From the NCBI GenBank assembly GCA_018806915.1, contig JAGKQI010000018.1:1-64000 (forward strand): a DNA stretch of 64,000 bases, given 5' to 3'. Position 1 is the stretch's first letter. The number at the start of each line of letters is the position of its first letter. Both the position numbers and the translations under genes were made by a program. The stretch comes from Phytophthora colocasiae. Its lineage: Eukaryota; Oomycota; Peronosporomycetes; Peronosporales; Peronosporaceae. A model generated the notes under the pieces. The model saw nothing but the letters and a program-made list of their open reading frames with translations, ran no database searches and had not been told where the DNA came from. This document shows positions 1-64,000 of this stretch, one piece after another.

Positions 1-344
1 CACTCGCCATGTCCTAATGAACAATACCACAGAACCTTGTCAAGATCTTCTAACAGGTCATTGATCCAGAGGCATTGGGTAGATCATCAGCCTTGTGAGA
101 CCGTTTCACCTAGCCGATAATCGATACATAGTCGGATGTCTACATGCCGTTCTTCTTGATGATCACCACGATCGGAGATGCCCATGGCGATGTCGATGGC
201 CGAGATAATCTTGGCAACGCTAGGAGTCGCTTTGATGAGATCCGATACTTTCTCGCGGAACTGTGGCGCCACCTTTCCGGACTCGTTGTGCAATCGGCTT
301 TGCATCCCCCCCACGTCGATATCACCGTGGCCAACGCCCCTTAG
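1..344 (-). pseudogene. Element A reverse transcriptase, N-terminal fragment
   Basis: A 75-codon frame at 87-314 begins at the RT entry segment (VAPQFREKVSDLI) and continues to the DIRLCIDYRL palm strand. The sequence reaches the equivalent of the CSLDMASG motif A at the window edge. The rest of pol lies outside the window. Confidence 0.75.
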
Positions 345-2180
345 CCGCCGGAGGAAGTGCGTTTCCTTTCCCGATCAGGAGATGTCGCTTCTTCCAAATA
401 ATCTGCCCTGAGTTTCTCCGAAGTCTCCTCCGGGGTAGCCGATCCCGGATTTCCTACTTGCAGATCTTCGATCCTGACTTCTCTCAGTGGTGGAAATCTG
501 GATCTCCGGTACTACTGCGAGATTATCGGCTAGATCTTCGACCAGAAAAATCGCCACTTTCGTGTAAGTGGGTCTGATACAGCGTTCTCGATCCGCTCTC
601 AGGAGATGTCGGATCCGGTTCATCCGGTTGATTGATCACGCAGCCTATCGTCCTTGGCTGTCAAGATCAGGTGTCTTTAACCCATGGGGACGGCATCGGC
701 GTCGGATTACATGTTGGATCTCGATTTGAAAATCTGGTTTTCTGTTTTACCTCGATCTCTTCTTCCGGTGATGTCCGAACTCTGTCCGACTCAAAATGGA
801 AGGCCTGATCTGGCAAGCTCTCATTCGTCTCAGTCTCACCGCCCCAAGCTTCGCGCCACTCGGGATGTCTTGTCGGAACTGATCGTGATCGGTGGGGTAT
901 CCATGTGGGGATCCGGTTAGATCGATGAATGCGACGCCAGTGCTTGACTTCTGGCTGCAGTATCGGTCCGGTGATCGCGGTTCCAAATGTCGATATTGGT
1001 GCAGGATCAGGATCGGTCTTGATTGCCCCACTCCGACAGGAGTGTAGATCGCCTTGGCGTAACGTACGGTCATATTGGCCGTTCACGATTTCCGACGGTA
1101 AGGGGATACCTCTACGGTTTCCTTAGGGTTCCGGTCTTCCGCGTCCACCGTCGCTTCTAGAGCTAGATTCTGCACCACTCCATGTAACGCCGTGGGATCC
1201 GACCGATAATTACAAACCCGGGGTAGCGAGGAACTTTTCTTGATCAAGTACCATCCGACATGTAATCTGTGATCCAGTCGTAAATCATCTTCTCGCTCAA
1301 ATTCGTGATCACTAAAGTACCAGAGTTCGACCGGGTCCATCTACCACAGTGGCGGTACCCATCCGGTCGCCTCCTGGTCACCCACAATTTCTCTAGCCGA
1401 TAATTTCACTCTCGGCAGCGGTCTCTTCGGATGCCCCAACTGGGATATATAGATCTTCCTCCAATTTTACCGATCTTATCTTCTCCCCGTATAATCTCTT
1501 GCGACCACTAAAGTGGCGGGGATCCCCACTTCATTAGGTAAGTTAGACATCGATCCCTTCGCTAGATCCACATCCGGACCCCAGCCGGGATCATGAGAAT
1601 CCATTACTCCAGGATCGCATCCTGCCCAGGATAGGATCCCCCGATCCAAAATATCGAAAAAGTGAGACCAAGTATCCCGCAAGCGTGATTTTTTGATCCC
1701 TCGTTCTTCCCTCCGGTGGTGTACACATTATCACCGATCCCAACACCTCCTGCCTCTGACTAGTGTCAAAGTAGCACCCAATTCCTTGCCGCGAGCAAAG
1801 GGCGGTATCCAAGATGGATACCTCGGCAGCCGAGTGTCCAGGAGCAAGATCGCCCTTTCGTGGATTGATCTTGCCTGAGATCTTGGCTTGGCGGAGTTCG
1901 CATTTTCCTGGTGCGTGGTATTTCCAGTAACCCCTGGATTCTCCTTCCTTGAGATCCAGGCCACTTCCGCTACCAGATCGCGAGAACTCATCGATCCGGG
2001 AAGACTGCGCGATCTTAGCAGTATACGAAATGCAACTTTACATGTATTACCGCGCAGATCCGAATTCTCCCTATCTTGATCCTCTACGATTTCTTGTTCC
2101 ACACTTATGCTGCAGATGTAGATGCAGGTACTCAGAGCGCTCGGCTCGATACCGGTTTAGAGCCAAGCCGGCGAGCTGTC
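345..2180 (-). pseudogene. Element A protease and protease-RT linker, frameshifted
   Basis: Colinear in reverse complement with 9240-10970 of element B. The aspartic protease region lies near 1730-1880 but its DTGA motif is no longer in a long frame. The remainder corresponds to the acidic linker between protease and RT. Identified by nucleotide colinearity with B and C only. Confidence 0.6.
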
Positions 2181-4688
2181 CTAGTTCTCAACATCTTTTC
2201 CACCTTCTCCGAGGAATCAATCCAGTATGTCGGGTCAGGTCAATACCACTTGCCGGATCTGGTTGGCCAGAATTACCTTCCATGGGGCATTCTCCAGCTT
2301 CATGGATCTCTCCCACAACCACGGCATGTATATACGACAGCGATCCGTTTGGGTGGCGCCTCTTTCCGCACTTGTCACAGGTTAGACGTCTCTGCAGCAG
2401 TCAGATCCGTGTGCTATCCGCGACCACATCGTGCAGGAACAGCGACCTCTATCGTGATCTGAATTTGTACTGCGATCCGTGGTCAGCCTCGGTCCTGCAC
2501 ACGTTCTGTGTGTAATCGCAACTTCAGATCCAGTTGGTGGGGAGCGCCCCAGCACCGATCCGGCTTGTCTTCTGACGCGGCAGCAAAGATATATCCTCCA
2601 GGAGGATCGCCTTCCAGAATCGGATCCATCCGATCCGGATATTTCTTCTGATTCTGAGCTCCGGATCTTGATCGTTTGGATCGCCCGTACTGCCACCACG
2701 CTCCCGGGTGGGAGCTGCCGGGGCTACTGGCATACGAGTGCCTTTTGTCTGTACTTCGATCTCGAACGTAGATTTACGCTGCCGTTCGCTTTTCGCCCGT
2801 TCCCGGGCATCGGAGTACCTCCTCCAGCTCCTCGACGTCACTCCAGTCGGAGTAAGGGTCAGCCGATCAGCTCAACTCCGGGATCTCCCAATGTCTCTAT
2901 GTGGTGGTCTCGGCACATGTTCCCCGGCGGAGCCTTAGGGCTCCCATCCTTGATCTTCAGTCTAGCACGTAAGCCGCCATCGCCGGTTGAGCTCGGTAAG
3001 AGGTAATCAAGGGAGTTTCTTCCGATCGCTTTGCGAGCGTAATAGTATTGCCACGCAGACCGACATACCCAACCCCACAATATTGGGTCTGGAAACTGTC
3101 CAACAGATCCGTTTGTTTGCCACTCTGGTTTTCCGTCGTTCGACTGTGAGCTGCACTGTACCAGTTCTTTTAGCCGGTCCCACCATCAGATCCTGCAAAA
3201 CGTGAGGCATTTCTCTTCTTCCGTAGCCTGATCACGCTGGAACGCTGACTTGGCCTTCAGCTGATCTCAGGCCCGAGCGCGATCTTCAGTCCAGATCTTT
3301 ACCCGCAAAATCTTTCAGATCTGAGATTGCTGCCAGATCGGACCCGCTGGATCATCGACGATCCCTCCTTGACCGATCGCCGCGGATGAAAACCCGCTGC
3401 CACTCTGGCATCCGATGATCTGTCCACCCGGAACTCTGGTGCATGCCCATACCTCGTCCGGATCGTATTCCCATTCATCCGGATCCGAAGCGCGTGACGG
3501 ACTCCATTTCAACATCTAACTCCCAGCTTTGATCGGCACGATCAGGGGTGTCGCGAGATTCCAGTTCTTTCAAGAAACGATCCATCGCCATTTGAAAGTA
3601 GTCGTCCAACTTTGTTGCTCTGATCCAGTGGAATTAGTCGTCGGCGCGGCTCTGGTCCGTCCGGATCCGGCGATTTTCTTGCTGATCAGTGTGTCTTAGC
3701 ACTCCAGTTTCGTGGCCTACCGGTGATCGTGTATCTTGTTTTCTTCATACGCGATTTCAGGAATTTGGCACCGGAGGGCCTAACGCGGACATGCGTTGCG
3801 TAGCCTTCTCTGGCTGTTCGGAATCTGGTTCCTGAGGGCGTAGCATGACGATCCAGTCTGATAACCTGCAGATCGGGATTTAAGGTCGGTGGGCGTTTCG
3901 CCGACCAAAGACTTTGAGAGGAAGTTGAATAGGTCATGGTTGCACTACTGAATCGCTTCCAGTTCCAGGTCAAATAGAGAGTTTGGGTTCGAATTCTCCA
4001 GCCACTTCAAACGGCCAGCCTCTTGGAGCAGATCGAAGTAGAATTTTTCACCGCGTTCAGGCGGTCCGAAGCCTGAGTCTGGGGCTTCTGAGCACTGGGT
4101 CGGTAGAGGTGCTACCGATCTGGCGGACTTGTGGTGCTGATCGTAGAGAATGGGTCGTTGGCAAGGTCTCTGGCAGCATCTTCCTGCTAATAGGGCCTGC
4201 TCGATCGCGTCGCTTGGTAATCGTCGATCCGGAGCTGATCAGTGTCTTCTGGCTCCTGAGTCTGGAGCTTTTCAATTTCGTCCGGGTGCTCTTGATCTTG
4301 CTTTTTCTTGAGTCGACTCTTGAGGCAACAGTGGACTTGGTGCCCAAGCATTTAGGTTTCAGCTTTGCTGGACTCCTTATCGCCTCAGTGTGCGGATCTC
4401 GACTCTCATCCCGAGATCGCGAGTATCGAAGGGGCCTTTGGGAGGAATTCGAGGTTTTTCTTCTAAGATCTGGATTGGCGATCCAGGTCTGCCTCGTGCC
4501 TGTCAGTAGAGATCCTCCCAGAACTCTGCTGATCTGTGGATCTTTCCGTTTTCAGTGGTGGCCTCCGTCGATCCAACATTCCGTAGAGCACTTCTTCCCT
4601 GTTGCCTTCTTTAATCTTGACATCTTCTAGCGGGACTCACGGTGGATATCCGAAGTCACCAGGTAAGATCCAGCTTCACGCGCACCAT
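2181..4688 (-). pseudogene. Element A gag, frameshifted
   Basis: Reverse complement is colinear with the intact gag of element C at 21704-24022. Recognisable pieces include the region around the SATASDPDAWEYDP-type segment at about 3480-3510 and the zinc-knuckle end near 2240-2420. The stop corresponds to the CTA at 2181. The frame is broken repeatedly by small insertions. The bases before the stop no longer carry the GTTAAAC heptamer seen in B and C. Confidence 0.7.
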
Positions 4689-5220
4689 TGATGGCCGTTG
4701 GAGCGGATCTGGCCAAAATCCCGGTTGGGAGGCCGATCGCGATCGCCACTTGCGCCCAGACACCGACTAACTGGAGGGGTCCCCGATGATCCGTGATCTT
4801 GTTGCGTCGTAGTGTTCACCTTGTGTACCCTTCGGTAGGCGGCCGTTACGCTCTTCCAGGTAACTTCTGAAGAGATGTCTTGGGACGAGTAAGAAGGTCT
4901 TGGGTGACGCAAGGGAGTTTGAGGCTAGCGTGGAGAGTTCTTCCACTCCGGCACCTCGGGGGTATCGATCCCGGTCGTAGGCGAGTTCTCTCAGAGCCTT
5001 GATCCGGTGCCTGGTTCTTGATCCAGGTCTTCCAATATGTTCCAATGTTCGGGATTCAGTCCCTTCCTTTCGTTGTTTTCCGCTTCCGATAGGCGGGGGA
5101 TCCTGAGGGCGAGAAGTCAGACGGGATCCTCTTAGGCTAAAACAACCAATTCATTCCTTCCCATCCGATGCTCTTATGCAAAAACTTAAAGGATAGTTCA
5201 CCTAGATGAGGGCAAAAGCT
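4689..5220 (-). repeat. Element A 5' LTR, inner (R/U5) part
   Basis: Matches the last third of the B 3' LTR in reverse complement. It ends in CA followed by the ATGGTGCG primer-site sequence. It is cut at 5220, where element B begins. Confidence 0.8.
5216..5220. repeat. Target site duplication of element B, left copy (AAGCT)
   Basis: AAGCT directly precedes the B 5' LTR and is repeated at 19453-19457 after the B 3' LTR. Joining the flanks at this pentamer restores an uninterrupted A LTR. Confidence 0.85.
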
Positions 5221-6797
5221 GTGTGTGAAAGCGGACGAAAAAATTTTCCCGGAGAGGCGAAAGTCAGCCAACGAACCCGAATAGAAGTCAGGAACAGAGC
5301 GACAGGGGGACCCTGTGATCGCCAGATCTGGGTCCTGAATCAGACAGAAGAGTACAGATGGGTCCTGCCGGGAACAGGCAACCGGGGAAGACACCAAGTA
5401 AGAAGCAGGTGGAGACGGTGTTTATTCGTGGGTGATCCGAATCACTGCCGTGGTGTTCGTGGGGTGATCCGAATCCTGCCGGAGGGGGGTGAAGAATGGA
5501 AATCAAAGGGATGTTCTCGCGCGATCAACGATGACGGGGCCCCAAGCGGAGAGTACATGATCAGCTTACCTCTGGCGCAGAAGCCTCTAACAGCACGATC
5601 CCCTTCCCCGGGCGGCGACGATGAGATCACGCATAAAGATCGCTGCAATGAATCCTCCTCCCGTATAAGTACAGAGATCAGCCCTCCGGATCAAGGTCAA
5701 CCCCAGGCGCGACGCGCAGACTCTTCTTGTGGCCGTTGATCCGGATTCTTTGAAGGATCACGGCAAGCAGGGACTTCAGTGCGGTGATCAGAAGTCCCGA
5801 TTAGAAGTATCGAGATCAAGCTCCGGTTAAGTTGGCAGAGGATCAAGCTTCGGTTAAGTGCGAGATCAAGCTTCGGTTAAGTGCGAGATCAGCTTCGGTT
5901 TAAGTGCGAGATCAAGCTTCGGTTAAGTACAGAGATCAAGCTTCGGTTAAGTGCACGAGATCAGCTTGCCCCTTCAGTTAAGTACGGAGATCGGCTTCAA
6001 GATCAGTGAGTTAGAGGAACCAAGCTAGGGATCAGACCAGCGTAGCCAGTGTCTCATGTGGTCGGTAGGATATTAAATCAGGATGGGATTAGTAGGCATA
6101 GGAATCGTAACCATGGCAAGCATGAACTCGAATTTGCCCCTGAAATCCACTCCAGAGTGTCTTCCTACATACCTGGAACCGGGAACTACATTACAGCCCT
6201 ACAAGCGTCAGGAAGGTAATTGAGATAAAGCGTGACCTAAGTATGGCGGTTCAAGAGCTCCTGGATAATATCATTGGCCAGCTTTGCCTCACATCTAGTG
6301 AACTATCCTTTTAAGTGCCATACATCGGATCAGGAAGGAATTGGTTGTTTAGCCTAGGATCCCGATCGAATCTCGCCCCCTCAAGAACCCCCGCTATCGG
6401 GGAAGCGGAAAACAACGAAAGGAAGGGACTGGATCCCGAACATTGGACTCATTGGAAGACCTGGATCAAGAACCAGGCACCCGGATGCAAGGCTCAGAGG
6501 AAACTCGCCTACGACCGGGACTCAAGTACCCCGAGGTGGAGTGAAGAACTTCCACGCCGCCTCAAACCCCTGCGTCACCCAAGAACCTTCTTCTCGTCCC
6601 AAGACATCTCTCAGAAGTTACCTGGAAGAAGCGTGAACCCGCCTACCGAGCGGGAGTACACAAGGTTACAGAACACTACACGCAACAAAGATCACGGATC
6701 ATCAGGGGACCCTCCGTTAGTCGGTGTCTGGGCGGCGAAGCCCACAGCGATCGCGATCGGCCCTCAACCAGATTTTGGCCAGATCCGCTCCACCACA
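5221..6797 (+). repeat. Element B 5' LTR
   Basis: Begins near TGTGTGAAAGCGG and ends CTCCACCACA, like the 3' LTR at 18081-19452. It is about 200 bp longer than the 3' copy because of scattered 1-3 base insertions and a longer minisatellite at about 5785-5990. Confidence 0.85.
5785..5990 (+). repeat. LTR minisatellite, B type
   Basis: Degenerate tandem copies of a 23-bp unit built on GATCAAGCTTCGGTTAAG. The same unit is clean in the 3' LTR (18602-18716) and in the A LTR (19713-19850). Confidence 0.85.
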
Positions 6798-9226
6798 AAT
6801 GGTGCAGCGTGCCCGGATCTTCTAGAGGTGACTTCCGGATATCACCGTGAGTCCCAAGCAAGATGTCAAGATTAAAGAAGAATACGAGAAATTGTAAGGC
6901 CTGCGAAATATGTTGGATCGACGGAGGCAATGGCACTGAAAACGGAAAGATCACGAGATCAGCAGAGCTTCTGGGAGGATCTCTACTGACGAGCGCGACG
7001 AGGCAGCGAACCTGGATCACCGCAATCAGATCTTGAAGAAAAACCTCGAATTCCTCCCAAGGCCCCTTCCGGGGCCACCGCTGGATCTCGATGAGTCTGA
7101 GATCACGCACACGAGCGAGATAAGTTGAATCAAGCCAAAGCTGAGAGACCTAATCTGCTTTCACCGGGCCAAGTCTCCCTACTGTTGCCTCAAGATCCGA
7201 CCAAGCAAAAGAAGATCAAAGAGCACCCGGACGAAATATGAAGCTCCAGACTCAGAAGCCAGAAGACATGACTCAGCCCGGGATCGACGATTACCAAGGA
7301 CGCGATCGAGCAGGTCGGCTATATACGGGAAGATGCTGAAGCGAGACCTTAACGACCTGCCGTTCTTACGATTCATACGAAAGTCCGCCGGAGTCGGTAA
7401 CACTCACCGGCCCAGTGATCGAAGCCCCGGACTTAGCTCGGACCACCGCCTGAACGCGGTGTAAGATCTCTAGCTTGATCTGCTCAAGAAGGCTGGATTT
7501 GAGATGGGCTGGAGAATTCGACCCAAACTCTCTATTTGACCTGGAACCTGGAAGCGATTCAGTATGCAACCCATCGACCTATTCATAACTCTCTCAAAGT
7601 AACTTGATCGAGCGAACGCCCACTGACCGCCCGATCTAGGTTATCAGACTGGATATCACGTCATGCTACGCCTCGGAACCAGATTCCGACAGCCCGAAGA
7701 AGGCTGCAACGCATGCCGTTAGAGCCCTCCGGTGCCAAATTCCTGACAATCGCGTATGCAAGAAACAAGATACACGATCGGGTGGCCTTACGAAACTGGA
7801 GGCTAAGACACCTTGATCAGCAAGAAAAATCGCCGGATATCTGAAAGACGGACCAGATCCGCGCCAGGACGACTAATTCCCACTGGATCGAGCAACAAGT
7901 TGGACGACTACTTCTCAAATGGCAGATGGATCGTTTCTTGAAAGGAACAGGAATCTGCGCGACACCCCGATCGCCGATCAAAGGGAGTTAGATGTTGAAA
8001 TGGAGTCCGTCACGGCCTCGGATCCGGATGCATGGGAATACGATCCGGGACGACATCTGGAAGCATACCAAGTTCCGGGGACCGCGGACAGATGTCGAGC
8101 CGAGGCCAGTTGATCGCATCCGGCGGCGATCGGTCGAAGGAGGATCGTCGATGATCCAGCGGGTCCGGATCAGCAATCTCAGATCTGAAAGATTTGCGGG
8201 TAAAGATCTGGACGAAGATCGCGCTCGGGCCTGGATCAGTAAAGTCAAGTCGGCGTTCCAACGCGATCAGGCTACGGAAGAAGAGAAATGCCTCACGTTT
8301 GCAGATCTGATGGTGGGACCGGCAAAGAACTGGTACAGGCAGCTCAGTCGAACGACGAAAACCAAGTGGGCGGATCTGTTGGACAGTTTCCAGACCCAAT
8401 ATTGTGGGTTGGGTATGTCGGTCGCGTGGCAATACTATCACGCTCGCAAGCGATCGGAAGAAACCCTCTCGATTATCTCTACCGGCTCAACGTGGCGGGC
8501 TTTACGTGCTAGACTGAAGATCAAGGACGGAGCCTAAAGGCCCGCCGAGAACATGTGGACCACTACATAGAGACATTGGGAGATCCGGAGTTAGCTGATC
8601 GGCTGACCCTACTCCATTGGAGTGACGTCGAGGAGCTGGAGGAGGTACTCCGTGCCCGGGAACGGGCGAAAAGCAGGCAGCGTAAATCTGCGTTCGGATC
8701 GAAGTACAGATAAAAGGCACCGGCCAGTGCCCCGGCAGCTCCTGCACCCGAGCGGTGGTACGGGCGATCCAAACTCAAGATCCGAGCTCAGAATCAGAAG
8801 AAATATCCGGATCGGATGGATCCGATTCTGAAGGCGATCTCCGGAGGATATATCTTGCCGCGTCAGAAGACAAGCCGATCGGTGCTGGGGGCGCTCCCCA
8901 CCAACAGGATCAGTTGCGATCACACACGAACGTGCAGGACTGAGGCCGGACCACGGATCGCAGACAACCAGATCACGATAGAGGTCGCTGTTCGCATTGT
9001 GGGTCGCAGGCACACGGATCTGGACTGCTGGAGACGTCTAACCTGTGACAAGTGCGGAAAGAGGGCCACCCAACGGATCGCTGTCTATACATGCCGTGGT
9101 TGTGAGGAGATCCATGAAGCTGGAGAATGCCCCATGGAAGAATTCTACAACCAGATCCGCAAGTGGTACGACCCGACCCGACATACCGGATTGTTCCCCG
9201 AGAAGGTGGAAAAGATGTTAAACTAG
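6798..9226 (+). pseudogene. Element B gag, frameshifted
   Basis: Colinear with the intact 773-codon gag of element C but split into short frames (for example 7992-8537 and 8816-9226) by small insertions. The capsid-like segment lies at about 8160-8540. The C-terminal frame holds zinc knuckles ending at the stop at 9224-9226. The gag stop is preceded by GTTAAAC, as in C, and followed by the same CCGGTTT/AAACCGG hairpin. Confidence 0.8.
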
Positions 9227-9292
9227 GACTCTCGCCGGTTTGGAAACCGGTACGAGCCGATAAGCATTCTGAAGTACTGCATCTATGCATAT

Positions 9293-10012
9293 GTGAACAA
9301 GAAATCGAGAGATCAAGATAGGGAGAATTCGGATCTGCGCGGTAATACATGTAAGTTGCATTCGTATACTGCTAAGATCGCGAGTCTTCCCCGGATCGAT
9401 GAGTTCTCGCGATCTGGTGCGGAAGTGGCCTTGGATCTCAAGGAAGGAGAATCCAGGGGTTACTGGAAATACCACGCACCAGGAAAATGGTTCCGCCAAG
9501 CCAAGATCTCAGGCAAGATCAATCACGAAAGGGCGATCTTGCTCCTGGACACTGGCGCCGAGGTATCCATCTTGGATACCGCCTTTGCTCGTAAGGTTGG
9601 GTGCCACTTTGACACTAGTCAGAGACAGGAGTGTGTTGGGATCGGTGATAATGTGTACACCACCGAGGGAAGAACGAGGATCAAAATCACGCTTGCGGGA
9701 TACTTGGTCTACTTTTTCGATATTTGGATCGGGGATCTATCCGGGCAGGATGCGATCCTGGGTATGGATTTCATGATCCCGGCTGGGGTCCGGATGGATC
9801 TAGCGAAGGGATCGATGTGCTTACCTAATGAAGTGGGGATCCCACTTAGTGGTCGCAAGAGATTATACGGGGAGAAGATAAGATCGGTAAAATTGGAGGA
9901 AGATCTATATATCCCAGTTGGGGCATCCGAAGAGACCGCGTCGAGAGTGAAATTATCGGCGACGGAGAAATTGTGGGTGAACAGAGGCGACCAATGGGTA
10001 CCCACCAGGTAA
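9293..10012 (+). CDS. Element B retropepsin-like aspartic protease
   Basis: A 239-residue frame. The catalytic motif LLLDTGAEVSILD is at about residues 87-99, with the flap and the second hydrophobic-Gly motif (DAILGMDF) about 70 residues later. The single DTGA motif implies a homodimeric retropepsin that processes Gag-Pol. The frame is -1 relative to gag, so expression would need the frameshift proposed at the gag stop. The printed start is only the first ATG; translation probably enters from gag. The frame ends at a stop in the linker to RT. Confidence 0.85.
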   Translation: MNKKSRDQDRENSDLRGNTCKLHSYTAKIASLPRIDEFSRSGAEVALDLKEGESRGYWKYHAPGKWFRQAKISGKINHERAILLLDTGAEVSILDTAFARKVGCHFDTSQRQECVGIGDNVYTTEGRTRIKITLAGYLVYFFDIWIGDLSGQDAILGMDFMIPAGVRMDLAKGSMCLPNEVGIPLSGRKRLYGEKIRSVKLEEDLYIPVGASEETASRVKLSATEKLWVNRGDQWVPTR

Positions 10013-10960
10013 ATGGATGGCCGAACTCGGTACTTAGTGATCACGAATTTGAGCGAGCCAAGATTTTACGACTGGATCACTGATTACATGTCGGGATGGT
10101 ACTTGATCAAGAAAAGTTCCTCGCTACCCCGGGTTTGTCGGTCGGGTCCGGCGTTACATGGAGTGGCAGAATCTAGCTCTAGAAGCGACAGTGGACGCAA
10201 GACCGGAACCTCAGGAAACCGTAGAGATCCCCTTACCGTCGGTCGAACGGCCGACCTACGTTTCGCCAAAAGTGCGATCTATACTCCGTCGAGGTGGGGC
10301 AATCAAGACTGATCCTGATCCTGCACGAATATCGACATTGGAACCGCGATCACCGACCGATACGGCTGAAGTCAAGGTCGCATTCATCGATCCCCAACCG
10401 ATCCCATGGATACCCCACCGATCACGATCAGTTCCGACAAGGCCCCGAGTGGCGAAGCTGGGGCGGTGAGACTGAGACGAATGGTGAGACTGAGACGAAT
10501 GAGAGCTTGCCAGATCAGGCCCCAGGTCGGGCAGATCGGACATGTGAAGAGGAAATCGAGGTAAAAACAGAAAAACCAGATTTTCAAATCGAGATCCAAC
10601 ATGTATCCGACGCCGATGCCGTCTCCATGGTTAAAGACACCCCGATCTTGACAGCCAAGGACGATAGGCTGCGTGATCAATCAACGGATGAACCGGATCC
10701 GACATCTCCTGAAGGGATCGAAGAACGCTGATCAGACCCACTTACACGAAAGTGGCGATTTTTCGGCCGAAGATCTGGCCGATAATCTCGCAGTAGTACC
10801 GGAGATTCAGATTTCCACCACTGAAGAAGTCAGGATCGAAGATCTGCAAGTAGGGTGGTAAAATCCGGGATCGGCTACCCCGGAGGAGATCGAGAAACTT
10901 CGGCAGATTATTTGGAAGAAGCGACATCTCCTGATCGGAAAGGAAACGCACTTCCTCCGG
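10013..10960 (+). pseudogene. Element B protease-RT linker, frameshifted
   Basis: Low-complexity acidic and Pro/Thr-rich region matching 24600-25102 plus 30440-30971 of element C. It is broken into frames such as 10294-10731. No catalytic motifs were seen. In C part of it forms a 180-codon acidic frame. Confidence 0.6.
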
Positions 10961-10978
10961 CGGCCTAGGGCGTCATTT

Positions 10979-11645
10979 GTGATATCGACGTGGGGATGCA
11001 AAGCCGATTGCACAACGAGTCCGAAAGGTGGCGCCACAGTTCCGCGAGAAAGTTTCGGATCTCATCAAAGGACTCCTAGCTGCAAAGATTATCCGTCCAT
11101 CGACATCGCCATTGTCATCTCCGATCTTGGTGATAATCAAGAAGAACTTCGTAGACATCCTACTATGTATCGATTATCGGCTAGTGAACGGTCTCACAAG
11201 GCTGATGATCTACCCAATGCCTCTGATCAATGACCTGTTAGAAGATCTTGACAAGGTTCTGTGGTATTGTTCATTAGACATGGCGAGTGGATTCTGGGTC
11301 GTATCAATGACCGATCGAGCTGCGCGATCTCAGCTTTCATCACTCCATTTGGCCTCTTCGAGTGGAATCGCATGCCGTTCGGGCTGAAGAACGCCCCTCA
11401 GATCTATCAACGTCTTGTGGACAACGCCTCTATATGGATTTTGAAGATCTCCCAGTCAGGGAATACGAAAGACTCTACAGATGTGTTTGAATCAGTGGTC
11501 CCGGAAGATCCTGGTCGCCCGTCGGTTCTAGGACGGAGATCTTACATCGACGATATCTTGATCACGGCTGGAACATGGGATCAAATGTGCGATCGGGTGG
11601 AAGACCTATTGGAGGCTCTGTGATAAGTGGAATCTCTCGATCAGT
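10979..11645 (+). pseudogene. Element B reverse transcriptase (fingers and palm), frameshifted
   Basis: Pieces at 11028-11387 and 11261-11623 contain the RT entry segment, the CIDYRLVNGLTRLMIYPMPL strand, motif A (SLDMASGFW), the FGLKNAPQIYQRLVD motif B segment and the catalytic box YIDDILIT. The frame changes at least twice, so no continuous RT can be made from this copy. Confidence 0.85.
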
Positions 11646-12752
11646 GTGGCGAAGAGCTTCTGGGGCATGGATAAGGTGGAATATCTCGGACACAAAGTGT
11701 CGATCGACGGATTGGAGGCAAACCCGAAAGACCTGAAGTCTCTGACAGATCTGCCATTCCCTGGGTCGCTCCGATCCATGCAATCGTTCCTGGGAAGTTT
11801 GAATTACTATAGTCGGTTCATCGAGGATTATACGATCTATGCATCGGTCCTATATGAACTACGTGAGGTGGAGTTCGCAGAACTGAAGAAGCGACCAGAT
11901 CTTCGAAAGATCATGGATAGTACGGACCCGATCAATCGAGATCCCGTTGCGCTTAAGTCGAATCAGGATGGATCACCCGACACCTTGACTCAAAAGGGGA
12001 ATAGTACGCCGGATTTTAACTTGGGGGCGACGCCTCCCCCCTGTTCAAGCAAGGTCGGAGCCAATCTGTCCCAAAGAGCTGGCGACGAAAGGTGGGGTAG
12101 GGCACACAGGGCGTTTACAGCCTTGACATCCAAGATCGCGTCGACCCCGATCCTCCGTCACTTCGACATGACGAAATTGCCCGTGGTGATCGTGTATGCT
12201 AGTGACTGGGCGATTTCCGCCGCACTAATGCAAGAACACGACCAGATCTACCACCCGGTCGCGTTTGCCAGCCGAACCTTGAAGACGAACGAGCTGAACT
12301 ATAATGTTGCCGAAAAGGAGGTGTTGGCTCTACTTCGGATATTGGATCTACACTACACCCTGTTGGTGGGACGTCGGATCAAGGTCCTAACCAGACACTC
12401 CACGCTTGCCTGGCTGTTCAAGTCTGCCGGCCTCCAAGGACGTCTGCGACAATGGTCTGCTCTTCTGTCCCCATGGACGCTCGAGATCACGAAGTATACG
12501 AAGGGAGAGGATGAAATACTGGGGGCGATCGCAGCTAATATAACGCCTAGATCGGAGATCGACGAAGCCCTGATCGCGATCGCGCCACAGAAGGAACCAA
12601 GGCGTAAGATCCAGATGCCGATTCCCACCGTAGATCCAGGCGCGGCGCTCTGGGTGGTAAGTTTCGAATGGTTCGGCACGCGTGAAACGAGGAGGAGGCG
12701 CTTTCAGCGCGATCGTGTGGAGTTTGCCGGAGTGGAAAGTGATCAAAGCTAG
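11646..12752 (+). CDS. Element B RT connection and first RNase H domain
   Basis: A 368-residue frame. It starts in the RT thumb (VEYLGHKVSIDGLEANP), passes the SFLGSLNYYSRFI connection segment and reaches the gypsy RNase H (VYASDWAISAALMQ ... YNVAEKEVLALL ... LTRHSTLAWL). Between the connection and the usual FTALTSKIASTPILRHF segment lies an extra stretch of about 70 residues, low in complexity, that ordinary gypsy polyproteins lack. The expected RNase H active-site D is present (YASDWAI), with E in AEKEVL. The end of the frame runs out of phase into the second RNase H. Confidence 0.85.
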   Translation: MAKSFWGMDKVEYLGHKVSIDGLEANPKDLKSLTDLPFPGSLRSMQSFLGSLNYYSRFIEDYTIYASVLYELREVEFAELKKRPDLRKIMDSTDPINRDPVALKSNQDGSPDTLTQKGNSTPDFNLGATPPPCSSKVGANLSQRAGDERWGRAHRAFTALTSKIASTPILRHFDMTKLPVVIVYASDWAISAALMQEHDQIYHPVAFASRTLKTNELNYNVAEKEVLALLRILDLHYTLLVGRRIKVLTRHSTLAWLFKSAGLQGRLRQWSALLSPWTLEITKYTKGEDEILGAIAANITPRSEIDEALIAIAPQKEPRRKIQMPIPTVDPGAALWVVSFEWFGTRETRRRRFQRDRVEFAGVESDQS

Positions 12753-13716
12753 ATCAGACTATGCGGAGAGTCTTACTGTCAATGAAGCGGAATACCGTGG
12801 GCTCTTGCTAGGTCTTGGCATGATCGCACAGTTAGAACGCCGCCGTTTGGTCATTTGTGGCGATTCGAACCTAGTAATCCGACAAGTCCGGGGCGAGATC
12901 GACTGCAAGGCGCCAGGATTGACGTTACTGAAACAGAAGGTGCTAGATCACTTGCGGAATTGGGGAGATCATGAGCTTGTCCATGTGAAGAGAGACTGGA
13001 ATGGGAGCGCAGATAGCTTGGCGAGTGCCGCGCTGCAGCGAGGAAGCGGGATCGAGGTCCACGATGAGGCAGATCGGTGCGATCTGATCACCCTGAATCG
13101 GCTCAATGAGGTGTTGGTCCCTCGAGGCGAAGATCGAACGGTGCAAGTGTCGGCAGTAGCCACGCGTGCAGCCCGAGCGCGACCTAGTGCCGCTGTCCTG
13201 CGGGAGGAACTGATCCGGGAGATGCGGGTTGATCGGATCAGGCGAGCCCAGGACGAGGAGGTCTGGATCGCCGGACTAAAGAAGTACCTGGCTGGGCAGA
13301 TCGCGGATCTTACTCGAGCCGAGTCTGGATCCTACGCCAAGATCGCTTCCGAGTACGAGGTAGATGAACAGGATCTGTTGTTTTATTGCCCACCAGGGCC
13401 GAGATCAAGAGGTGATCGCGACCGCCTGATGAGACTCGTGGTTCCAGAAACGCTACAGCAGGATGTCCTCCACCACTACCATACGACTCTGGAAGGGGGA
13501 CATCAAGGGATCGGACGCACTTATCAGCGGATCCGAGATCATTTCACTGGAGGATTATATCGGAGTGTGCAGCGATACGTAGGCGAGTGTGTAGACTGTG
13601 AGACCGGAAAGGGGAGACCCACGATCCGGGGCGAGTCACCTGGGAATCTGCAAGCTACATACCCATTCCAGATCATAGCGATGGATCACACCCAGATCCA
13701 ACAAAGGCAATACTGA
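12682..13716 (+). CDS. Element B second (archaeal-type) RNase H and integrase zinc domain
   Basis: A 344-residue frame. Residues about 1-118 form an RVT_3/archaeal-type RNase H: NEAEYRGLLLGL supplies the Glu, ICGDSNLVIRQVRG an Asp, and the KRDWNGSADSLA ending the last Asp. The first Asp segment (SFDGSAR in element C) is damaged here by a frameshift just upstream. The rest runs through a linker to the integrase HHCC zinc domain (HHYHTTLEGGHQ ... CVDCETGKG at about residues 245-300) and stops shortly after the AMDHT segment holding the first core Asp. Duplicate RNase H domains are known from plant Tat-type and, as I recall, oomycete gypsy elements. Confidence 0.88.
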   Translation: MKRGGGAFSAIVWSLPEWKVIKARSDYAESLTVNEAEYRGLLLGLGMIAQLERRRLVICGDSNLVIRQVRGEIDCKAPGLTLLKQKVLDHLRNWGDHELVHVKRDWNGSADSLASAALQRGSGIEVHDEADRCDLITLNRLNEVLVPRGEDRTVQVSAVATRAARARPSAAVLREELIREMRVDRIRRAQDEEVWIAGLKKYLAGQIADLTRAESGSYAKIASEYEVDEQDLLFYCPPGPRSRGDRDRLMRLVVPETLQQDVLHHYHTTLEGGHQGIGRTYQRIRDHFTGGLYRSVQRYVGECVDCETGKGRPTIRGESPGNLQATYPFQIIAMDHTQIQQRQY

Positions 13717-13729
13717 ACTGCTGATCTGG

Positions 13730-14542
13730 GTGGATCTGTTCACGGGATATGTGATCGCAAAGGCTAGTTCCTCCCGATCGGCTCAGACCGTCGCGGAATC
13801 TTATGAAGAATGCGTGTTCCGCAGATTTGGCGCTAGCGAGATGATCAGGCACGATCGAGAGCCGGGCTTCATGTCCGACTTCTTCAGATCGTTTAATAGG
13901 ATCCTGGGGCAGCGACAACGGGCGACGATGGCCTACCGACCACAGGCCAATGGGACTGCGGAACGGATGGTGCAAACGGCCACTAGGGCAATCAGGATGT
14001 ATGTTCAAGATCTCGATCAAAAGGACTGGGATGAATATGCGGAGAGATTGACTTTCGCCATTAACACGGCTCACGATCGGGTCCGGGAGATACCCTCACT
14101 TTTTGGTACACGGATGGGATCAAAGTTCTACGTTGTAAGCAAGGATCCCGATCAGGTCGACCAGACGCCACGATCGCGATCCAAGAACGGTGGAGATATC
14201 GCGTTCAGAGATACTACCAGCAGTCGAGAGAACAGGTCAACGCTAAGCTGCGAGAGGCGATCGCGGACCGAGCTGATCGGCACAATGAGGATGTCGATCC
14301 GCATCAGATCAGCTGGATCACGAGTTTGGCTATACCTAGATCGTGTGAAGGAAGGGTATGCCCGTATACTCGCCCACCTTTGGCATGGCCCGTTCCGTGT
14401 TGCAGAGAAGCTCAATGAATTCACGATCAAGCTGGAGATCGCGGGCTCTGATTACCATATCTTTCCGGTGGTTCATGTTTCTAAGCTAAAGCTGGTACGG
14501 AATTTCCCAGATCGACCGCGGATCCGAGTTGACGGTAGATGA
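13730..14542 (+). CDS. Element B integrase core and C-terminal domain
   Basis: A 270-residue frame continuing the integrase after a frame break at about 13716. The second catalytic Asp lies in MIRHDREPGFMS and the Glu in PQANGTAERMVQ. The GPF/Y-type segment (LWHGPFRVAEKLNEF) is at about residues 223-238, followed by FPVVHVSKLKLVRNF. The sequence around 14090-14240 is distorted by indels relative to C. The integrase would join element cDNA to the chromosome. Confidence 0.88.
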   Translation: MDLFTGYVIAKASSSRSAQTVAESYEECVFRRFGASEMIRHDREPGFMSDFFRSFNRILGQRQRATMAYRPQANGTAERMVQTATRAIRMYVQDLDQKDWDEYAERLTFAINTAHDRVREIPSLFGTRMGSKFYVVSKDPDQVDQTPRSRSKNGGDIAFRDTTSSRENRSTLSCERRSRTELIGTMRMSIRIRSAGSRVWLYLDRVKEGYARILAHLWHGPFRVAEKLNEFTIKLEIAGSDYHIFPVVHVSKLKLVRNFPDRPRIRVDGR

Positions 14543-14829
14543 AGCAGATCGGCTCGATTTCGATGAGATCCTCCTTCCGGAGTGACAGTTGGGTTCCAGA
14601 TCTGGATGCCGATGAGTACGAAGTCGAACGGATCTCGGACATGCGAAGTGGAAACGAACTCGCTACGGCCGGATCTATCGTGAGTTCCTGGTGCACTGGG
14701 TCGGTTATGATGAGCCAACGTGGGTCGACGAAGCTGATCTTAACTGTGGGAGCCATATTGAGCGCGTTCCTACGTGACCACGCTAATCGGAACCGGTTCG
14801 GCGTGATGCAGTCGCACGAAGAAGTGTAA
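14539..14829 (+). CDS. Element B chromodomain tail
   Basis: A frame whose intact counterpart in C reads as a chromodomain (DEYEVERI ... FLVHWVGYDEPTWVDEADL). In B the core is shifted, but the C-terminal stretch GAILSAFLRDHANRNRFGVMQSHEEV is identical and ends at 14829. Chromodomains at gypsy integrase ends generally guide insertion to heterochromatin, which would fit the nested insertions here. Confidence 0.7.
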   Translation: MKQIGSISMRSSFRSDSWVPDLDADEYEVERISDMRSGNELATAGSIVSSWCTGSVMMSQRGSTKLILTVGAILSAFLRDHANRNRFGVMQSHEEV

Positions 14830-15476
14830 GGAAGCCAGGCGAGGTGACAGGGTTACCTCGCCGGGATCGAAGAAGCTGATGTGGAGAGAATCCAGATCAA
14901 AGCGAGAGTTTTATATTTGTGTATATGCATGTGCGTAGGGAATTTGACGGTGGAAGATGGTGATCCGGGATGTCGAGATGGAGATGAAAGGGATCACATT
15001 CCTAAAATGATAGAGTACGAGGAATGACTGTGAGAAATGGAGATTACGGATTACGGGTGGAGATTATGAGAATTACGAATGGAGATGGAAGAATGTAGAA
15101 CGGCCCTGGAAGGGGTTCCGAATCCGAACTCGGGAGAAGCCCCGAGCCTTGCTGCAAGTGATCGAAGTTCGCACGACTTACGGAGAAGCGGCCCCAGCGG
15201 GAGGAGGATTGAACTTGCCGATAAGTCGGGAATCCTGGTAGCGGGATGGTTGACCGGGTCTTGCCGATACTGGTTACGCCACGGATCCGCCTCGTCACAC
15301 TCCTCCAGAGCCTCGATCAGGTTCGCCGGCTCTGGGACGTTCGCGTTGGGATCCGCCAGGTTGGCACGCCGAGAGACCACGCCGGGATACCAACGAACCA
15401 CATCCACCGACGGACTGGGGAGGTGAAGGAAGAACGGATCCAGCAGGGATGTCGAGATCGAACCACTGATTGCGCA
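14830..15476. other. Element B 3' noncoding spacer
   Basis: About 650 bp between the pol stop and the antisense frame. It contains a short A/T-rich patch (TTTTATATTTGTGTATATGC at about 14910-14930) that is shared with element C. No gene was seen. Confidence 0.6.
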
Positions 15477-17977
15477 TTATGGGGGGAAGGAGGCGAGGAA
15501 TTGGCGCCAAGCAGACCCAGCCCGACTCCGCCGGGCCTTGCGAGCAACGTAATACCGCTGCAGTTCAAGATCCGCATCCTGCATGGCAGAGGTGATCTCG
15601 AAGTTGTGGGTGGCCTCCCAAAATGCTTGACGGTGCCGTTCACTCCCAGAACGCGATAGGTGGCGGCCACGGCCGCGAGGGTGTTCCCTCCCTCTCATGC
15701 AGATCGAGGTCGAACGTAAGGGGACCCGGGTTCGCGAAGTCGTTCCACGGCTCTAGAGCCAGCAGATCAAGCACGTTCACGCCCGTGATCAACTCGTGGA
15801 GGTATTCGGTGCGGGGGGTCGGTGCAGGCCCAGCCTGTATCTGGGAAGGGAACAGCCAACCCGAAGGGATCAACAACCGTTTGCCCAGAGAACTGGCGAT
15901 CAGACCCACGATCGAATACTGCCCGATCACCTGCGGATCCCACGGCACGATGTCAGCGGCCGCGAAGGTACGCTGCCGATCGTACCCTGGAATGAAAGAG
16001 GCGACCGGGAACAGGGTGGTCGGAGCCCGGGGGGCGAGGAACCGCCGGAAGGAGGTGGCGGCGGTGACGGGGAACCCGGAGGTGATCCTGGAGACGGCGG
16101 GCCTGATCCATCTGGAGATGGGCTTGAGCCGTCCGGAGACCCCGATCCACGGGTGCCAGAAGGTCCGGATCTCGGAACCTGACCGGACTCGCGCCGGTGC
16201 GTCGAGATAGACCGTTGGCGGCCCATGTGTAGAGTCTCGTCCTCCTCGGAGTCCTCCGCCTCGTTGGAACGTTCCGATTCGGCTTCAGAACTAGTTCCAT
16301 TGCTGGGTTCTGGGCTTTCGTCCTCTTCGGACGGCGATGAGAATGGGTGCTGGGGATCGTAGTCGGAGTCTTCCTCGTCCTCATCCGGCGAATCACCCTC
16401 GGCGGAAGCGATCCGGACTGATCCGTAGGCGCTGGGGTCGAATCAGGGGCTGGAGTGTCGGTTTCCTCCCCTCCGGCTTGCCCAGAAGCTTGATCCGCCA
16501 ACAGATCCAGCGGACTCGCCGTTGATCCTGCCGGGGTCGGGACCACCGTGGGTGTGACAGGCTGGGTTGACCCGGGAGCTTCGGTAGCTGCAGGTTTTAG
16601 ATCACGGGGAGCTGAGGTGCTCCGAGCCGGACGCTTGCGTGAGGAAGGATGAACGGCCAAAGCGGAGGCGCTTCGAGATCTTTTGGTGGCACGAGCCGCC
16701 CGTCGATCCGCGATCCACGAGGACAACCGAGCAGAGGAATCCTCGGCGTGGTGCAGCTGTTGCTCGGCTTCGGCATAATCAGCGTCCAGCTCTTGGTGAG
16801 CCTGTCGAAGCTCCGCGTTCTGTCGCTGGAGTTGGTCGAGTTCCTGTGTCGCCGCATCCCGGGCGGAACGAGCCACGTCAAGGTCTGTGAGGGCAGACAA
16901 ACGATCTTGGGTGGCATCGTCCAGGTCGACCTGGATTCGATCACGGTCTGCCGTTACTCGATTGAGATCTTGCATTGCCTGATCCCGGTCGAGGCGGGCC
17001 TGATCCAGGTCTGCGACGGCCTGATCCCGCTCGGCAATGGCGGCACGATGCTGGACGGAGAGCTGGTCCCGGTCGTGCTGGATTATTTCCAGATTTCCCA
17101 AGGCGTCTGCCAGATCTTGCTCCAAGCTGGATACGGCGGCGGCATCGGCGGTTGCACCCAGAGGCGGAGCGCGAGAATCCGGGGCGGATACGTCCTCCAA
17201 GGCGAGGTGTGCCCGAGCCAGTTCAACCTGGTGATCATCTGCCTCGCGTTCCAGATACGCGACTTCGGCTCGAGCGGCGAGCAACTCCGCTTGGGTCCGC
17301 GTCAACTCCAACCTCAACCGAGCTTCCTCTGCCGTCGGGCGAGTCTGATCAGCAGGCAGGGCCATAGCCGCTTGTGGGCCTTGGGAGGAATCGTTCCTCT
17401 GCCAGCGCTCAAGGCTACGCTGAGTGAGGGTCAGGTCATGACGCACGGCGGCGAGCTCCCGTTCGCGATCCTGAAGCTCATCCCGGAGTTCAATCTCCGT
17501 CTCCCCGGCTATGCGAAGTTCGGCCAGCCGGAAGTCGAGATCCTCGAGCGCAGAGTCTAGCCGCGCCTGGATCCGGGCCAGTCGCTGCTCAGACTCCCGT
17601 CGTTCGGCGTCGTGCTGGGCCCGCTGATCCTGCAAGGCGGCGATCGCGTCCCCACCGATAGCATCTCCGGTTCCCGATCGCAGATGAGCGATTTCGGCGT
17701 TCAGCCGCAAAATCTCCTCCGCTTGGTCGTCCCGGAAGCGCTCCATATCCTCCATGTCGGATCGCAACCGGCGAACGGTGTCGTCCAGGTGGTCCCGATC
17801 GCGACTCAAGGTCTCGCGCATCCGTTGGCTATGGGCCAGCCTCGCTTGCAAGGTGACCAGCTCAGGGTTTACCCCGGGGGTTGAGAAGCGGGAGGCCGTG
17901 GATCGGGCGGATCGGATCGAGTGCTCGCTTGAGGGCGTTCTCGGCGTCAAGGGGGGCGAGGAAGGCGGATCGGACAT
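15477..17977 (-). CDS. Element B antisense coiled-coil frame
   Basis: Minus-strand frame between pol and the 3' LTR. The open frame spans 18118-15953 (721 codons). I place the start at 17977 (MSDPPSSPP), because the upstream ATG is inside the LTR and the C copy starts with a similar Pro/Ser segment. After a Ser/Pro-rich N-terminus come about 400 residues of heptad-patterned, Arg/Asp/Glu/Leu-rich sequence typical of a long coiled coil. A basic stretch with KRSRSAS and SSRKRPARS (NLS-like) and a Pro/Thr-rich part follow. The frame then slips near 16040-16200, and the conserved C-terminal domain (PWDPQVIGQYSIVGLIASSLGKRLL) continues in other frames down to about 15477. Function unknown. Confidence 0.75.
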
Positions 17978-18066
17978 CGTAAGGGAGTGGTGGTACTTGA
18001 ACGACTTGTTTTCCAGGTGGTGAATGTGGAAATAAACCCGAAGTGAGCTGCGGCAGCTCAACTTAC

Positions 18067-18080
18067 GTGCTGGGGGCGGA
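18067..18080 (+). other. Element B polypurine tract
   Basis: TGGGGGCGGA immediately precedes the 3' LTR and is identical in element C at 38027-38036. This is the expected plus-strand primer. Confidence 0.75.
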
Positions 18081-19452
18081 TGTGGTGAAGCGGACGAGAA
18101 TTTTTCCCGGAGAGACAATATCAGCCACGAACCCGAATAGAGTCGGAACGAGCGACAGGGGGGACCTGTGATCCCCAGATCTGGGTCGAATCAGACGAAG
18201 GTACGATGGGTCCCGCCGGGGAACAGGCAACAGAGACACCGGCGGAGGAGCAAGTGGAGCGGTGTTCGTGGGTGATCCGAATCCTGCCGGAGGAAGAATG
18301 GGGGAATCAAGGAGGTTCTCGCGCGATCAACGATTACGGGGTCCTAAGTGAGCACGATCGGCTTACCCTGGCGCCCCGAAGCCTCTAACAGCACGATCCA
18401 ACTTCCCCGGGCGGCGACGAAGCGAGATCACGCAAGATCGCGCAATGATCCTCTCCCGTATAAGTACGAGATCAGCTCCGGATCAAGGTCAACCCCAGGC
18501 GCGACGCAGACTCTTCTTGTGGCCTGATCCGGATTCTTTGAAGGATCACCAAGCGGGATCAGGCAGTGATCAAGTCCCGATTAAGTACGAGATCAAGCTC
18601 CGAGATCAAGCTCCGGTTAAGTGCGAGATCAAGCTTCGGTTAAGTGCGAGATCAAGCTTCGGTTAAGTGCGAGATCAAGCTTCGGTTAAGTGCGAGATCA
18701 AGCTTCGGTTAAGTACGGAATCGGCTCAAGATCAGGGTTAGGGGAACCAAGCTAGGGATCAGCTATGTAGCCAGTGTCATGTGGTCGTAGGATAGTAAAT
18801 CAGGATGGGATTAGTAGGCATAGGAATAACCATAAACAGACTCGAATTTGCCCTGAACCACTCAAGTGTCTTCGCTACGACCGGGAACTACATTGGCCCT
18901 ACAAGCGTCAGGAAGGTAAGGATACGTGACCTAGTATAGCGGTTAAGTCTGGATAATATATTGGCCAGCTTTGCCCTATCTAGTGAACTATCCTTTAAGT
19001 GCATACATCGGATCAGGAAGGAATTGGTTGTTTAGCCTAAGGATCCCGTCGAATCTCGCCCTCAAGACCCCCGCTATCGGAAGCGGAAAACAACGAAAGG
19101 AAGGGACTGAATCCCGAACATTGGACTATTGGAAGACCTGGATCAAGAACCAGGCACCCGGATCAAGGCTCGAGAACTCGCCTACGACCGGGATCAAGTA
19201 CCCCGAGGTGGAGTGAAGAACTTCCACGCCGCCTCAAACCCCTGCGTCACCCAAGACCTTCTTCTCGTCCCAAGACATCTTCAGAAGTTACCTGGAAGAG
19301 CGTAACCCGCCTACCGACGGGTACACAAGGTGAACACTACACGCAACAAGATCACGGATCATCGGGGGACCCCCTCCGTTAGTCGGTGTCTGGGCGCAAG
19401 TGGCGATCGCGATCGGCCTCAACCGGATTTTGGCCAGATCCGCTCCACCACA
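18081..19452 (+). repeat. Element B 3' LTR
   Basis: 1372 bp, from TGTGGTGAAGCGG to CTCCACCACA, bounded by the polypurine tract and the AAGCT duplication. Contains a clean 23-bp minisatellite at 18602-18716. Confidence 0.92.
18602..18716 (+). repeat. 23-bp LTR minisatellite, five exact-length units
   Basis: Units of 23 bp begin at 18602, 18625, 18648, 18671 and 18694, each GAGATCAAGC(T/C)TCGG then TTAAGT(G/A)C. Degenerate units extend upstream to about 18568. Confidence 0.95.
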
Positions 19453-19457
19453 AAGCT
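19453..19457. repeat. Target site duplication of element B, right copy (AAGCT)
   Basis: Matches 5216-5220. Sequence beyond it continues the interrupted LTR of element A. Confidence 0.85.
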
Positions 19458-20299
19458 GGCCAATATATTATCCAGACTTAACCGCTATACTAGGTCACGT
19501 ATCCTTACCTTCCTGACGCTTGTAGGGCCAATGTAGTTCCCGGTTCCAGGCGTAGCGAAGACACTTGAGTGGTTCAGGGCAAATTCGAGTCTGTTTATGG
19601 TTATTCCTATGCCTACTAATCCCATCCTGATTTACTATCCTACGATCACATGACACTGGCTACATAGCTGATCCCTAGCTTGGTTCCCCTAACCCTGATC
19701 TTGAGCCGATTCCGTACTTAACCGAAGCTTGATCTCGTACTTAACCGAAGCTTGATCTCGTACTTAACCGAAGCTTGATCTCGTACTTAACCGAAGCTTG
19801 ATCTCGTACTTAACCGGGACTTGATCTCGCACTTAATCGGGACTTGATCTCGCACTTGATCGGGACTTGATCGCTCCCTGATCGGGGACTTGATCGCGCG
19901 TGATCCCGCTTGAGTCGTCCTCCAGGGAATCAGGATCAGAGCCAATGGGAGGGTCGCGAGCGCCGGGCTGGACCGTGAGTCAAGATCGTATCCACCTAGG
20001 ACCATGCCAAAGCCGATCACGTGGCAACACCCTTGCTCCTTCCTTCTTGCCACTCGATATGACTTGATTATTGTCAATCACCACTCCACTGCCACCGATT
20101 ACACTTGATTAACCGTGATATCCGCTCGCGAACCCGTGCCACAGTTAGCGAGCATCGATCCTTGCTCTTAGAGGCATAATGTAAGATCACCGGTCTCCGT
20201 TCACCATTCTCAGTCAATCTTCGCCGATCTTCACATCGCGTCGGCTAATTACACTTAGTTCGAGCTGATGATCTTCACTGACGTGAACTCCACCCCACA
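19458..20299 (-). repeat. Element A 5' LTR, outer (U3/R) part
   Basis: Reverse complement continues the A LTR from the B insertion point out to a TGTGGGG start at 20299. Its inner part is close to the B LTR and carries seven 23-bp minisatellite units (about 19713-19870). The outer roughly 400 bp do not match the start of the B or C LTRs, so this is a distinct U3 type. Confidence 0.8.
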
Positions 20300-20300
20300 G

Positions 20301-20305
20301 CCTAT
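20301..20305. repeat. Probable target site duplication of element C, left copy (CCTAT)
   Basis: CCTAT precedes the C 5' LTR and CCTAC follows its 3' LTR at 39397-39401. Four of five bases match. Confidence 0.55.
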
Positions 20306-21703
20306 TGTGGTGAAGCGCGAATAAGAAATCCGAGAAAAGGCAACGTCAGGCCCTAAGAGAGTCGGATCAAGCGACAGGGGCCTCTGGCGAAGCAAGATGT
20401 CAGTTGATGACCCCAGATTGCGCGAACGATGGCTGACGAATGGATCCAGATCGATGTTCGTCTGGATCTCGCCAGCGATGAATGGATGGCGTCTTGGTCA
20501 AGTGAGACTAAGTGATTGGAGAACCCGTCATGCGGTCCCGCGTGGCGGCTCAGGGTCGGAGGAGAAAAGGGCGCCTTGCCTGAGGTCGCATGAGAAGGAG
20601 ATCAAGGCGGCAGAGGGTCGGGATCGGTGTGATCTATGGTGGGCCGGTGACAACATAACCGTGAGATGCTGCCGAGGGGACCTGATGGCAGTGTTAGTCG
20701 CGTGGGGAGTGGTGATCAAGTCTGGGAAGCTCAAGACCTGGAATGTCGACGACGCAGGCACGCGAGATCAAGTATGAAGGCTGCTGATCGGGATCATTGT
20801 TCAAGACGGTGGACCAAGATCGATGACCGAGATGGTTGATCGAGATCGGCTGATCGCCAGATCGACAGATCGGCTGATCGGCTGATCGCCAGATCGCCTG
20901 ATCGCCAGATCGCCAGATCGCCAGATCGGCTGATCGCCAGATCGGCAGATCGAGATCGCGATCAGGGGTTAGGTGAGATCAAGATCGAAGATCGGAAGGG
21001 CAGCTGTGTAGCCGGATGTCAGGTAATCGTAGGATAGCAGATGAGGATGGGGCTAGTAGACATAGGAATAACCATAAACAGAATCGAATTTGCTCTGGAC
21101 ATCACAAGTGCCTTCGTTCAAGACCGGAACTGGGAATTACATTGGCCCCCCGGCATCAAGAAGGTAAGGAGAAGAGATCTAGCATAGAGGTTAATTCTGG
21201 ATAATACATTGGCCAGTTTTACCCTATCTAGTGATCTATCCTTTACGTGCGAACTACGGATCGGAAGGAATTGGCTGCTTGGCCTGACGATCTCGTCGAC
21301 TCTCAACCCATCAAGACACCCGCTATAGGAAGCGGCAAGCATCGTAAAGGAAGGGATCAGATCCCCAACATTGGACCTTTGGAAGACCTGGATCGAAGAC
21401 CAGGCACCCGGATCAAGGCTCGAGAACTCGCCTACGACCTGGATCAACCCCTCCGAGGTAGAGTGAAGTATTCCCACGCTATCTCACACCCCCTACGTCA
21501 CCCAAGACATTCTTCTCGTCCCAAGACATCTTCAGAAGTCACCTGGAAGAGCGTAACCCGCCTACCGACGGGTACACAAGGTGAACACTACACGCAGCAA
21601 GATCACGGATCATCGGGGGACCCCCTCCGCCAGTCGGTGTCTGGGCGCAAGTGGCGATCGCGATCGGCCTCAACCAGATTTTGGCCAGATCCGCTCCACC
21701 ACA
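20306..21703 (+). repeat. Element C 5' LTR
   Basis: 1398 bp, TGTGGTGAAGCGCG to CTCCACCACA. It is 38 bp longer than the 3' copy, mostly from more copies of the GATCGCCA minisatellite (20833-20967). It contains a 126-codon frame at 20397-20777 that I regard as incidental. Confidence 0.92.
20833..20967 (+). repeat. LTR minisatellite, C type (10-bp AGATCGCCAG unit)
   Basis: Tandem AGATCGCCAG and GGCTGATCGCC units. It occupies the same relative LTR position as the unrelated 23-bp array of A and B. The 3' LTR copy at about 38568-38655 is shorter. Confidence 0.85.
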
Positions 21704-21721
21704 ATGGTGCGCGTGCCCGGA
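21704..21721 (+). promoter_or_regulatory. Element C primer binding site overlapping the gag start codon
   Basis: TGGTGCGCGTGCCCGGA starts one base after the LTR. TGG pairs with the CCA of a tRNA 3' end. The first base of the spacer plus TG forms the ATG at 21704-21706 that opens the gag frame. Which tRNA is used cannot be told without the species' tRNA set. Confidence 0.65.
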
Positions 21722-24022
21722 TCTTCTGGTGACTTCGGATATCACCGTGAGTCCCAAGAAGATGTCAAGATTAAGGAAGAACAAGGGGAAGAAGTGCCTA
21801 CGAATGTTGGATCGGCGGAGGCACCACTGAAAACGGAAAGATCCACAGATCAGCAGAGTTCTGGGAGGATCTCTACTGACAGGCACGAGGCAGACCTGGA
21901 TCGCAATCCAGATCTTGAAGAAAAACCTCGAATTCCTCCCAAGGCCCCTTCGAGGGCCACCGCGGATCTCGATGAGAATCGAGATCCGCACACGAGCGAT
22001 AAGGAATCAGCAAAGCTGAAACCTAATCTGCTCACCAAGTCCACTGTTGCCTCAAGATCGACCAAGAAAAAGAAGATCAAGAGCACCCGGACGAAATTGA
22101 AAGCTCCAGACTCAGAGCCAGAAGACATGATCAGCCCGGGATCGACGATTACCAAGGACGCGATCGAGCAGGCCTATTACAGGAAGATGCTAAGCGAGAC
22201 CTTGCTTAACGACCCCGTTCTTACGATCATACAAGTCCGCCAGATCGGTAACCTCACCGGCCCAGTGTCGAAGCCCCGGACTAGCTCGGACCGCCTGAAC
22301 GCGGTGAAGATTCTACTTGATCTGCTCCAAGAGGCTGGTTTAGTGGCTGGAGAATTCGACCCAAACTCTCTATTTGACCTGGAACTGGAAGCGATTCAGT
22401 ATGCAACCCATGACCTATTCAACTCTCTCAAAGTCTTGGTCGGCGAACGCCCACTGACGCCCGATCTAGGTTATCAGACTGGATCGTCATGCTACGCCTC
22501 GGAACCAGATTCCGACAGCCCGAGAAGGCTGCAACGCATGTCGTTAGGCCCCTCCGGTGCCAAATTCGTGAAATCGCGTATGAAGAAACAAGATACACGA
22601 TCGATGGCCACGAAACTGGAGGCTAAGACACCTGATCAGCAAGAAAATCGCCGGACCCGGACAGACCAGACCGCGCCGACGACTAATTCCACGGGATCGA
22701 GCAACAAGCTGGACGACTACTTTCAAATGGCGATGGATCGTTTCTTAAAAGAACGGAATCTCGCGACACCCCGATCGCCGATCAAAGGGGAGTTGGATGT
22801 TGAAATGGAGTCCGTTACGGCCTCGGATCCGGATGCATGGGAATACGATCCGGACGATATGGGCATACCAAGTTCCGGTGGACAGATGTCGAGCCGAGCA
22901 GCGATCGCATCCGCGGCGATCGGTCAAGGAGGATCGTCGATGATCCAGCGGGTCCGGATCTCAGCAATCTCAGATCTGAAAGATTTTGCGGGTAAAGATC
23001 TGGACGAAGATCGCGCTCGGGCCTGGATCAGTAAGGTCAAGTCAGCGTTCCAGCGTGATCAGGCTACGGAAGAAGAAAAATGCCTCACGTTTGCAGATCT
23101 GATGGTGGGACCGGCAAAAAACTGGTACAGGCAGCTCAGTCGAACGACGAAAACCAAGTGGGCGGATCTGCTGGACAGTTTCCAGACCCAGTATTGTGGG
23201 TTGGGTATGTCGGTCGCGTGGCAATACTATCACGCTCGCAAGCGATCGGAAGAAACTCCCCTTGATTACCTCTACCGGCTCAACGTGGCGGCTTTACGTG
23301 CTAGACTGAAGATCAAGGATGGGAGCCCTAAGGCCCGCCGGGAACATGTAGACCACTACATCGAGACATTGGGAGATCCGGAGTTAGCTGATCGGCTGAC
23401 CCTACTCCGACTGAGCGACGTCGATGAACTGGAGGAGGTACTTCGTGCCCGGGAACGGGCGAAAAGCAGACAACGTAAATCTGCGTTCGGATCGAAGTAC
23501 AGACAAAGGCACCGGCCAGTGCCCGGCGGCACCCACCCGAAGCGGTGGTACGGGCGATCCAAGCCCAAGATCCGAGCTCGGAATCAGAGGAAGTATCCGG
23601 ATCGGACGGATCCGATTCTGAAGGCGATCTCCGGAGGATATATCTTGCCGCGTCGGAAGACAAGCAGATCGGCACTGGGGCGTTCCCACCAGCAGGATCA
23701 GTCGCGATCGCAGGTGAACGCGCAAGATCGAGGCCGGATCGCGGATCGCAGGGGTACGTCAGACCACGATCGAGGTCGCTGTTCACACTGTGGATCGCGG
23801 ACGCATACGGATCTGGACTGCTGGAGACGTCTAACTTGTGAAAAGTGCGGGAAGAGGGGTCACCCAACGGATCGCTGTCTGTATACCTGCCGTGGTTGTG
23901 GGGAGATCCATGAAGCTGGAGAATGCCCCATGGAAGAATTCTACAACCAGATCCGCAAGTGGTACGACCCGACCCGACATGCCGGATTGTTCCCCAAGAA
24001 GGTGGAGACGATGTTAAACTAG
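21704..24022 (+). CDS. Element C Gag (capsid and triple zinc-knuckle nucleocapsid)
   Basis: Intact frame. It is open from 21581 inside the LTR (813 codons), but I choose the ATG at 21704 next to the LTR end, giving 772 residues. The N-terminal half is charged and disordered. A capsid-like Retrotrans_gag segment lies at about residues 415-590 (FAGKDLDEDRARAWI ... YYHARKRSEETPLDYLYRL). The C-terminus carries three knuckles: two of C-X2-C-X4-H-X4-C and one of C-X2-C-X3-H-X4-C (about residues 690-750). Gag packages element RNA into particles. The final codons GTTAAAC then TAG form the proposed slippery site. Confidence 0.9.
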   Translation: MVRVPGSSGDFGYHRESQEDVKIKEEQGEEVPTNVGSAEAPLKTERSTDQQSSGRISTDRHEADLDRNPDLEEKPRIPPKAPSRATADLDENRDPHTSDKESAKLKPNLLTKSTVASRSTKKKKIKSTRTKLKAPDSEPEDMISPGSTITKDAIEQAYYRKMLSETLLNDPVLTIIQVRQIGNLTGPVSKPRTSSDRLNAVKILLDLLQEAGLVAGEFDPNSLFDLELEAIQYATHDLFNSLKVLVGERPLTPDLGYQTGSSCYASEPDSDSPRRLQRMSLGPSGAKFVKSRMKKQDTRSMATKLEAKTPDQQENRRTRTDQTAPTTNSTGSSNKLDDYFQMAMDRFLKERNLATPRSPIKGELDVEMESVTASDPDAWEYDPDDMGIPSSGGQMSSRAAIASAAIGQGGSSMIQRVRISAISDLKDFAGKDLDEDRARAWISKVKSAFQRDQATEEEKCLTFADLMVGPAKNWYRQLSRTTKTKWADLLDSFQTQYCGLGMSVAWQYYHARKRSEETPLDYLYRLNVAALRARLKIKDGSPKARREHVDHYIETLGDPELADRLTLLRLSDVDELEEVLRARERAKSRQRKSAFGSKYRQRHRPVPGGTHPKRWYGRSKPKIRARNQRKYPDRTDPILKAISGGYILPRRKTSRSALGRSHQQDQSRSQVNAQDRGRIADRRGTSDHDRGRCSHCGSRTHTDLDCWRRLTCEKCGKRGHPTDRCLYTCRGCGEIHEAGECPMEEFYNQIRKWYDPTRHAGLFPKKVETMLN

Positions 24023-24060
24023 GACGCTCGCCGGTTTGGAAACCGGTACGAGCCGAGCGT
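24013..24060 (+). promoter_or_regulatory. Candidate -1 ribosomal frameshift signal at the gag stop
   Basis: G_TTA_AAC (24013-24019) is read in the gag frame immediately before TAG (24020-24022). A 4-base spacer is followed by a stem: ACGCTCG (24024-24030) pairs with CGAGCGT (24054-24060), enclosing CCGGTTT/AAACCGG (24031-24037 with 24040-24046, loop GG). A -1 slip enters the protease frame exactly. The heptamer and inner hairpin are conserved in element B near 9219-9250. Confidence 0.7.
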
Positions 24061-24594
24061 TCTGAGTACTGCATCTATGCATATGTGAACAAGAAATCGA
24101 GAGATCAAGATAGGGAGAATTCGGATCTGCGCGGTAATACATGTAAGTTGCATTCGTATACTGCTAAGATCGCGAGTCTTCCCCGGATCGATGAGTTCTC
24201 TCGATCTGGTGCGGAAGTGGCTCTGGATCTCAAGGAAGGAGAGTCCAGGGGGTATTGGAAATACCACGCACCCGGAAAATGGTTCCGCCAAGCCAAGATC
24301 TCAGGCAAGATCAATCACGAAAGGGCGATCTTGCTCCTGGACACTGGCGCCGAGGTATCCATCTTGGATACCGCCTTTGCTCGTAAGGTTGGGTGCCACT
24401 TTGACACTAGTCAGAGACAGGAGTGTGTTGGGATCGGTGATAATGTGTACACCACCGAGGGAAGAACGAGGATCAAAATCACGCTTGCGGGATACTTGGT
24501 CTACTTTTTCGATATTTGGATCGGGGATCTATCCGGGCAGGATGCGATCCTGGGTATGGATTTCATGATCCCGGCTGGGGTCGGATGGATCTAG
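24023..24594 (+). CDS. Element C retropepsin-like protease
   Basis: Frame -1 to gag, open from 23923 and therefore overlapping the gag end. Catalytic motif LLLDTGAEVSILD at about 24331-24369 and DAILGMDF at about 24540. The frame stops at 24594, because a single C present in element B (GGTCCGG) is missing here (GGTCGG). That separates protease from the downstream linker and RT. Confidence 0.85.
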
Positions 24595-25102
24595 CGAAGG
24601 GATCGATGTGCTTACCTAATGAAGTGGGGATCCCACTTAGTGGTCGCAAGAGATTATACGGGGAGAAGATAAGATCGGTAAAATTGGAGGAAGATCTATA
24701 TATCCCAGTTGGGGCATCCGAAGAGACCGCGTCGAGAGTGAAATTATCGGCTAGAGAAATTGTGGGTGACCAGAGGCGACCGATGGGTACCTACTGTGGT
24801 AGATGGACCCGGTCGAACTCGGTACTTAGTGATCACGAATTTGAGCGAGAAGATTTTACGACTGGATCACAGATTACATGTCGGGATGGTACTTGATCAA
24901 GAAAAAGTTCCTCGCTACCCCGGGTTTGTGTCGGTCGGATCCCGGCGTTACATGGAGTGGCAGAATCTAGCTCTAGAAGCGACGGTGGACGCAAGACCGG
25001 AACCTAAGGAAACCGTAGAGATCCCCTTACCGTCGGTCGAACGGCCGACCTACGTTACGCCGCGATCTATACTCCGTCGGGGTGGGGCAATCAAGACCGA
25101 TC
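24595..25102 (+). pseudogene. Element C protease-RT linker, 5' part
   Basis: Continues the pol frame after the 1-base deletion, in pieces (24516-24896, 24760-25116), with sequence matching 9790-10310 of B. It is cut at 25102 by copia element E. Confidence 0.65.
25098..25102. repeat. Target site duplication of element E, left copy (CGATC)
   Basis: CGATC precedes the E LTR and recurs at 30440-30444. Element B shows the corresponding uninterrupted site near 10310. Confidence 0.92.
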
Positions 25103-25408
25103 TGATGGAAAGGTAGGAAGTCGACGGAAGAGTGCGGCGATGTAGGAGACTCAAGTTGTTTGTTGGTTAGCAGGTAAAAGTGAGAATGATAGAGAACTGA
25201 AGCTGTGAACTCGAACTACATGTAGGGCTATCCCCTTGGTCTCCTCTGTGGTGGTCTTGTGAAGTAGCTGGAGGCCACGATCGCACTCGTTGCCTGTCCT
25301 CTCAGCTGGATTGAAATGAGCATGCGCAGTAGATGTTTTCCCCGTCCGTCGCTCTCTTCTGGACGCATATCGCCGGAGTAATGCTTGCACGAATTTGATG
25401 TTGCAACA
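25103..25408 (-). repeat. Element E 3' LTR
   Basis: 306 bp; on the minus strand it runs TGTTGCAACA ... TTTCCATCA. Preceded on that strand by the polypurine tract CTTGAGGGGGAG (25409-25420). Confidence 0.95.
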
Positions 25409-25415
25409 CTCCCCC

Positions 25416-27285
25416 TCAAGCATGACTTGTGAGGCGAAGCATGCTGCACATTCGTCCGAAAATGATGCGATCGGTGGCTTTCGTGAAGATATCAGCAAGC
25501 TGCTGCTGAGTCGGGCAATATTCTACTTGAACTTTCTTGTTGGTGATTGCATCCCGGATGAAATGATACTTGATGTGTAGGTGGCGGGTGCGCTGCGTGG
25601 TAACTGCGTTCTCCATCGATTTTATCGCTGACTGGTTATCCACGCGAAGAAGAAGTTTGTCGGTCTGCTGCATGAGCCCAAGCTCTTGAAGGAGTTGGCG
25701 AATCGCGATGCAGTCTTGAACAGCAGAGCACGCGGCAACATATTCCGCTTCCATAGTTGACAGGGCCACAGTAGTTTGCTTCCGCGACGACCATGAGATG
25801 GTCATGCCGTTGATCTGGAGAACTGAGCCACTCGTTGACTTTGCACTAGACGAATCGCCAGCCCAGTTTGCGTCAGAGTAGATGATCGGCTGTAGTTTTG
25901 ATGCGATGCCGTTCCCAAACTTGTAAAACAGCCCAACGTCGGTAGTACCTCGCAGGTACCGGAGAATTCGCTTTACCCCGTTCCAATGCACCAATGTTGG
26001 GCACGAAACAAAACGAGAGAGACAGTTGGTCGCAGTGGCGATGTCGGGACGCGTGCAGTTTGATATCCAGAGCAGGCTGCCAATCGCTTCACGGTAGAGT
26101 GTGGTGTTCTGAAACGGGTCCCCGTTCTCCTCGAAGAAGCGATGGTTGACGTCCATAGGGGTCGAAGCCGCTTTGCACTGGTCCATCCCCATTTTTGCGA
26201 GCAGATCCAGCGTAGTCTGCTGCTGGTGAATAGTGATTCCATCCGTAGAGTAACCAATCCAGATCCCAAGGCACTTTTGAGCGTTGCCGAGGTCCTTGAT
26301 ATCAAATCGCTCGGTGAGTTTCGCCATCACTTGATCAGATATAGTCGGATTCTGACTCACGATCAGGATGTCGTCCACGTAAAGCCCCAGAACACAGAGT
26401 GCGCCGTGGTGCCAAAGGAAGTAAAGGCAGGGGTCCATGCGAGATCTCTCGAAGCCCTGTGCTTGTAAGAATGAGTCGATGAGCTCATTCCACAGCTTTC
26501 CACTTTGCTTTAAGCCGTACAGCCCTTTTAGTAGTAACCATACGCGATGGTCGTTGGTGCCCCTTGTTCCAGTGGGTGGCCTAAGATATATCGGTTTGTC
26601 CAGGGCTGACTTTAAGTACGCATTCGGCACGTCACCTTGGCGGACCTTGACCTTCCAGATCGCAGCTAGCATCACAATGAATCGTAAACTCGAGATCTTC
26701 AAAACAGGCGAGAATGTGGACTCGAAATCGACACCGTACCTCTGGGTAAATCCACGTGCCACCAAGCGGGCTTTGAACCGCTCCAGCTCGCCGATACTAT
26801 TGAATTTCATCTTGTAGACCCATTTAGACGTGACGATGTTGGCTCCGTCGGGTGCTTCGACCAGTTCCCAGGTGCCATTGGCGTCCAGCTCAGCAAGTTC
26901 CTTGTCCATGGCGGCTTTCCACTCGGCCCAATGCTTGCTTCGCTTTGCCTCTGCCACTGACTGAGGTTCCTTTTCACGGTCCGAGGCCTTAATTGTCATC
27001 ATGGCGTACGCAGGCCCTGCAAAGGTGTCGATAAACGACTGTGGCAGCTCAAAGTCAGTAGTTTCACTGTGCTCACGCTTTCCAAAGACACGTCGGAGGA
27101 CTCCAGCGGGGATTGGCCGTCCGAAGTCGTCAGGAACTCCGACTTCATCATCTTCTTCACTTTGTTCGTTGCATTCTAGCGTGCCTTCTTGCTCTGTAGC
27201 TCGAACAGAAGTATCAGTGCTGGTGGTGCTTGCGTCGGAGTGCTCGTCGTGAAGCTTACGGAGTACCTCTCTGCTGTAAGAGGTC
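25416..27285 (-). CDS. Element E reverse transcriptase and RNase H
   Basis: A 528-codon frame from the ATG at 27002, open upstream to about 27285, where a 1-base shift separates it from the integrase frame. RT domain: WVYKMKFNSIGELERFKARLVARG, the copia-type GDVPNAYLK, GLYGLKQSGKLW and the catalytic YVDDILIV at about residues 230-237 of the ATG frame. RNase H: YSDANWAGD, STMEAEYVA and RVDNQSAIK. Ends with the usual KATDRIIFGRMCSMLRL tail. All catalytic residues look intact. Confidence 0.93.
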
Positions 27286-29058
27286 CTGTATGTCCAGCTT
27301 ATCGATGTTTTGGACGTCGGGGCTGGTGATGAAGCGCTTGGTTCTTGGAATTAGAAGCCGGTAGCCTTTTTGGGTGGTCGAGATGCCAAGCACAATGGCT
27401 TTTTCGGCACGTTTCTGCAGGCTTCGACCGGACTTTCGAGGCACGAATACCGTGCACTTAGACCCAAACTTAAGTATGTGGGAGACGCGAGGATGTTTTC
27501 CGGTCAGCACATCGACCGGAGACTTATAGTCGGCGTTTGCTCTGGTTGGGACCCTATTGCGGATATAGGAGGCGTAAAGCACAGCGTCTCCCCAGTAGCG
27601 TTGAGGCAGTGACGACGCCCAGAGCATGGAGCGTGCGGAGTTCATCAGAGTCCTGTGGAAGCGCTCAGCTTTCCCATTGGACGCGGACGTGTCTGGGTGC
27701 GTGGTCTGCAGCCGGATCCCATTCCGACTGGCATATTCTTTAAACAGCGAGTTCAGAAACTCTCCCCCGCCATCGGTACGGAGGACCTTGATCTTGAGGT
27801 CGTACTGCCGCTGGAACTCATTTGCAAAGAGTAAAAATTTGTCGAATGTCTCGTCCTTTGTGTGCAACAGGAATACTTGGTTGTAGTTAGACGCATGGTC
27901 AACTATGGTTAGTACATGACGATGGCCATTGCGATCGGGCTTCAGGTCCACCTTCAGGTCCATGCATATCACCGCGCCGAGTTCATCCGTTGGAGCCGAG
28001 TCCGAGGTATCCTGGGTGGGCTGCGCGTTCCGAGACTGCTTGCCCTCCGCGCAGGCCATGCAAAAGGTAATCTTTTTGTTTGCAAGCTCGACACCATTTG
28101 CCAGATTGTTGTTCACCATTCGCAGCAAGTCCTGGAAGTTAACGTGGCCGAGTCTCTCGTGCCACTGCTGCAGCGAGTCCTTTTTCACGTTGACGAAGAG
28201 TGCCTGCGCGTCAGAGCTGTGAGTGCCCATTGTTGCCGCGTTAACGACCCAGAGACCTCCTCGCTCGGTGGCTTCACCGACGACGGTCCCGTCCGGCGAG
28301 AGAAATGTACACGTCTCTGCAAACATGAAACGGAGTCCTCGAGACCGGAGCCGCGACAACGACAGTAGATTTCTCCCGACTTGCTCACAGTAGTACACGT
28401 TTGTAAGTAAAATACTGCGCTTGATTCCGCCGACTGTAGTCTGGAGTAGGCAGTTCCCCTTGAGCGAAGACGTGATTGTTTCAGAGTTCGCGACCTTGAT
28501 AGTTAGTTTTGCAGGCTCCACACCAAATAACAGGTTTCGGTCGGTGCACAGGTGGTGTGTTGCACCAGAGTCAAGAATCCACTCGGAAGCTGGGAGCAGC
28601 CGGGTATTCGGCTTACTCGAGGCTACAAACCACAAGTGGCCTTCTTCTGCATCGTTGCTGACAGTGTCGGTATTCGTGGTAGTAGCGCTGTGAGCTTGAC
28701 CTTGGCGTTTCACTGCAGCCTTTACCTTCTTTAGGTCCGGACATGCCGGCCCGCGGTGGCCTTCCTCGTCACAAACATAGCACACTAGTTTCCCAGCGGG
28801 CTTTGCCGACGCGACGTGAGCTTGACCATTGGTGTTACGCGAGTTCTGTTTGTTGCTGGCTCCGCGCGGCTGGTTCTCCTGGTGATGCCCATCATTCCGT
28901 TTCTTGTCCGGCTGCTCGGAGGAGGGTTGAGCTCGTGCTGGCTGGCCTCGCTTCCGCCCGTCGCCGCGTAGGTCCACTAAGAGCGACAGGATGCGATCAG
29001 CTTCCAACAGGTAATTAATATTTGAGCGGTCGATCTGAGCGGTTAGGGTATTGGACAA
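27256..29058 (-). CDS. Element E nucleocapsid, protease and integrase
   Basis: A 600-codon frame. CCHC knuckle (CYVCDEEGHRGPAC) at about residues 93-106, copia protease WILDSGATHHLCTD at about 162-175, and the integrase zinc motif with two His (WHERLGHVNF) and CMACAEGKQ. Integrase core Asp in VICMDLKVDL, then RTDGGGEF and NGKAERFHRTLM. Ends a few codons into the RT region because of a frameshift. Confidence 0.92.
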   Translation of the reverse strand: MSNTLTAQIDRSNINYLLEADRILSLLVDLRGDGRKRGQPARAQPSSEQPDKKRNDGHHQENQPRGASNKQNSRNTNGQAHVASAKPAGKLVCYVCDEEGHRGPACPDLKKVKAAVKRQGQAHSATTTNTDTVSNDAEEGHLWFVASSKPNTRLLPASEWILDSGATHHLCTDRNLLFGVEPAKLTIKVANSETITSSLKGNCLLQTTVGGIKRSILLTNVYYCEQVGRNLLSLSRLRSRGLRFMFAETCTFLSPDGTVVGEATERGGLWVVNAATMGTHSSDAQALFVNVKKDSLQQWHERLGHVNFQDLLRMVNNNLANGVELANKKITFCMACAEGKQSRNAQPTQDTSDSAPTDELGAVICMDLKVDLKPDRNGHRHVLTIVDHASNYNQVFLLHTKDETFDKFLLFANEFQRQYDLKIKVLRTDGGGEFLNSLFKEYASRNGIRLQTTHPDTSASNGKAERFHRTLMNSARSMLWASSLPQRYWGDAVLYASYIRNRVPTRANADYKSPVDVLTGKHPRVSHILKFGSKCTVFVPRKSGRSLQKRAEKAIVLGISTTQKGYRLLIPRTKRFITSPDVQNIDKLDIQDLLQQRGTP

Positions 29059-29912
29059 TTCCGGACAAGCATTTGCGCAGAACGTCTCAGCAACAGCAGA
29101 CTGTGATCACCTGTCATGAGGCGATTGACATACTTCAGGTAGTCGAGGTATTCAGTCCACGAGTCTTGTGGACGCTTGGAGGACGTCAAGCGTTTGTAAA
29201 GCTGTACTTGGTTCAGTTTGCACCCAAACTCTGCACAGAGCTTAGCCTTGAAGTCGATGTAGTTAAAGTCCGCCTTTTCTATGCGCCACTGCGTCACGTT
29301 TGAGTGGAAGAATCGCGCGGCTTTGTCCTTTAAGAAGTTAACCAGCACAGACGCCTTGATCTGCGAGGTCCAAGTAGAGTGGTTGAGGAGCGACTCGGTG
29401 GAGATCGCTTGCTCGTATTCAAGGATAAAATCCTCGAACCCGGAACCGAGGCCAGGGTATACCTCGTTCCCGCCAAATTTACGGCATAGTACGTCCTTGA
29501 TTTTAGGTGTCGTACGTGTAGGTGCTTGCTGGCCAGGTGGCGCTGCGGTTGCACCGGCTTTGAACGCTTCCAGCTTGGATTTGAGCTGAGAAATCTCAGC
29601 ATACAGCTCAGGCGTCGCCTTTGCGTGGGCCCTTAGCTCAGCTAGCTCTGCCTGGAGCTTCGGTTGCGCGGCGGCCTGTCTGTTCATCATCTGGGCAAAG
29701 TCTGCCCTCATCTTCTCGAGCTCTCCAGCCATGTGGGTTGCAGCAGCGGCTTGCTGACGCAGCTCAGCGACTTCTGCTCGCAGGTACGCAACCTCAGCAC
29801 TCCCTTGATCACGTGGGGGCTCCGATTTCATGGGTTGTTCGTAGGCGGCATCCTCCAGCTCTTGTTCAAGGTTTCGTTGTGCTGGGCGCTTCATTTCTTC
29901 GTTCGGATTCAT
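29043..29912 (-). CDS. Element E Gag
   Basis: A 289-codon frame. The N-terminal half (about residues 40-115) is a coiled-coil-like Ala/Gln/Glu/Leu-rich region. The UBN2-type capsid segment starts at KFGGNEVYPGLGSGFEDFILEYE and is related to the Gag of element G (FDGNEVYKGLGSGFEQW). Near the end one base is lost in the LLLLRRSAQ stretch, which shifts the frame just before it would join the zinc-knuckle frame starting at 29058. Confidence 0.88.
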   Translation of the reverse strand: MNPNEEMKRPAQRNLEQELEDAAYEQPMKSEPPRDQGSAEVAYLRAEVAELRQQAAAATHMAGELEKMRADFAQMMNRQAAAQPKLQAELAELRAHAKATPELYAEISQLKSKLEAFKAGATAAPPGQQAPTRTTPKIKDVLCRKFGGNEVYPGLGSGFEDFILEYEQAISTESLLNHSTWTSQIKASVLVNFLKDKAARFFHSNVTQWRIEKADFNYIDFKAKLCAEFGCKLNQVQLYKRLTSSKRPQDSWTEYLDYLKYVNRLMTGDHSLLLLRRSAQMLVRNCPIP

Positions 29913-30118
29913 ATCTCCAGATGGGTAGCCTGGACGCTGTACGACTGCAACAAGTTGAAGTTGTCACACGTCGCAGATTCTCACACGTCGCAGGAATCAG
30001 GTATCAGATATCCCGGGGATCAGGTATCACAGGGATCAGGAAACGCGGGTATTCGGTTTCGATAGTCTTCAATACAGCCGGGTCGTAGGACTTGTTCACT
30101 CTTTAGTGCGAGTCGTGA

Positions 30119-30133
30119 CTTGGGCTCATAACC
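30119..30133 (-). promoter_or_regulatory. Element E primer binding site (initiator tRNA-Met anticodon-loop type)
   Basis: Immediately inside the 5' LTR the minus strand reads GGTTATGAGCCCAAG, complementary to GGGCTCATAACC. That is the anticodon stem-loop of eukaryotic initiator tRNA-Met as I recall it. This is the half-tRNA primer arrangement of Drosophila copia and Ty5, not a CCA-end primer. Confidence 0.75.
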
Positions 30134-30439
30134 TGATGGAAAGGTAGGAAGTCGACGGAAGAGTGCGGCGATGTAGGAGACTCAAGTTGTTTGTTGGTTA
30201 GCAGGTAAAAGTGAGAATGATAGAGAACTGAAGCTGTGAACTCGAACTACATGTAAGGCTATCCCCTTGGTCTCCTCTGTGGTGGTCTTGTGAAGTAGCT
30301 GGAGGCCACGATCGCACTCGTTGCCTGTCCTCTCAGCTGGATTGAAATGAGCATGCGCAGTAGATGTTTTCCCCGTCCGTCGCTCTCTTCTGGACGCATA
30401 TCGCCGGAGTAATGCTTGCACGAATTTGATGTTGCAACA
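30134..30439 (-). repeat. Element E 5' LTR
   Basis: 306 bp, one substitution from the copy at 25103-25408, followed by the CGATC duplication. Confidence 0.95.
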
Positions 30440-30971
30440 CGATCCTGATCCTGCGCCAATATCGACATTGGAACCGCGATCACCGACCGATACGGCCGAA
30501 GTCAAGGTCGCATTCATCGATCCCCAACCGGATCCCATGGATACCCCACCGATCACGATCAGTTCCGACAAGACCCCGAGTGGCGAAGCTGGGGGCGGTG
30601 AGACTGAGACGAATGAGAGCTTGCCAGATCAGGCCCCAGATCGGACAGATCGGACATGCGAAGAAGAGATCGAGGAAAAAACAGAAAAACCAGATTTTCA
30701 AATCGAGATCAAACATGAATCCGACGCCGATGCCGTCCCCAGGGTTAAAGACACCCCGATCTTGACAGCCAAGGACGATAGGCTGCGTGATCAATCAACG
30801 GATGAACCGGATCCGACATCTCCTGAAGGGATCGAGAACGCTGATCAGACCCACTTACACGAAAGTGGTGATTTTTCGACCGAAGATCTAGCCGATAATC
30901 TCGCAGTAGTACCAGAGATCCAGATCTCCACCACCGAAGAAGTCAGTATTGAAGATCTGCCGGTAAAGTAG
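30440..30971 (+). CDS. Element C protease-RT linker, 3' part
   Basis: Acidic frame of about 180 codons resuming after element E, ending at the stop at 30969-30971. Rich in Asp, Glu, Thr and Pro. The equivalent in B is 10310-10860. No catalytic motif; probably a flexible spacer in the polyprotein. Confidence 0.6.
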
Positions 30972-30974
30972 GGA

Positions 30975-31848
30975 ATCCAGGATCAGCTACCCCGGAGGAG
31001 ATCGAGAAACTTCGACAGATTATTTGGAAGAAGCGACATCTCCTGATCGGAAAGGAAACGCACTTCCTCCAGCGGCCAAGGGTGTTATATGCGATATCGA
31101 CGTGGGTGATGCAAAGCCGATCGCACAACGAGTCCGAAAGGTGGCGCCACAGTTTCGCGAGAAAGTATCGGATCTTATCAAAGGACTCCTAGCTGCCAAG
31201 ATCATTCGGCCATCGACATCGCCATGGGCATCTCCGATCGTGGTGATCATCAAGAAGAACGGTGTAGACATCCGACTGTGTATCGATTATCGGCTGGTGA
31301 ACGGTCTCACAAGGCTGATGATCTACCCGATGCCTTTGATCAATGACCTGTTAGAAGATCTTGACAAGGTTCTGTGGTATTGTTCATTAGACATGGCGAG
31401 TGGATTCTGGGTCGTATCAATGACCGATCGAGCTCGCGCGATCTCGGCTTTCATCACTCCATTTGGCCTTTTCGAGTGGAATCGCATGCCGTTCGGGCTG
31501 AAGAACGCTCCTCCAGATCTATCAACGCCTTGTGGACAATGCCTATATGGATTTCTGAAGATCTCCCAGTCCGGAGATGTGGAAGGCTCTGCGGATGTGT
31601 TCGAATCAGGGATCCCGGAAGATCCCGGTCGTCCGTCGGTGCTAGGTCGGAGATCATACATCGACGATATCTTGATCACGGCTGGATCATGGGATCAAAT
31701 GTGCGATCGGGTGGAAGGCCTATTGGAGGCCTGCGATAAGTGGAATCTCTCGATCAGTGTGGCAAAGAGCTTCTGGGCATGGATAAGGTGGAATATCTCG
31801 GACACAAAGTGTCGATCGATGGATTGGAGGCAAACCCGAAGGACCTGA
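30975..31848 (+). pseudogene. Element C reverse transcriptase
   Basis: The frame 31024-31848 runs from the RT entry (VAPQFREKVSDLIKGLLAAKII) through CIDYRLVNGLTRLMIYPMPL, motif A SLDMASGFW, motif B start FGLKNAP and the catalytic YIDDILITAG. An inserted base after FGLKNAP (CCTCCAG versus CCTCAG in B) shifts about 15 codons, and a compensating change restores the frame before YIDD. The palm is therefore nearly, but not fully, intact. Confidence 0.85.
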
Positions 31849-32750
31849 AGTCTCTGACGGATCTACCATTCCCTGGATCACTCCGATCCATGCAATCGTT
31901 CCTTGGAAGTTTGAATTACTATAGTCGGTTCATCGAGGATTATGCGATCTATGCATCGGTCCTGTATGAACTACGTGAGGTGGAGTTCGCAGAACTGAAG
32001 AAGCGACCAGATCTACGAAAGATCATGGATAGCATGGACCTGATCACTCAAGATCCCGTCGCGCTTAAGTCGGATCGGGATAGATCGCTAGATATCCCGA
32101 CTCAAAGAAGCGATAGTACAACGGATCCTGACTTGGGGGCGATGTCTTCACCCTGTTCAAGCGAGATCGGAACCAACCTGGGCCTAAAGACTGGTGACGA
32201 GAGGTGGGGTAGGGCATACAGGGCGTTTACAGCCTTGAAGACCAAGATCGCGTCGACCCCGATCCTTCGCCACTTCGACACGACGAAGTTACCGCGTGGT
32301 GATCGTGTACGCTGGTGACTGGGCGATTTCCGCCGCACTAATGCAGGAACACGACCAGATCTACCACCCGGTCGCGTTTGCCAGCCGAACCTTGAAGACC
32401 AACGAGCTGAATTATAATGTTGCCGAAAAGGAGGTGTTAGCTCTACTTCGGATCTTGGATCTACACTACACCTTGTTGGTGGGACGTCGGATCAAGGTCC
32501 TAACCCGACACTCGACGCTTGCCTGGCTGTTCAAGTCTGCCGGCCTCCAAGGACGTCTGGGACAATGGTCTGCTCTTCTGTCCCGTGGACACTCGAGATC
32601 CCGAAGTGTACGAAGGGGAGGATGAAATACTGGGGGCGATCGCAGCTAATATAACGCCCCGATCGGAGATCGACGAAGCTCTGATCGCGATCGCGCCGCG
32701 AAAGGAGCCAAAACGTCGGATCCAGATGCCGATCCCCACTGTAGACCCAG
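31740..32750 (+). pseudogene. Element C RT connection and first RNase H domain
   Basis: Two frames (31740-32318 and 32296-32625), split by one extra base in TACCGCGTGG. Content parallels 11646-12752 of element B, including the extra low-complexity segment of about 70 residues between the connection and the ALKTKIASTPILRHF segment. RNase H motifs YAGDWAISAALMQ and NVAEKEVLALL are present. The catalytic Asp is retained (GDWAI). Confidence 0.82.
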
Positions 32751-33697
32751 ATGAGGAGTTGTGGGTTATAAGTTTCGACGGATCGGCACGCGTGAAACGA
32801 GGAGGAGGGCGCTTTCAGCGCGATCGTGTGGAGTTTACCAGAGTGGAAGGTGATCAAGGCTAGATCGGATTATGCTGAAAGCCTCACTGTCAATGAAGCG
32901 GAATACCGTGGACTCTTGCTAGGAATCTTGGCATGATCGCACAGTTAGAACGCCGCCGTTTGGTCGTTTGTGGCGATTCGAATCTGGTAATCCGACAAGT
33001 CCGGGGCGAGATCGACTGCAAGGCGCCAGGATTGACGCTACTGAAACAGAAGGTGCTAGATCACTTGCGGAATTGGGGAGATCACAAGCTGGTCCATGTG
33101 AAGAGAGACTGGAATGGGAGCGCAGATAGCTTGGCGAGTGCCGCGCTGCAGCGAGGAAGCGGGATCGAAGTCCACGATGAGACAGATCGATGCGATCTGA
33201 TCACCCTGAATCGGCTTAATGAGGTGTTGATCCCTCGAGTTGAAGATCGATCTGTGCAAGTGTCGGCAGTAGCCACGCGTGCAGCCCGAGCGCGACCTGG
33301 CGCCGCTGTCTTGCGAGAGGAACTGATCCGGGAGATGCGGGTTGATCGGATCTGGCGAGCCCAGGACGAGGAGGTCTGGATCGCAGGACTAAAGAAGTAC
33401 CTGGCTGGGCAGATCGCGGATCTTACTCGAGCCGAATCCGGATCCTACGCCAAGATCGCCTCCGAGTACGAGGTAGATGAACAAGATCTGTTGTTTTACT
33501 GCCCACCAGGGCCGAGATCAAGAGGTGATCGCGATCGCCTGATGAGACTTGTAGTTCCAGAAACGCTACAGCAGGATGTCCTCCACCACTATCATACGAC
33601 TCTGGAAGGAGGACATCAGGGATCGGACGCACTTATCAGCGGATCCGAGATCATTTCCACTGGAGGGATTATATCGGAGCGATGCAGCGATACGTAG
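32750..33697 (+). pseudogene. Element C archaeal-type RNase H and integrase zinc domain
   Basis: The second RNase H is recognisable throughout: SFDGSARVKRGGG (first Asp), NEAEYRGLLLG (Glu), VCGDSNLVIRQVRG (Asp), KRDWNGSADSLA (Asp). Small shifts occur near 32810 and 32925 (an extra AA in GCTAGGAATC). The frame 32933-33697 continues to the HHCC region and shifts near 33620. This copy retains the first catalytic Asp that is lost in element B. Confidence 0.85.
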
Positions 33698-34812
33698 GCG
33701 AGTGTGTAGACTGTGAGACCGGAAGGGGAGACTCCACGATCCGGGGCGAGTCGCCGGGGAATCTGCAGGCGACATACCCATTCCAGATCATAGCAATGGA
33801 TCACATACCTTCTCTGCCCAGATCCAACAAAGGCAACAGCGAACTACTGATCTGAGTCGATCTGTTCACGGGATATGTGATCGCAAAGGCCAGTTCCTCC
33901 CGATCGGCTCAGACCGCCGCGGAATCCTATGAAGAATGCGTGTTTCGCAGATTTGGAGCTAGCGAGATGATCAGGCACGATCGAGAGCGGGGCTTCATGT
34001 CCAACTTCTTCACATCGTTCAATAGGATCCTGGGGCAGCGACAACGGGCGACGATGGCCTACCGGCCGCAAGCCAACGGGACTGCGGAACGGATGGTGCA
34101 AACGGCGACTAGGGCGATCAAGATGTATGTTCAAGATCTCGATCAGAAGGACTGGGATGAATACGCGGAGCGACTGACGTTTGCTATTAACACGGCCCAC
34201 GATCGGGTTCGGGGAGATACCCCTCACTATTTGGTACACGGATGGGATCCGAGATCGACGTTGGAAGCAACGATCCCGATCGGATCGACCAGACGCCACG
34301 ATCGCGACCCAAGACGGTGGAGATATCGGATTCAGATATACTACCAGCAGTCGCGAGAACAGGTCAACACTAAGCTACGAGAGGCGATTGCAGACCGAGC
34401 CGATCGGCACAATGAGGAGGTCGATCCGCATCAGATCGAAGCTGGATCACGAGTTTGGCTGTATCTGGATCGTGTGAAGGAAGGATATGCGCGTAAACTC
34501 GCTCACCTTTGGCACGGCCCGTTCCGTGTTGCAGAGAAGCTCAACGAATTCACGATCAAGCTGGAGATCGCGGGATCTGATTACCATATCTTCCCAGTGG
34601 TCCATGTTTCTAAGCTAAAGCTGGTGCGGAATTTTCCGGATCGACCGCGGGTCGAGTTGACTGTGGATGAAGCAGATCGGCTAGATTTCGATGAGATCCT
34701 CCTTCCGGAGGACAGTTGGGTCCCAGATCTGGATGCCGACGAGTACGAGGTCGAACGGATCTCCGGACATGCGAAGTGGGAAACGGACTCGCTACGGCCG
34801 GATCTATCGTGA
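33698..34812 (+). CDS. Element C integrase core and C-terminal domain
   Basis: The long frame 33877-34812 (311 codons) holds the core from KASSSRSAQTAAESYEE through MIRHDRERGFMS (Asp) and PQANGTAERMVQ (Glu), then the WHGPFRVAEKLNEF and FPVVHVSKLKLVRNF C-terminal segments. The stretch before 33877, with the first Asp, is shifted. It continues in another frame into the chromodomain. Confidence 0.88.
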
Positions 34813-34957
34813 ATTCCTGGTGCACTGGGTCGGTTATGATGAACCAACTTGGGTCGACGAAGCTGATCTTAACTGTGGAGCCATACTGAGCGCGTTCCTA
34901 CGTGATCATGCTAACCGAAATCGGTTTGGCGTGATGCAGTCGCACGAAGAGGTGTAG
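34691..34957 (+). CDS. Element C chromodomain
   Basis: The chromodomain core (EVERIS ... REFLVHWVGYDEPTWVDEADL) follows the integrase after a 1-base shift near 34770 and ends at TAG 34955-34957. It contains the expected W and Y/W cage-type positions (HWVGYDEPTW). Likely directs integration through histone-mark recognition. Confidence 0.85.
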   Translation: MRSSFRRTVGSQIWMPTSTRSNGSPDMRSGKRTRYGRIYREFLVHWVGYDEPTWVDEADLNCGAILSAFLRDHANRNRFGVMQSHEEV

Positions 34958-35562
34958 ACGCAGAGAAGGCGACGTGACCGGGTCACAACGCCGAGATCGC
35001 GGATGCTGATCTGGATGTCTATCTGGATCGGATGTGGAGATTTTATATTTTTCGTGGAGATTTTATATTTTTCTTGTATATGCATGTGAAACCGGAGTGA
35101 TTGGATGGAAGGTGTGGAGATTTCGAAGATGCTAAGTGGGATCGAAACTGTGGAGTAAGTATGGAGAAGAACGCTGGTTTTGAAGCTGGAAAGATTACGT
35201 GGAATTGAAAGAGGCTAGGCTGGAGTCAGGATCGCGTGGCGAAGTACCGGATCGTGATAGAGAATATGTAAGCGTGCTGACCGACTCCGGGCTCAGCTGA
35301 TCACCTCCGGACTGGTCGAGATCGCGGGATCAGGGAGTCCCAGGAGGTGTAGAGTGGAGCAGGCGGGTTAAACTTGTTTTCGAGCCGTGGGATCTGCCGG
35401 GACGGGTGATCTGCCGGCCGATCGCGGTAATGGTTGCGCCAAGGGTCCTCCTGATCGCATTCTGCCAACGCAGAGATCAGATCGGTGGGCTCCGGTCGGT
35501 TCAGAGTCGGCTGGGCCAGGTTAGCCATTCGGGAGGCCGATCCGGGGTACCAGTATACCCGA
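34958..35562. other. Element C 3' noncoding spacer
   Basis: About 600 bp between the pol stop and the antisense frame. It includes a perfect 20-bp tandem duplication (35034-35053 and 35054-35073) around GGAGATTTTATATTTTTC, at the place where B has a single A/T-rich patch. This could be a polyadenylation or core promoter region. No gene was seen. Confidence 0.6.
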
Positions 35563-37875
35563 TCACGGATAGTAAGGAAGTGCAGGGAAGTAGGGATCGA
35601 GCAGAAGATCGATGTCCGCCCACATCGCCCTCATCATGGGCAGGAATCGTCCCAACAGCAGCCGCCAACGTTCTCCGGTACGGCTACGCCGTTGCCGACG
35701 CTCGAGGTAATACCGACGGAGATCAGGATCAGCTTCATACATCGCCTTCGTGATCTCGAGATAATGGGTCGATTCCCAGTAGGCCTGCAGGTGATCTGAC
35801 TCGAAGGCGGCGTAGGCATCCGCGATCTGCCCCAGCATGGTTCCAGCACGACGATGTAGACCGAGATCGAAGGTGAGGGGGGCCGGTCGGTTGCGGAGCA
35901 CCTCCCAAGGTCGGGTAGCAAGTAGGGCCTGCACGTTGGGCCCAGTGATCAGGCTAGCCAACCAACCGACCCCGGCTCGGGAAGGGCGATTAGCCGGTGA
36001 TCTCGCGGGGTAGAGGAATCCGGGAGGTAGCAGCAGCCTCTTGGACAATGTGGAGAGGATCATACCGACGATCGCCAAAGTTCCGACGAACATCGGATCC
36101 CACGGGAAGACATCACCAGCCGCAAACTGCCGGACGTTCGCATACCCGGGAATAGACAGGCTGATCGCGAACAGGGAGGGTGCAGCTGGGGCGTGGCGAG
36201 CCGCCGGGAGAGCCGCCACCCGGAGATCCCCACCGGGAGGGCTCCCGCCAGCTGGACTACCCCTCGGGGACCCCTGAGGAGAAGTGATCGGAGTCTGTGA
36301 ACTGCCGCCCGGAGGTGTCGGCTGCGCCGGAGGCGTCGATGGAGCAGGCCCCCTTGATCACCGGATGCTGGAGGAGGATTTCCATGCCGGCGGTGCCACG
36401 ACGGCGATCGGAGTATCGTAGCCCGATGAGCGTCGTCGGATCCAGCGCCAGAATCCTCCGCGTCATCGTCATGCTCTGGATCTGGTTTACGTTTGGACCG
36501 ATCCGAGCCTCCCATCTTCGGGGATGGTTCTTCAACGGTCTCTTGCGAGGTGGCCTGGGTGCGATCTGCTTCCTCCGCATCCGGCCCAGTCGGGATCGCG
36601 GAGTTCAGGACCCAGATCGAAGGGTCTGGGCTTTCCTCGTGCTTTTCTTCGAGCTCGGTCGCCTGGGCCTGGCCACCGGGTTGGTCTCCAGCGGGAACAT
36701 CAGGTGGGGCCGCGTCGTGATCGGCCGGGGAGGCTCCGTCCGCGAGGTCTTGTGCGGGGCGATGTAGCAGGAGATGGGGGCGGACTGAGAGCACGTTTGA
36801 CCCCGTTCATCTTGAGCAGCGCGGAGCCGAGACACCATTTCGGTCAGGACGTTGGTGGTCGCCATTACGTCACCTTCTGCCTGATCGTAGTTCTCCTGCA
36901 ATGCCTGGAAGACTCGCTTCTAACTCCTGCACTTCGGCATGGGTACCGATCAGATCATCCTCTACGACAAACAGAATATGAGTGATCATGGTCAGGTGGA
37001 GGGGATCTAGACTATATGCGCACCTAGACGAGTGGATCGTTGTCGCTCGGCGCTGAGATCCGCCTGTGCTCTGTCACGATCTGCGAACGCTTGGTCTCGT
37101 TCCACGAGTAGGCGATCCCGCTCCGAAGTGACTCGGTTCAGTTCGGAGTTAGCGTGGGCGAGTTGATCGGTGAAAGCTAGGTCACGTTCACCAGCGATAC
37201 TGGTCAGGAAGCGATCGCTCGGGCGGAGTCCGCCAAGGCTCGATCTCGCTCAGCCAGGGCCAATCGGGTGGGAGCCCCTGTCGAAGGCGTGGGGCTGGAA
37301 TCCAGTTGGAGATGTGCAAGATCAGCCGAGATCCGGTTGTAGCTGGCCTTGGCAGTGATGGAGTCTTGCTTCGCCTCAGCCAGATCGCAAGCATGGATCC
37401 GGGCTTCCGCCTGGAGATCCTGGATCTCGTTGGTGGCTTGTTCCACCTCTTCGGTCAGACGATCCCTGTCCTCTGTAGCTCGATCTAGGTCTGCCTGGGC
37501 AGAGTTGAGACGCCGCGCGAACTCGTCGCGTTCCGATCGGAGCTGGTGAACCTGCATACGCAATCCATCGAGATCAGAGGCTTCCTCCGCGAGATCAGCG
37601 ATCTCGCGCTCCAGACGCGCAATCTCGCCCTGCTGGTCTGCCCGGAACCGCTCCATGGCGTCGACATGCGCCCGAAGTTCCATGGCTTCACGACTTAGTT
37701 GATCACGTTCGCGCACCAGGCGATCCCACCCTGGACTGCCCGGCATCGGCCCAGCCTCATCGGATGAGAGCGGGCGTGCGTGGTCTGGAGCCGGACCCGA
37801 CGAACGTCGCGAGATGTCGGAATGGGGAGATGGCGGACCGTCGGGGGGATCTTGGGAATCGGGAGGTGTAGGCAA
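35563..37875 (-). pseudogene. Element C antisense coiled-coil frame, frameshifted
   Basis: Counterpart of the B frame at 17977-15477. It starts at 37875 (MPTPPDSQDPPD). The segment 37875-37204 is Ser/Pro-rich and then heptad-patterned (RERDQLSREAMELRAHVDAMERF). After a shift near 37200 the coiled coil continues, then acidic/basic low complexity (36794-36300). The C-terminal domain at 36219-35563 (PWDPMFVGTLAIVGMILSTLSKRLLLPPG ... PLTFDLGLHRRAGT) aligns with B at protein level despite nucleotide divergence. Position and orientation match B: convergent with pol, next to the 3' LTR. Confidence 0.75.
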
Positions 37876-38036
37876 ATAATCGCTCCGGGATCACTTCCTT
37901 GCTGGCTCATGGAGACTGGAAGGGATCCGTTGGTGGTGGTCGAAGTGTTGTCAGGGTGACTTGTGCCTTGGGCTGAAGATTGGAGAATGAGACCTGAAGT
38001 GGACCGAGACGGACCAACTTGCAGGCTGGGGGCGGA

Positions 38037-39396
38037 TGTGGTGAAGCGCGAATAAGAAATCCGAGAAAAGGCAACGTCAGGCCCTAAGAGAGTCGGATCA
38101 AGCGACAGGGGCCTCTGGCGAAGCAAGATGTCAGTTGATGACCCCAGATTGCGCGAACGATGGCTGACGAATGGATCCAGATCGATGTTCGTCTGGATCT
38201 CGCCAGCGATGAATGGATGGCGTCTTGGTCAAGTGAGACTAAGTGATTGGAGAACCCGTCGTGCGGTCCCGCGTGGCGGCTCAGGGTCGGAGGAGAAAAG
38301 GGCGCCTTGCCTGAGGTCGCATGAGAAGGAGATCAAGGCGGCAGAGGGTCGAGATCGGTGTGATATATGGTGGGCCGGTGACAACATAACCGTGAGATGC
38401 TGCCGAGGGGACCTGATGGCAGTGTTAGTCGCGTGGGGAGTGGTGATCAAGTCTGGGAAGCTCAAGACCTGGAATGTCGACGACGCAGGCACGCGAGATC
38501 AAGTAGTGCTGATCGGGATCATTGTTCAAGACGGTGGACCAAGATCGATGACCGAGATGGTTGATCGAGATCGGCTGATCGCCAGATCGCCAGATCGCCA
38601 GATCGCCAGATCGCCAGATCGGCTGATCGCCAGATCGGCAGATCGAGATCGCGATCAGGGGTTAGGTGAGATCAAGATTGAAGATCGGAAGGGCAGCTGT
38701 GTAGCCGGATGTCAGGTAATCGTAGGATAGCAGATGAGGATGGGGCTAGTAGACATAGGAATAACCATAAACAGAATCGAATTTGCTCTGGACATCACAA
38801 GTGCCTTCGTTCAAGACCGGAACTGGGAATTACATTGGCCCCCCGGCATCAAGAAGGTAAGGAGAAGAGATCTAGCATAGAGGTTAATCCTGGATAATAC
38901 ATTGGCCAGTTTTACCCTATCTAGTGATCTATCCTTTACGTGCGAACTACGGATCGGAAGGAATTGGCTGCTTGGCCTGACGATCTCGTCGACTCTCAAC
39001 CTATCAAGACACCCGCTATAGGAAGCGGCAAGCATCGTAAAGGAAGGGATCAGATCCCCAACATTGGACCTTTGGAAGACCTGGATCGAAGACCAGGTGA
39101 CCGGATCAAGGCTCGAGAACTCGCCTGTGACCCGGATCAACCCCTCCGAGGTAGAGTGAAGTATTCCCACGCTATCTCACACCCCCTACGTCACCCAAGA
39201 CATTCTTCTCGTCCCAAGACATCTTCAGAAGTCACCTGGAAGAGCGTAACCCGCCTACCGACGGGTACACAAGGTGAACACTACACGCAGCAAGATCACG
39301 GATCATCGGGGGACCCCCTCCGTTAGTCGGTGTCTGGGCGCAAGTGGCGATCGCGATCGGCCTCAACCAGATTTTGGCCAGATCCGCTCCACCACA
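38037..39396 (+). repeat. Element C 3' LTR
   Basis: 1360 bp, preceded by TGGGGGCGGA and followed by CCTAC, then element D gag. It is close to identical to the 5' LTR apart from minisatellite copy number and scattered substitutions. Confidence 0.93.
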
Positions 39397-39651
39397 CCTA
39401 CGTGCTTCGGCACGTACGAGGTGTTCAAAGAGGAGCTCAAGCTTGCGTTTGAGCCCCCGAAGAACGAGTTCAGATCGAGAGCGGAGTTTCTCGATCTGCA
39501 GCAGGGCAAGGATGATGTTCACACCTTTGCCCAGCGTGCTCGATACTTGGTATCGAACATAGTGGCCAACCCGATCGACGAGGCGACCAAGGTCGTCACG
39601 TTCATGAAGGGACTAAGAGATGGTCCCGTCAAAACATATCTCTTCCGATAG
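39397..39651 (+). pseudogene. Element D gag, capsid fragment
   Basis: Frame beginning at the element C boundary with a Retrotrans_gag pattern (FKEELKLAFEPPKNEFRSRAEFL ... VHTFAQRARYLVSN ... VVTFMKGLRDGPVKTYLFR). It ends at TAG 39649-39651. The N-terminal part is missing from the window. Confidence 0.8.
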
Positions 39652-39756
39652 TATCCGAATACTCTCGAAGAGGCGATCAGCCTTGCGATGCAAGNGGAGT
39701 TTAGCCGACGTCAAGGCTAAACTCCATGCGAACAGCCGAAGCCGGCGCGTCCTGTT
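39652..39756 (+). pseudogene. Element D gag remnant with an ambiguous base
   Basis: Continuation of gag (EEAISLAMQ-like) after the stop. An N at 39695 marks an unresolved base in CAAGNGGAG. The frame is interrupted here. Confidence 0.5.
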
Positions 39757-40989
39757 GTGAAGACGGGAGGTCCGGAACCTATGGACCTCTCGAGTGCTAC
39801 GACTGCTGGTCAACAGCGGCGTAGGAACAGCGCGTTCGATGTTACAAGTGTAGTAACATCGGTCACTATGCACGCGAGTGCACAGCGGGCAGGCGTTCAA
39901 AAAACGCCAAGGACCAGTAGGCGCGGGCGTCCTACTGGTGATGCAATCTCGCGTGTCGAGCTTGGACACGCGACGATGAGGACTGCTGCCCCCAGCGAGA
40001 AAGTTTCTCGCTGTAAGCTGCAAGATGACAAGCCAAACCTTGTCATCCTGAACGTGATGTCGAAGAGAGTAAACTCTCTTCGTGCCCTAGTGGACTCGGG
40101 CGCGTCGAACAACTTTGTTCGACCAGGAAGTCTTCGAAGACTTGACTTCGACGAGGCCGACACGCCTCGCAGCGTGTTGGACGTGCGGTTGGCAACGGGT
40201 GCCACCGTGAGGACTGAGAAGCGCGTAGTCCGTGTGCACTTCTCTTACAAACGAAGGACGTTTGTAGAAGATCTTATCGTCTTGGATCTAGACGATAAGT
40301 TCGACTTGGTATTAGGCATGCCGTGGCTTGCACGGCATGACCCGGTGATCAACTGGGAGAAGCGTACGCTCGTACGCTTCAACAACACATGCGCGACAGA
40401 GAGCGATGGCCCTGTCAGTGCTGCACATGCACCAGGCGGTGCATGTGGATCCTCAGTTGAGGCAGCAGCGGCCGCCGCTGCCTCCGATCGCCGCCGGCGA
40501 CCGCCAGCGACTCAGGGAGTCGTTGGGAGAAAATGTGTGTCGACTCAGAAATCTGAGCCGAAGGGTCGCGGTCACATGAGTGATGGTCAGGTGAATGTGA
40601 GTCACCTGACGCATAAACATCTGAATGATGTTTGTCACATGAGTGATGGTCAGGTGAATCGCATTCACCTGAGAGAAGGTAAAATACCGGTATTACCGGT
40701 ATCCTTGGAGGTAGTTCAAGCCCCCAAGGGTCGCGCCGACGACGTCGCGTCAACTCTGGGAGTTGACGAAGCAAATAATATTCGGGGAACCGAAAGACGT
40801 GCGTCAGCTCTGGGAGCTGACGCCACTGGCGCTTCGCTGCTAGTTCCGGGAACTAGCGATCGGTCATCAGCTCCGGGAGCTGATGAGACGTGTATAGGCG
40901 AACAGTCGCTGCTAGTTCCGGGAACTAGCGATCGTACATCCGCTCTGGGAACGGATGATGGCAATGTGCTACAAGCGAACACTCGCTAG
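39757..40989 (+). CDS. Element D nucleocapsid, protease and start of linker
   Basis: A 410-codon frame. A C-X2-C-X4-H-X4-C knuckle is encoded at 39840-39881 but in another frame, so an indel precedes the protease. The protease motif ALVDSGASNNFVR (about residues 109-121) and the DLVLGMPWLARHDPVINW segment identify a gypsy retropepsin. After about residue 210 comes a low-complexity linker with repeated xPGxD peptide units; each is encoded by a self-complementary DNA segment (see findings). Confidence 0.82.
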   Translation: MKTGGPEPMDLSSATTAGQQRRRNSAFDVTSVVTSVTMHASAQRAGVQKTPRTSRRGRPTGDAISRVELGHATMRTAAPSEKVSRCKLQDDKPNLVILNVMSKRVNSLRALVDSGASNNFVRPGSLRRLDFDEADTPRSVLDVRLATGATVRTEKRVVRVHFSYKRRTFVEDLIVLDLDDKFDLVLGMPWLARHDPVINWEKRTLVRFNNTCATESDGPVSAAHAPGGACGSSVEAAAAAAASDRRRRPPATQGVVGRKCVSTQKSEPKGRGHMSDGQVNVSHLTHKHLNDVCHMSDGQVNRIHLREGKIPVLPVSLEVVQAPKGRADDVASTLGVDEANNIRGTERRASALGADATGASLLVPGTSDRSSAPGADETCIGEQSLLVPGTSDRTSALGTDDGNVLQANTR

Positions 40990-41354
40990 CGCAGGAAGCT
41001 GGCGAGGCACGTCGACTCCGGGAGTCGACGATGCGGTTGCTTCATCCGCTCCGGGAGCGGATGGAGCTGCAGCGGTTCAGGGAACCGACTTCGCGGCAGG
41101 AGGTGCTATGGCGGTTGCAAACGCCCAGCACCCGAACAACCTGCGTGCTCACGTGCAGCAGCGCTGCACGCGATGAGCGGCACTCAAGCCGGGCTTGATA
41201 GTGCGAGTCAGCGGAAGGAATCTGCTGACGATTGCGATAACGTCCCGTCCAAGGTGCGATGCCTTGGACGTGGAGCACCTGGAGCCGGGCTCCATGGTAG
41301 ACCTTCGCGGCGCAAGCTCAGGGAGCTGCGCGAGTCTCAGTCCGGGACTGAGAC
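40748..41354. repeat. Array of self-complementary units with a common CYGGG centre
   Basis: Units at 40748-40768, 40801-40823, 40839-40857, 40865-40885, 40911-40929, 40937-40957, 41010-41030, 41043-41063 and 41334-41354. Each has 6-10 bp perfectly paired arms around TGG, CGG or G. The arms differ between units but always match their own partner. In frame they encode S-A-P-G-A-D or L-V-P-G-T-S-type peptides. Confidence 0.9.
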
Positions 41355-41730
41355 GGGTGTATCTGCAGTGCAGACACCGAGTGTCGAGACGTTGAACGTC
41401 TTGACACGTACTGGTACTGGGTTACAGTACCAGAGGATGCGGTTGGAGAATCCGCCGACGAGTGCGTCGGCGTTGACCGCACTTCCAACGATGAGTTGGA
41501 AGCGCTTCGCGCGAGACGGTACGATGGACGCATCGAACAAATTTGCATTCTCTCGGATATCGAGAGAGTGGATCGCGAAGCCGAAGAGCTGGAAGCAGCT
41601 CGTCGTCGATGGGATCACTGAGGGTGATGACTCCTCAGTGCGAAGACTAAGAAGCAGCGCTTCCCGAAGAGCAGAGTTGGGACCTCGTTGAGGTCGAGTC
41701 CCTACTACGAAGTTCTGCGGGAGTACAAGG
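40990..41730 (+). pseudogene. Element D protease-RT linker
   Basis: Low-complexity linker in several frames (40955-41176, 41173-41691), continuing the palindromic units and then charged sequence. It joins the RT frame at about 41731. No catalytic motif. Confidence 0.6.
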
Positions 41731-42606
41731 ATGTACTCCGGACGAGATTCCTTCGAGCTTCCGAAGGACAAGGGCGTACAGCACGAGATTGATCTCGTGC
41801 CGGGCACGAAGTACTGTGTTACACGGCAGTGGCCACTGCCACGTGAACAAGTGCAAGCGATCGACGACTTCTTTGAAAGTCGTCGTCTTGCAGGTCAAGT
41901 GCGGGAGTCAAAGTCCCCGCACAGTGCTCCAACGTTCTGTGTGAAGAAACCACAGGGCGGCTGGCGCATCGTTCATGCGTATAACAAGCTGAACGATGCG
42001 ACGATACCGGCGCAGACGCCGATACCGCGAAAAGATGTTATCATCGATTCGATGGCCTTGAGCACTCTCTTCAGTGCTCTAGATCTGCGTGATGGATTCT
42101 ATCAAATCCTCATGCGTGAGAGGGACATCCCTCTCACAGCGGTAAGCACTCCAAGCGGTATGCTTTGGGAGTGGCTCGTCATGCCACAGGGGCTTAAGAA
42201 CGCCCCTGCGACGTTCAATAGATGCGTGACACATCTATTGCGCTCGGTGCGCGACTTCGCACCGAGCTACTTCGACGACGTGTTCGTCCACAGCCGGCCT
42301 GTGAACGGGAAGACGGACATTGAGATGCACAAGGTGCATCTCCGGAAGCTGCTAGAGCTTATGAGGAAACATAAGCTCTATGCGAACCTGAAGAAGTGTA
42401 TCTTCGGGGCGAGCGAGATACCCGTGCTGGGGTGTCTCGTGGGGAAAGACGGCGTGCGCCCTGACCCAGAGAAGGTCAGAGTGATCAATGAATGGCCCAC
42501 GCCATCCAATGTGAAGGAACTGAGGCAGTTCCTTCTTGCCACGTACTTGTGCAAGTACGTGGAGAACTATGCGGGCAAGATTCGATCCGTTGTCACAGCT
42601 TCTTAA
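41731..42606 (+). CDS. Element D reverse transcriptase
   Basis: A 291-codon frame. Fingers: HEIDLVPGTKYCVTRQWPLP and SPHSAPTFCVKKPQGGWRIVHAYNKLN. Motif A: FSALDLRDGFYQI. Motif B: MPQGLKNAPATFNRCV. Catalytic box YFDDVFVHS. Thumb and connection: LGCLVGKDGVRPDPEKV and LRQFLLATYLCKYVENYAGKIR. It ends prematurely at TAA 42604-42606 after a frameshift; the expected QLLKKEAEW continues in the next frame. Ten or more perfect hairpins of 5-10 bp lie in its second half. Confidence 0.92.
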   Translation: MYSGRDSFELPKDKGVQHEIDLVPGTKYCVTRQWPLPREQVQAIDDFFESRRLAGQVRESKSPHSAPTFCVKKPQGGWRIVHAYNKLNDATIPAQTPIPRKDVIIDSMALSTLFSALDLRDGFYQILMRERDIPLTAVSTPSGMLWEWLVMPQGLKNAPATFNRCVTHLLRSVRDFAPSYFDDVFVHSRPVNGKTDIEMHKVHLRKLLELMRKHKLYANLKKCIFGASEIPVLGCLVGKDGVRPDPEKVRVINEWPTPSNVKELRQFLLATYLCKYVENYAGKIRSVVTAS

Positions 42607-43370
42607 GAAAGAAGCTGAGTGGATTTGGACGACCGGAGTGCGAGGAGGCATTCGGTGCAGTCAAGCAGGGCTTGACTGAAGCGCCGATCTTGGCCGTGGC
42701 GGACCAAGATCGTCCATTCCACGTAGTGTGCGATGCATCCGACTTTGCAATCGGATGTGCATTGATGCAACACGATCACGAAGGGCGTGATCGTGTAGTC
42801 TACTATCAATCGCGTCAGCTGAAGCCAGTTGAGCGTAACTATCCCGTACATGACAAGGAGCTCCTTGCCATGAAGTATGCACTCGCAAAGTTCCGAGTGT
42901 ATCTACTTGGGAGTAGACCGTTCGTGGTCTATACAGACCACGCATCATTGCGTACGGCGATTAAGTTGCCGCACATCTCGCAACGTATGGCGAGATGGTT
43001 GTCCTTCTTCGCGGAGTACAACTTCCGGGTGGAGTACAAACCCGGAAGACTCAATGTAGTGGCCGACGCGCTATCGCGTCGACCTTACTATGCGGAGACG
43101 GTCGACGCCAACGCTGTTGGCGTCGTGAGGACAGTGCCGTCGTCAACGTTGATTGACGACGTGAAGAACGCGGATGCAAGGGATGCAGACGCGAAGGGGC
43201 TGCTGGAGTTCCTCGCAGCACCTTCCGACGTGGCACGTCGGAAGCTAACCCCTCATCTTCGAGCTCGTGTACACCGCTATCGTGTACACGAAGGCCTACT
43301 GTTGTACAGTGCAGTAGACGACAATGCGGATCGCGCATTGTCGTTCCGAATGATCATGACCTCCGGTTGA
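42596..43370 (+). CDS. Element D RNase H and start of integrase
   Basis: Part of a frame open from 42492; the meaningful sequence starts about 42600 after the RT shift. RNase H: VVCDASDFAIGCALMQHD (Asp), VHDKELLAMKYAL (Glu), VYTDHASLRTAI (Asp) and NVVADALSRRP. It then runs into the inter-domain region before integrase and ends at 43370. No second RNase H of the B/C type is present. Confidence 0.88.
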
Positions 43371-44395
43371 GGATCATGTTCGAGTATCACGATGCCCCCA
43401 CAGCAGGGCATCCGGGTCGTGAGAAGACATACACTCTTCTCACGCGTGACTTCTACTGGCACCACCAGTACAAGTGGGTGCGCAAGTACGTACGTGCTTG
43501 CGAGGTTTGTCAACGCGTGAAGCCTGCGCAGTTCTCGCAGGCTCCTCTTCAATCACTACCGACTCCGTCGGAGTGTTGGCAGTCCATGTCCATGGACTTT
43601 GTCTTCGGTCTTTCGCCTGACAGCAAGCGGAGGACGGGCATCGTTGTCTTTGTGGACCGATTCAGCAAGATGGTTCATCTTGCTGCCGTCCCGGCTACTG
43701 TTACAGCCGCGCAGACTGCGCGACTGTTTGTTGACATGGTGTTCAAACACCATGGCATGCCGCTCGACATTGTGTCGGACCGTGATCCACGCTTCACAGC
43801 GCGGTTCTGGTAAGAAGTGTTTACACTTCTTGGCTCACAATTATCAATGTCGACTGCGGATCATCCGCAGACGGACGGGCAGACCGAACGTGTCAACCGT
43901 GTACTGGGTGACACGTTGAAGAGCTACGCTCACTCGTTCCCGCATTGGAGCGAGTGCTTGCCGATGGCAGAGTTTGCCATCAACAACTCGGTGCATGCCT
44001 CGACAGGGCATACACCGTTCTACGTGAACGCCATGAGGCATCCACGATTGCCGAGCATGCTCGGCGGGGTAGCTTCCTCCTTAAGTGGGGGAGGATCTAC
44101 GGTTGCGTCCGAACAACCGCAGAATGCAACTGATAGCAGCACACTATCAGCTGCGGTGACGCGTGCGACGTCTCGTTCGAGCAGGAACGAGCGCGCGATG
44201 TCTGTGCCGGGCACAGACATGAGAGATGATAGCGAGCAGGCAGGGCCTGCTGCTGACAAGGGCGACAAGCTGAAAGGATTCAGCTCGGGTGCGCTATACT
44301 TTGTCCAGCGAAGACAAGCCGTCATACGGTTTGTCCAGGATGCTATCGCAGCTTCTGTCGATCGACAGAAACTGAACGCTGATACTGTTGGTTGA
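43367..44395 (+). pseudogene. Element D integrase, with an in-frame stop
   Basis: HHCC zinc domain (YHDAPTAGHPGREKT ... CEVCQRVK), core with SMDFVFGLS (Asp), DIVSDRDPRFTARFW (Asp), then TAA at 43811-43813, then in the same frame EVFTLLGSQLSMSTADHPQTDGQTERVNRVL (Glu). Apart from this single stop (CAA to TAA would explain it) the core is continuous to AFAINNSVHAS-type sequence and beyond. Confidence 0.88.
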
Positions 44396-44425
44396 GGCAA
44401 CACAAACGAAAAGGGTTCATTAGTT

Positions 44426-45078
44426 TTGTTAGCTACACAAAACCTACCTAGACATGCAGTGTCTGACTTTGGAGCAAGCAAGCTTGCTCGAAGATTCATT
44501 GGGCCGTTCAAAGTACTTGAACGGCACGGCAACGCGTACCGGCTGGACATACCGTCCAGCATGAGGCTCCACCCGACCTTCTACGTCGGGCGGTTGAAGC
44601 CGTACGTGCAGCACGGACTACCTAGGGTTGGTAGTCCGACTGAGGAGTGCGAGAGGCCTGGAAGGCCTTCTCGAGACCGTCGAGACGGTCGACCAACCGG
44701 CTCACTCTCGTCCCAAGACCGGACGAGAGGTTCGAAGCAGTCTGAGTGCCTCACAGACCTCAGCACGGAGGACACGAACTTCCTGCTTCAGAGCCGCTAT
44801 CTCAGCGCTCTGTGTCTGCTCCAGCGCAGCAACTCGATCGTGCAGGGCACGATCGTCATGGTCATAGCGGTGACCATACGAAGGGAGTGTTCCCGCCCCC
44901 TCCGCCGCCGTTGCGCGACGCGCGTGGAGCGATCCGCTGGATTGTTGAGCGGATCGTGGCTCATAAGAGAACGAACTCTCAAGGGGTTCGTTTTCGTATT
45001 CGTTGGAGAGGATTTCCTCCCCATCGAGATACATGGGAGCCGCGGAACGTCCTGATGGAGGACGTTCGGAAATGGTGA
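44426..45078 (+). CDS. Element D integrase C-terminus and chromodomain
   Basis: The GPF/Y-type segment (ARRFIGPFKVLERHGNAYRLDIP ... HPTFYVGRLKPYV) is in the frame starting 44426. The chromodomain is in the overlapping frame ending at 45078: IRWIVERIVAHKRTNSQGVRFRIRWRGFPPHRDTWEP, with the aromatic positions expected for methyl-lysine binding. A frameshift lies between them at about 44740-44890. The 3' end overlaps the antisense frame. Confidence 0.85.
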
Positions 45079-46167
45079 GGGCGTACGAAGCCCACCATAA
45101 CTTGCAGGGGTAAGCCCTGCACGAGGAGTGCTGCGGTCAGCCACAGCACTCGGAGCTTCGCGTGGCACAATACGACCACGGAGCTCCTTGATGTGATCGG
45201 GTACACGGACGACCGTGTACCCCAGGAGATCACTTTCGGTGAGGCGTGTTGCCAAGGGTGGGCAACACGGACAGGGTGTGCCAAAGGGAACGGCACATGG
45301 GATCCCCGCTTCCATGGACTGATCATGGAGGCGTTCACACTTACCACGCGTAGTGTAAGTGTAGTAGCGATCGCGAGCCGCAGCAACGCGATCGCGATAT
45401 GCCTTCGGGTCTTTGTTGAAGTTATCAACAAAGGCGTTCCACGACTGACAAAGTGCCTGCCACTCGGGCACTTTACTCTTGCGCGAAGTCTTCTTCGCTG
45501 CATAGTATCGGAGCTCGTGGAAGAGCCCGATATAGTAGTCGCGTCTTTGAGTCTCGGACTCAAAGACAACCTTAGCGGCGACGTCGTCGTCGTTGATACT
45601 GTTGCATGAGTACAACAGTATCGGGTTCGGTGGTGAACTAGCACCGAACCGGTCATGGATTTCTGCCTCAGTAGGCATCCATGGTGTGCGCACTGGCGGA
45701 TCAGTGCGCGGGGCAGTGAGCGCCCTCGACATGGGGGACGCTTCATCATCACTGCGCGGACGCTTCGAGCTTGAAGCGTCCGAGGCCTCATCACGAGGTC
45801 GTCGAGATCCCACGGGTGGGTCTGACGTGTCTTCGGACGAAGACACGGGAGCGGGAGCCTTGACATCAACCTCCCCCTCCTCGACATCCTCCTCGTAGTC
45901 GAGGATGTCTTCGTAGTCCTCTCCAAAGAGTTCTTTGAGAGGGACAGCAGGATTCTTAATCTCTGCTAGAGAAGAAGAAGAAGTCTTCTTCTCATGCTTC
46001 TTCTTATGGAGAGCATAATACTTGGTGACAGAGAGCTTCTCTGTCGGACCGCTGGAAGCAGTAGTGCTAGTGGGCACTGCTGAGGTCGTTGTTCCTGCTG
46101 CAGAGGCAGCAGGTGAGGCTTGCGCGTCCGCAGTAGCGGACGGAGACGTGGGCGTTGGCGAGTCCAT
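44797..46167 (-). CDS. Element D antisense frame, acidic protein of unknown function
   Basis: A 456-codon open frame on the opposite strand from pol, starting 46167 about 100 bp inside the 3' LTR. Ser/Thr/Ala-rich N-terminus, a Lys-rich segment, an acidic region (EDYEDILDYEEDVEEGEVD), an NLS-like SSKRPRSD, then a folded-looking region of about 150 residues (TPWMPTEAEIHDRF ... YYIGLFHELRYYAAKK ... CPCCPP). It overlaps the chromodomain by about 280 bp. Same position and orientation as the antisense frames of B and C, although the sequence is different. I do not recognise a family. Confidence 0.65.
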   Translation of the reverse strand: MDSPTPTSPSATADAQASPAASAAGTTTSAVPTSTTASSGPTEKLSVTKYYALHKKKHEKKTSSSSLAEIKNPAVPLKELFGEDYEDILDYEEDVEEGEVDVKAPAPVSSSEDTSDPPVGSRRPRDEASDASSSKRPRSDDEASPMSRALTAPRTDPPVRTPWMPTEAEIHDRFGASSPPNPILLYSCNSINDDDVAAKVVFESETQRRDYYIGLFHELRYYAAKKTSRKSKVPEWQALCQSWNAFVDNFNKDPKAYRDRVAAARDRYYTYTTRGKCERLHDQSMEAGIPCAVPFGTPCPCCPPLATRLTESDLLGYTVVRVPDHIKELRGRIVPREAPSAVADRSTPRAGLTPASYGGLRTPSPFPNVLHQDVPRLPCISMGRKSSPTNTKTNPLRVRSLMSHDPLNNPADRSTRVAQRRRRGREHSLRMVTAMTMTIVPCTIELLRWSRHRALR

Positions 46168-46268
46168 TGCGAAATGAACTCGGGTTTCTCTTGGGAACTT
46201 GACGGTCTTGTCAAGTTCTGTTGATTGACGTATCGAGACCGATACGTCGAATCTTAACGGGGGGATGG

Positions 46269-46728
46269 TGTAACGGGGTTACACGTACAAGTGGTTGTAC
46301 CACTTGTAACTCTAACAGTTAGGATAACTGTTAGAGGTTGGAAATGGGCCTCAGACCTTGGTGTGCTGTACACACCAATGGATACATGGGCGAACCACAT
46401 TATTGGGTGGTTCGTGTGCATTTATGCATATTATTGGTAGAAAGTAACGGATTTCTACCAATCACTGAGCAGAGTTTCTGCCAACCACACGTTGGCAGAC
46501 CCTTTAGAAATAGATAACAAACAGTTTTAGGAGGTCCATAATTGGCTTATGCCAAATTCAATAACAGTTCTCATTTTACGGTAATTTGCAGTTTAATTTA
46601 GTTATATTTGATTTAATTATACTTATTTAAATAAGTATACTTAAATTAAGTCTATTCTAATTGCACGCTTCCTCATACACGTAAGCGCACGTGTACGCCA
46701 CCTAATAGGTCTAGGTAGACCCATTACA
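46269..46728 (+). repeat. Element D 3' LTR
   Basis: Starts TGTAACGGGG after the polypurine tract. I end it at CCATTACA, because TGTAA/TTACA form matching ends and the downstream frame becomes open at exactly this point. About 460 bp. It holds at least six perfect hairpins with 8-11 bp stems. The 5' LTR is outside the window, so the right boundary is unconfirmed. Confidence 0.7.
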
Positions 46729-47819
46729 AGTATCCCGACCTCTACCTCTCGCACTACCGTTTCTGGATGAGACACCGCTCCGTCTTCTTCGACTGCGCGC
46801 TCTACGCGCCCACCGACAAGGCCGGCGCCCGGCGCAAACAGAAATCCGCCGCCGTTCAAGCTCGGCTTCGCTTCATCAGCAAGAACATCGAGACTTTCGG
46901 CTACTACGACTTCCTCCTCGACCGACTTGAGAACGGCACTCACGACACGCTCATGTGGTACGGGGGCAAGGCCGCCACTCACTCAGCTGCAGCCGCCAAG
47001 GCCCAGTCCGACTCCTCCGCTCCAGCTCAATCCGACCTCGCAACACTCTTCCGCCGTGACCGTTCGCGTTATGAGCGTACCGTCGCCCGCGCCCTCGACC
47101 CTCTCTCCGTGGACGAAGACGGCTTCTCTTCCGTTCCTGATCTCCTCGAGCAGACTCAAGCACTGGACCCCACTCGCCGACCCCATCTCCGCCTCTCCGA
47201 CGTTGCCTTGGCTCGCATCGTGCTTGACGTCAACGGAGGATCTCCGACCGCAAGTTGGGTCGGCAACCGGTCCAGCGGCGTCTGGAAGCGCCTCCTCTCC
47301 GACCGTACCCTCCGTCCCGTCCAGATCGACGTGGCCAAGCGCGTCCTGAATGGCACGCACACCGTGGACTTCGACGACAAGCCGTTCAAGCTCTCCGATC
47401 AAGGTGACGACGACTCCGATTACGAAGACGAAGACACGGGAGCGCCCACAATTCTTCCTCCGTCCCCGCCCATCGACGGAGCTTACTCAGTTGAAGACTC
47501 CGACCAAGAAGAAGGCTCCGACGAAGAACAAGAGGACCCTTCCCAAGAAGACGAAGAAGAAGACGAAGAAGGAGATAAGGAGACAAGCGACGGCCCCGAC
47601 GACGACAAGTCCAGCGATTACCACGGCTCCGACGAAGACAAGCCCCGCTCCACCAAGAAGGACGACAAGTCCAAGAAGACTTCCCCTGACAAGAAGGAAG
47701 ACAAGCCCAAGGAGTCGTCCCCCGAAGACAAGAAGCCCTTGTCCGAGTCGAAGAAGACGGGCGGCTCACCATCTAACACCACCGCCGCTTCCCCCGCAGC
47801 CTCGCCTCCCACCAAGTAA
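46729..47819 (+). CDS. Acidic-tailed unknown protein, N-terminus removed by element D; possibly the antisense frame of element F
   Basis: The frame is open from the D LTR boundary and reads KYPDLYLSHYRFW before the first ATG at 46767, then 350 codons. Residues about 1-200 look folded and Arg-rich. From about residue 215 it is extremely Asp/Glu-rich and then Lys/Ser/Pro-rich (KSKKTSPDKKEDK), suggesting a disordered, perhaps nuclear tail. The frame has clearly lost its 5' end to the D insertion. It is convergent with F pol (gap 184 bp), as the antisense frames of B, C and D are with their own pol. The alternative is an unrelated host gene. No family recognised. Confidence 0.7.
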
Positions 47820-48002
47820 CATCCACATTTCGCGCGCGCCATTCAGCTCTCTCTCTTTTCGGGTTTCTTTTTCATAACAGCGCGTCACTAATCTCTTAAT
47901 CCAACATGCAATTCCACCTTCCAACCGTTCCCCTCAAGCGTTCTGTTCTCTTCATCGCCCTTAGCTTCCATTTAACGTTGGGTATTGCAAGTGTGAGGCC
48001 TG
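47820..48002. other. Spacer between convergent frames
   Basis: Pyrimidine-rich start, no open frame of note, and no LTR or polypurine tract recognised on either strand. The absence of an F 3' LTR here favours the idea that F continues to the left. Confidence 0.5.
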
Positions 48003-48290
48003 CTAAGCCAGCAGTAAGTCGTCTTCGTTGGCTTCAGCATTAGCCTCCTCCAACCGAGGACTCCGGCGCCACTCTGGCAAACCCTTCTTTCTTCGTTCAG
48101 CCTGCTCATAGGCGTCCACTAGGGGGCGGTACTCAGGCATGAGTTCCGACCTAGGGGACCCAAAACGTCTCGTAGCTCGCCGTCAACACCAAGTACTCGA
48201 CCACTCTGTCCACTGTACGCTTTGCCACCACTTCGAGTAACGGAGAGTCTACCCCTGCGAGAACTGTATCGCTCCCGGCGACAGTTAATC
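48003..48290 (-). pseudogene. Element F chromodomain-like pol tail
   Basis: Frames after the integrase stop continue as TVDRVVEYLVLTASYETFWVPRSEL and then EYRPLVDAYEQAERRKKGLPEW to a TAG at 48003-48005. The VEYLV ... FWVP spacing resembles a degenerate chromodomain. Assignment is tentative. Confidence 0.55.
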
Positions 48291-49097
48291 GTTCCGTGAA
48301 ACTAGAAAGGGGCAAATCTTCTTCCTCCAACGGTCCGTTCTCCGCAGGTTCTCGTCCCCTCCTATCCCTTCGGGGACCTCGTCCAGGAACAGACGCGTCC
48401 ACTTGCCACGGTACTTCTTCATGCGGTTTACATTGACCGTGACTACCCGGCTCGGATGTGTAGGAATAGCTACCCGGTACGCATTGTCATTCACTTTCTC
48501 GACAACACGGTACGGTCCGTGCCATGCAAACGCTAGTTTCTTCGTCGGTGCCTCGCCTCGCTTCGCCCTGAACAACTGAAACACCCACACTGGGTCGCCG
48601 TCCTCGTAAACCACCGGCACTTGACCATCTAACCGACGCTCGTGACGGTCTTGGGCCTTCACCAACTGACGCTCCACCAGAAGTCGCGAGTCTCTCAGAG
48701 AACGGTGGAGTTCCCGACGGTACAGTGCCACCTCGTCACTTTTCCATTTCTTCCCCAAATTCAAAAATGCCACATCCAAAGGCAACACAGGGTCACGACC
48801 ATACAACGAGAAGAAAGGAGAGTCGCCCAACGCCTCATGGTAGGCCGTTCTATAGGCGAATAGCACTCTAGGGAGGTACAGATCCCAGTCCGTCTGTGTC
48901 TCGTTGACATGCATCCTTAGCATACCCAGTAGTGTTCCGTTAAACCGTTCCACCAACCCCTGAGTCTGGGGATGGTACGCAGCCCCAAACAACTTCTTAA
49001 TCCCCAAAATCTGGTAGAAGGACTTCGCGATCTCCGACGTGAAATTCGACCCTTGGTCGCTCAGCAACCGTGACGGCACACCGTGCCGCACGACCAC
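48285..49097 (-). CDS. Element F integrase core (second half) and C-terminus
   Basis: A 270-codon frame. RLLSDQGSNFTSEIAKSF supplies the second core Asp and HPQTQGLVERFNGTLLGML the Glu. GPYRVVEKVNDNAYRVAIP is the GPF/Y-type module. It is separated from the upstream integrase half by a frameshift near 49090. Confidence 0.88.
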   Translation of the reverse strand: MVVRHGVPSRLLSDQGSNFTSEIAKSFYQILGIKKLFGAAYHPQTQGLVERFNGTLLGMLRMHVNETQTDWDLYLPRVLFAYRTAYHEALGDSPFFSLYGRDPVLPLDVAFLNLGKKWKSDEVALYRRELHRSLRDSRLLVERQLVKAQDRHERRLDGQVPVVYEDGDPVWVFQLFRAKRGEAPTKKLAFAWHGPYRVVEKVNDNAYRVAIPTHPSRVVTVNVNRMKKYRGKWTRLFLDEVPEGIGGDENLRRTDRWRKKICPFLVSRND

Positions 49098-50920
49098 CCA
49101 TTAATCATTGCTTCCACAAAAGTCAATGAGTACAAACGTTCCACCGCGAACGCTTCCGCCCACCGCGTGAAGTAGTCCACAAACAATAGGATATACTTGT
49201 TCCTTCTCTCGGTCCTTGATAACGGCCCCACGGCGTCAACCACTAACAGCGAGAACGGCCCGTTAAGGTCCGTTACAGGCATTATTTGCATCTGGCCAGC
49301 TCTCCACGGTCTAGCCCCTTTGCCGCTCCCACAAGTATTGCATTCCCGCACGTATTCCGCTACGTCCTTCCTCCATCCCGGCCAGAACGCATGTCTCCTC
49401 ACCTTCTCTAGCGTTTTCGTCAGGCCCAAGTGTGACGACAAGACGTCCGCATGACAGTAGTGGAGGACGGTTTCCATGTAAGGCACGGGGACCACCGGCA
49501 CGGTCAACGACCGTGCTGGCCCTACCCGGGCGGGTAAGTTAACACGCCGTCTCAACATGCCGTCCTCGACAGCGTATCTAGGCCCCATCTGTACTACACG
49601 AGCACGCAGGTACGGATCAAGCGGAAGCACTCCGTCCTTCAGGTAGGCCACCAAAGCTCGCACCCACGAAATTTTCTGCTGTTCGGCCACGAACTGGTCG
49701 CGGTTCAGACCGAACCTATCCAAAGGAGACCTCGCGCGTTCCCCATCCTGCTCAACCTCAGCTTCCTCCCTCAACTCCTCGTGCGGCGGATCGTCTACGT
49801 GTCCGTCCGCCTGCTCCCCTACGGCCGCTCCGTCCATTTCATCGAAATCCTGTTCACCGTCCTTCTGCTCACCGTCCTCTGTACCCCCGTAGTCAACATC
49901 ACCGTCCAATTCATACGGCTCCCCGACTGAAGGCGGAAGTGCGTCTCCGTCTTCCGGATTCAGCAGGTCCTGCATCGTCAGAGCAGCTACCCGTCCCCTA
50001 GGCAGTCTTGAGAGCCCATCCACGTGACCTAGCGACGCCCCAGGTTTGTGATGAACCTGGAATTGCAGGCTCGACAGCTCCATCGCCCACCGTGCCAACT
50101 TAGCGTTCGAGGTACGGTTCCCAGGACTGAAGATCCACTTCAGTCCCTGGTGGTCCGTGAACAGATCAAACTCGCGCCGATCCAGGTAGCAGCGGAACTT
50201 CCTAGTCGCCCACACTACTCCCCAGCACTCGATCTCAGAGATGCCGTCTTGGTTATTTATCCAGTTCTTTTGCGACCCCGTGAGCAACTTGCTCGCGTAG
50301 GAGACGGCACGGTCACGACCGTCCACCTCTTGCATGAGGCACGCTCCAACAGCGTACCGTGACGAGTCGACATACAGCTTGAACCGCTTCTGACTGTCCG
50401 GATACGCCAGAATCGGTGGCTTCATAAGGGCACGTTTGAGCTGCCTAAAGGCAGACTCACAGTCCTCTGTCCACACGAACGGTGCATCCTTTACCTTCAA
50501 CCGTTCCAAGGGCGCCGAAATCGAGGCGTACCCCGGGATGTAGCGTCGAAAGTAGCTAGTCAGTCCGAGAAACGAACGAATCCCATGCAAGTCCACTGTT
50601 TTCTTCACGTTCAGCACGGCCTTCACCTTCTCGGTGTTAGGCAGGACGCCCGAGGGCGTGACGATGTGTCCTAGGAACGCCACTTGGCTCCGTCCCCAGT
50701 GACACTTCTTCATTTTGAGCTTGAAGCCTGCCTCCCTCAACCTCGTCAAGACTTGACGAACGCGTAGCAGGTGCGTCGGGAAGTCCTTGCTGAACACTAC
50801 GCAATCGTCCAGGTAAACTAGGCATACTCGCCACTTCAGATCCACTAGAACCGTCTCCATCAACCGTTCGAACGCGGGTACAGCCGGATGCAATGTCCAT
50901 GGTCGAAAACAACTGGGCAC
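49061..50920 (-). CDS. Element F RT (palm end), RNase H and integrase first half
   Basis: A 619-codon frame. It begins just after an internal deletion, enters RT at FERLMETVLVDLKWRVCLVYLDDCVVFSKDF (catalytic YLDD), then thumb, connection and RNase H (LYVDSSRYAVGACLMQ ... SEIECWGVVWATRKF ... LFTDHQGLKWIF). After an acidic linker comes the integrase zinc domain (HYCHADVLSSHLGL ... CNTCGSGKG) and the first core Asp in LLVVDAVGPLS. Confidence 0.88.
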   Translation of the reverse strand: MPSCFRPWTLHPAVPAFERLMETVLVDLKWRVCLVYLDDCVVFSKDFPTHLLRVRQVLTRLREAGFKLKMKKCHWGRSQVAFLGHIVTPSGVLPNTEKVKAVLNVKKTVDLHGIRSFLGLTSYFRRYIPGYASISAPLERLKVKDAPFVWTEDCESAFRQLKRALMKPPILAYPDSQKRFKLYVDSSRYAVGACLMQEVDGRDRAVSYASKLLTGSQKNWINNQDGISEIECWGVVWATRKFRCYLDRREFDLFTDHQGLKWIFSPGNRTSNAKLARWAMELSSLQFQVHHKPGASLGHVDGLSRLPRGRVAALTMQDLLNPEDGDALPPSVGEPYELDGDVDYGGTEDGEQKDGEQDFDEMDGAAVGEQADGHVDDPPHEELREEAEVEQDGERARSPLDRFGLNRDQFVAEQQKISWVRALVAYLKDGVLPLDPYLRARVVQMGPRYAVEDGMLRRRVNLPARVGPARSLTVPVVPVPYMETVLHYCHADVLSSHLGLTKTLEKVRRHAFWPGWRKDVAEYVRECNTCGSGKGARPWRAGQMQIMPVTDLNGPFSLLVVDAVGPLSRTERRNKYILLFVDYFTRWAEAFAVERLYSLTFVEAMINGWSCGTVCRHGC

Positions 50921-51134
50921 CCCCTAGCACGTCCAAAATATCATCGATCAACGGCATCGGGTAACAGTCCTTCACCGTTACTGCGTTCAACTTGCGATAA
51001 TCTATACAGAATCGGATACCACCATCCGGTTTCCTTATCATGAGAACGGGGCTTGCCCACGAACTGTTCGATGGACGGATCAGTCCCGCGTCCAAGTACT
51101 GCTGTATTTCCGCTTCCATCACTTCTCCTTTCAA
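50637..51134 (-). pseudogene. Element F RT (fingers and motif A)
   Basis: Contains IQQYLDAGLIRPSNSSWASPVLMIRKPDGGIRFCIDYRKLN and FSTMDIASG. At the codon after ASG the sequence jumps to the FERLMETV region, so roughly 40-45 residues between motifs A and C, including motif B, are missing. This deletion by itself would inactivate RT. Confidence 0.85.
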
Positions 51135-51608
51135 CTACGGATACCCGGTACGGTTGCTGTTTGATGGGCCGACTATCGCCCGTGTCAATCTCGAAGTGTA
51201 GCAGTTCCGTCCGTCCCGGCATCGCCGAAGACTCGACAAAAAGGTCACTAAGTTGTCCAGCTCTGCTACAAATATCCGCTTCTGTTCCTCCGTCAACCTC
51301 GACTGCGAAAAGTCAGTCTTGACCGTGGCTTTGTCAGGCGGCACTTCCGGCCGAGACTTCCGTTCCTTCTCAGCAATCTGATCTCCAGGCGCTCCTGTCG
51401 CGGACTGCACTCGGTCGTCCGTTTCTGTTGTCTCCGGGTTCCTCGGTACTGCTCCGTCCTTCGTCTGCATCTGGCCGAAGGCCGACTCCGGAACGACCGA
51501 AGTGCACGCCACCGGCGTACCACGGCGAATCCACCGTTCCTCGGTAGATGCGTTACAGACTTCAACTATGACTTGACTGTCCTCCACCGTACACAACGAG
51601 TACGCCAC
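51135..51608 (-). pseudogene. Element F protease-RT linker
   Basis: Frames 51135-51608 and 50941-51222 hold the linker and the pre-RT segment (TELLHFEIDTGDSRPIKQQPYRVS), split by frameshifts. Confidence 0.65.
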
Positions 51609-53737
51609 ACACAGCGAGGGGGAAGGGATACAGCGCCTTCAATGAGCACCGTAGCCTTCTCCTCCGGTGTCCCTACCAACTTTGCCATGACTAAAGCTTG
51701 TCCTTTAGGCGGCAGGCGTATTGACTTCACCATCGTCGCCATGTAAGCGTCCTGTACAACCATACCCCCAAGGGGCAACACCTCGCCTGAGTCTTTAAGC
51801 AGGAGCTGACGCTCAGCCACATCAATGACCGCTCCGAACGCTCCAAGAGCGTCTACCCCCAGGATGGCGTCTACATGCAACTGATCCGCGACTACCAAAC
51901 TCAGCGAAATCTCCGCACTTCCCATTCGTAACGACAAACTCGCCCACCCTCGGATCTTCAACTGATGTCCGGAGGAGCTCTTGACCGATCCTTCGTACGG
52001 CTTCAGCGTCCTCGTTGACCGTCCTAGCTGCTTCAGCACACGGCTATCTACCAAACTCAGTGTAGCTCCCGTATCCACGAGTAAGCGAGAAGGCAAACAC
52101 TCAATAAATCCACTTGATAACGCTTCGAAGTTCCCAACAGCACACACCACGCGTCGACCGTCTTCAACCACAGTACATACTTCCATTTCATCCATGTCTC
52201 CCTCCGACACGCCGAAACCGTCCGGCATCTCTACCGTGACAACCTCAACAAGGCCCGGGCGAGGGGGAGGCGCAACCGTTCCAGGCGGCGGTCCCACCAC
52301 GTCCACGTAGCTTACCACATCTTCATCACTCAGCAACAGTTCAGCATTCATCAACACCTCTGCGTACGGTCTAAACATGGCCTCGAAGTCAATCTCAGGA
52401 CGCTGCCGACCTCGTCTCTTAGCAGCAATCTCCGGGTCCTCTCTTACTTCTCTCCGTTCTATCAGTTTCTCCCAAATGATCGTCGCGTTCTTGTCGTAAT
52501 ATTCCAGAGTCGTCGCCTCCAACCGTCCCCAATTCAAATTCCGAACGCCCCTGGAGGCAGCGACTTCCTTCGCTAGTTTCTCCAGTTTGATCAGTTCCGC
52601 CTTCGGAACTTTATCACGCAACGGAGTGATTTCCTGTTGGGATGCTTCCTTCAGGAACAAGTACACTGCACGTTGGACCACGGTCCTCGCCAAGGTAGGT
52701 GAAACGACGACACGGTTCCTCAGGACGGACTCCGGCTTCGTAGCCACAGTCCCTGCACACGGCACTTGGACGGACGCCGCGAAGTCTTCCAGCTGCGACA
52801 AGAAGTTAGCACTGACTTCCTCTTCCGTAGTAGATCCTGCCTTTGGACTCGCGTCTCGCTCTCTAAATGGTTTAGGTTTCCGTGCGCTGGGTTCCTTTAA
52901 CACCGTTCGTCCCACTACCTGCACGACTGACGACTTGAAATCGCGGTTAGCACGCTTGGCTTCTCCGGTCTTCTCGAGCGTCTCGCGGAACCATCCCTGC
53001 CAGTACTCAGGCGAATCACCGCCTTCAGGGGACGCTCGCCGAGTACGCTCGACTACGTCGAGCGGGACGTCCAATAGAGAGGACAGTTCCTCGGTAGAGG
53101 GCTCTCGTAAAGATGCTGCGTTCAACCGTATCCGTTCCATAGTATCAGCTTCATCCAAAGGGTGCAAACGATCCTCAATTTCTTTTTCGTATTCTTCTGA
53201 CTCGCTGAAAATCTTCGTTCCATCCTGGTCACCAGGCGTCCCTTCACGATCCCTAGACTCGAGAGCCTCAAGCTCCGCGTCCGTGAACAAGCAGTCTGTA
53301 GGGTGTTCCGCGGGTGACACGACGTCCGCTCCGTCCCCTACCTCGGCCCGTTCCGTTACTGAATCCGCTCGCTCCTCAACTTCGGCACCAGAGGCGTCGA
53401 AGAGGTCGAATGACAACCCCTCATCTGACAGTTCGTCGTCCTCGAGTACTTCCTCTTCCAGTAGGCCGTCTTCGACAGCCTCTTCCAACGTGTAGGCGGG
53501 CTCCGCCGACTCACGGGTCGCTTTACCACCCGCTTCTACCTCATCGACGAACCGCACTGTCTTCTTTCGACGTTCACCGTTCTCTTCCACACGGGCGTCT
53601 TCCTTTCTCTCCGTTCCTTTTTCTTCAATCTTCATTTTCTTCTTTTGTCTCTTTTTCTCTGCATTCCGCGCGGTTTTCACCGTCCCTCGCGGCTTCTTCT
53701 TTTTCTTCTTTTTCTCGTTCATCTCACTCTCCGTCAC
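51566..53737 (-). CDS. Element F protease with long charged N-terminal extension
   Basis: A 723-codon frame. The first about 250 residues are Lys-rich and then strongly acidic (EEEVLEDDELSDEG) and look disordered. The retropepsin motif RLLVDTGATLSLVD is at about residues 565-578, with HVDAILGVDALGAFGAVID about 65 residues on. It lies in a different frame from gag, with about 110 bp between. The reason for the long extension is unclear. Confidence 0.82.
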   Translation of the reverse strand: MTESEMNEKKKKKKKPRGTVKTARNAEKKRQKKKMKIEEKGTERKEDARVEENGERRKKTVRFVDEVEAGGKATRESAEPAYTLEEAVEDGLLEEEVLEDDELSDEGLSFDLFDASGAEVEERADSVTERAEVGDGADVVSPAEHPTDCLFTDAELEALESRDREGTPGDQDGTKIFSESEEYEKEIEDRLHPLDEADTMERIRLNAASLREPSTEELSSLLDVPLDVVERTRRASPEGGDSPEYWQGWFRETLEKTGEAKRANRDFKSSVVQVVGRTVLKEPSARKPKPFRERDASPKAGSTTEEEVSANFLSQLEDFAASVQVPCAGTVATKPESVLRNRVVVSPTLARTVVQRAVYLFLKEASQQEITPLRDKVPKAELIKLEKLAKEVAASRGVRNLNWGRLEATTLEYYDKNATIIWEKLIERREVREDPEIAAKRRGRQRPEIDFEAMFRPYAEVLMNAELLLSDEDVVSYVDVVGPPPGTVAPPPRPGLVEVVTVEMPDGFGVSEGDMDEMEVCTVVEDGRRVVCAVGNFEALSSGFIECLPSRLLVDTGATLSLVDSRVLKQLGRSTRTLKPYEGSVKSSSGHQLKIRGWASLSLRMGSAEISLSLVVADQLHVDAILGVDALGAFGAVIDVAERQLLLKDSGEVLPLGGMVVQDAYMATMVKSIRLPPKGQALVMAKLVGTPEEKATVLIEGAVSLPPRCVWRTRCVRWRTVKS

Positions 53738-53845
53738 TACGGCAACCGTCTTCTTCTCGACTTCCTCCTCAGCACGGTCACCGTTCGAGCCATTCGCCAG
53801 ACAAGAGGAAGGAGTGGCTCGCTCCTCCCCTTCCTCACGTCCCCG

Positions 53846-54780
53846 TCAATCCCTAGGGGCCGCAGGCTGGGCCATCGATCCAGCCGCCAATCCTTTCAAG
53901 GCAGCGATCGTCGGACACTGGGCCACTGGATGACCGTTCTCTCCACAGAAGTAGCACCTGAACCCTTGAGCGTTAGAGGGAGCTCCGTTCCGTCCTCCTA
54001 GTTGACCTCCATTATAAGGGAGCTCACACTCAGCTGCAACGTGACCATACTGATTACACTTCCGGCAAGTCATCGTCCTTCTCATACATGTAGCACGACC
54101 ATGTCCCCTGTAGTAACATCGGCCACACACCGGTTCACCTTCCTGCGTACGGGTATCTTCCGCCATCCTGATTCCACGATAGCTTCTGTTTCCGTCCCCA
54201 GTCGCAGGAGCGTTCCCTGCGGTAGTGGCAGCTACGGTCAGTGACCGTCCTCGAGGTGACGAAGGTCTAGCCTTGCGCTCGTCCATGAGTTGCTGCTGCC
54301 AAAGCTGCTGCTGGGCCATGAACGTCTGCAACTGCTGAGTTAATGCGTCCACCGCGGACGACGAATGACCGTTCTTGTTACTCTCTGGAGCTCCGTCCGA
54401 GAACTCCTCGTCTTCCTCACTAGGCCTGTGCATATCCTTCGACATCAACCACTCACACGCCTCGGGAATGTCGCGGGCCGGGCTAGAATCCAAGGCAGCC
54501 AGCATCCGACGGTTCCTGAGACCTCGACGGAACAGTTTGTACCGCATCTGCGGGTTCGGATAGTCGAGCGAGTCGCACAAGTCCGTGACTCGATCGCCCC
54601 ACTCTTCCACCGATTCACCTCTCTGTCTCTTAGTAGTATGCAACCGATCCCAAAGCTCGTCAGCCGTCCTACTCAGGAATTGGTTGTGAAAGCGAACCCT
54701 GAGGGTGGCGAACGTTTTGATCCTGGAGTTGCTCCACCACCGTTCCGCCTCTCTTCTTTTGGGTGCTGCGCGTCTCTTTT
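53846..54780 (-). pseudogene. Element F Gag, N-terminally truncated
   Basis: The ATG frame starts 54643, but the coding sequence is open upstream (AERWWSNSRIKTFATLRVRFHNQFLSRTADELWDRL) to a stop near 54776 with no ATG, so the capsid N-terminus is lost. The C-terminus carries three C-X2-C-X4-H-X4-C knuckles (CGRCYYRGHGRATC, CRKCNQYGHVAAEC, CYFCGENGHPVAQC). Confidence 0.85.
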
Positions 54781-54819
54781 ACGGGTGTTTCTAGACGCAT
54801 CGCGCTAGCGGTTAGGTAT

Positions 54820-55014
54820 AGGTATATCGCCAATCGTATAGGGTCACCTAACAGATTTGAAAGGTGCGTTATACTTGCTTCTACTATTGCAGCATACCTT
54901 TCTAAACCGATAACAGGTATATCGCCAATCGTATTCTATAGAGTCACCTACCAGATTTGAAAGGTACGTTAAACTTGCTTCTAGTATTGGAGCATACCTT
55001 TCTAAACCGATAAC
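54820..55014. repeat. Tandem duplication of a 95-100 bp unit
   Basis: Unit 1 at 54820-54914 and unit 2 at 54915-55014 share AGGTATATCGCCAATCGTAT at the start and CTAAACCGATAAC at the end. Unit 2 has a 5-base insertion and several substitutions. It lies between the broken gag of F and the MFS gene. Confidence 0.9.
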
Positions 55015-55292
55015 AGAAAGTCGGACACTATCAGTAGTCAGCACGCACGTGCCCTGCCACGCGCCTACATCAGCTGTTGAAGTTCCTCACTTGCTTCTTG
55101 TATGCTCATGCCATCCCTCTCCGATTCGATCGCAGCTAGTATCACTTTTAACGTCCAGTATCGCAAGCACTGGTTGACACTTCAGTTCTGGATTCGTCGG
55201 GTAACGCCACCAGAGGTTGACAACAACCTACACTTCCCCAACCATCTTCCACTGCGTGTTCAAGGGCAACCAGTACAGACACAAGCAGCAAT
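55015..55292 (+). promoter_or_regulatory. Upstream region of the MFS gene
   Basis: No open frame of note. TCACTTTT at 55142-55149 resembles the oomycete initiator (YCAYTYY) about 150 bp before the start codon, and TCACTTGCTT near 55088 is a second candidate. This is weak evidence only. Confidence 0.3.
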
Positions 55293-56759
55293 ATGAGCTC
55301 CCCCGCCGACAACGTGGAGGCTGTGCAGCGCATCACGCGACGGATCGATGCAATCGGCGAGCGTGACCCGGGCGTCGTCATGGGCCTTTCATGGTACTAC
55401 ATCAAGCTCATCCTGCTCACGGGCTTCGGATGGGCCATGGACTCCATGGAAACGTTCATCTTCACGTACTGCGCTGCTCTCATCCGTGAGGACATCCCTC
55501 AGAGCTCTCGCCAAGCCTCGTTCCTGGGTGGCGCTGTCTTCGTCGGTTCTTTCATCGGTTCGTTCCCATTCGGCACGCTTGCAGACAAGTATGGCCGCCG
55601 TCCTATGTTCATGGTCACGCTCGTGCTCTTCCTCGTCGGTCTGGGCCTTTGCGCCGTTAGTTGGGACGTCACTTCCATCACCTGCGCCCGTATCATCTCC
55701 GGTATTGGACTCGGTGGCGAACTGCCCGTGGCCTCTACGCTCGTGCAGGAGCTGTCCCCCAAGAAGACTCGTGGCAAGATCATTGTCTTGCTCGAGGCAT
55801 TCTGGGCTGTGGGTTGTATGCTGGCAGTTGTCATGGCCTTTGGCGCTGCTCCAAGGATCGGTTGGCGCGAGACCTTCTTCATCTGCTGTGCGCCAGTTCT
55901 CTATGCCATCGTCATCCGCATGTACATCCCGGAGTCGCCTAAGTGGCTAGCTAGTGTCGGCCGCTACGACGAGGCTGTCACCATCGTTGAGTCCATTGAA
56001 CGCGCCCACGGTATGGATCCGTACGACCCCAAGTCAGAGGTCGAGAGTGCTGAGCCGCTGCCGCCTGCCCCACCTCAACTCCCGGAGTCTCACTTCAAAC
56101 GGATTGGCGTGCTCTTCCAGCGCCAGTTCCGCGTGCGCACTACCGTCTTGTGGACGCTCTGGTTCGGTATCTCCATGTCGTACTACGCCATCTTCATCTA
56201 CCTGCCGACACTCATCTCGCTCAAGGGCTACAACATGAACGGCCAGTGGGAGACCATCCTTATCATCACGGCGTTCCAGCTCCCTGGCTACTTCGCTGCT
56301 GCTGGTCTCGTGGAAATCCTCGGCCGTAAACAGACGTTGGTTATTTTCCTCGTTGGCTCGTTCGCGTCTGCCATTGCAATGGGCTATGTCGATGCGTCCA
56401 AGGTCCCTGTTATGGTGACTGGATCCTTCACGTCGTTCTTCATGCTGGGTGCGTGGGGCTGCGTGTACGCGTACACTCCTGAAAATTACCCGACGGCCAT
56501 TCGCGGTATGGGAGCTGCCTACCCTTCGGGTTTCAGCCGTATCGGCTCCTTCTGTGGTCCGTACTTGTGCGCCTCCATGTTCGGTGACTGGAACGTCTCC
56601 CTTGAAGCCATCATGTGGGTGTTTGGTGGACTGCTCATGGTGGTGGCAGCTATTGTGCTGTTCTTCGGCTACGAGCCGCGCGGTAAGAACGTAGAGCTGT
56701 ACGAGGATGACAGCACTGAGAAATCCCTCGCATTCGAGGCCGTGCGAACGCCTAACTAA
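55293..56759 (+). CDS. Major facilitator superfamily transporter, SV2/SVOP or sugar-porter-like
   Basis: Intact 488-residue intronless frame, typical length for a 12-helix MFS protein. About twelve hydrophobic segments are visible, starting near residue 30 (LILLTGFGWAMDSMETFIFTYCAAL). The helix 2-3 loop has the MFS signature GTLADKYGRRPMF at about residues 95-107. GIGLGGELPVASTLVQE marks helix 4, and PESPKWLASVGRYDEA after helix 6 is the ExSPrW-type motif of sugar and SV2-like porters. An acidic loop (EVESAEPLPPAPPQLPES) separates the halves. Likely a proton-coupled plasma-membrane uptake carrier for an organic substrate; the substrate cannot be read from sequence. It is convergent with the split gene ending at 56939. 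The first ATG is used. Confidence 0.92.
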   Translation: MSSPADNVEAVQRITRRIDAIGERDPGVVMGLSWYYIKLILLTGFGWAMDSMETFIFTYCAALIREDIPQSSRQASFLGGAVFVGSFIGSFPFGTLADKYGRRPMFMVTLVLFLVGLGLCAVSWDVTSITCARIISGIGLGGELPVASTLVQELSPKKTRGKIIVLLEAFWAVGCMLAVVMAFGAAPRIGWRETFFICCAPVLYAIVIRMYIPESPKWLASVGRYDEAVTIVESIERAHGMDPYDPKSEVESAEPLPPAPPQLPESHFKRIGVLFQRQFRVRTTVLWTLWFGISMSYYAIFIYLPTLISLKGYNMNGQWETILIITAFQLPGYFAAAGLVEILGRKQTLVIFLVGSFASAIAMGYVDASKVPVMVTGSFTSFFMLGAWGCVYAYTPENYPTAIRGMGAAYPSGFSRIGSFCGPYLCASMFGDWNVSLEAIMWVFGGLLMVVAAIVLFFGYEPRGKNVELYEDDSTEKSLAFEAVRTPN

Positions 56760-56938
56760 TTAGTAGTAGTGCGTTGCACTTCACCGCTTTTTTTGATAGC
56801 GGTATGTTTGCATACAGTTAAGTTTAATCGAAGGAATGAAGAATGAGAGAAAGAGAACGTAAATACCAATGCTTTCGAGCAGTTTCCCCACATACTACAT
56901 GTAAACTTATCATCTTCCACCTTGCACCTCCAAGTACT
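56760..56938. other. Intergenic space between convergent host genes
   Basis: About 180 bp between the stop of the transporter and the stop of the split minus-strand gene. A T-rich stretch (CTTTTTTTGAT) lies near 56790. No gene. Confidence 0.6.
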
Positions 56939-57028
56939 TCAGCTACAACCCGTCGCAGTCAGGTCCGGGAGCCACCACATTGGCTTTAATCCTCGTTTCA
57001 CCAAGAACTTCCGTCCACGAGGCCAACG
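56939..57028 (-). pseudogene. 3' end of a host gene split by copia element G
   Basis: Read on the minus strand from the CAACG target duplication, this segment continues the frame of the gene at 61812-62710 for 28 codons (WPRGRKFLVKRGLKPMWWLP and onwards) to a TGA at 56941-56939. With one copy of the duplication removed, the two parts total 984 bases, exactly 328 codons including the stop. That supports a recent interruption of a working gene. Confidence 0.88.
57024..57028. repeat. Target site duplication of element G, left copy (CAACG)
   Basis: Identical to 61812-61816. Confidence 0.95.
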
Positions 57029-57157
57029 TGTTGGAAGTTACGTCGTAAGCGGTAGTGGATAAGGTACCTCGCGTGGGTTAATTCTGCGCAGCGAGACTGT
57101 ACGGCACTGATAGTAAATCACTTTTCCTTTTCCCTTCTAAAGCGTACACATTCAATA
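57029..57157 (+). repeat. Element G 5' LTR
   Basis: 129 bp, TGTTGGAAG ... TTCAATA, unusually short, identical to the 3' copy. Confidence 0.95.
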
Positions 57158-57170
57158 GGTTATGAGTTCC
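57158..57170 (+). promoter_or_regulatory. Element G primer binding site (iMet anticodon-loop type) containing the gag start codon
   Basis: GGTTATGAG directly abuts the LTR, matching nine bases of the element E primer site. The ATG at 57162-57164 inside it is the start of the gag frame. Confidence 0.7.
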
Positions 57171-58706
57171 AAGGACGCTGGCGAAGTCTCGCCACGACAG
57201 ACACCTCCGCTACCTGCGAAAGAGGTTGCGCCAGGTACTGGTGGCGGTGATCCTGCTGCCCACGAAAGGGGTAGCTCGCCTGATGAAGGAAAAGCCGCTC
57301 CCGGAATGGAGGATATGATGGTGCTGCTGAGGCAGCTGACCACCAAGGTGAACATGCTGGAGAAGGCGGTCACGCCTCGGGGAGCGCCGGTGTCTCCTGA
57401 CCAACCGCTGAGGCGAAGCGTCTTCCGTCAAGCGATTGAGGAGGGCGGGAGCCTCGGGATGCGGCAAATGCACGTTGACGAGCTTGGAGGTGGACATGTG
57501 GGCCTGGGGGTCCAGACTCCTGGAGGATGGGCGCGTGCTGGCTATCTTGACCACGAAGTGGACCGCGGGGTTCCACAGTACCAAGCGTACCGCCCGCCCC
57601 CGGTCCAAGCACACGCGCAGCAGCAGCCACAGCAACAACATGCTGAGCCTGTCATGGCAGCTGAACCACGCGTCCCCCCTGCGAGAGAGGCTAAGCTAGC
57701 GCTACGCGCATTCGACGGTAACGAGGTCTACAAAGGTCTAGGATCTGGCTTTGAACAGTGGGCATTACTGTTCATTGAGCAGGTTGAGATGGCCGAGATC
57801 GCCTACCGCTATCGCTGGACGGAACGGGCGAAGGTCAATAAGTTCGCAGAGCATCTGCGAGGCAAAGCTGAAAAGTACTTCCATCAACATGTGCAGCGGT
57901 GGTGGGCTACCCAGCCAAATCTTTGGTTCGTGATGGAACAAATGAATGCGGCGTTCCGTGTGAACATCTCCAATCAGCAGGCGATGAGGATGTTTTCAGC
58001 CCGGAAGGAGAGCTCGCGTACATGGAATGACCACTTCCTTTACCTGAATGCGCTAATGGGGGCTACCAACGCGTCGCCGAGTTTGGTGCTGGAAAACGTG
58101 GTGAAGTACGCTGACCCGGATTTGAAGATCGCTATGATGGCGAAGTACGACCCTACGAGGCCAGACCCAATGCAACAGGCAAGTGAGCTTGTGGCGTGGG
58201 CTCAAGCACTGAAGGACGAGGACAAGACGTTCAAAGGGATCGGGAAGGACACAGTCAGCACCGTCACAACTGGCAGGAAATGCTACAAGTGTGGCAATGT
58301 CGGCCACATCCGGCGCGATTGTCCTGAAAAAGAGCACAAGAACGATGGTGGTGACGAGAGTAAGATCAAATGGTCTTTGAATGTTCAGGAACATGGCCTC
58401 GGGACTGACGACTGGATATTGGACAGTGGTGCAAGTCGTCATATGGTGAACGACAAGACGATGCTCAGGGACGTCACGGAATGCCACGACGCGGAGGAGA
58501 GTTTTCAGCCCGATGGCACAAAGCTTGAGGTGACGCTGAAGGGAACAGCTGTGCTTAAAGCGATGGTGGACGGCGTCCAGGCCGAGATCACACTGAGGAA
58601 CGTCTACTATGCACCTAAGCTTAGCCAGGAACCTGATGTCGTACTGCTTGTTGCTGAAAAATGGGCTGCAAGGTGGCTGATCACAATGGCTGTGTGGCAG
58701 TATTGA
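57162..58706 (+). CDS. Element G Gag, nucleocapsid and protease
   Basis: A 514-codon frame. Disordered N-terminus, capsid-like region from FDGNEVYKGLGSGFEQW (about residue 185) to about 350, CCHC knuckle CYKCGNVGHIRRDC at about 375-388, and copia protease WILDSGASRHMVND at about 421-434. The last about 25 codons are out of frame after an extra base near 58629. Confidence 0.9.
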   Translation: MSSKDAGEVSPRQTPPLPAKEVAPGTGGGDPAAHERGSSPDEGKAAPGMEDMMVLLRQLTTKVNMLEKAVTPRGAPVSPDQPLRRSVFRQAIEEGGSLGMRQMHVDELGGGHVGLGVQTPGGWARAGYLDHEVDRGVPQYQAYRPPPVQAHAQQQPQQQHAEPVMAAEPRVPPAREAKLALRAFDGNEVYKGLGSGFEQWALLFIEQVEMAEIAYRYRWTERAKVNKFAEHLRGKAEKYFHQHVQRWWATQPNLWFVMEQMNAAFRVNISNQQAMRMFSARKESSRTWNDHFLYLNALMGATNASPSLVLENVVKYADPDLKIAMMAKYDPTRPDPMQQASELVAWAQALKDEDKTFKGIGKDTVSTVTTGRKCYKCGNVGHIRRDCPEKEHKNDGGDESKIKWSLNVQEHGLGTDDWILDSGASRHMVNDKTMLRDVTECHDAEESFQPDGTKLEVTLKGTAVLKAMVDGVQAEITLRNVYYAPKLSQEPDVVLLVAEKWAARWLITMAVWQY

Positions 58707-59602
58707 AGGGCAACCCTACACGAGTGGTGTTCTACGCGGATATCAAGAGCAACGTACTGGTAGCAAGAGTGCAATGTGGTCGACAGCGCTCTGTGCAACA
58801 GATGAAAGAAGTTGTGATGAGCGCGGTGGTGGAGGAAGACCGCCATCTCACCTCTCGAATTGTTCAGAAGGATACTTTGGTCGGCTTTCACGAGAGGTTT
58901 GGACATCTTGCATTTGATACAATCGAGCGGATCGCGAAAGACCCAGCCTCTGGGATTGAGATTACTAGCCACAAGCGGGTCAACTGTCGTGTATGTGCTG
59001 AAGGCAAGCAGACGCGTGCCCAACAGCCGACGAAAGACACTGGGGAGCATGCTCCAGTTGATCGTGTGGGGGCGGTGATTTGCAGTGACTTGAAAGGCCC
59101 TGTTACGCCCCGAGACCGACGTGGAAATCGATACTTGGTGAACTTCGTGGACCATAAGTCCAATTACTGCCGCGTGTTCTTGGCGAAGACGAAGGATCAG
59201 GCCGCCAAATACTTCGAACAATTTCTGACCTGGTTCGAGAAGCAATTTGGGTGCAAGGTTCGTGTCCTACGTACTGACGGAGGTGCAGAATACAACAACG
59301 TGGACGAGTTTTGCAAGCAATCAGGAGTGGCCCGTCAGAAGAGCGAGGCAAGGAACCAAGCTGCCAACGGTAAAGCAGAGAGGATGCACCGAACGGTGAT
59401 GAACATCGTGCGCTGCATGCTGTTTGCTTCCGAGTTGCCACTGACATTTTGGGGAGATGCGGCAGAATATGCGGTCTATGTATTGAACCGCAGTCCCACC
59501 CGTGCAAACGATGACCGAATGTCGCCGCTGGAGGTGCTCTCGACGTGCGCCAAGTTTGCAAGACATTGTGGTTTTTGGATCTGCTTGCGCTGTATTCGTT
59601 GA
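58661..59602 (+). CDS. Element G integrase
   Basis: A 313-codon frame. Zinc motif HERFGHLAFDTI ... CRVCAEGKQ, core VICSDLKGPV (Asp), VLRTDGGAEYNN (Asp) and ANGKAERMHRTVMNI (Glu). The end is shifted; the following GSACAVFVDTSKKNLQKRSQRGVVIG segment continues in the frame 59502-59756. Confidence 0.9.
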   Translation: MGCKVADHNGCVAVLKGNPTRVVFYADIKSNVLVARVQCGRQRSVQQMKEVVMSAVVEEDRHLTSRIVQKDTLVGFHERFGHLAFDTIERIAKDPASGIEITSHKRVNCRVCAEGKQTRAQQPTKDTGEHAPVDRVGAVICSDLKGPVTPRDRRGNRYLVNFVDHKSNYCRVFLAKTKDQAAKYFEQFLTWFEKQFGCKVRVLRTDGGAEYNNVDEFCKQSGVARQKSEARNQAANGKAERMHRTVMNIVRCMLFASELPLTFWGDAAEYAVYVLNRSPTRANDDRMSPLEVLSTCAKFARHCGFWICLRCIR

Positions 59603-59756
59603 CACTAGCAAGAAGAATCTGCAAAAGCGTTCTCAGCGTGGAGTTGTGATCGGAAAAAGCGACGAAACAAAGGGGTATCGAGTATACTTACCGGAGAGCA
59701 ACAAGGTTGTGGTGACCCGCCATGTAAAGCGACATCGAGACGTTGAAACAGGCTGA

Positions 59757-60937
59757 CAGCGACCGCATTTCACAGCAACCAATTCTTGAAGAACTTGCAG
59801 AAATGGCCAACGGTAGAACGAGTCCTGGCGCGTAGCAATGTCACGGAAGACGTGGAGAAGAATGCGCCTGAAACTGGAAATTCTAAAGGAGAGACCAAGC
59901 CACGTCGGTCACAGCGCGTGAGGAAGAAATCTGTTCGACGCCGTGAAGCTGATGGAGATGACGACGGAGGGGTCGGAAGGAGCACTGGTCTCAAGTGCTG
60001 TACATGTGGAAGATACTCATGCGGATGATAAGGAGCCAGCAAATTCTGCTGCCGCCAGACGTTGCGCGGAAAGTGAGAAATGGCGGGCCGCGGAGCGGGA
60101 AGAAATTGCTTCTCTGGAAGCGAAACGACACTTGAAAGTTGTGAAGGTGTCTCCGGGTACCGCTCGACTACACTCGAAATGGGTATATAAGAAGAAACGG
60201 GATGGCAATGGCAAAATCCAGCGCTACAAAGCTCGACTCGTAGCATGCGGAAATGAGCAAGTGTTCGGTATTGACTACTTGTTCACATTTGCTGCGGTGA
60301 TGGAACTGCCAAGTGGAAAGCTGTGCTTGCACTTGCAAGAATCTGGCGCGTGCCAGCGAGGCACGGTGATGTGCCGAATGCGTTCGTGAAGGCATCGACG
60401 GAAGAAGGCTTAGAAATTCGCCTGTACATTCCCGACGGAATGGAGTTTACGGCAGCTGAGCTAGCAGCTTTGGGTGTCAAAGACGTTAGTGAACTCGGCT
60501 TGTTGCTCGGAAGAAGCCTTTATGGGCTTAAGCAAGCTGGAAGGCTGTGGCGTAAGTTACTGCACAAAACGCTTGTTCAGGTCGGATTCAGGCAATGTTT
60601 GTCCGATTCGTGCGTCTATGTGAAGACTGACGTTGGTGGAATAACTGTTGTGGGGACATACGTTGACGATTTGCTGGTCACCGCTACTTCGGCGCCGCGC
60701 GTCGACTCATTTTTTGCTGATATGGCAATCCTGGAACTCAAGGACTTGGGACCAGCATCGATGTTCCTCGGGATGAGGATCAGCTACGACGATGAGCGTG
60801 GATATACGATTGACCAAGAGCATGCCATCACGGAAACGCTGATCGCGCATGGCTTAGAAAATGCCAACAGCGTTCGACTGCCTATCGCAGCGGGCGATCC
60901 ACCCTTTGACGACGATGGGAAGTTATCTGCCTATTAA
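59757..60937 (+). pseudogene. Element G integrase-RT linker and reverse transcriptase, frameshifted
   Basis: Linker in two frames to about 60050, then RT: KWVYKKKRDGNGKIQRYKARLVACG in 59943-60389, a shift near 60300-60380, then ARHGDVPNAFVKA, GLKQAGRLW and the catalytic YVDDLLVTA in 60323-60937. A further break follows at 60937. Confidence 0.85.
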
Positions 60938-61656
60938 GTCGGCTCCCGATGGCAAAGAACCGACGGTGAAGGACTTTCAGGCCTTGGTTGGGAGTCTCCT
61001 GTGGATCGCACGTGGCACAAGACCTGACATTTCGTTTGCTGTTCACCGCGCGAGTCGAAAGCACTCACGCTCCCACTGCTCAAGACTGGAAGCTAGCGAA
61101 GCGAATCGCACGGTATTTGAGTGGAACGCGTGGTTTGAAGTTGCGCCTGACGGATGATGTGCAAGATGGCGCGAAAGAAATTGTCCGTTTGTGTTGCTGG
61201 TCTGATGCAGACTTTGCTGGAGACGTGCAAGATCGCAAATCTGTCAGCGGCGTCATAGTCCAAGTAAATGGAATGACGATAGATTGGGAGTGCAGGAAGC
61301 AAACCGCTGTCGTGCTGTCAACTGCAGAAGCGGAGTTTGTCGCAGCATCTGTTGGCGGCCAAAATGTGTTGGGTTTACGCGAGCTGTTCGGAGAGATTGG
61401 CTTAAAGGTAAAGCTGCCAATCGAGATGATGATGGATAACCAGGCAGCGCTGAAACAGATCACCAACGAGGCAAGCTCGGGGAGGGCCAAGCACGTGGAT
61501 ATCAAGGTCAAATTCTTGCGAGATTACGCTGAGCGAGGTGTCGTTCTGCCCACGTACGTCGGAACCGCCGATATGTTAGCGGACTTGCTGACGAAGGCTC
61601 TTCCAGGAGAACGAGTACTTCAACTACGAGAGAAGATCGGGTTAACTGGTGAGTGA
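60938..61656 (+). CDS. Element G RNase H
   Basis: Frames 60861-61157 and 60988-61656. VGSLLWIARGTRPDISFAVHRAS, then CWSDADFAGDVQDRKS (Asp), STAEAEFVAAS (Glu) and MMDNQAALK (Asp), ending with LADLLTKALPGERVLQLREKIGL and a stop about 25 bp before the 3' LTR. Confidence 0.87.
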
Positions 61657-61682
61657 TAGAGCCTCACTGCGCAGGGAAGGAG

Positions 61683-61811
61683 TGTTGGAAGTTACGTCGT
61701 AAGCGGTAGTGGATAAGGTACCTCGCGTGGGTTAATTCTGCGCAGCGAGACTGTACGGCACTGATAGTAAATCACTTTTCCTTTTCCCTTCTAAAGCGTA
61801 CACATTCAATA
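61683..61811 (+). repeat. Element G 3' LTR
   Basis: 129 bp, identical to the 5' LTR, followed by CAACG at 61812-61816. Confidence 0.95.
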
Positions 61812-62710
61812 CAACGTTTCTTCACCATCAGCTCCAAATACTGCCCATACAGATTTCTGTCCTTCAGAAACAACGTGCGAAGTGGGAAGGGCTCAATACG
61901 ATACCACCAGCCTTCATGCGGCGTATTAGTCAAAAACTGGGTAAACTTTTCCTCCAGTCGATCCACCAGGTCCGTCGCCAGCTCTTGGAAGGCGCGTTGG
62001 GCCCGAGTCTGTCGCCATTTGCGACGGTAGTACTCGGTCGAGCCTGGTAGTAGGGGCTGCCAGAAGGATCGTTCCCACACAGCACGACCATTCACGCGCC
62101 AGAATTCGTCCCAGCGCAAGAAGAAGACGTCAAACGGATCTTCTTCTCGCTTGAAGTCGAAGGGAACCTTCAGACAGCGGAACACAAATCGCCAGGGCTT
62201 CTTGGCCTCGATCTCCTCCATGTTGGAACGGATCATTCCGTCGATTTGGTCCACCGTAAGAAAGTCAAACGCCAACGTCGACGACGGTCTTGGAGCGCTA
62301 CGCCTCACCAGATGCTTGTGGGATGAGTCGCTATCCGAGTCCTCGTCACTCTTCGTGCCTCCCTCTTCTTCCTCCTCCTCCTCCGATGATGATGATTCTT
62401 CAGACTCTGTATCGGATTCCGAGTCAGCCAAACGGCTGAGGCCAACGGTTGGGCACAAGTCCATTGCTGCTCCCGAGATCCGAGAACTTCGCGTGACGAC
62501 AGGGTAGTCGGTCTTGGCCTCCTCTTCCAGCATGTCTTCATCGTCGTCATCGTCCGAGGCGATAGCGTTCATAGCATTAAGCAAAGCAGTCGACGACGGA
62601 CCATTCTCTCCATGTGTCGGAAGACAGGTGACGCTCGGAGGACAGGCTTGCACGTAGAAGCCTCCTCCAGCGAGGTAAATAACCTCACCCACGCGTCGAC
62701 GAACCTCCAT
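61812..62710 (-). pseudogene. Host gene of unknown function, split by element G (5' part)
   Basis: Starts at the ATG at 62710 and runs to the G insertion; the remaining 28 codons are at 56939-57023. The unbroken protein would have 327 residues. N-terminal about 55 residues variable, then DDDDDEDMLEEE, a Ser/Glu-rich acidic stretch (SSSSEEEEEEEGG at about residues 110-122), and from about 145 a folded-looking region with many Trp and aromatic residues (PWRFVFRCLKVPFDF, EYYRRKWRQTRAQRAF, EGWWYRIEPFP). No catalytic motif or known family recognised. As written, the frame reads 13 codons into the LTR before stopping at 61772. Confidence 0.85.
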
Positions 62711-64000
62711 TAGTCTTTAGCTGTCACTTGCTTCGGAGATTGATGGAGAATTCAACTCAATTCCGAAATGAGTGACGGATATTTCACCGCTCGCGACGTG
62801 AAGGGCGCGACTGAAGTTCTCGTAGGAGCAGAAAGCGTCAATCAGATAGGTCATGCTTTGATGGATGGAGAGAGACTGCCCGCTGGGCTCGTTTGAACAC
62901 TTGATCAACCCTTAACGGCAACATGACGGGGAGATGCAAAGGTAAACGACATGAACGCCGTCGTCTTTTGCCTCTGCTGCTCAACGGGAAATAGCAAGTG
63001 AGACGAGCCGCATTTTGACACCAAGACGCTCTTGAGCTGTTCGAAGACAAGCCGCCGTGCTTTTCCCCGAAGCAGACAAAATCCACCGACCGAAGTGTGG
63101 GTGCGAACGTGCCTGGATCGCCCTTGCCCTGATTCGCAAGCGAGACTCGCGCTTTGCTCAAGCGCCTTGGTGAGCCTTACGGTAAGACTCTTGCCCGTCA
63201 GGGATTCACGGTCCGTGAATCCCTGACGTGAATCACGGACGGTGAGCGCGGCTGCGGAGATCTTGCCCTTGGTGGCACAGTCAAGCCATTGCACTGCAAT
63301 TTGCAGACCAGTGGCGGCCGATTACGAGCTGCGGGATACTCTTCTTGACCAGCGTGTTCATGCGCAAAGCTGGTCGCGGCCGTAGCTGTCTCAAAAAGAG
63401 CATAATGCCGATCTCCTTCGCCTGATAGTCGCCAACCACACATTATTATTGCCAAGCAACCTTTATCTACATTTTCAGTGGAGTCGATCGACTCAAGTGG
63501 CAAGTTAGCGACCAGCATTGCAAGGCGGCGATCGGCGAGCATTGAAGTGCCTGCTGTGGCTTCCCCGCACAAAATGGACACCGATTAAATTCCGCTGTCA
63601 TAGCATAACTTTGAAACTCCTCTACCTAATGAACTTGCATAATAGCATACTTATGGACTTTCGTCAAAAATATACTTCCTATTTAAACAGACCTACGAAA
63701 CAGCACGCTTACGATCCGCGCTCTAGCAGCCGTTATCCGGCGCCATCATCGTGCGACAGTCAGTTCAGATGAGCTTTCGTGCACACCAATTTGAAACGTC
63801 TCGGTTTCAGATAACCTTTCAAAGTAGATTGCAACATGTATCATCTTTGTGTATGCAAACCATGCTTTTTCACTTCAGCCTGCTAAACTCATTCTTTATC
63901 AAACGTTGTATTTTTCCGCCTGTCTCTGCAGCGGTTTAGGCTGGATTTTGCCAGCTGTTTGCTGGGTACTGGTACCTTGTACCATTCACCCTCGTTCTCG
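62711..64000. other. Intergenic region, no convincing gene
   Basis: Short frames only (up to 129 codons) with no recognisable domain on either strand. A 31-base palindrome lies at 63197-63227. The last 400 bases are more A/T-rich. Confidence 0.5.
63197..63227. repeat. 31-base near-perfect palindrome
   Basis: The 15-base arm GTCAGGGATTCACGG is followed by one T and its exact complement CCGTGAATCCCTGAC. A partial third copy (CGTGAATCACGGAC) follows directly. Confidence 0.95.

Follow-up and report, generated by a model that had tools for sequence, protein, structure and literature searches.

Perfect short hairpins along a Ty3/gypsy retrotransposon and its relatives in Phytophthora colocasiae

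The 64-kb stretch of Phytophthora colocasiae DNA analysed here (the window) contains a retroelement, element D, in which short perfect hairpins lie in coding and non-coding sequence alike. The locus raises the question of whether these hairpins exceed what composition and codon use would give and, if so, whether they are made by mutation or kept by selection, and in which nucleic acid they act.

Element D and its hairpin excess

Element D has the Ty3/gypsy domain order protease-reverse transcriptase (RT)-RNase H-integrase by Pfam match (Table 1). Its 3' LTR has TG...CA ends, and at least 40 scored matches (D included) reach the LTR end with 99-100% identity. From these features D is predicted to be a Ty3/gypsy LTR retrotransposon. 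Among the best 120 of 1678 homologues, the D RT shows 92% identity to proteins of Phytophthora cinnamomi and P. ramorum, and Peronospora, Peronosclerospora and Pythium are also represented. A 1-kb piece of the RT region has at least 40 scored matches in its own 92.5-Mb genome (itself included; the others are 97-99% identical). These D copy numbers are lower bounds, with scoring covering the best candidates only. D seems to be cut off at its 5' end by another element, because the repeat adjoining this end (39183-39402) has further window copies at 19239 and 21490 (95-96% identical), making three. The hairpin-rich 3' part of D is also crossed, on the minus strand, by an antisense 493-codon open frame (44797-46278), for which Pfam gives no match.

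Table 1. Element D, its predicted domains and named hairpins (window coordinates)
Feature	Position	Strand	Description
Element D	39397..46728	+	5'-truncated Ty3/gypsy; frames broken; hairpins along whole length
Aspartyl protease domain (RVP_2)	40075..40371	+	Pfam, E-value: 3.7e-08
Protease-RT linker	40513..41067	+	Hairpin array, cores ..CTC-NGG-GAG.., partly 69-72-base tandem units (units read in sister copy L054)
Reverse transcriptase domain (RVT_1)	41941..42435	+	Pfam, E-value: 1e-26
Hairpin	42116..42137	+	Stem 10 bp, loop 2
Hairpin	42216..42240	+	Stem 9 bp, loop 7
Hairpin	42242..42267	+	Stem 10 bp, loop 6
Hairpin	42322..42342	+	Stem 9 bp, loop 3
Hairpin	42353..42380	+	Stem 11 bp, loop 6
Hairpin	42513..42535	+	Stem 10 bp, loop 3
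Hairpin	42539..42562	+	Stem 11 bp, loop 2
Hairpin	42596..42617	+	Stem 9 bp, loop 4
RNase H domain	42702..43019	+	Pfam, E-value: 6.7e-35
Hairpin in RNase H	42770..42796	+	Stem 11 bp, loop 5
Integrase zinc-binding domain (H2C2)	43352..43525	+	Pfam, E-value: 2.9e-21
Hairpin in integrase H2C2 domain	43418..43444	+	Stem 10 bp, loop 7
Integrase core (rve)	43580..43804	+	Pfam, E-value: 1.8e-07; 31.8 bits, slightly below the gathering score of 32.6
Tf2-1-like SH3 domain, integrase C-terminus	44414..44608	+	Pfam, E-value: 2e-15
Hairpin	45411..45433	+	Stem 9 bp, loop 5
Hairpin	45543..45567	+	Stem 11 bp, loop 3
3' LTR	46269..46728	+	Ends TGTAA...TTACA; non-coding; hairpins present
Hairpin in LTR	46310..46336	+	Stem 12 bp, loop 3
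Hairpin in LTR	46433..46462	+	Stem 11 bp, loop 8

The hairpins of D are real, and the excess is stronger than a preliminary description of the window had claimed. With perfect stems counted from 8 bp upwards and loops of 2-10 bases allowed, D (39397-46728) has 95, compared with a mean of 0.92 and a maximum of 4 in 60 dinucleotide shuffles. For stems of at least 9 bp, the count is 71 against a shuffle mean of 0.25 per 7.3 kb (maximum 2 in 60), a rate that matches the earlier chance estimate of about 0.02 in 557 bases. The entire window has 109 stems of at least 8 bp, about 14 of which lie outside D. Stem lengths in D pile up at 9 bp (39 stems of 9 bp, 24 of 10, 7 of 11, 1 of 12 and none longer), and loops mostly do not exceed about 10 bases. 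All 14 hairpins named in the preliminary description lie where it placed them, with perfect stems of 9-12 bp, but several of its stem lengths were too short; 42353-42380 and 42539-42562, for example, reach 11 bp, and 46310-46336 reaches 12 bp. A search of Rfam returned no matches at gathering score.

The preliminary description also suggested that synonymous choice in D is bent towards self-complementarity. The sister copy L054, which has an intact ORF of 1717 codons, bears this out: 59 stems in the ORF have 9 bp or more, whereas 100 codon-preserving shuffles give a mean of 0.61 (maximum 3) and 40 codon-plus-dinucleotide shuffles a mean of 0.98 (maximum 4). Both treatments remove the signal, and the hairpins are not specific to one copy, as 30 four-kb loci of the same genome (window included) each carry 36-58 such stems. 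Amino-acid identity to other families is 0.62 and 0.65 in D stems, 0.69 outside them and 0.58 in loops. Because identity in stems is only slightly below that outside, the stems were for the most part fitted around the protein.

That the hairpins reflect composition, low complexity or an assembly artefact is virtually impossible. None of the three kinds of shuffle (dinucleotide, codon, codon-plus-dinucleotide) reproduces them, they occur in 30/30 four-kb loci, and five other elements of the window have hairpin counts near expectation. Among these controls, elements E and C fall inside their own shuffle range in the codon-shuffle test, and the gypsy-like elements E and A are without hairpin saturation.

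Stem length by element lineage

Hairpin saturation is spread over an oomycete Ty3/gypsy clade within one genome. The five clade families tested on their ORFs all have an excess of hairpins, and typical stem length differs by lineage: 5-6 bp in Z and W, at least 7 bp in X, V and U, and 9 bp in D. At locus L044 (G000:C48:1395500-1402500, where G000 is the window's own genome), a Z-type element in antisense adjoins U, a V-like element, at its start, and the hairpin regime switches from 5-6 bp to 7 bp or more at the Z/U boundary. As stem length tracks element lineage within a single host genome, the property is probably due not to the host but to a machine that the element encodes (RT or Gag/nucleocapsid).

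Possible selection and template switching, and the folded strand

Silent variation is scarce in the stems of D. Among 39 D copies, shared variants are found at 5/195 four-fold-degenerate sites in stems, 56/481 outside stems and 9/32 in loops, and across comparisons silent variants in D stems are depleted 4.5- to 14-fold. A degraded copy has no difference in silent variation between stem and non-stem sites. X, W and Z did not display this constraint on stems at silent sites. In D, the lineage with the best sampling, the few silent changes in stems suggest that the folded shape itself matters, which supports selection for structure, one of the causes proposed in the preliminary description.

Another of the proposed causes, template switching, is a published mechanism by which perfect stems and inverted loops arise, and inverted loops are described as a footprint of it (PMC8794818). 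This footprint is present in D. An inverted loop, CGC/GCG, occurs in 14 and 15 copies; one hairpin has a 3-base loop in four forms (GCT, AGC, GCA and TGC); an inverted AA/TT loop also segregates; and of 18 loop alleles that differ at two or more positions, 3 exactly invert another allele. Changes in both arms are also found. A linker hairpin has two forms that differ in both arms, in about nine copies, the variant matching a neighbouring tandem unit, and in L054 (2559-2756) the hairpins differ between the 69-72-base units yet mostly stay perfect. Both-arm changes exist between tandem units and between families (stems with the same centre), although their total is not above partner-shift controls.

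These observations favour the view that the hairpins are mutational in both origin and upkeep, the element's own RT switching template within imperfect palindromes and copying arm onto arm over an enzyme-specific length, with the stems as a functionless by-product. The strictly Watson-Crick pairing, random spacing and lack of codon-phase preference of the D hairpins, together with lineage-specific arm length, speak for it as well. Nevertheless, we consider this view rather unlikely. All stem gains among the compared D copies (23/23) restore one missing pair, with no multi-base gain. If arm copying kept the stems up, it should leave changes in both arms behind, yet only a few segregate: in established stems 1/140 changed cells is both-arm (60 are G.T and 79 otherwise broken), and among the 39 copies such changes affect two stems, the linker case falling outside both counts. 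Visible loop flips amount to 3/54 hairpins with two or more changed bases, which by our estimate is rarer than expected point mutations, and the depletion of silent variants in stems also stands against a functionless by-product. Template switching thus occurs at D hairpins, yet by this estimate it does not look frequent enough for their upkeep. The earlier proposal is supported in part, by inverted loops and by both-arm changes between families and tandem units, and falters on the single-pair gains and the rarity of flips. As switching appears too rare for upkeep, selection seems to be needed for D.

If selection acts, it could act on the sense genomic RNA, whose genome-scale ordered structure would serve packaging or stability or help to evade small RNAs. 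The silent-site constraint is in keeping with this. Relative to dinucleotide shuffles alone, the folding energy of 42061-42617 as RNA has a z of -8.6, a strong excess; as minus-strand DNA the z is -14.4. In P. infestans, some small RNAs come from retrotransposon loci (PMC3804510), but silencing by the host hardly explains stem lengths that differ within one host. A selected sense RNA should tolerate G.U where A.C is not tolerated. Some counts lean this way: shared stem variants in D are 13 G.T, 9 A.C and 8 other (7, 4 and 3 in a second count), internal mismatches in W are 5 G.T and 2 A.C, and loop-closing mismatches are 23 to 12 in W and 20 to 13 in Z. Against this, loop-closing mismatches in D are 8 G.T to 15 A.C, internal stem mismatches in D are balanced (10 G.T, 12 A.C), and between families A.C outnumbers G.T in all cells (321 vs 258) and in retained stems (39 vs 24). 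In 5/5 families, the stem count rises further above shuffles when A.C is allowed as a pair than when G.T is (10 shuffles each). On balance, an RNA-type preference for G.U over A.C is absent, and a purely sense-RNA role is disfavoured for this reason; we regard it as unlikely. Of the preliminary suggestion that RNA structure is selected, selection on structure is supported for D, and a purely sense-RNA role is less likely. The counts lend modest support to single-stranded DNA, or both strands, as the best fit.

The explanation that we prefer, and to which we give about an even chance, is that local Watson-Crick hairpins on coding sequence are kept by purifying selection during a single-stranded stage and were perhaps built by template switching. 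It starts from the observed excess, its near-absence from five other window elements, the lineage-specific stem length and the silent-site constraint in D. Simple local hairpins (a perfect Watson-Crick stem and a loop of up to about 10 bases) would be laid over coding sequence by synonymous and conservative changes. They would act while the element is single-stranded; genomic RNA is one candidate for this stage, and cDNA is perhaps the likelier one. Folded on itself, the strand would be out of reach of other copies and of antisense or small RNAs that could pair with it, and of nucleases. Template switching during reverse transcription would complete new stems, sometimes repair them, and flip loops.

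A more specific reading, which we offer only tentatively, is that the hairpins follow a heritable rule: each would have N or more Watson-Crick pairs in a row and a loop no longer than about 10 bases, N being 5, 6, 7 or 9 by lineage. Dozens of such hairpins in LTR and coding sequence would form a dispersed signal, read in single-stranded DNA by an element protein (RT or nucleocapsid) for self-recognition or protection. In single-stranded DNA, G.T would be hardly better than A.C. Such a dispersed signal is unlike any packaging or structure signal known to us.

Relation to known systems

D has in common with Ty3/gypsy elements (Metaviridae) of the oomycete lineage its domain order, LTR and Phytophthora RT homologues (up to 92% identity). 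We know of no gypsy element described as saturated with perfect hairpins, and none of the papers listed in a literature search describes hairpin-saturated retrotransposons. In the genome-scale ordered RNA structure (GORS) of RNA viruses, an excess of folding in coding sequence survives codon-preserving shuffles and silent sites are constrained. D is similar in that its hairpin counts exceed codon-preserving shuffles and its silent sites are constrained. It differs from GORS in that the hairpins of the D clade are for the most part simple and perfect, their loops reaching about 10 bases, that G.U is not consistently preferred and that stem length depends on the lineage. For yeast Ty3, a well-folded core is described that makes up about 19% of the genomic RNA, with structure in or near the RT-coding region (PMC11381356). 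The concentration of structure in or near this region is the point of likeness to D, although the structure described for Ty3 is a folded core and not an array of perfect hairpins. Template-switch mutations are reported to create and maintain hairpins in RNA genes, such as those for microRNAs and rRNA (PMC8794818). The hairpins of D resemble these in their perfect stems and inverted loops, and possibly in multi-base both-arm changes, and differ in that they saturate a protein-coding retroelement, have a preferred arm length and have yielded no multi-pair gain.

If the proposed explanation is true, the coding sequence of a mobile element carries a second informational layer, governed by a quantitative rule that varies from lineage to lineage in one genome. 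The same system would allow tests of two long-standing questions: what share of retroelement silent sequence is under structural selection, and whether a reverse transcriptase is able to write hairpins and keep them intact. Silent-site clocks for hairpin-saturated elements may be biased.

Elsewhere in the window, 23-base repeat arrays (GATCAAGCTTCGGTTAAGTGCGA and its complement) are found at 5818-5956, 18581-18765 and 19685-19891. The longest stem of the window also lies outside D, in an isolated perfect hairpin at 63196-63228 (stem 15 bp, loop 3).
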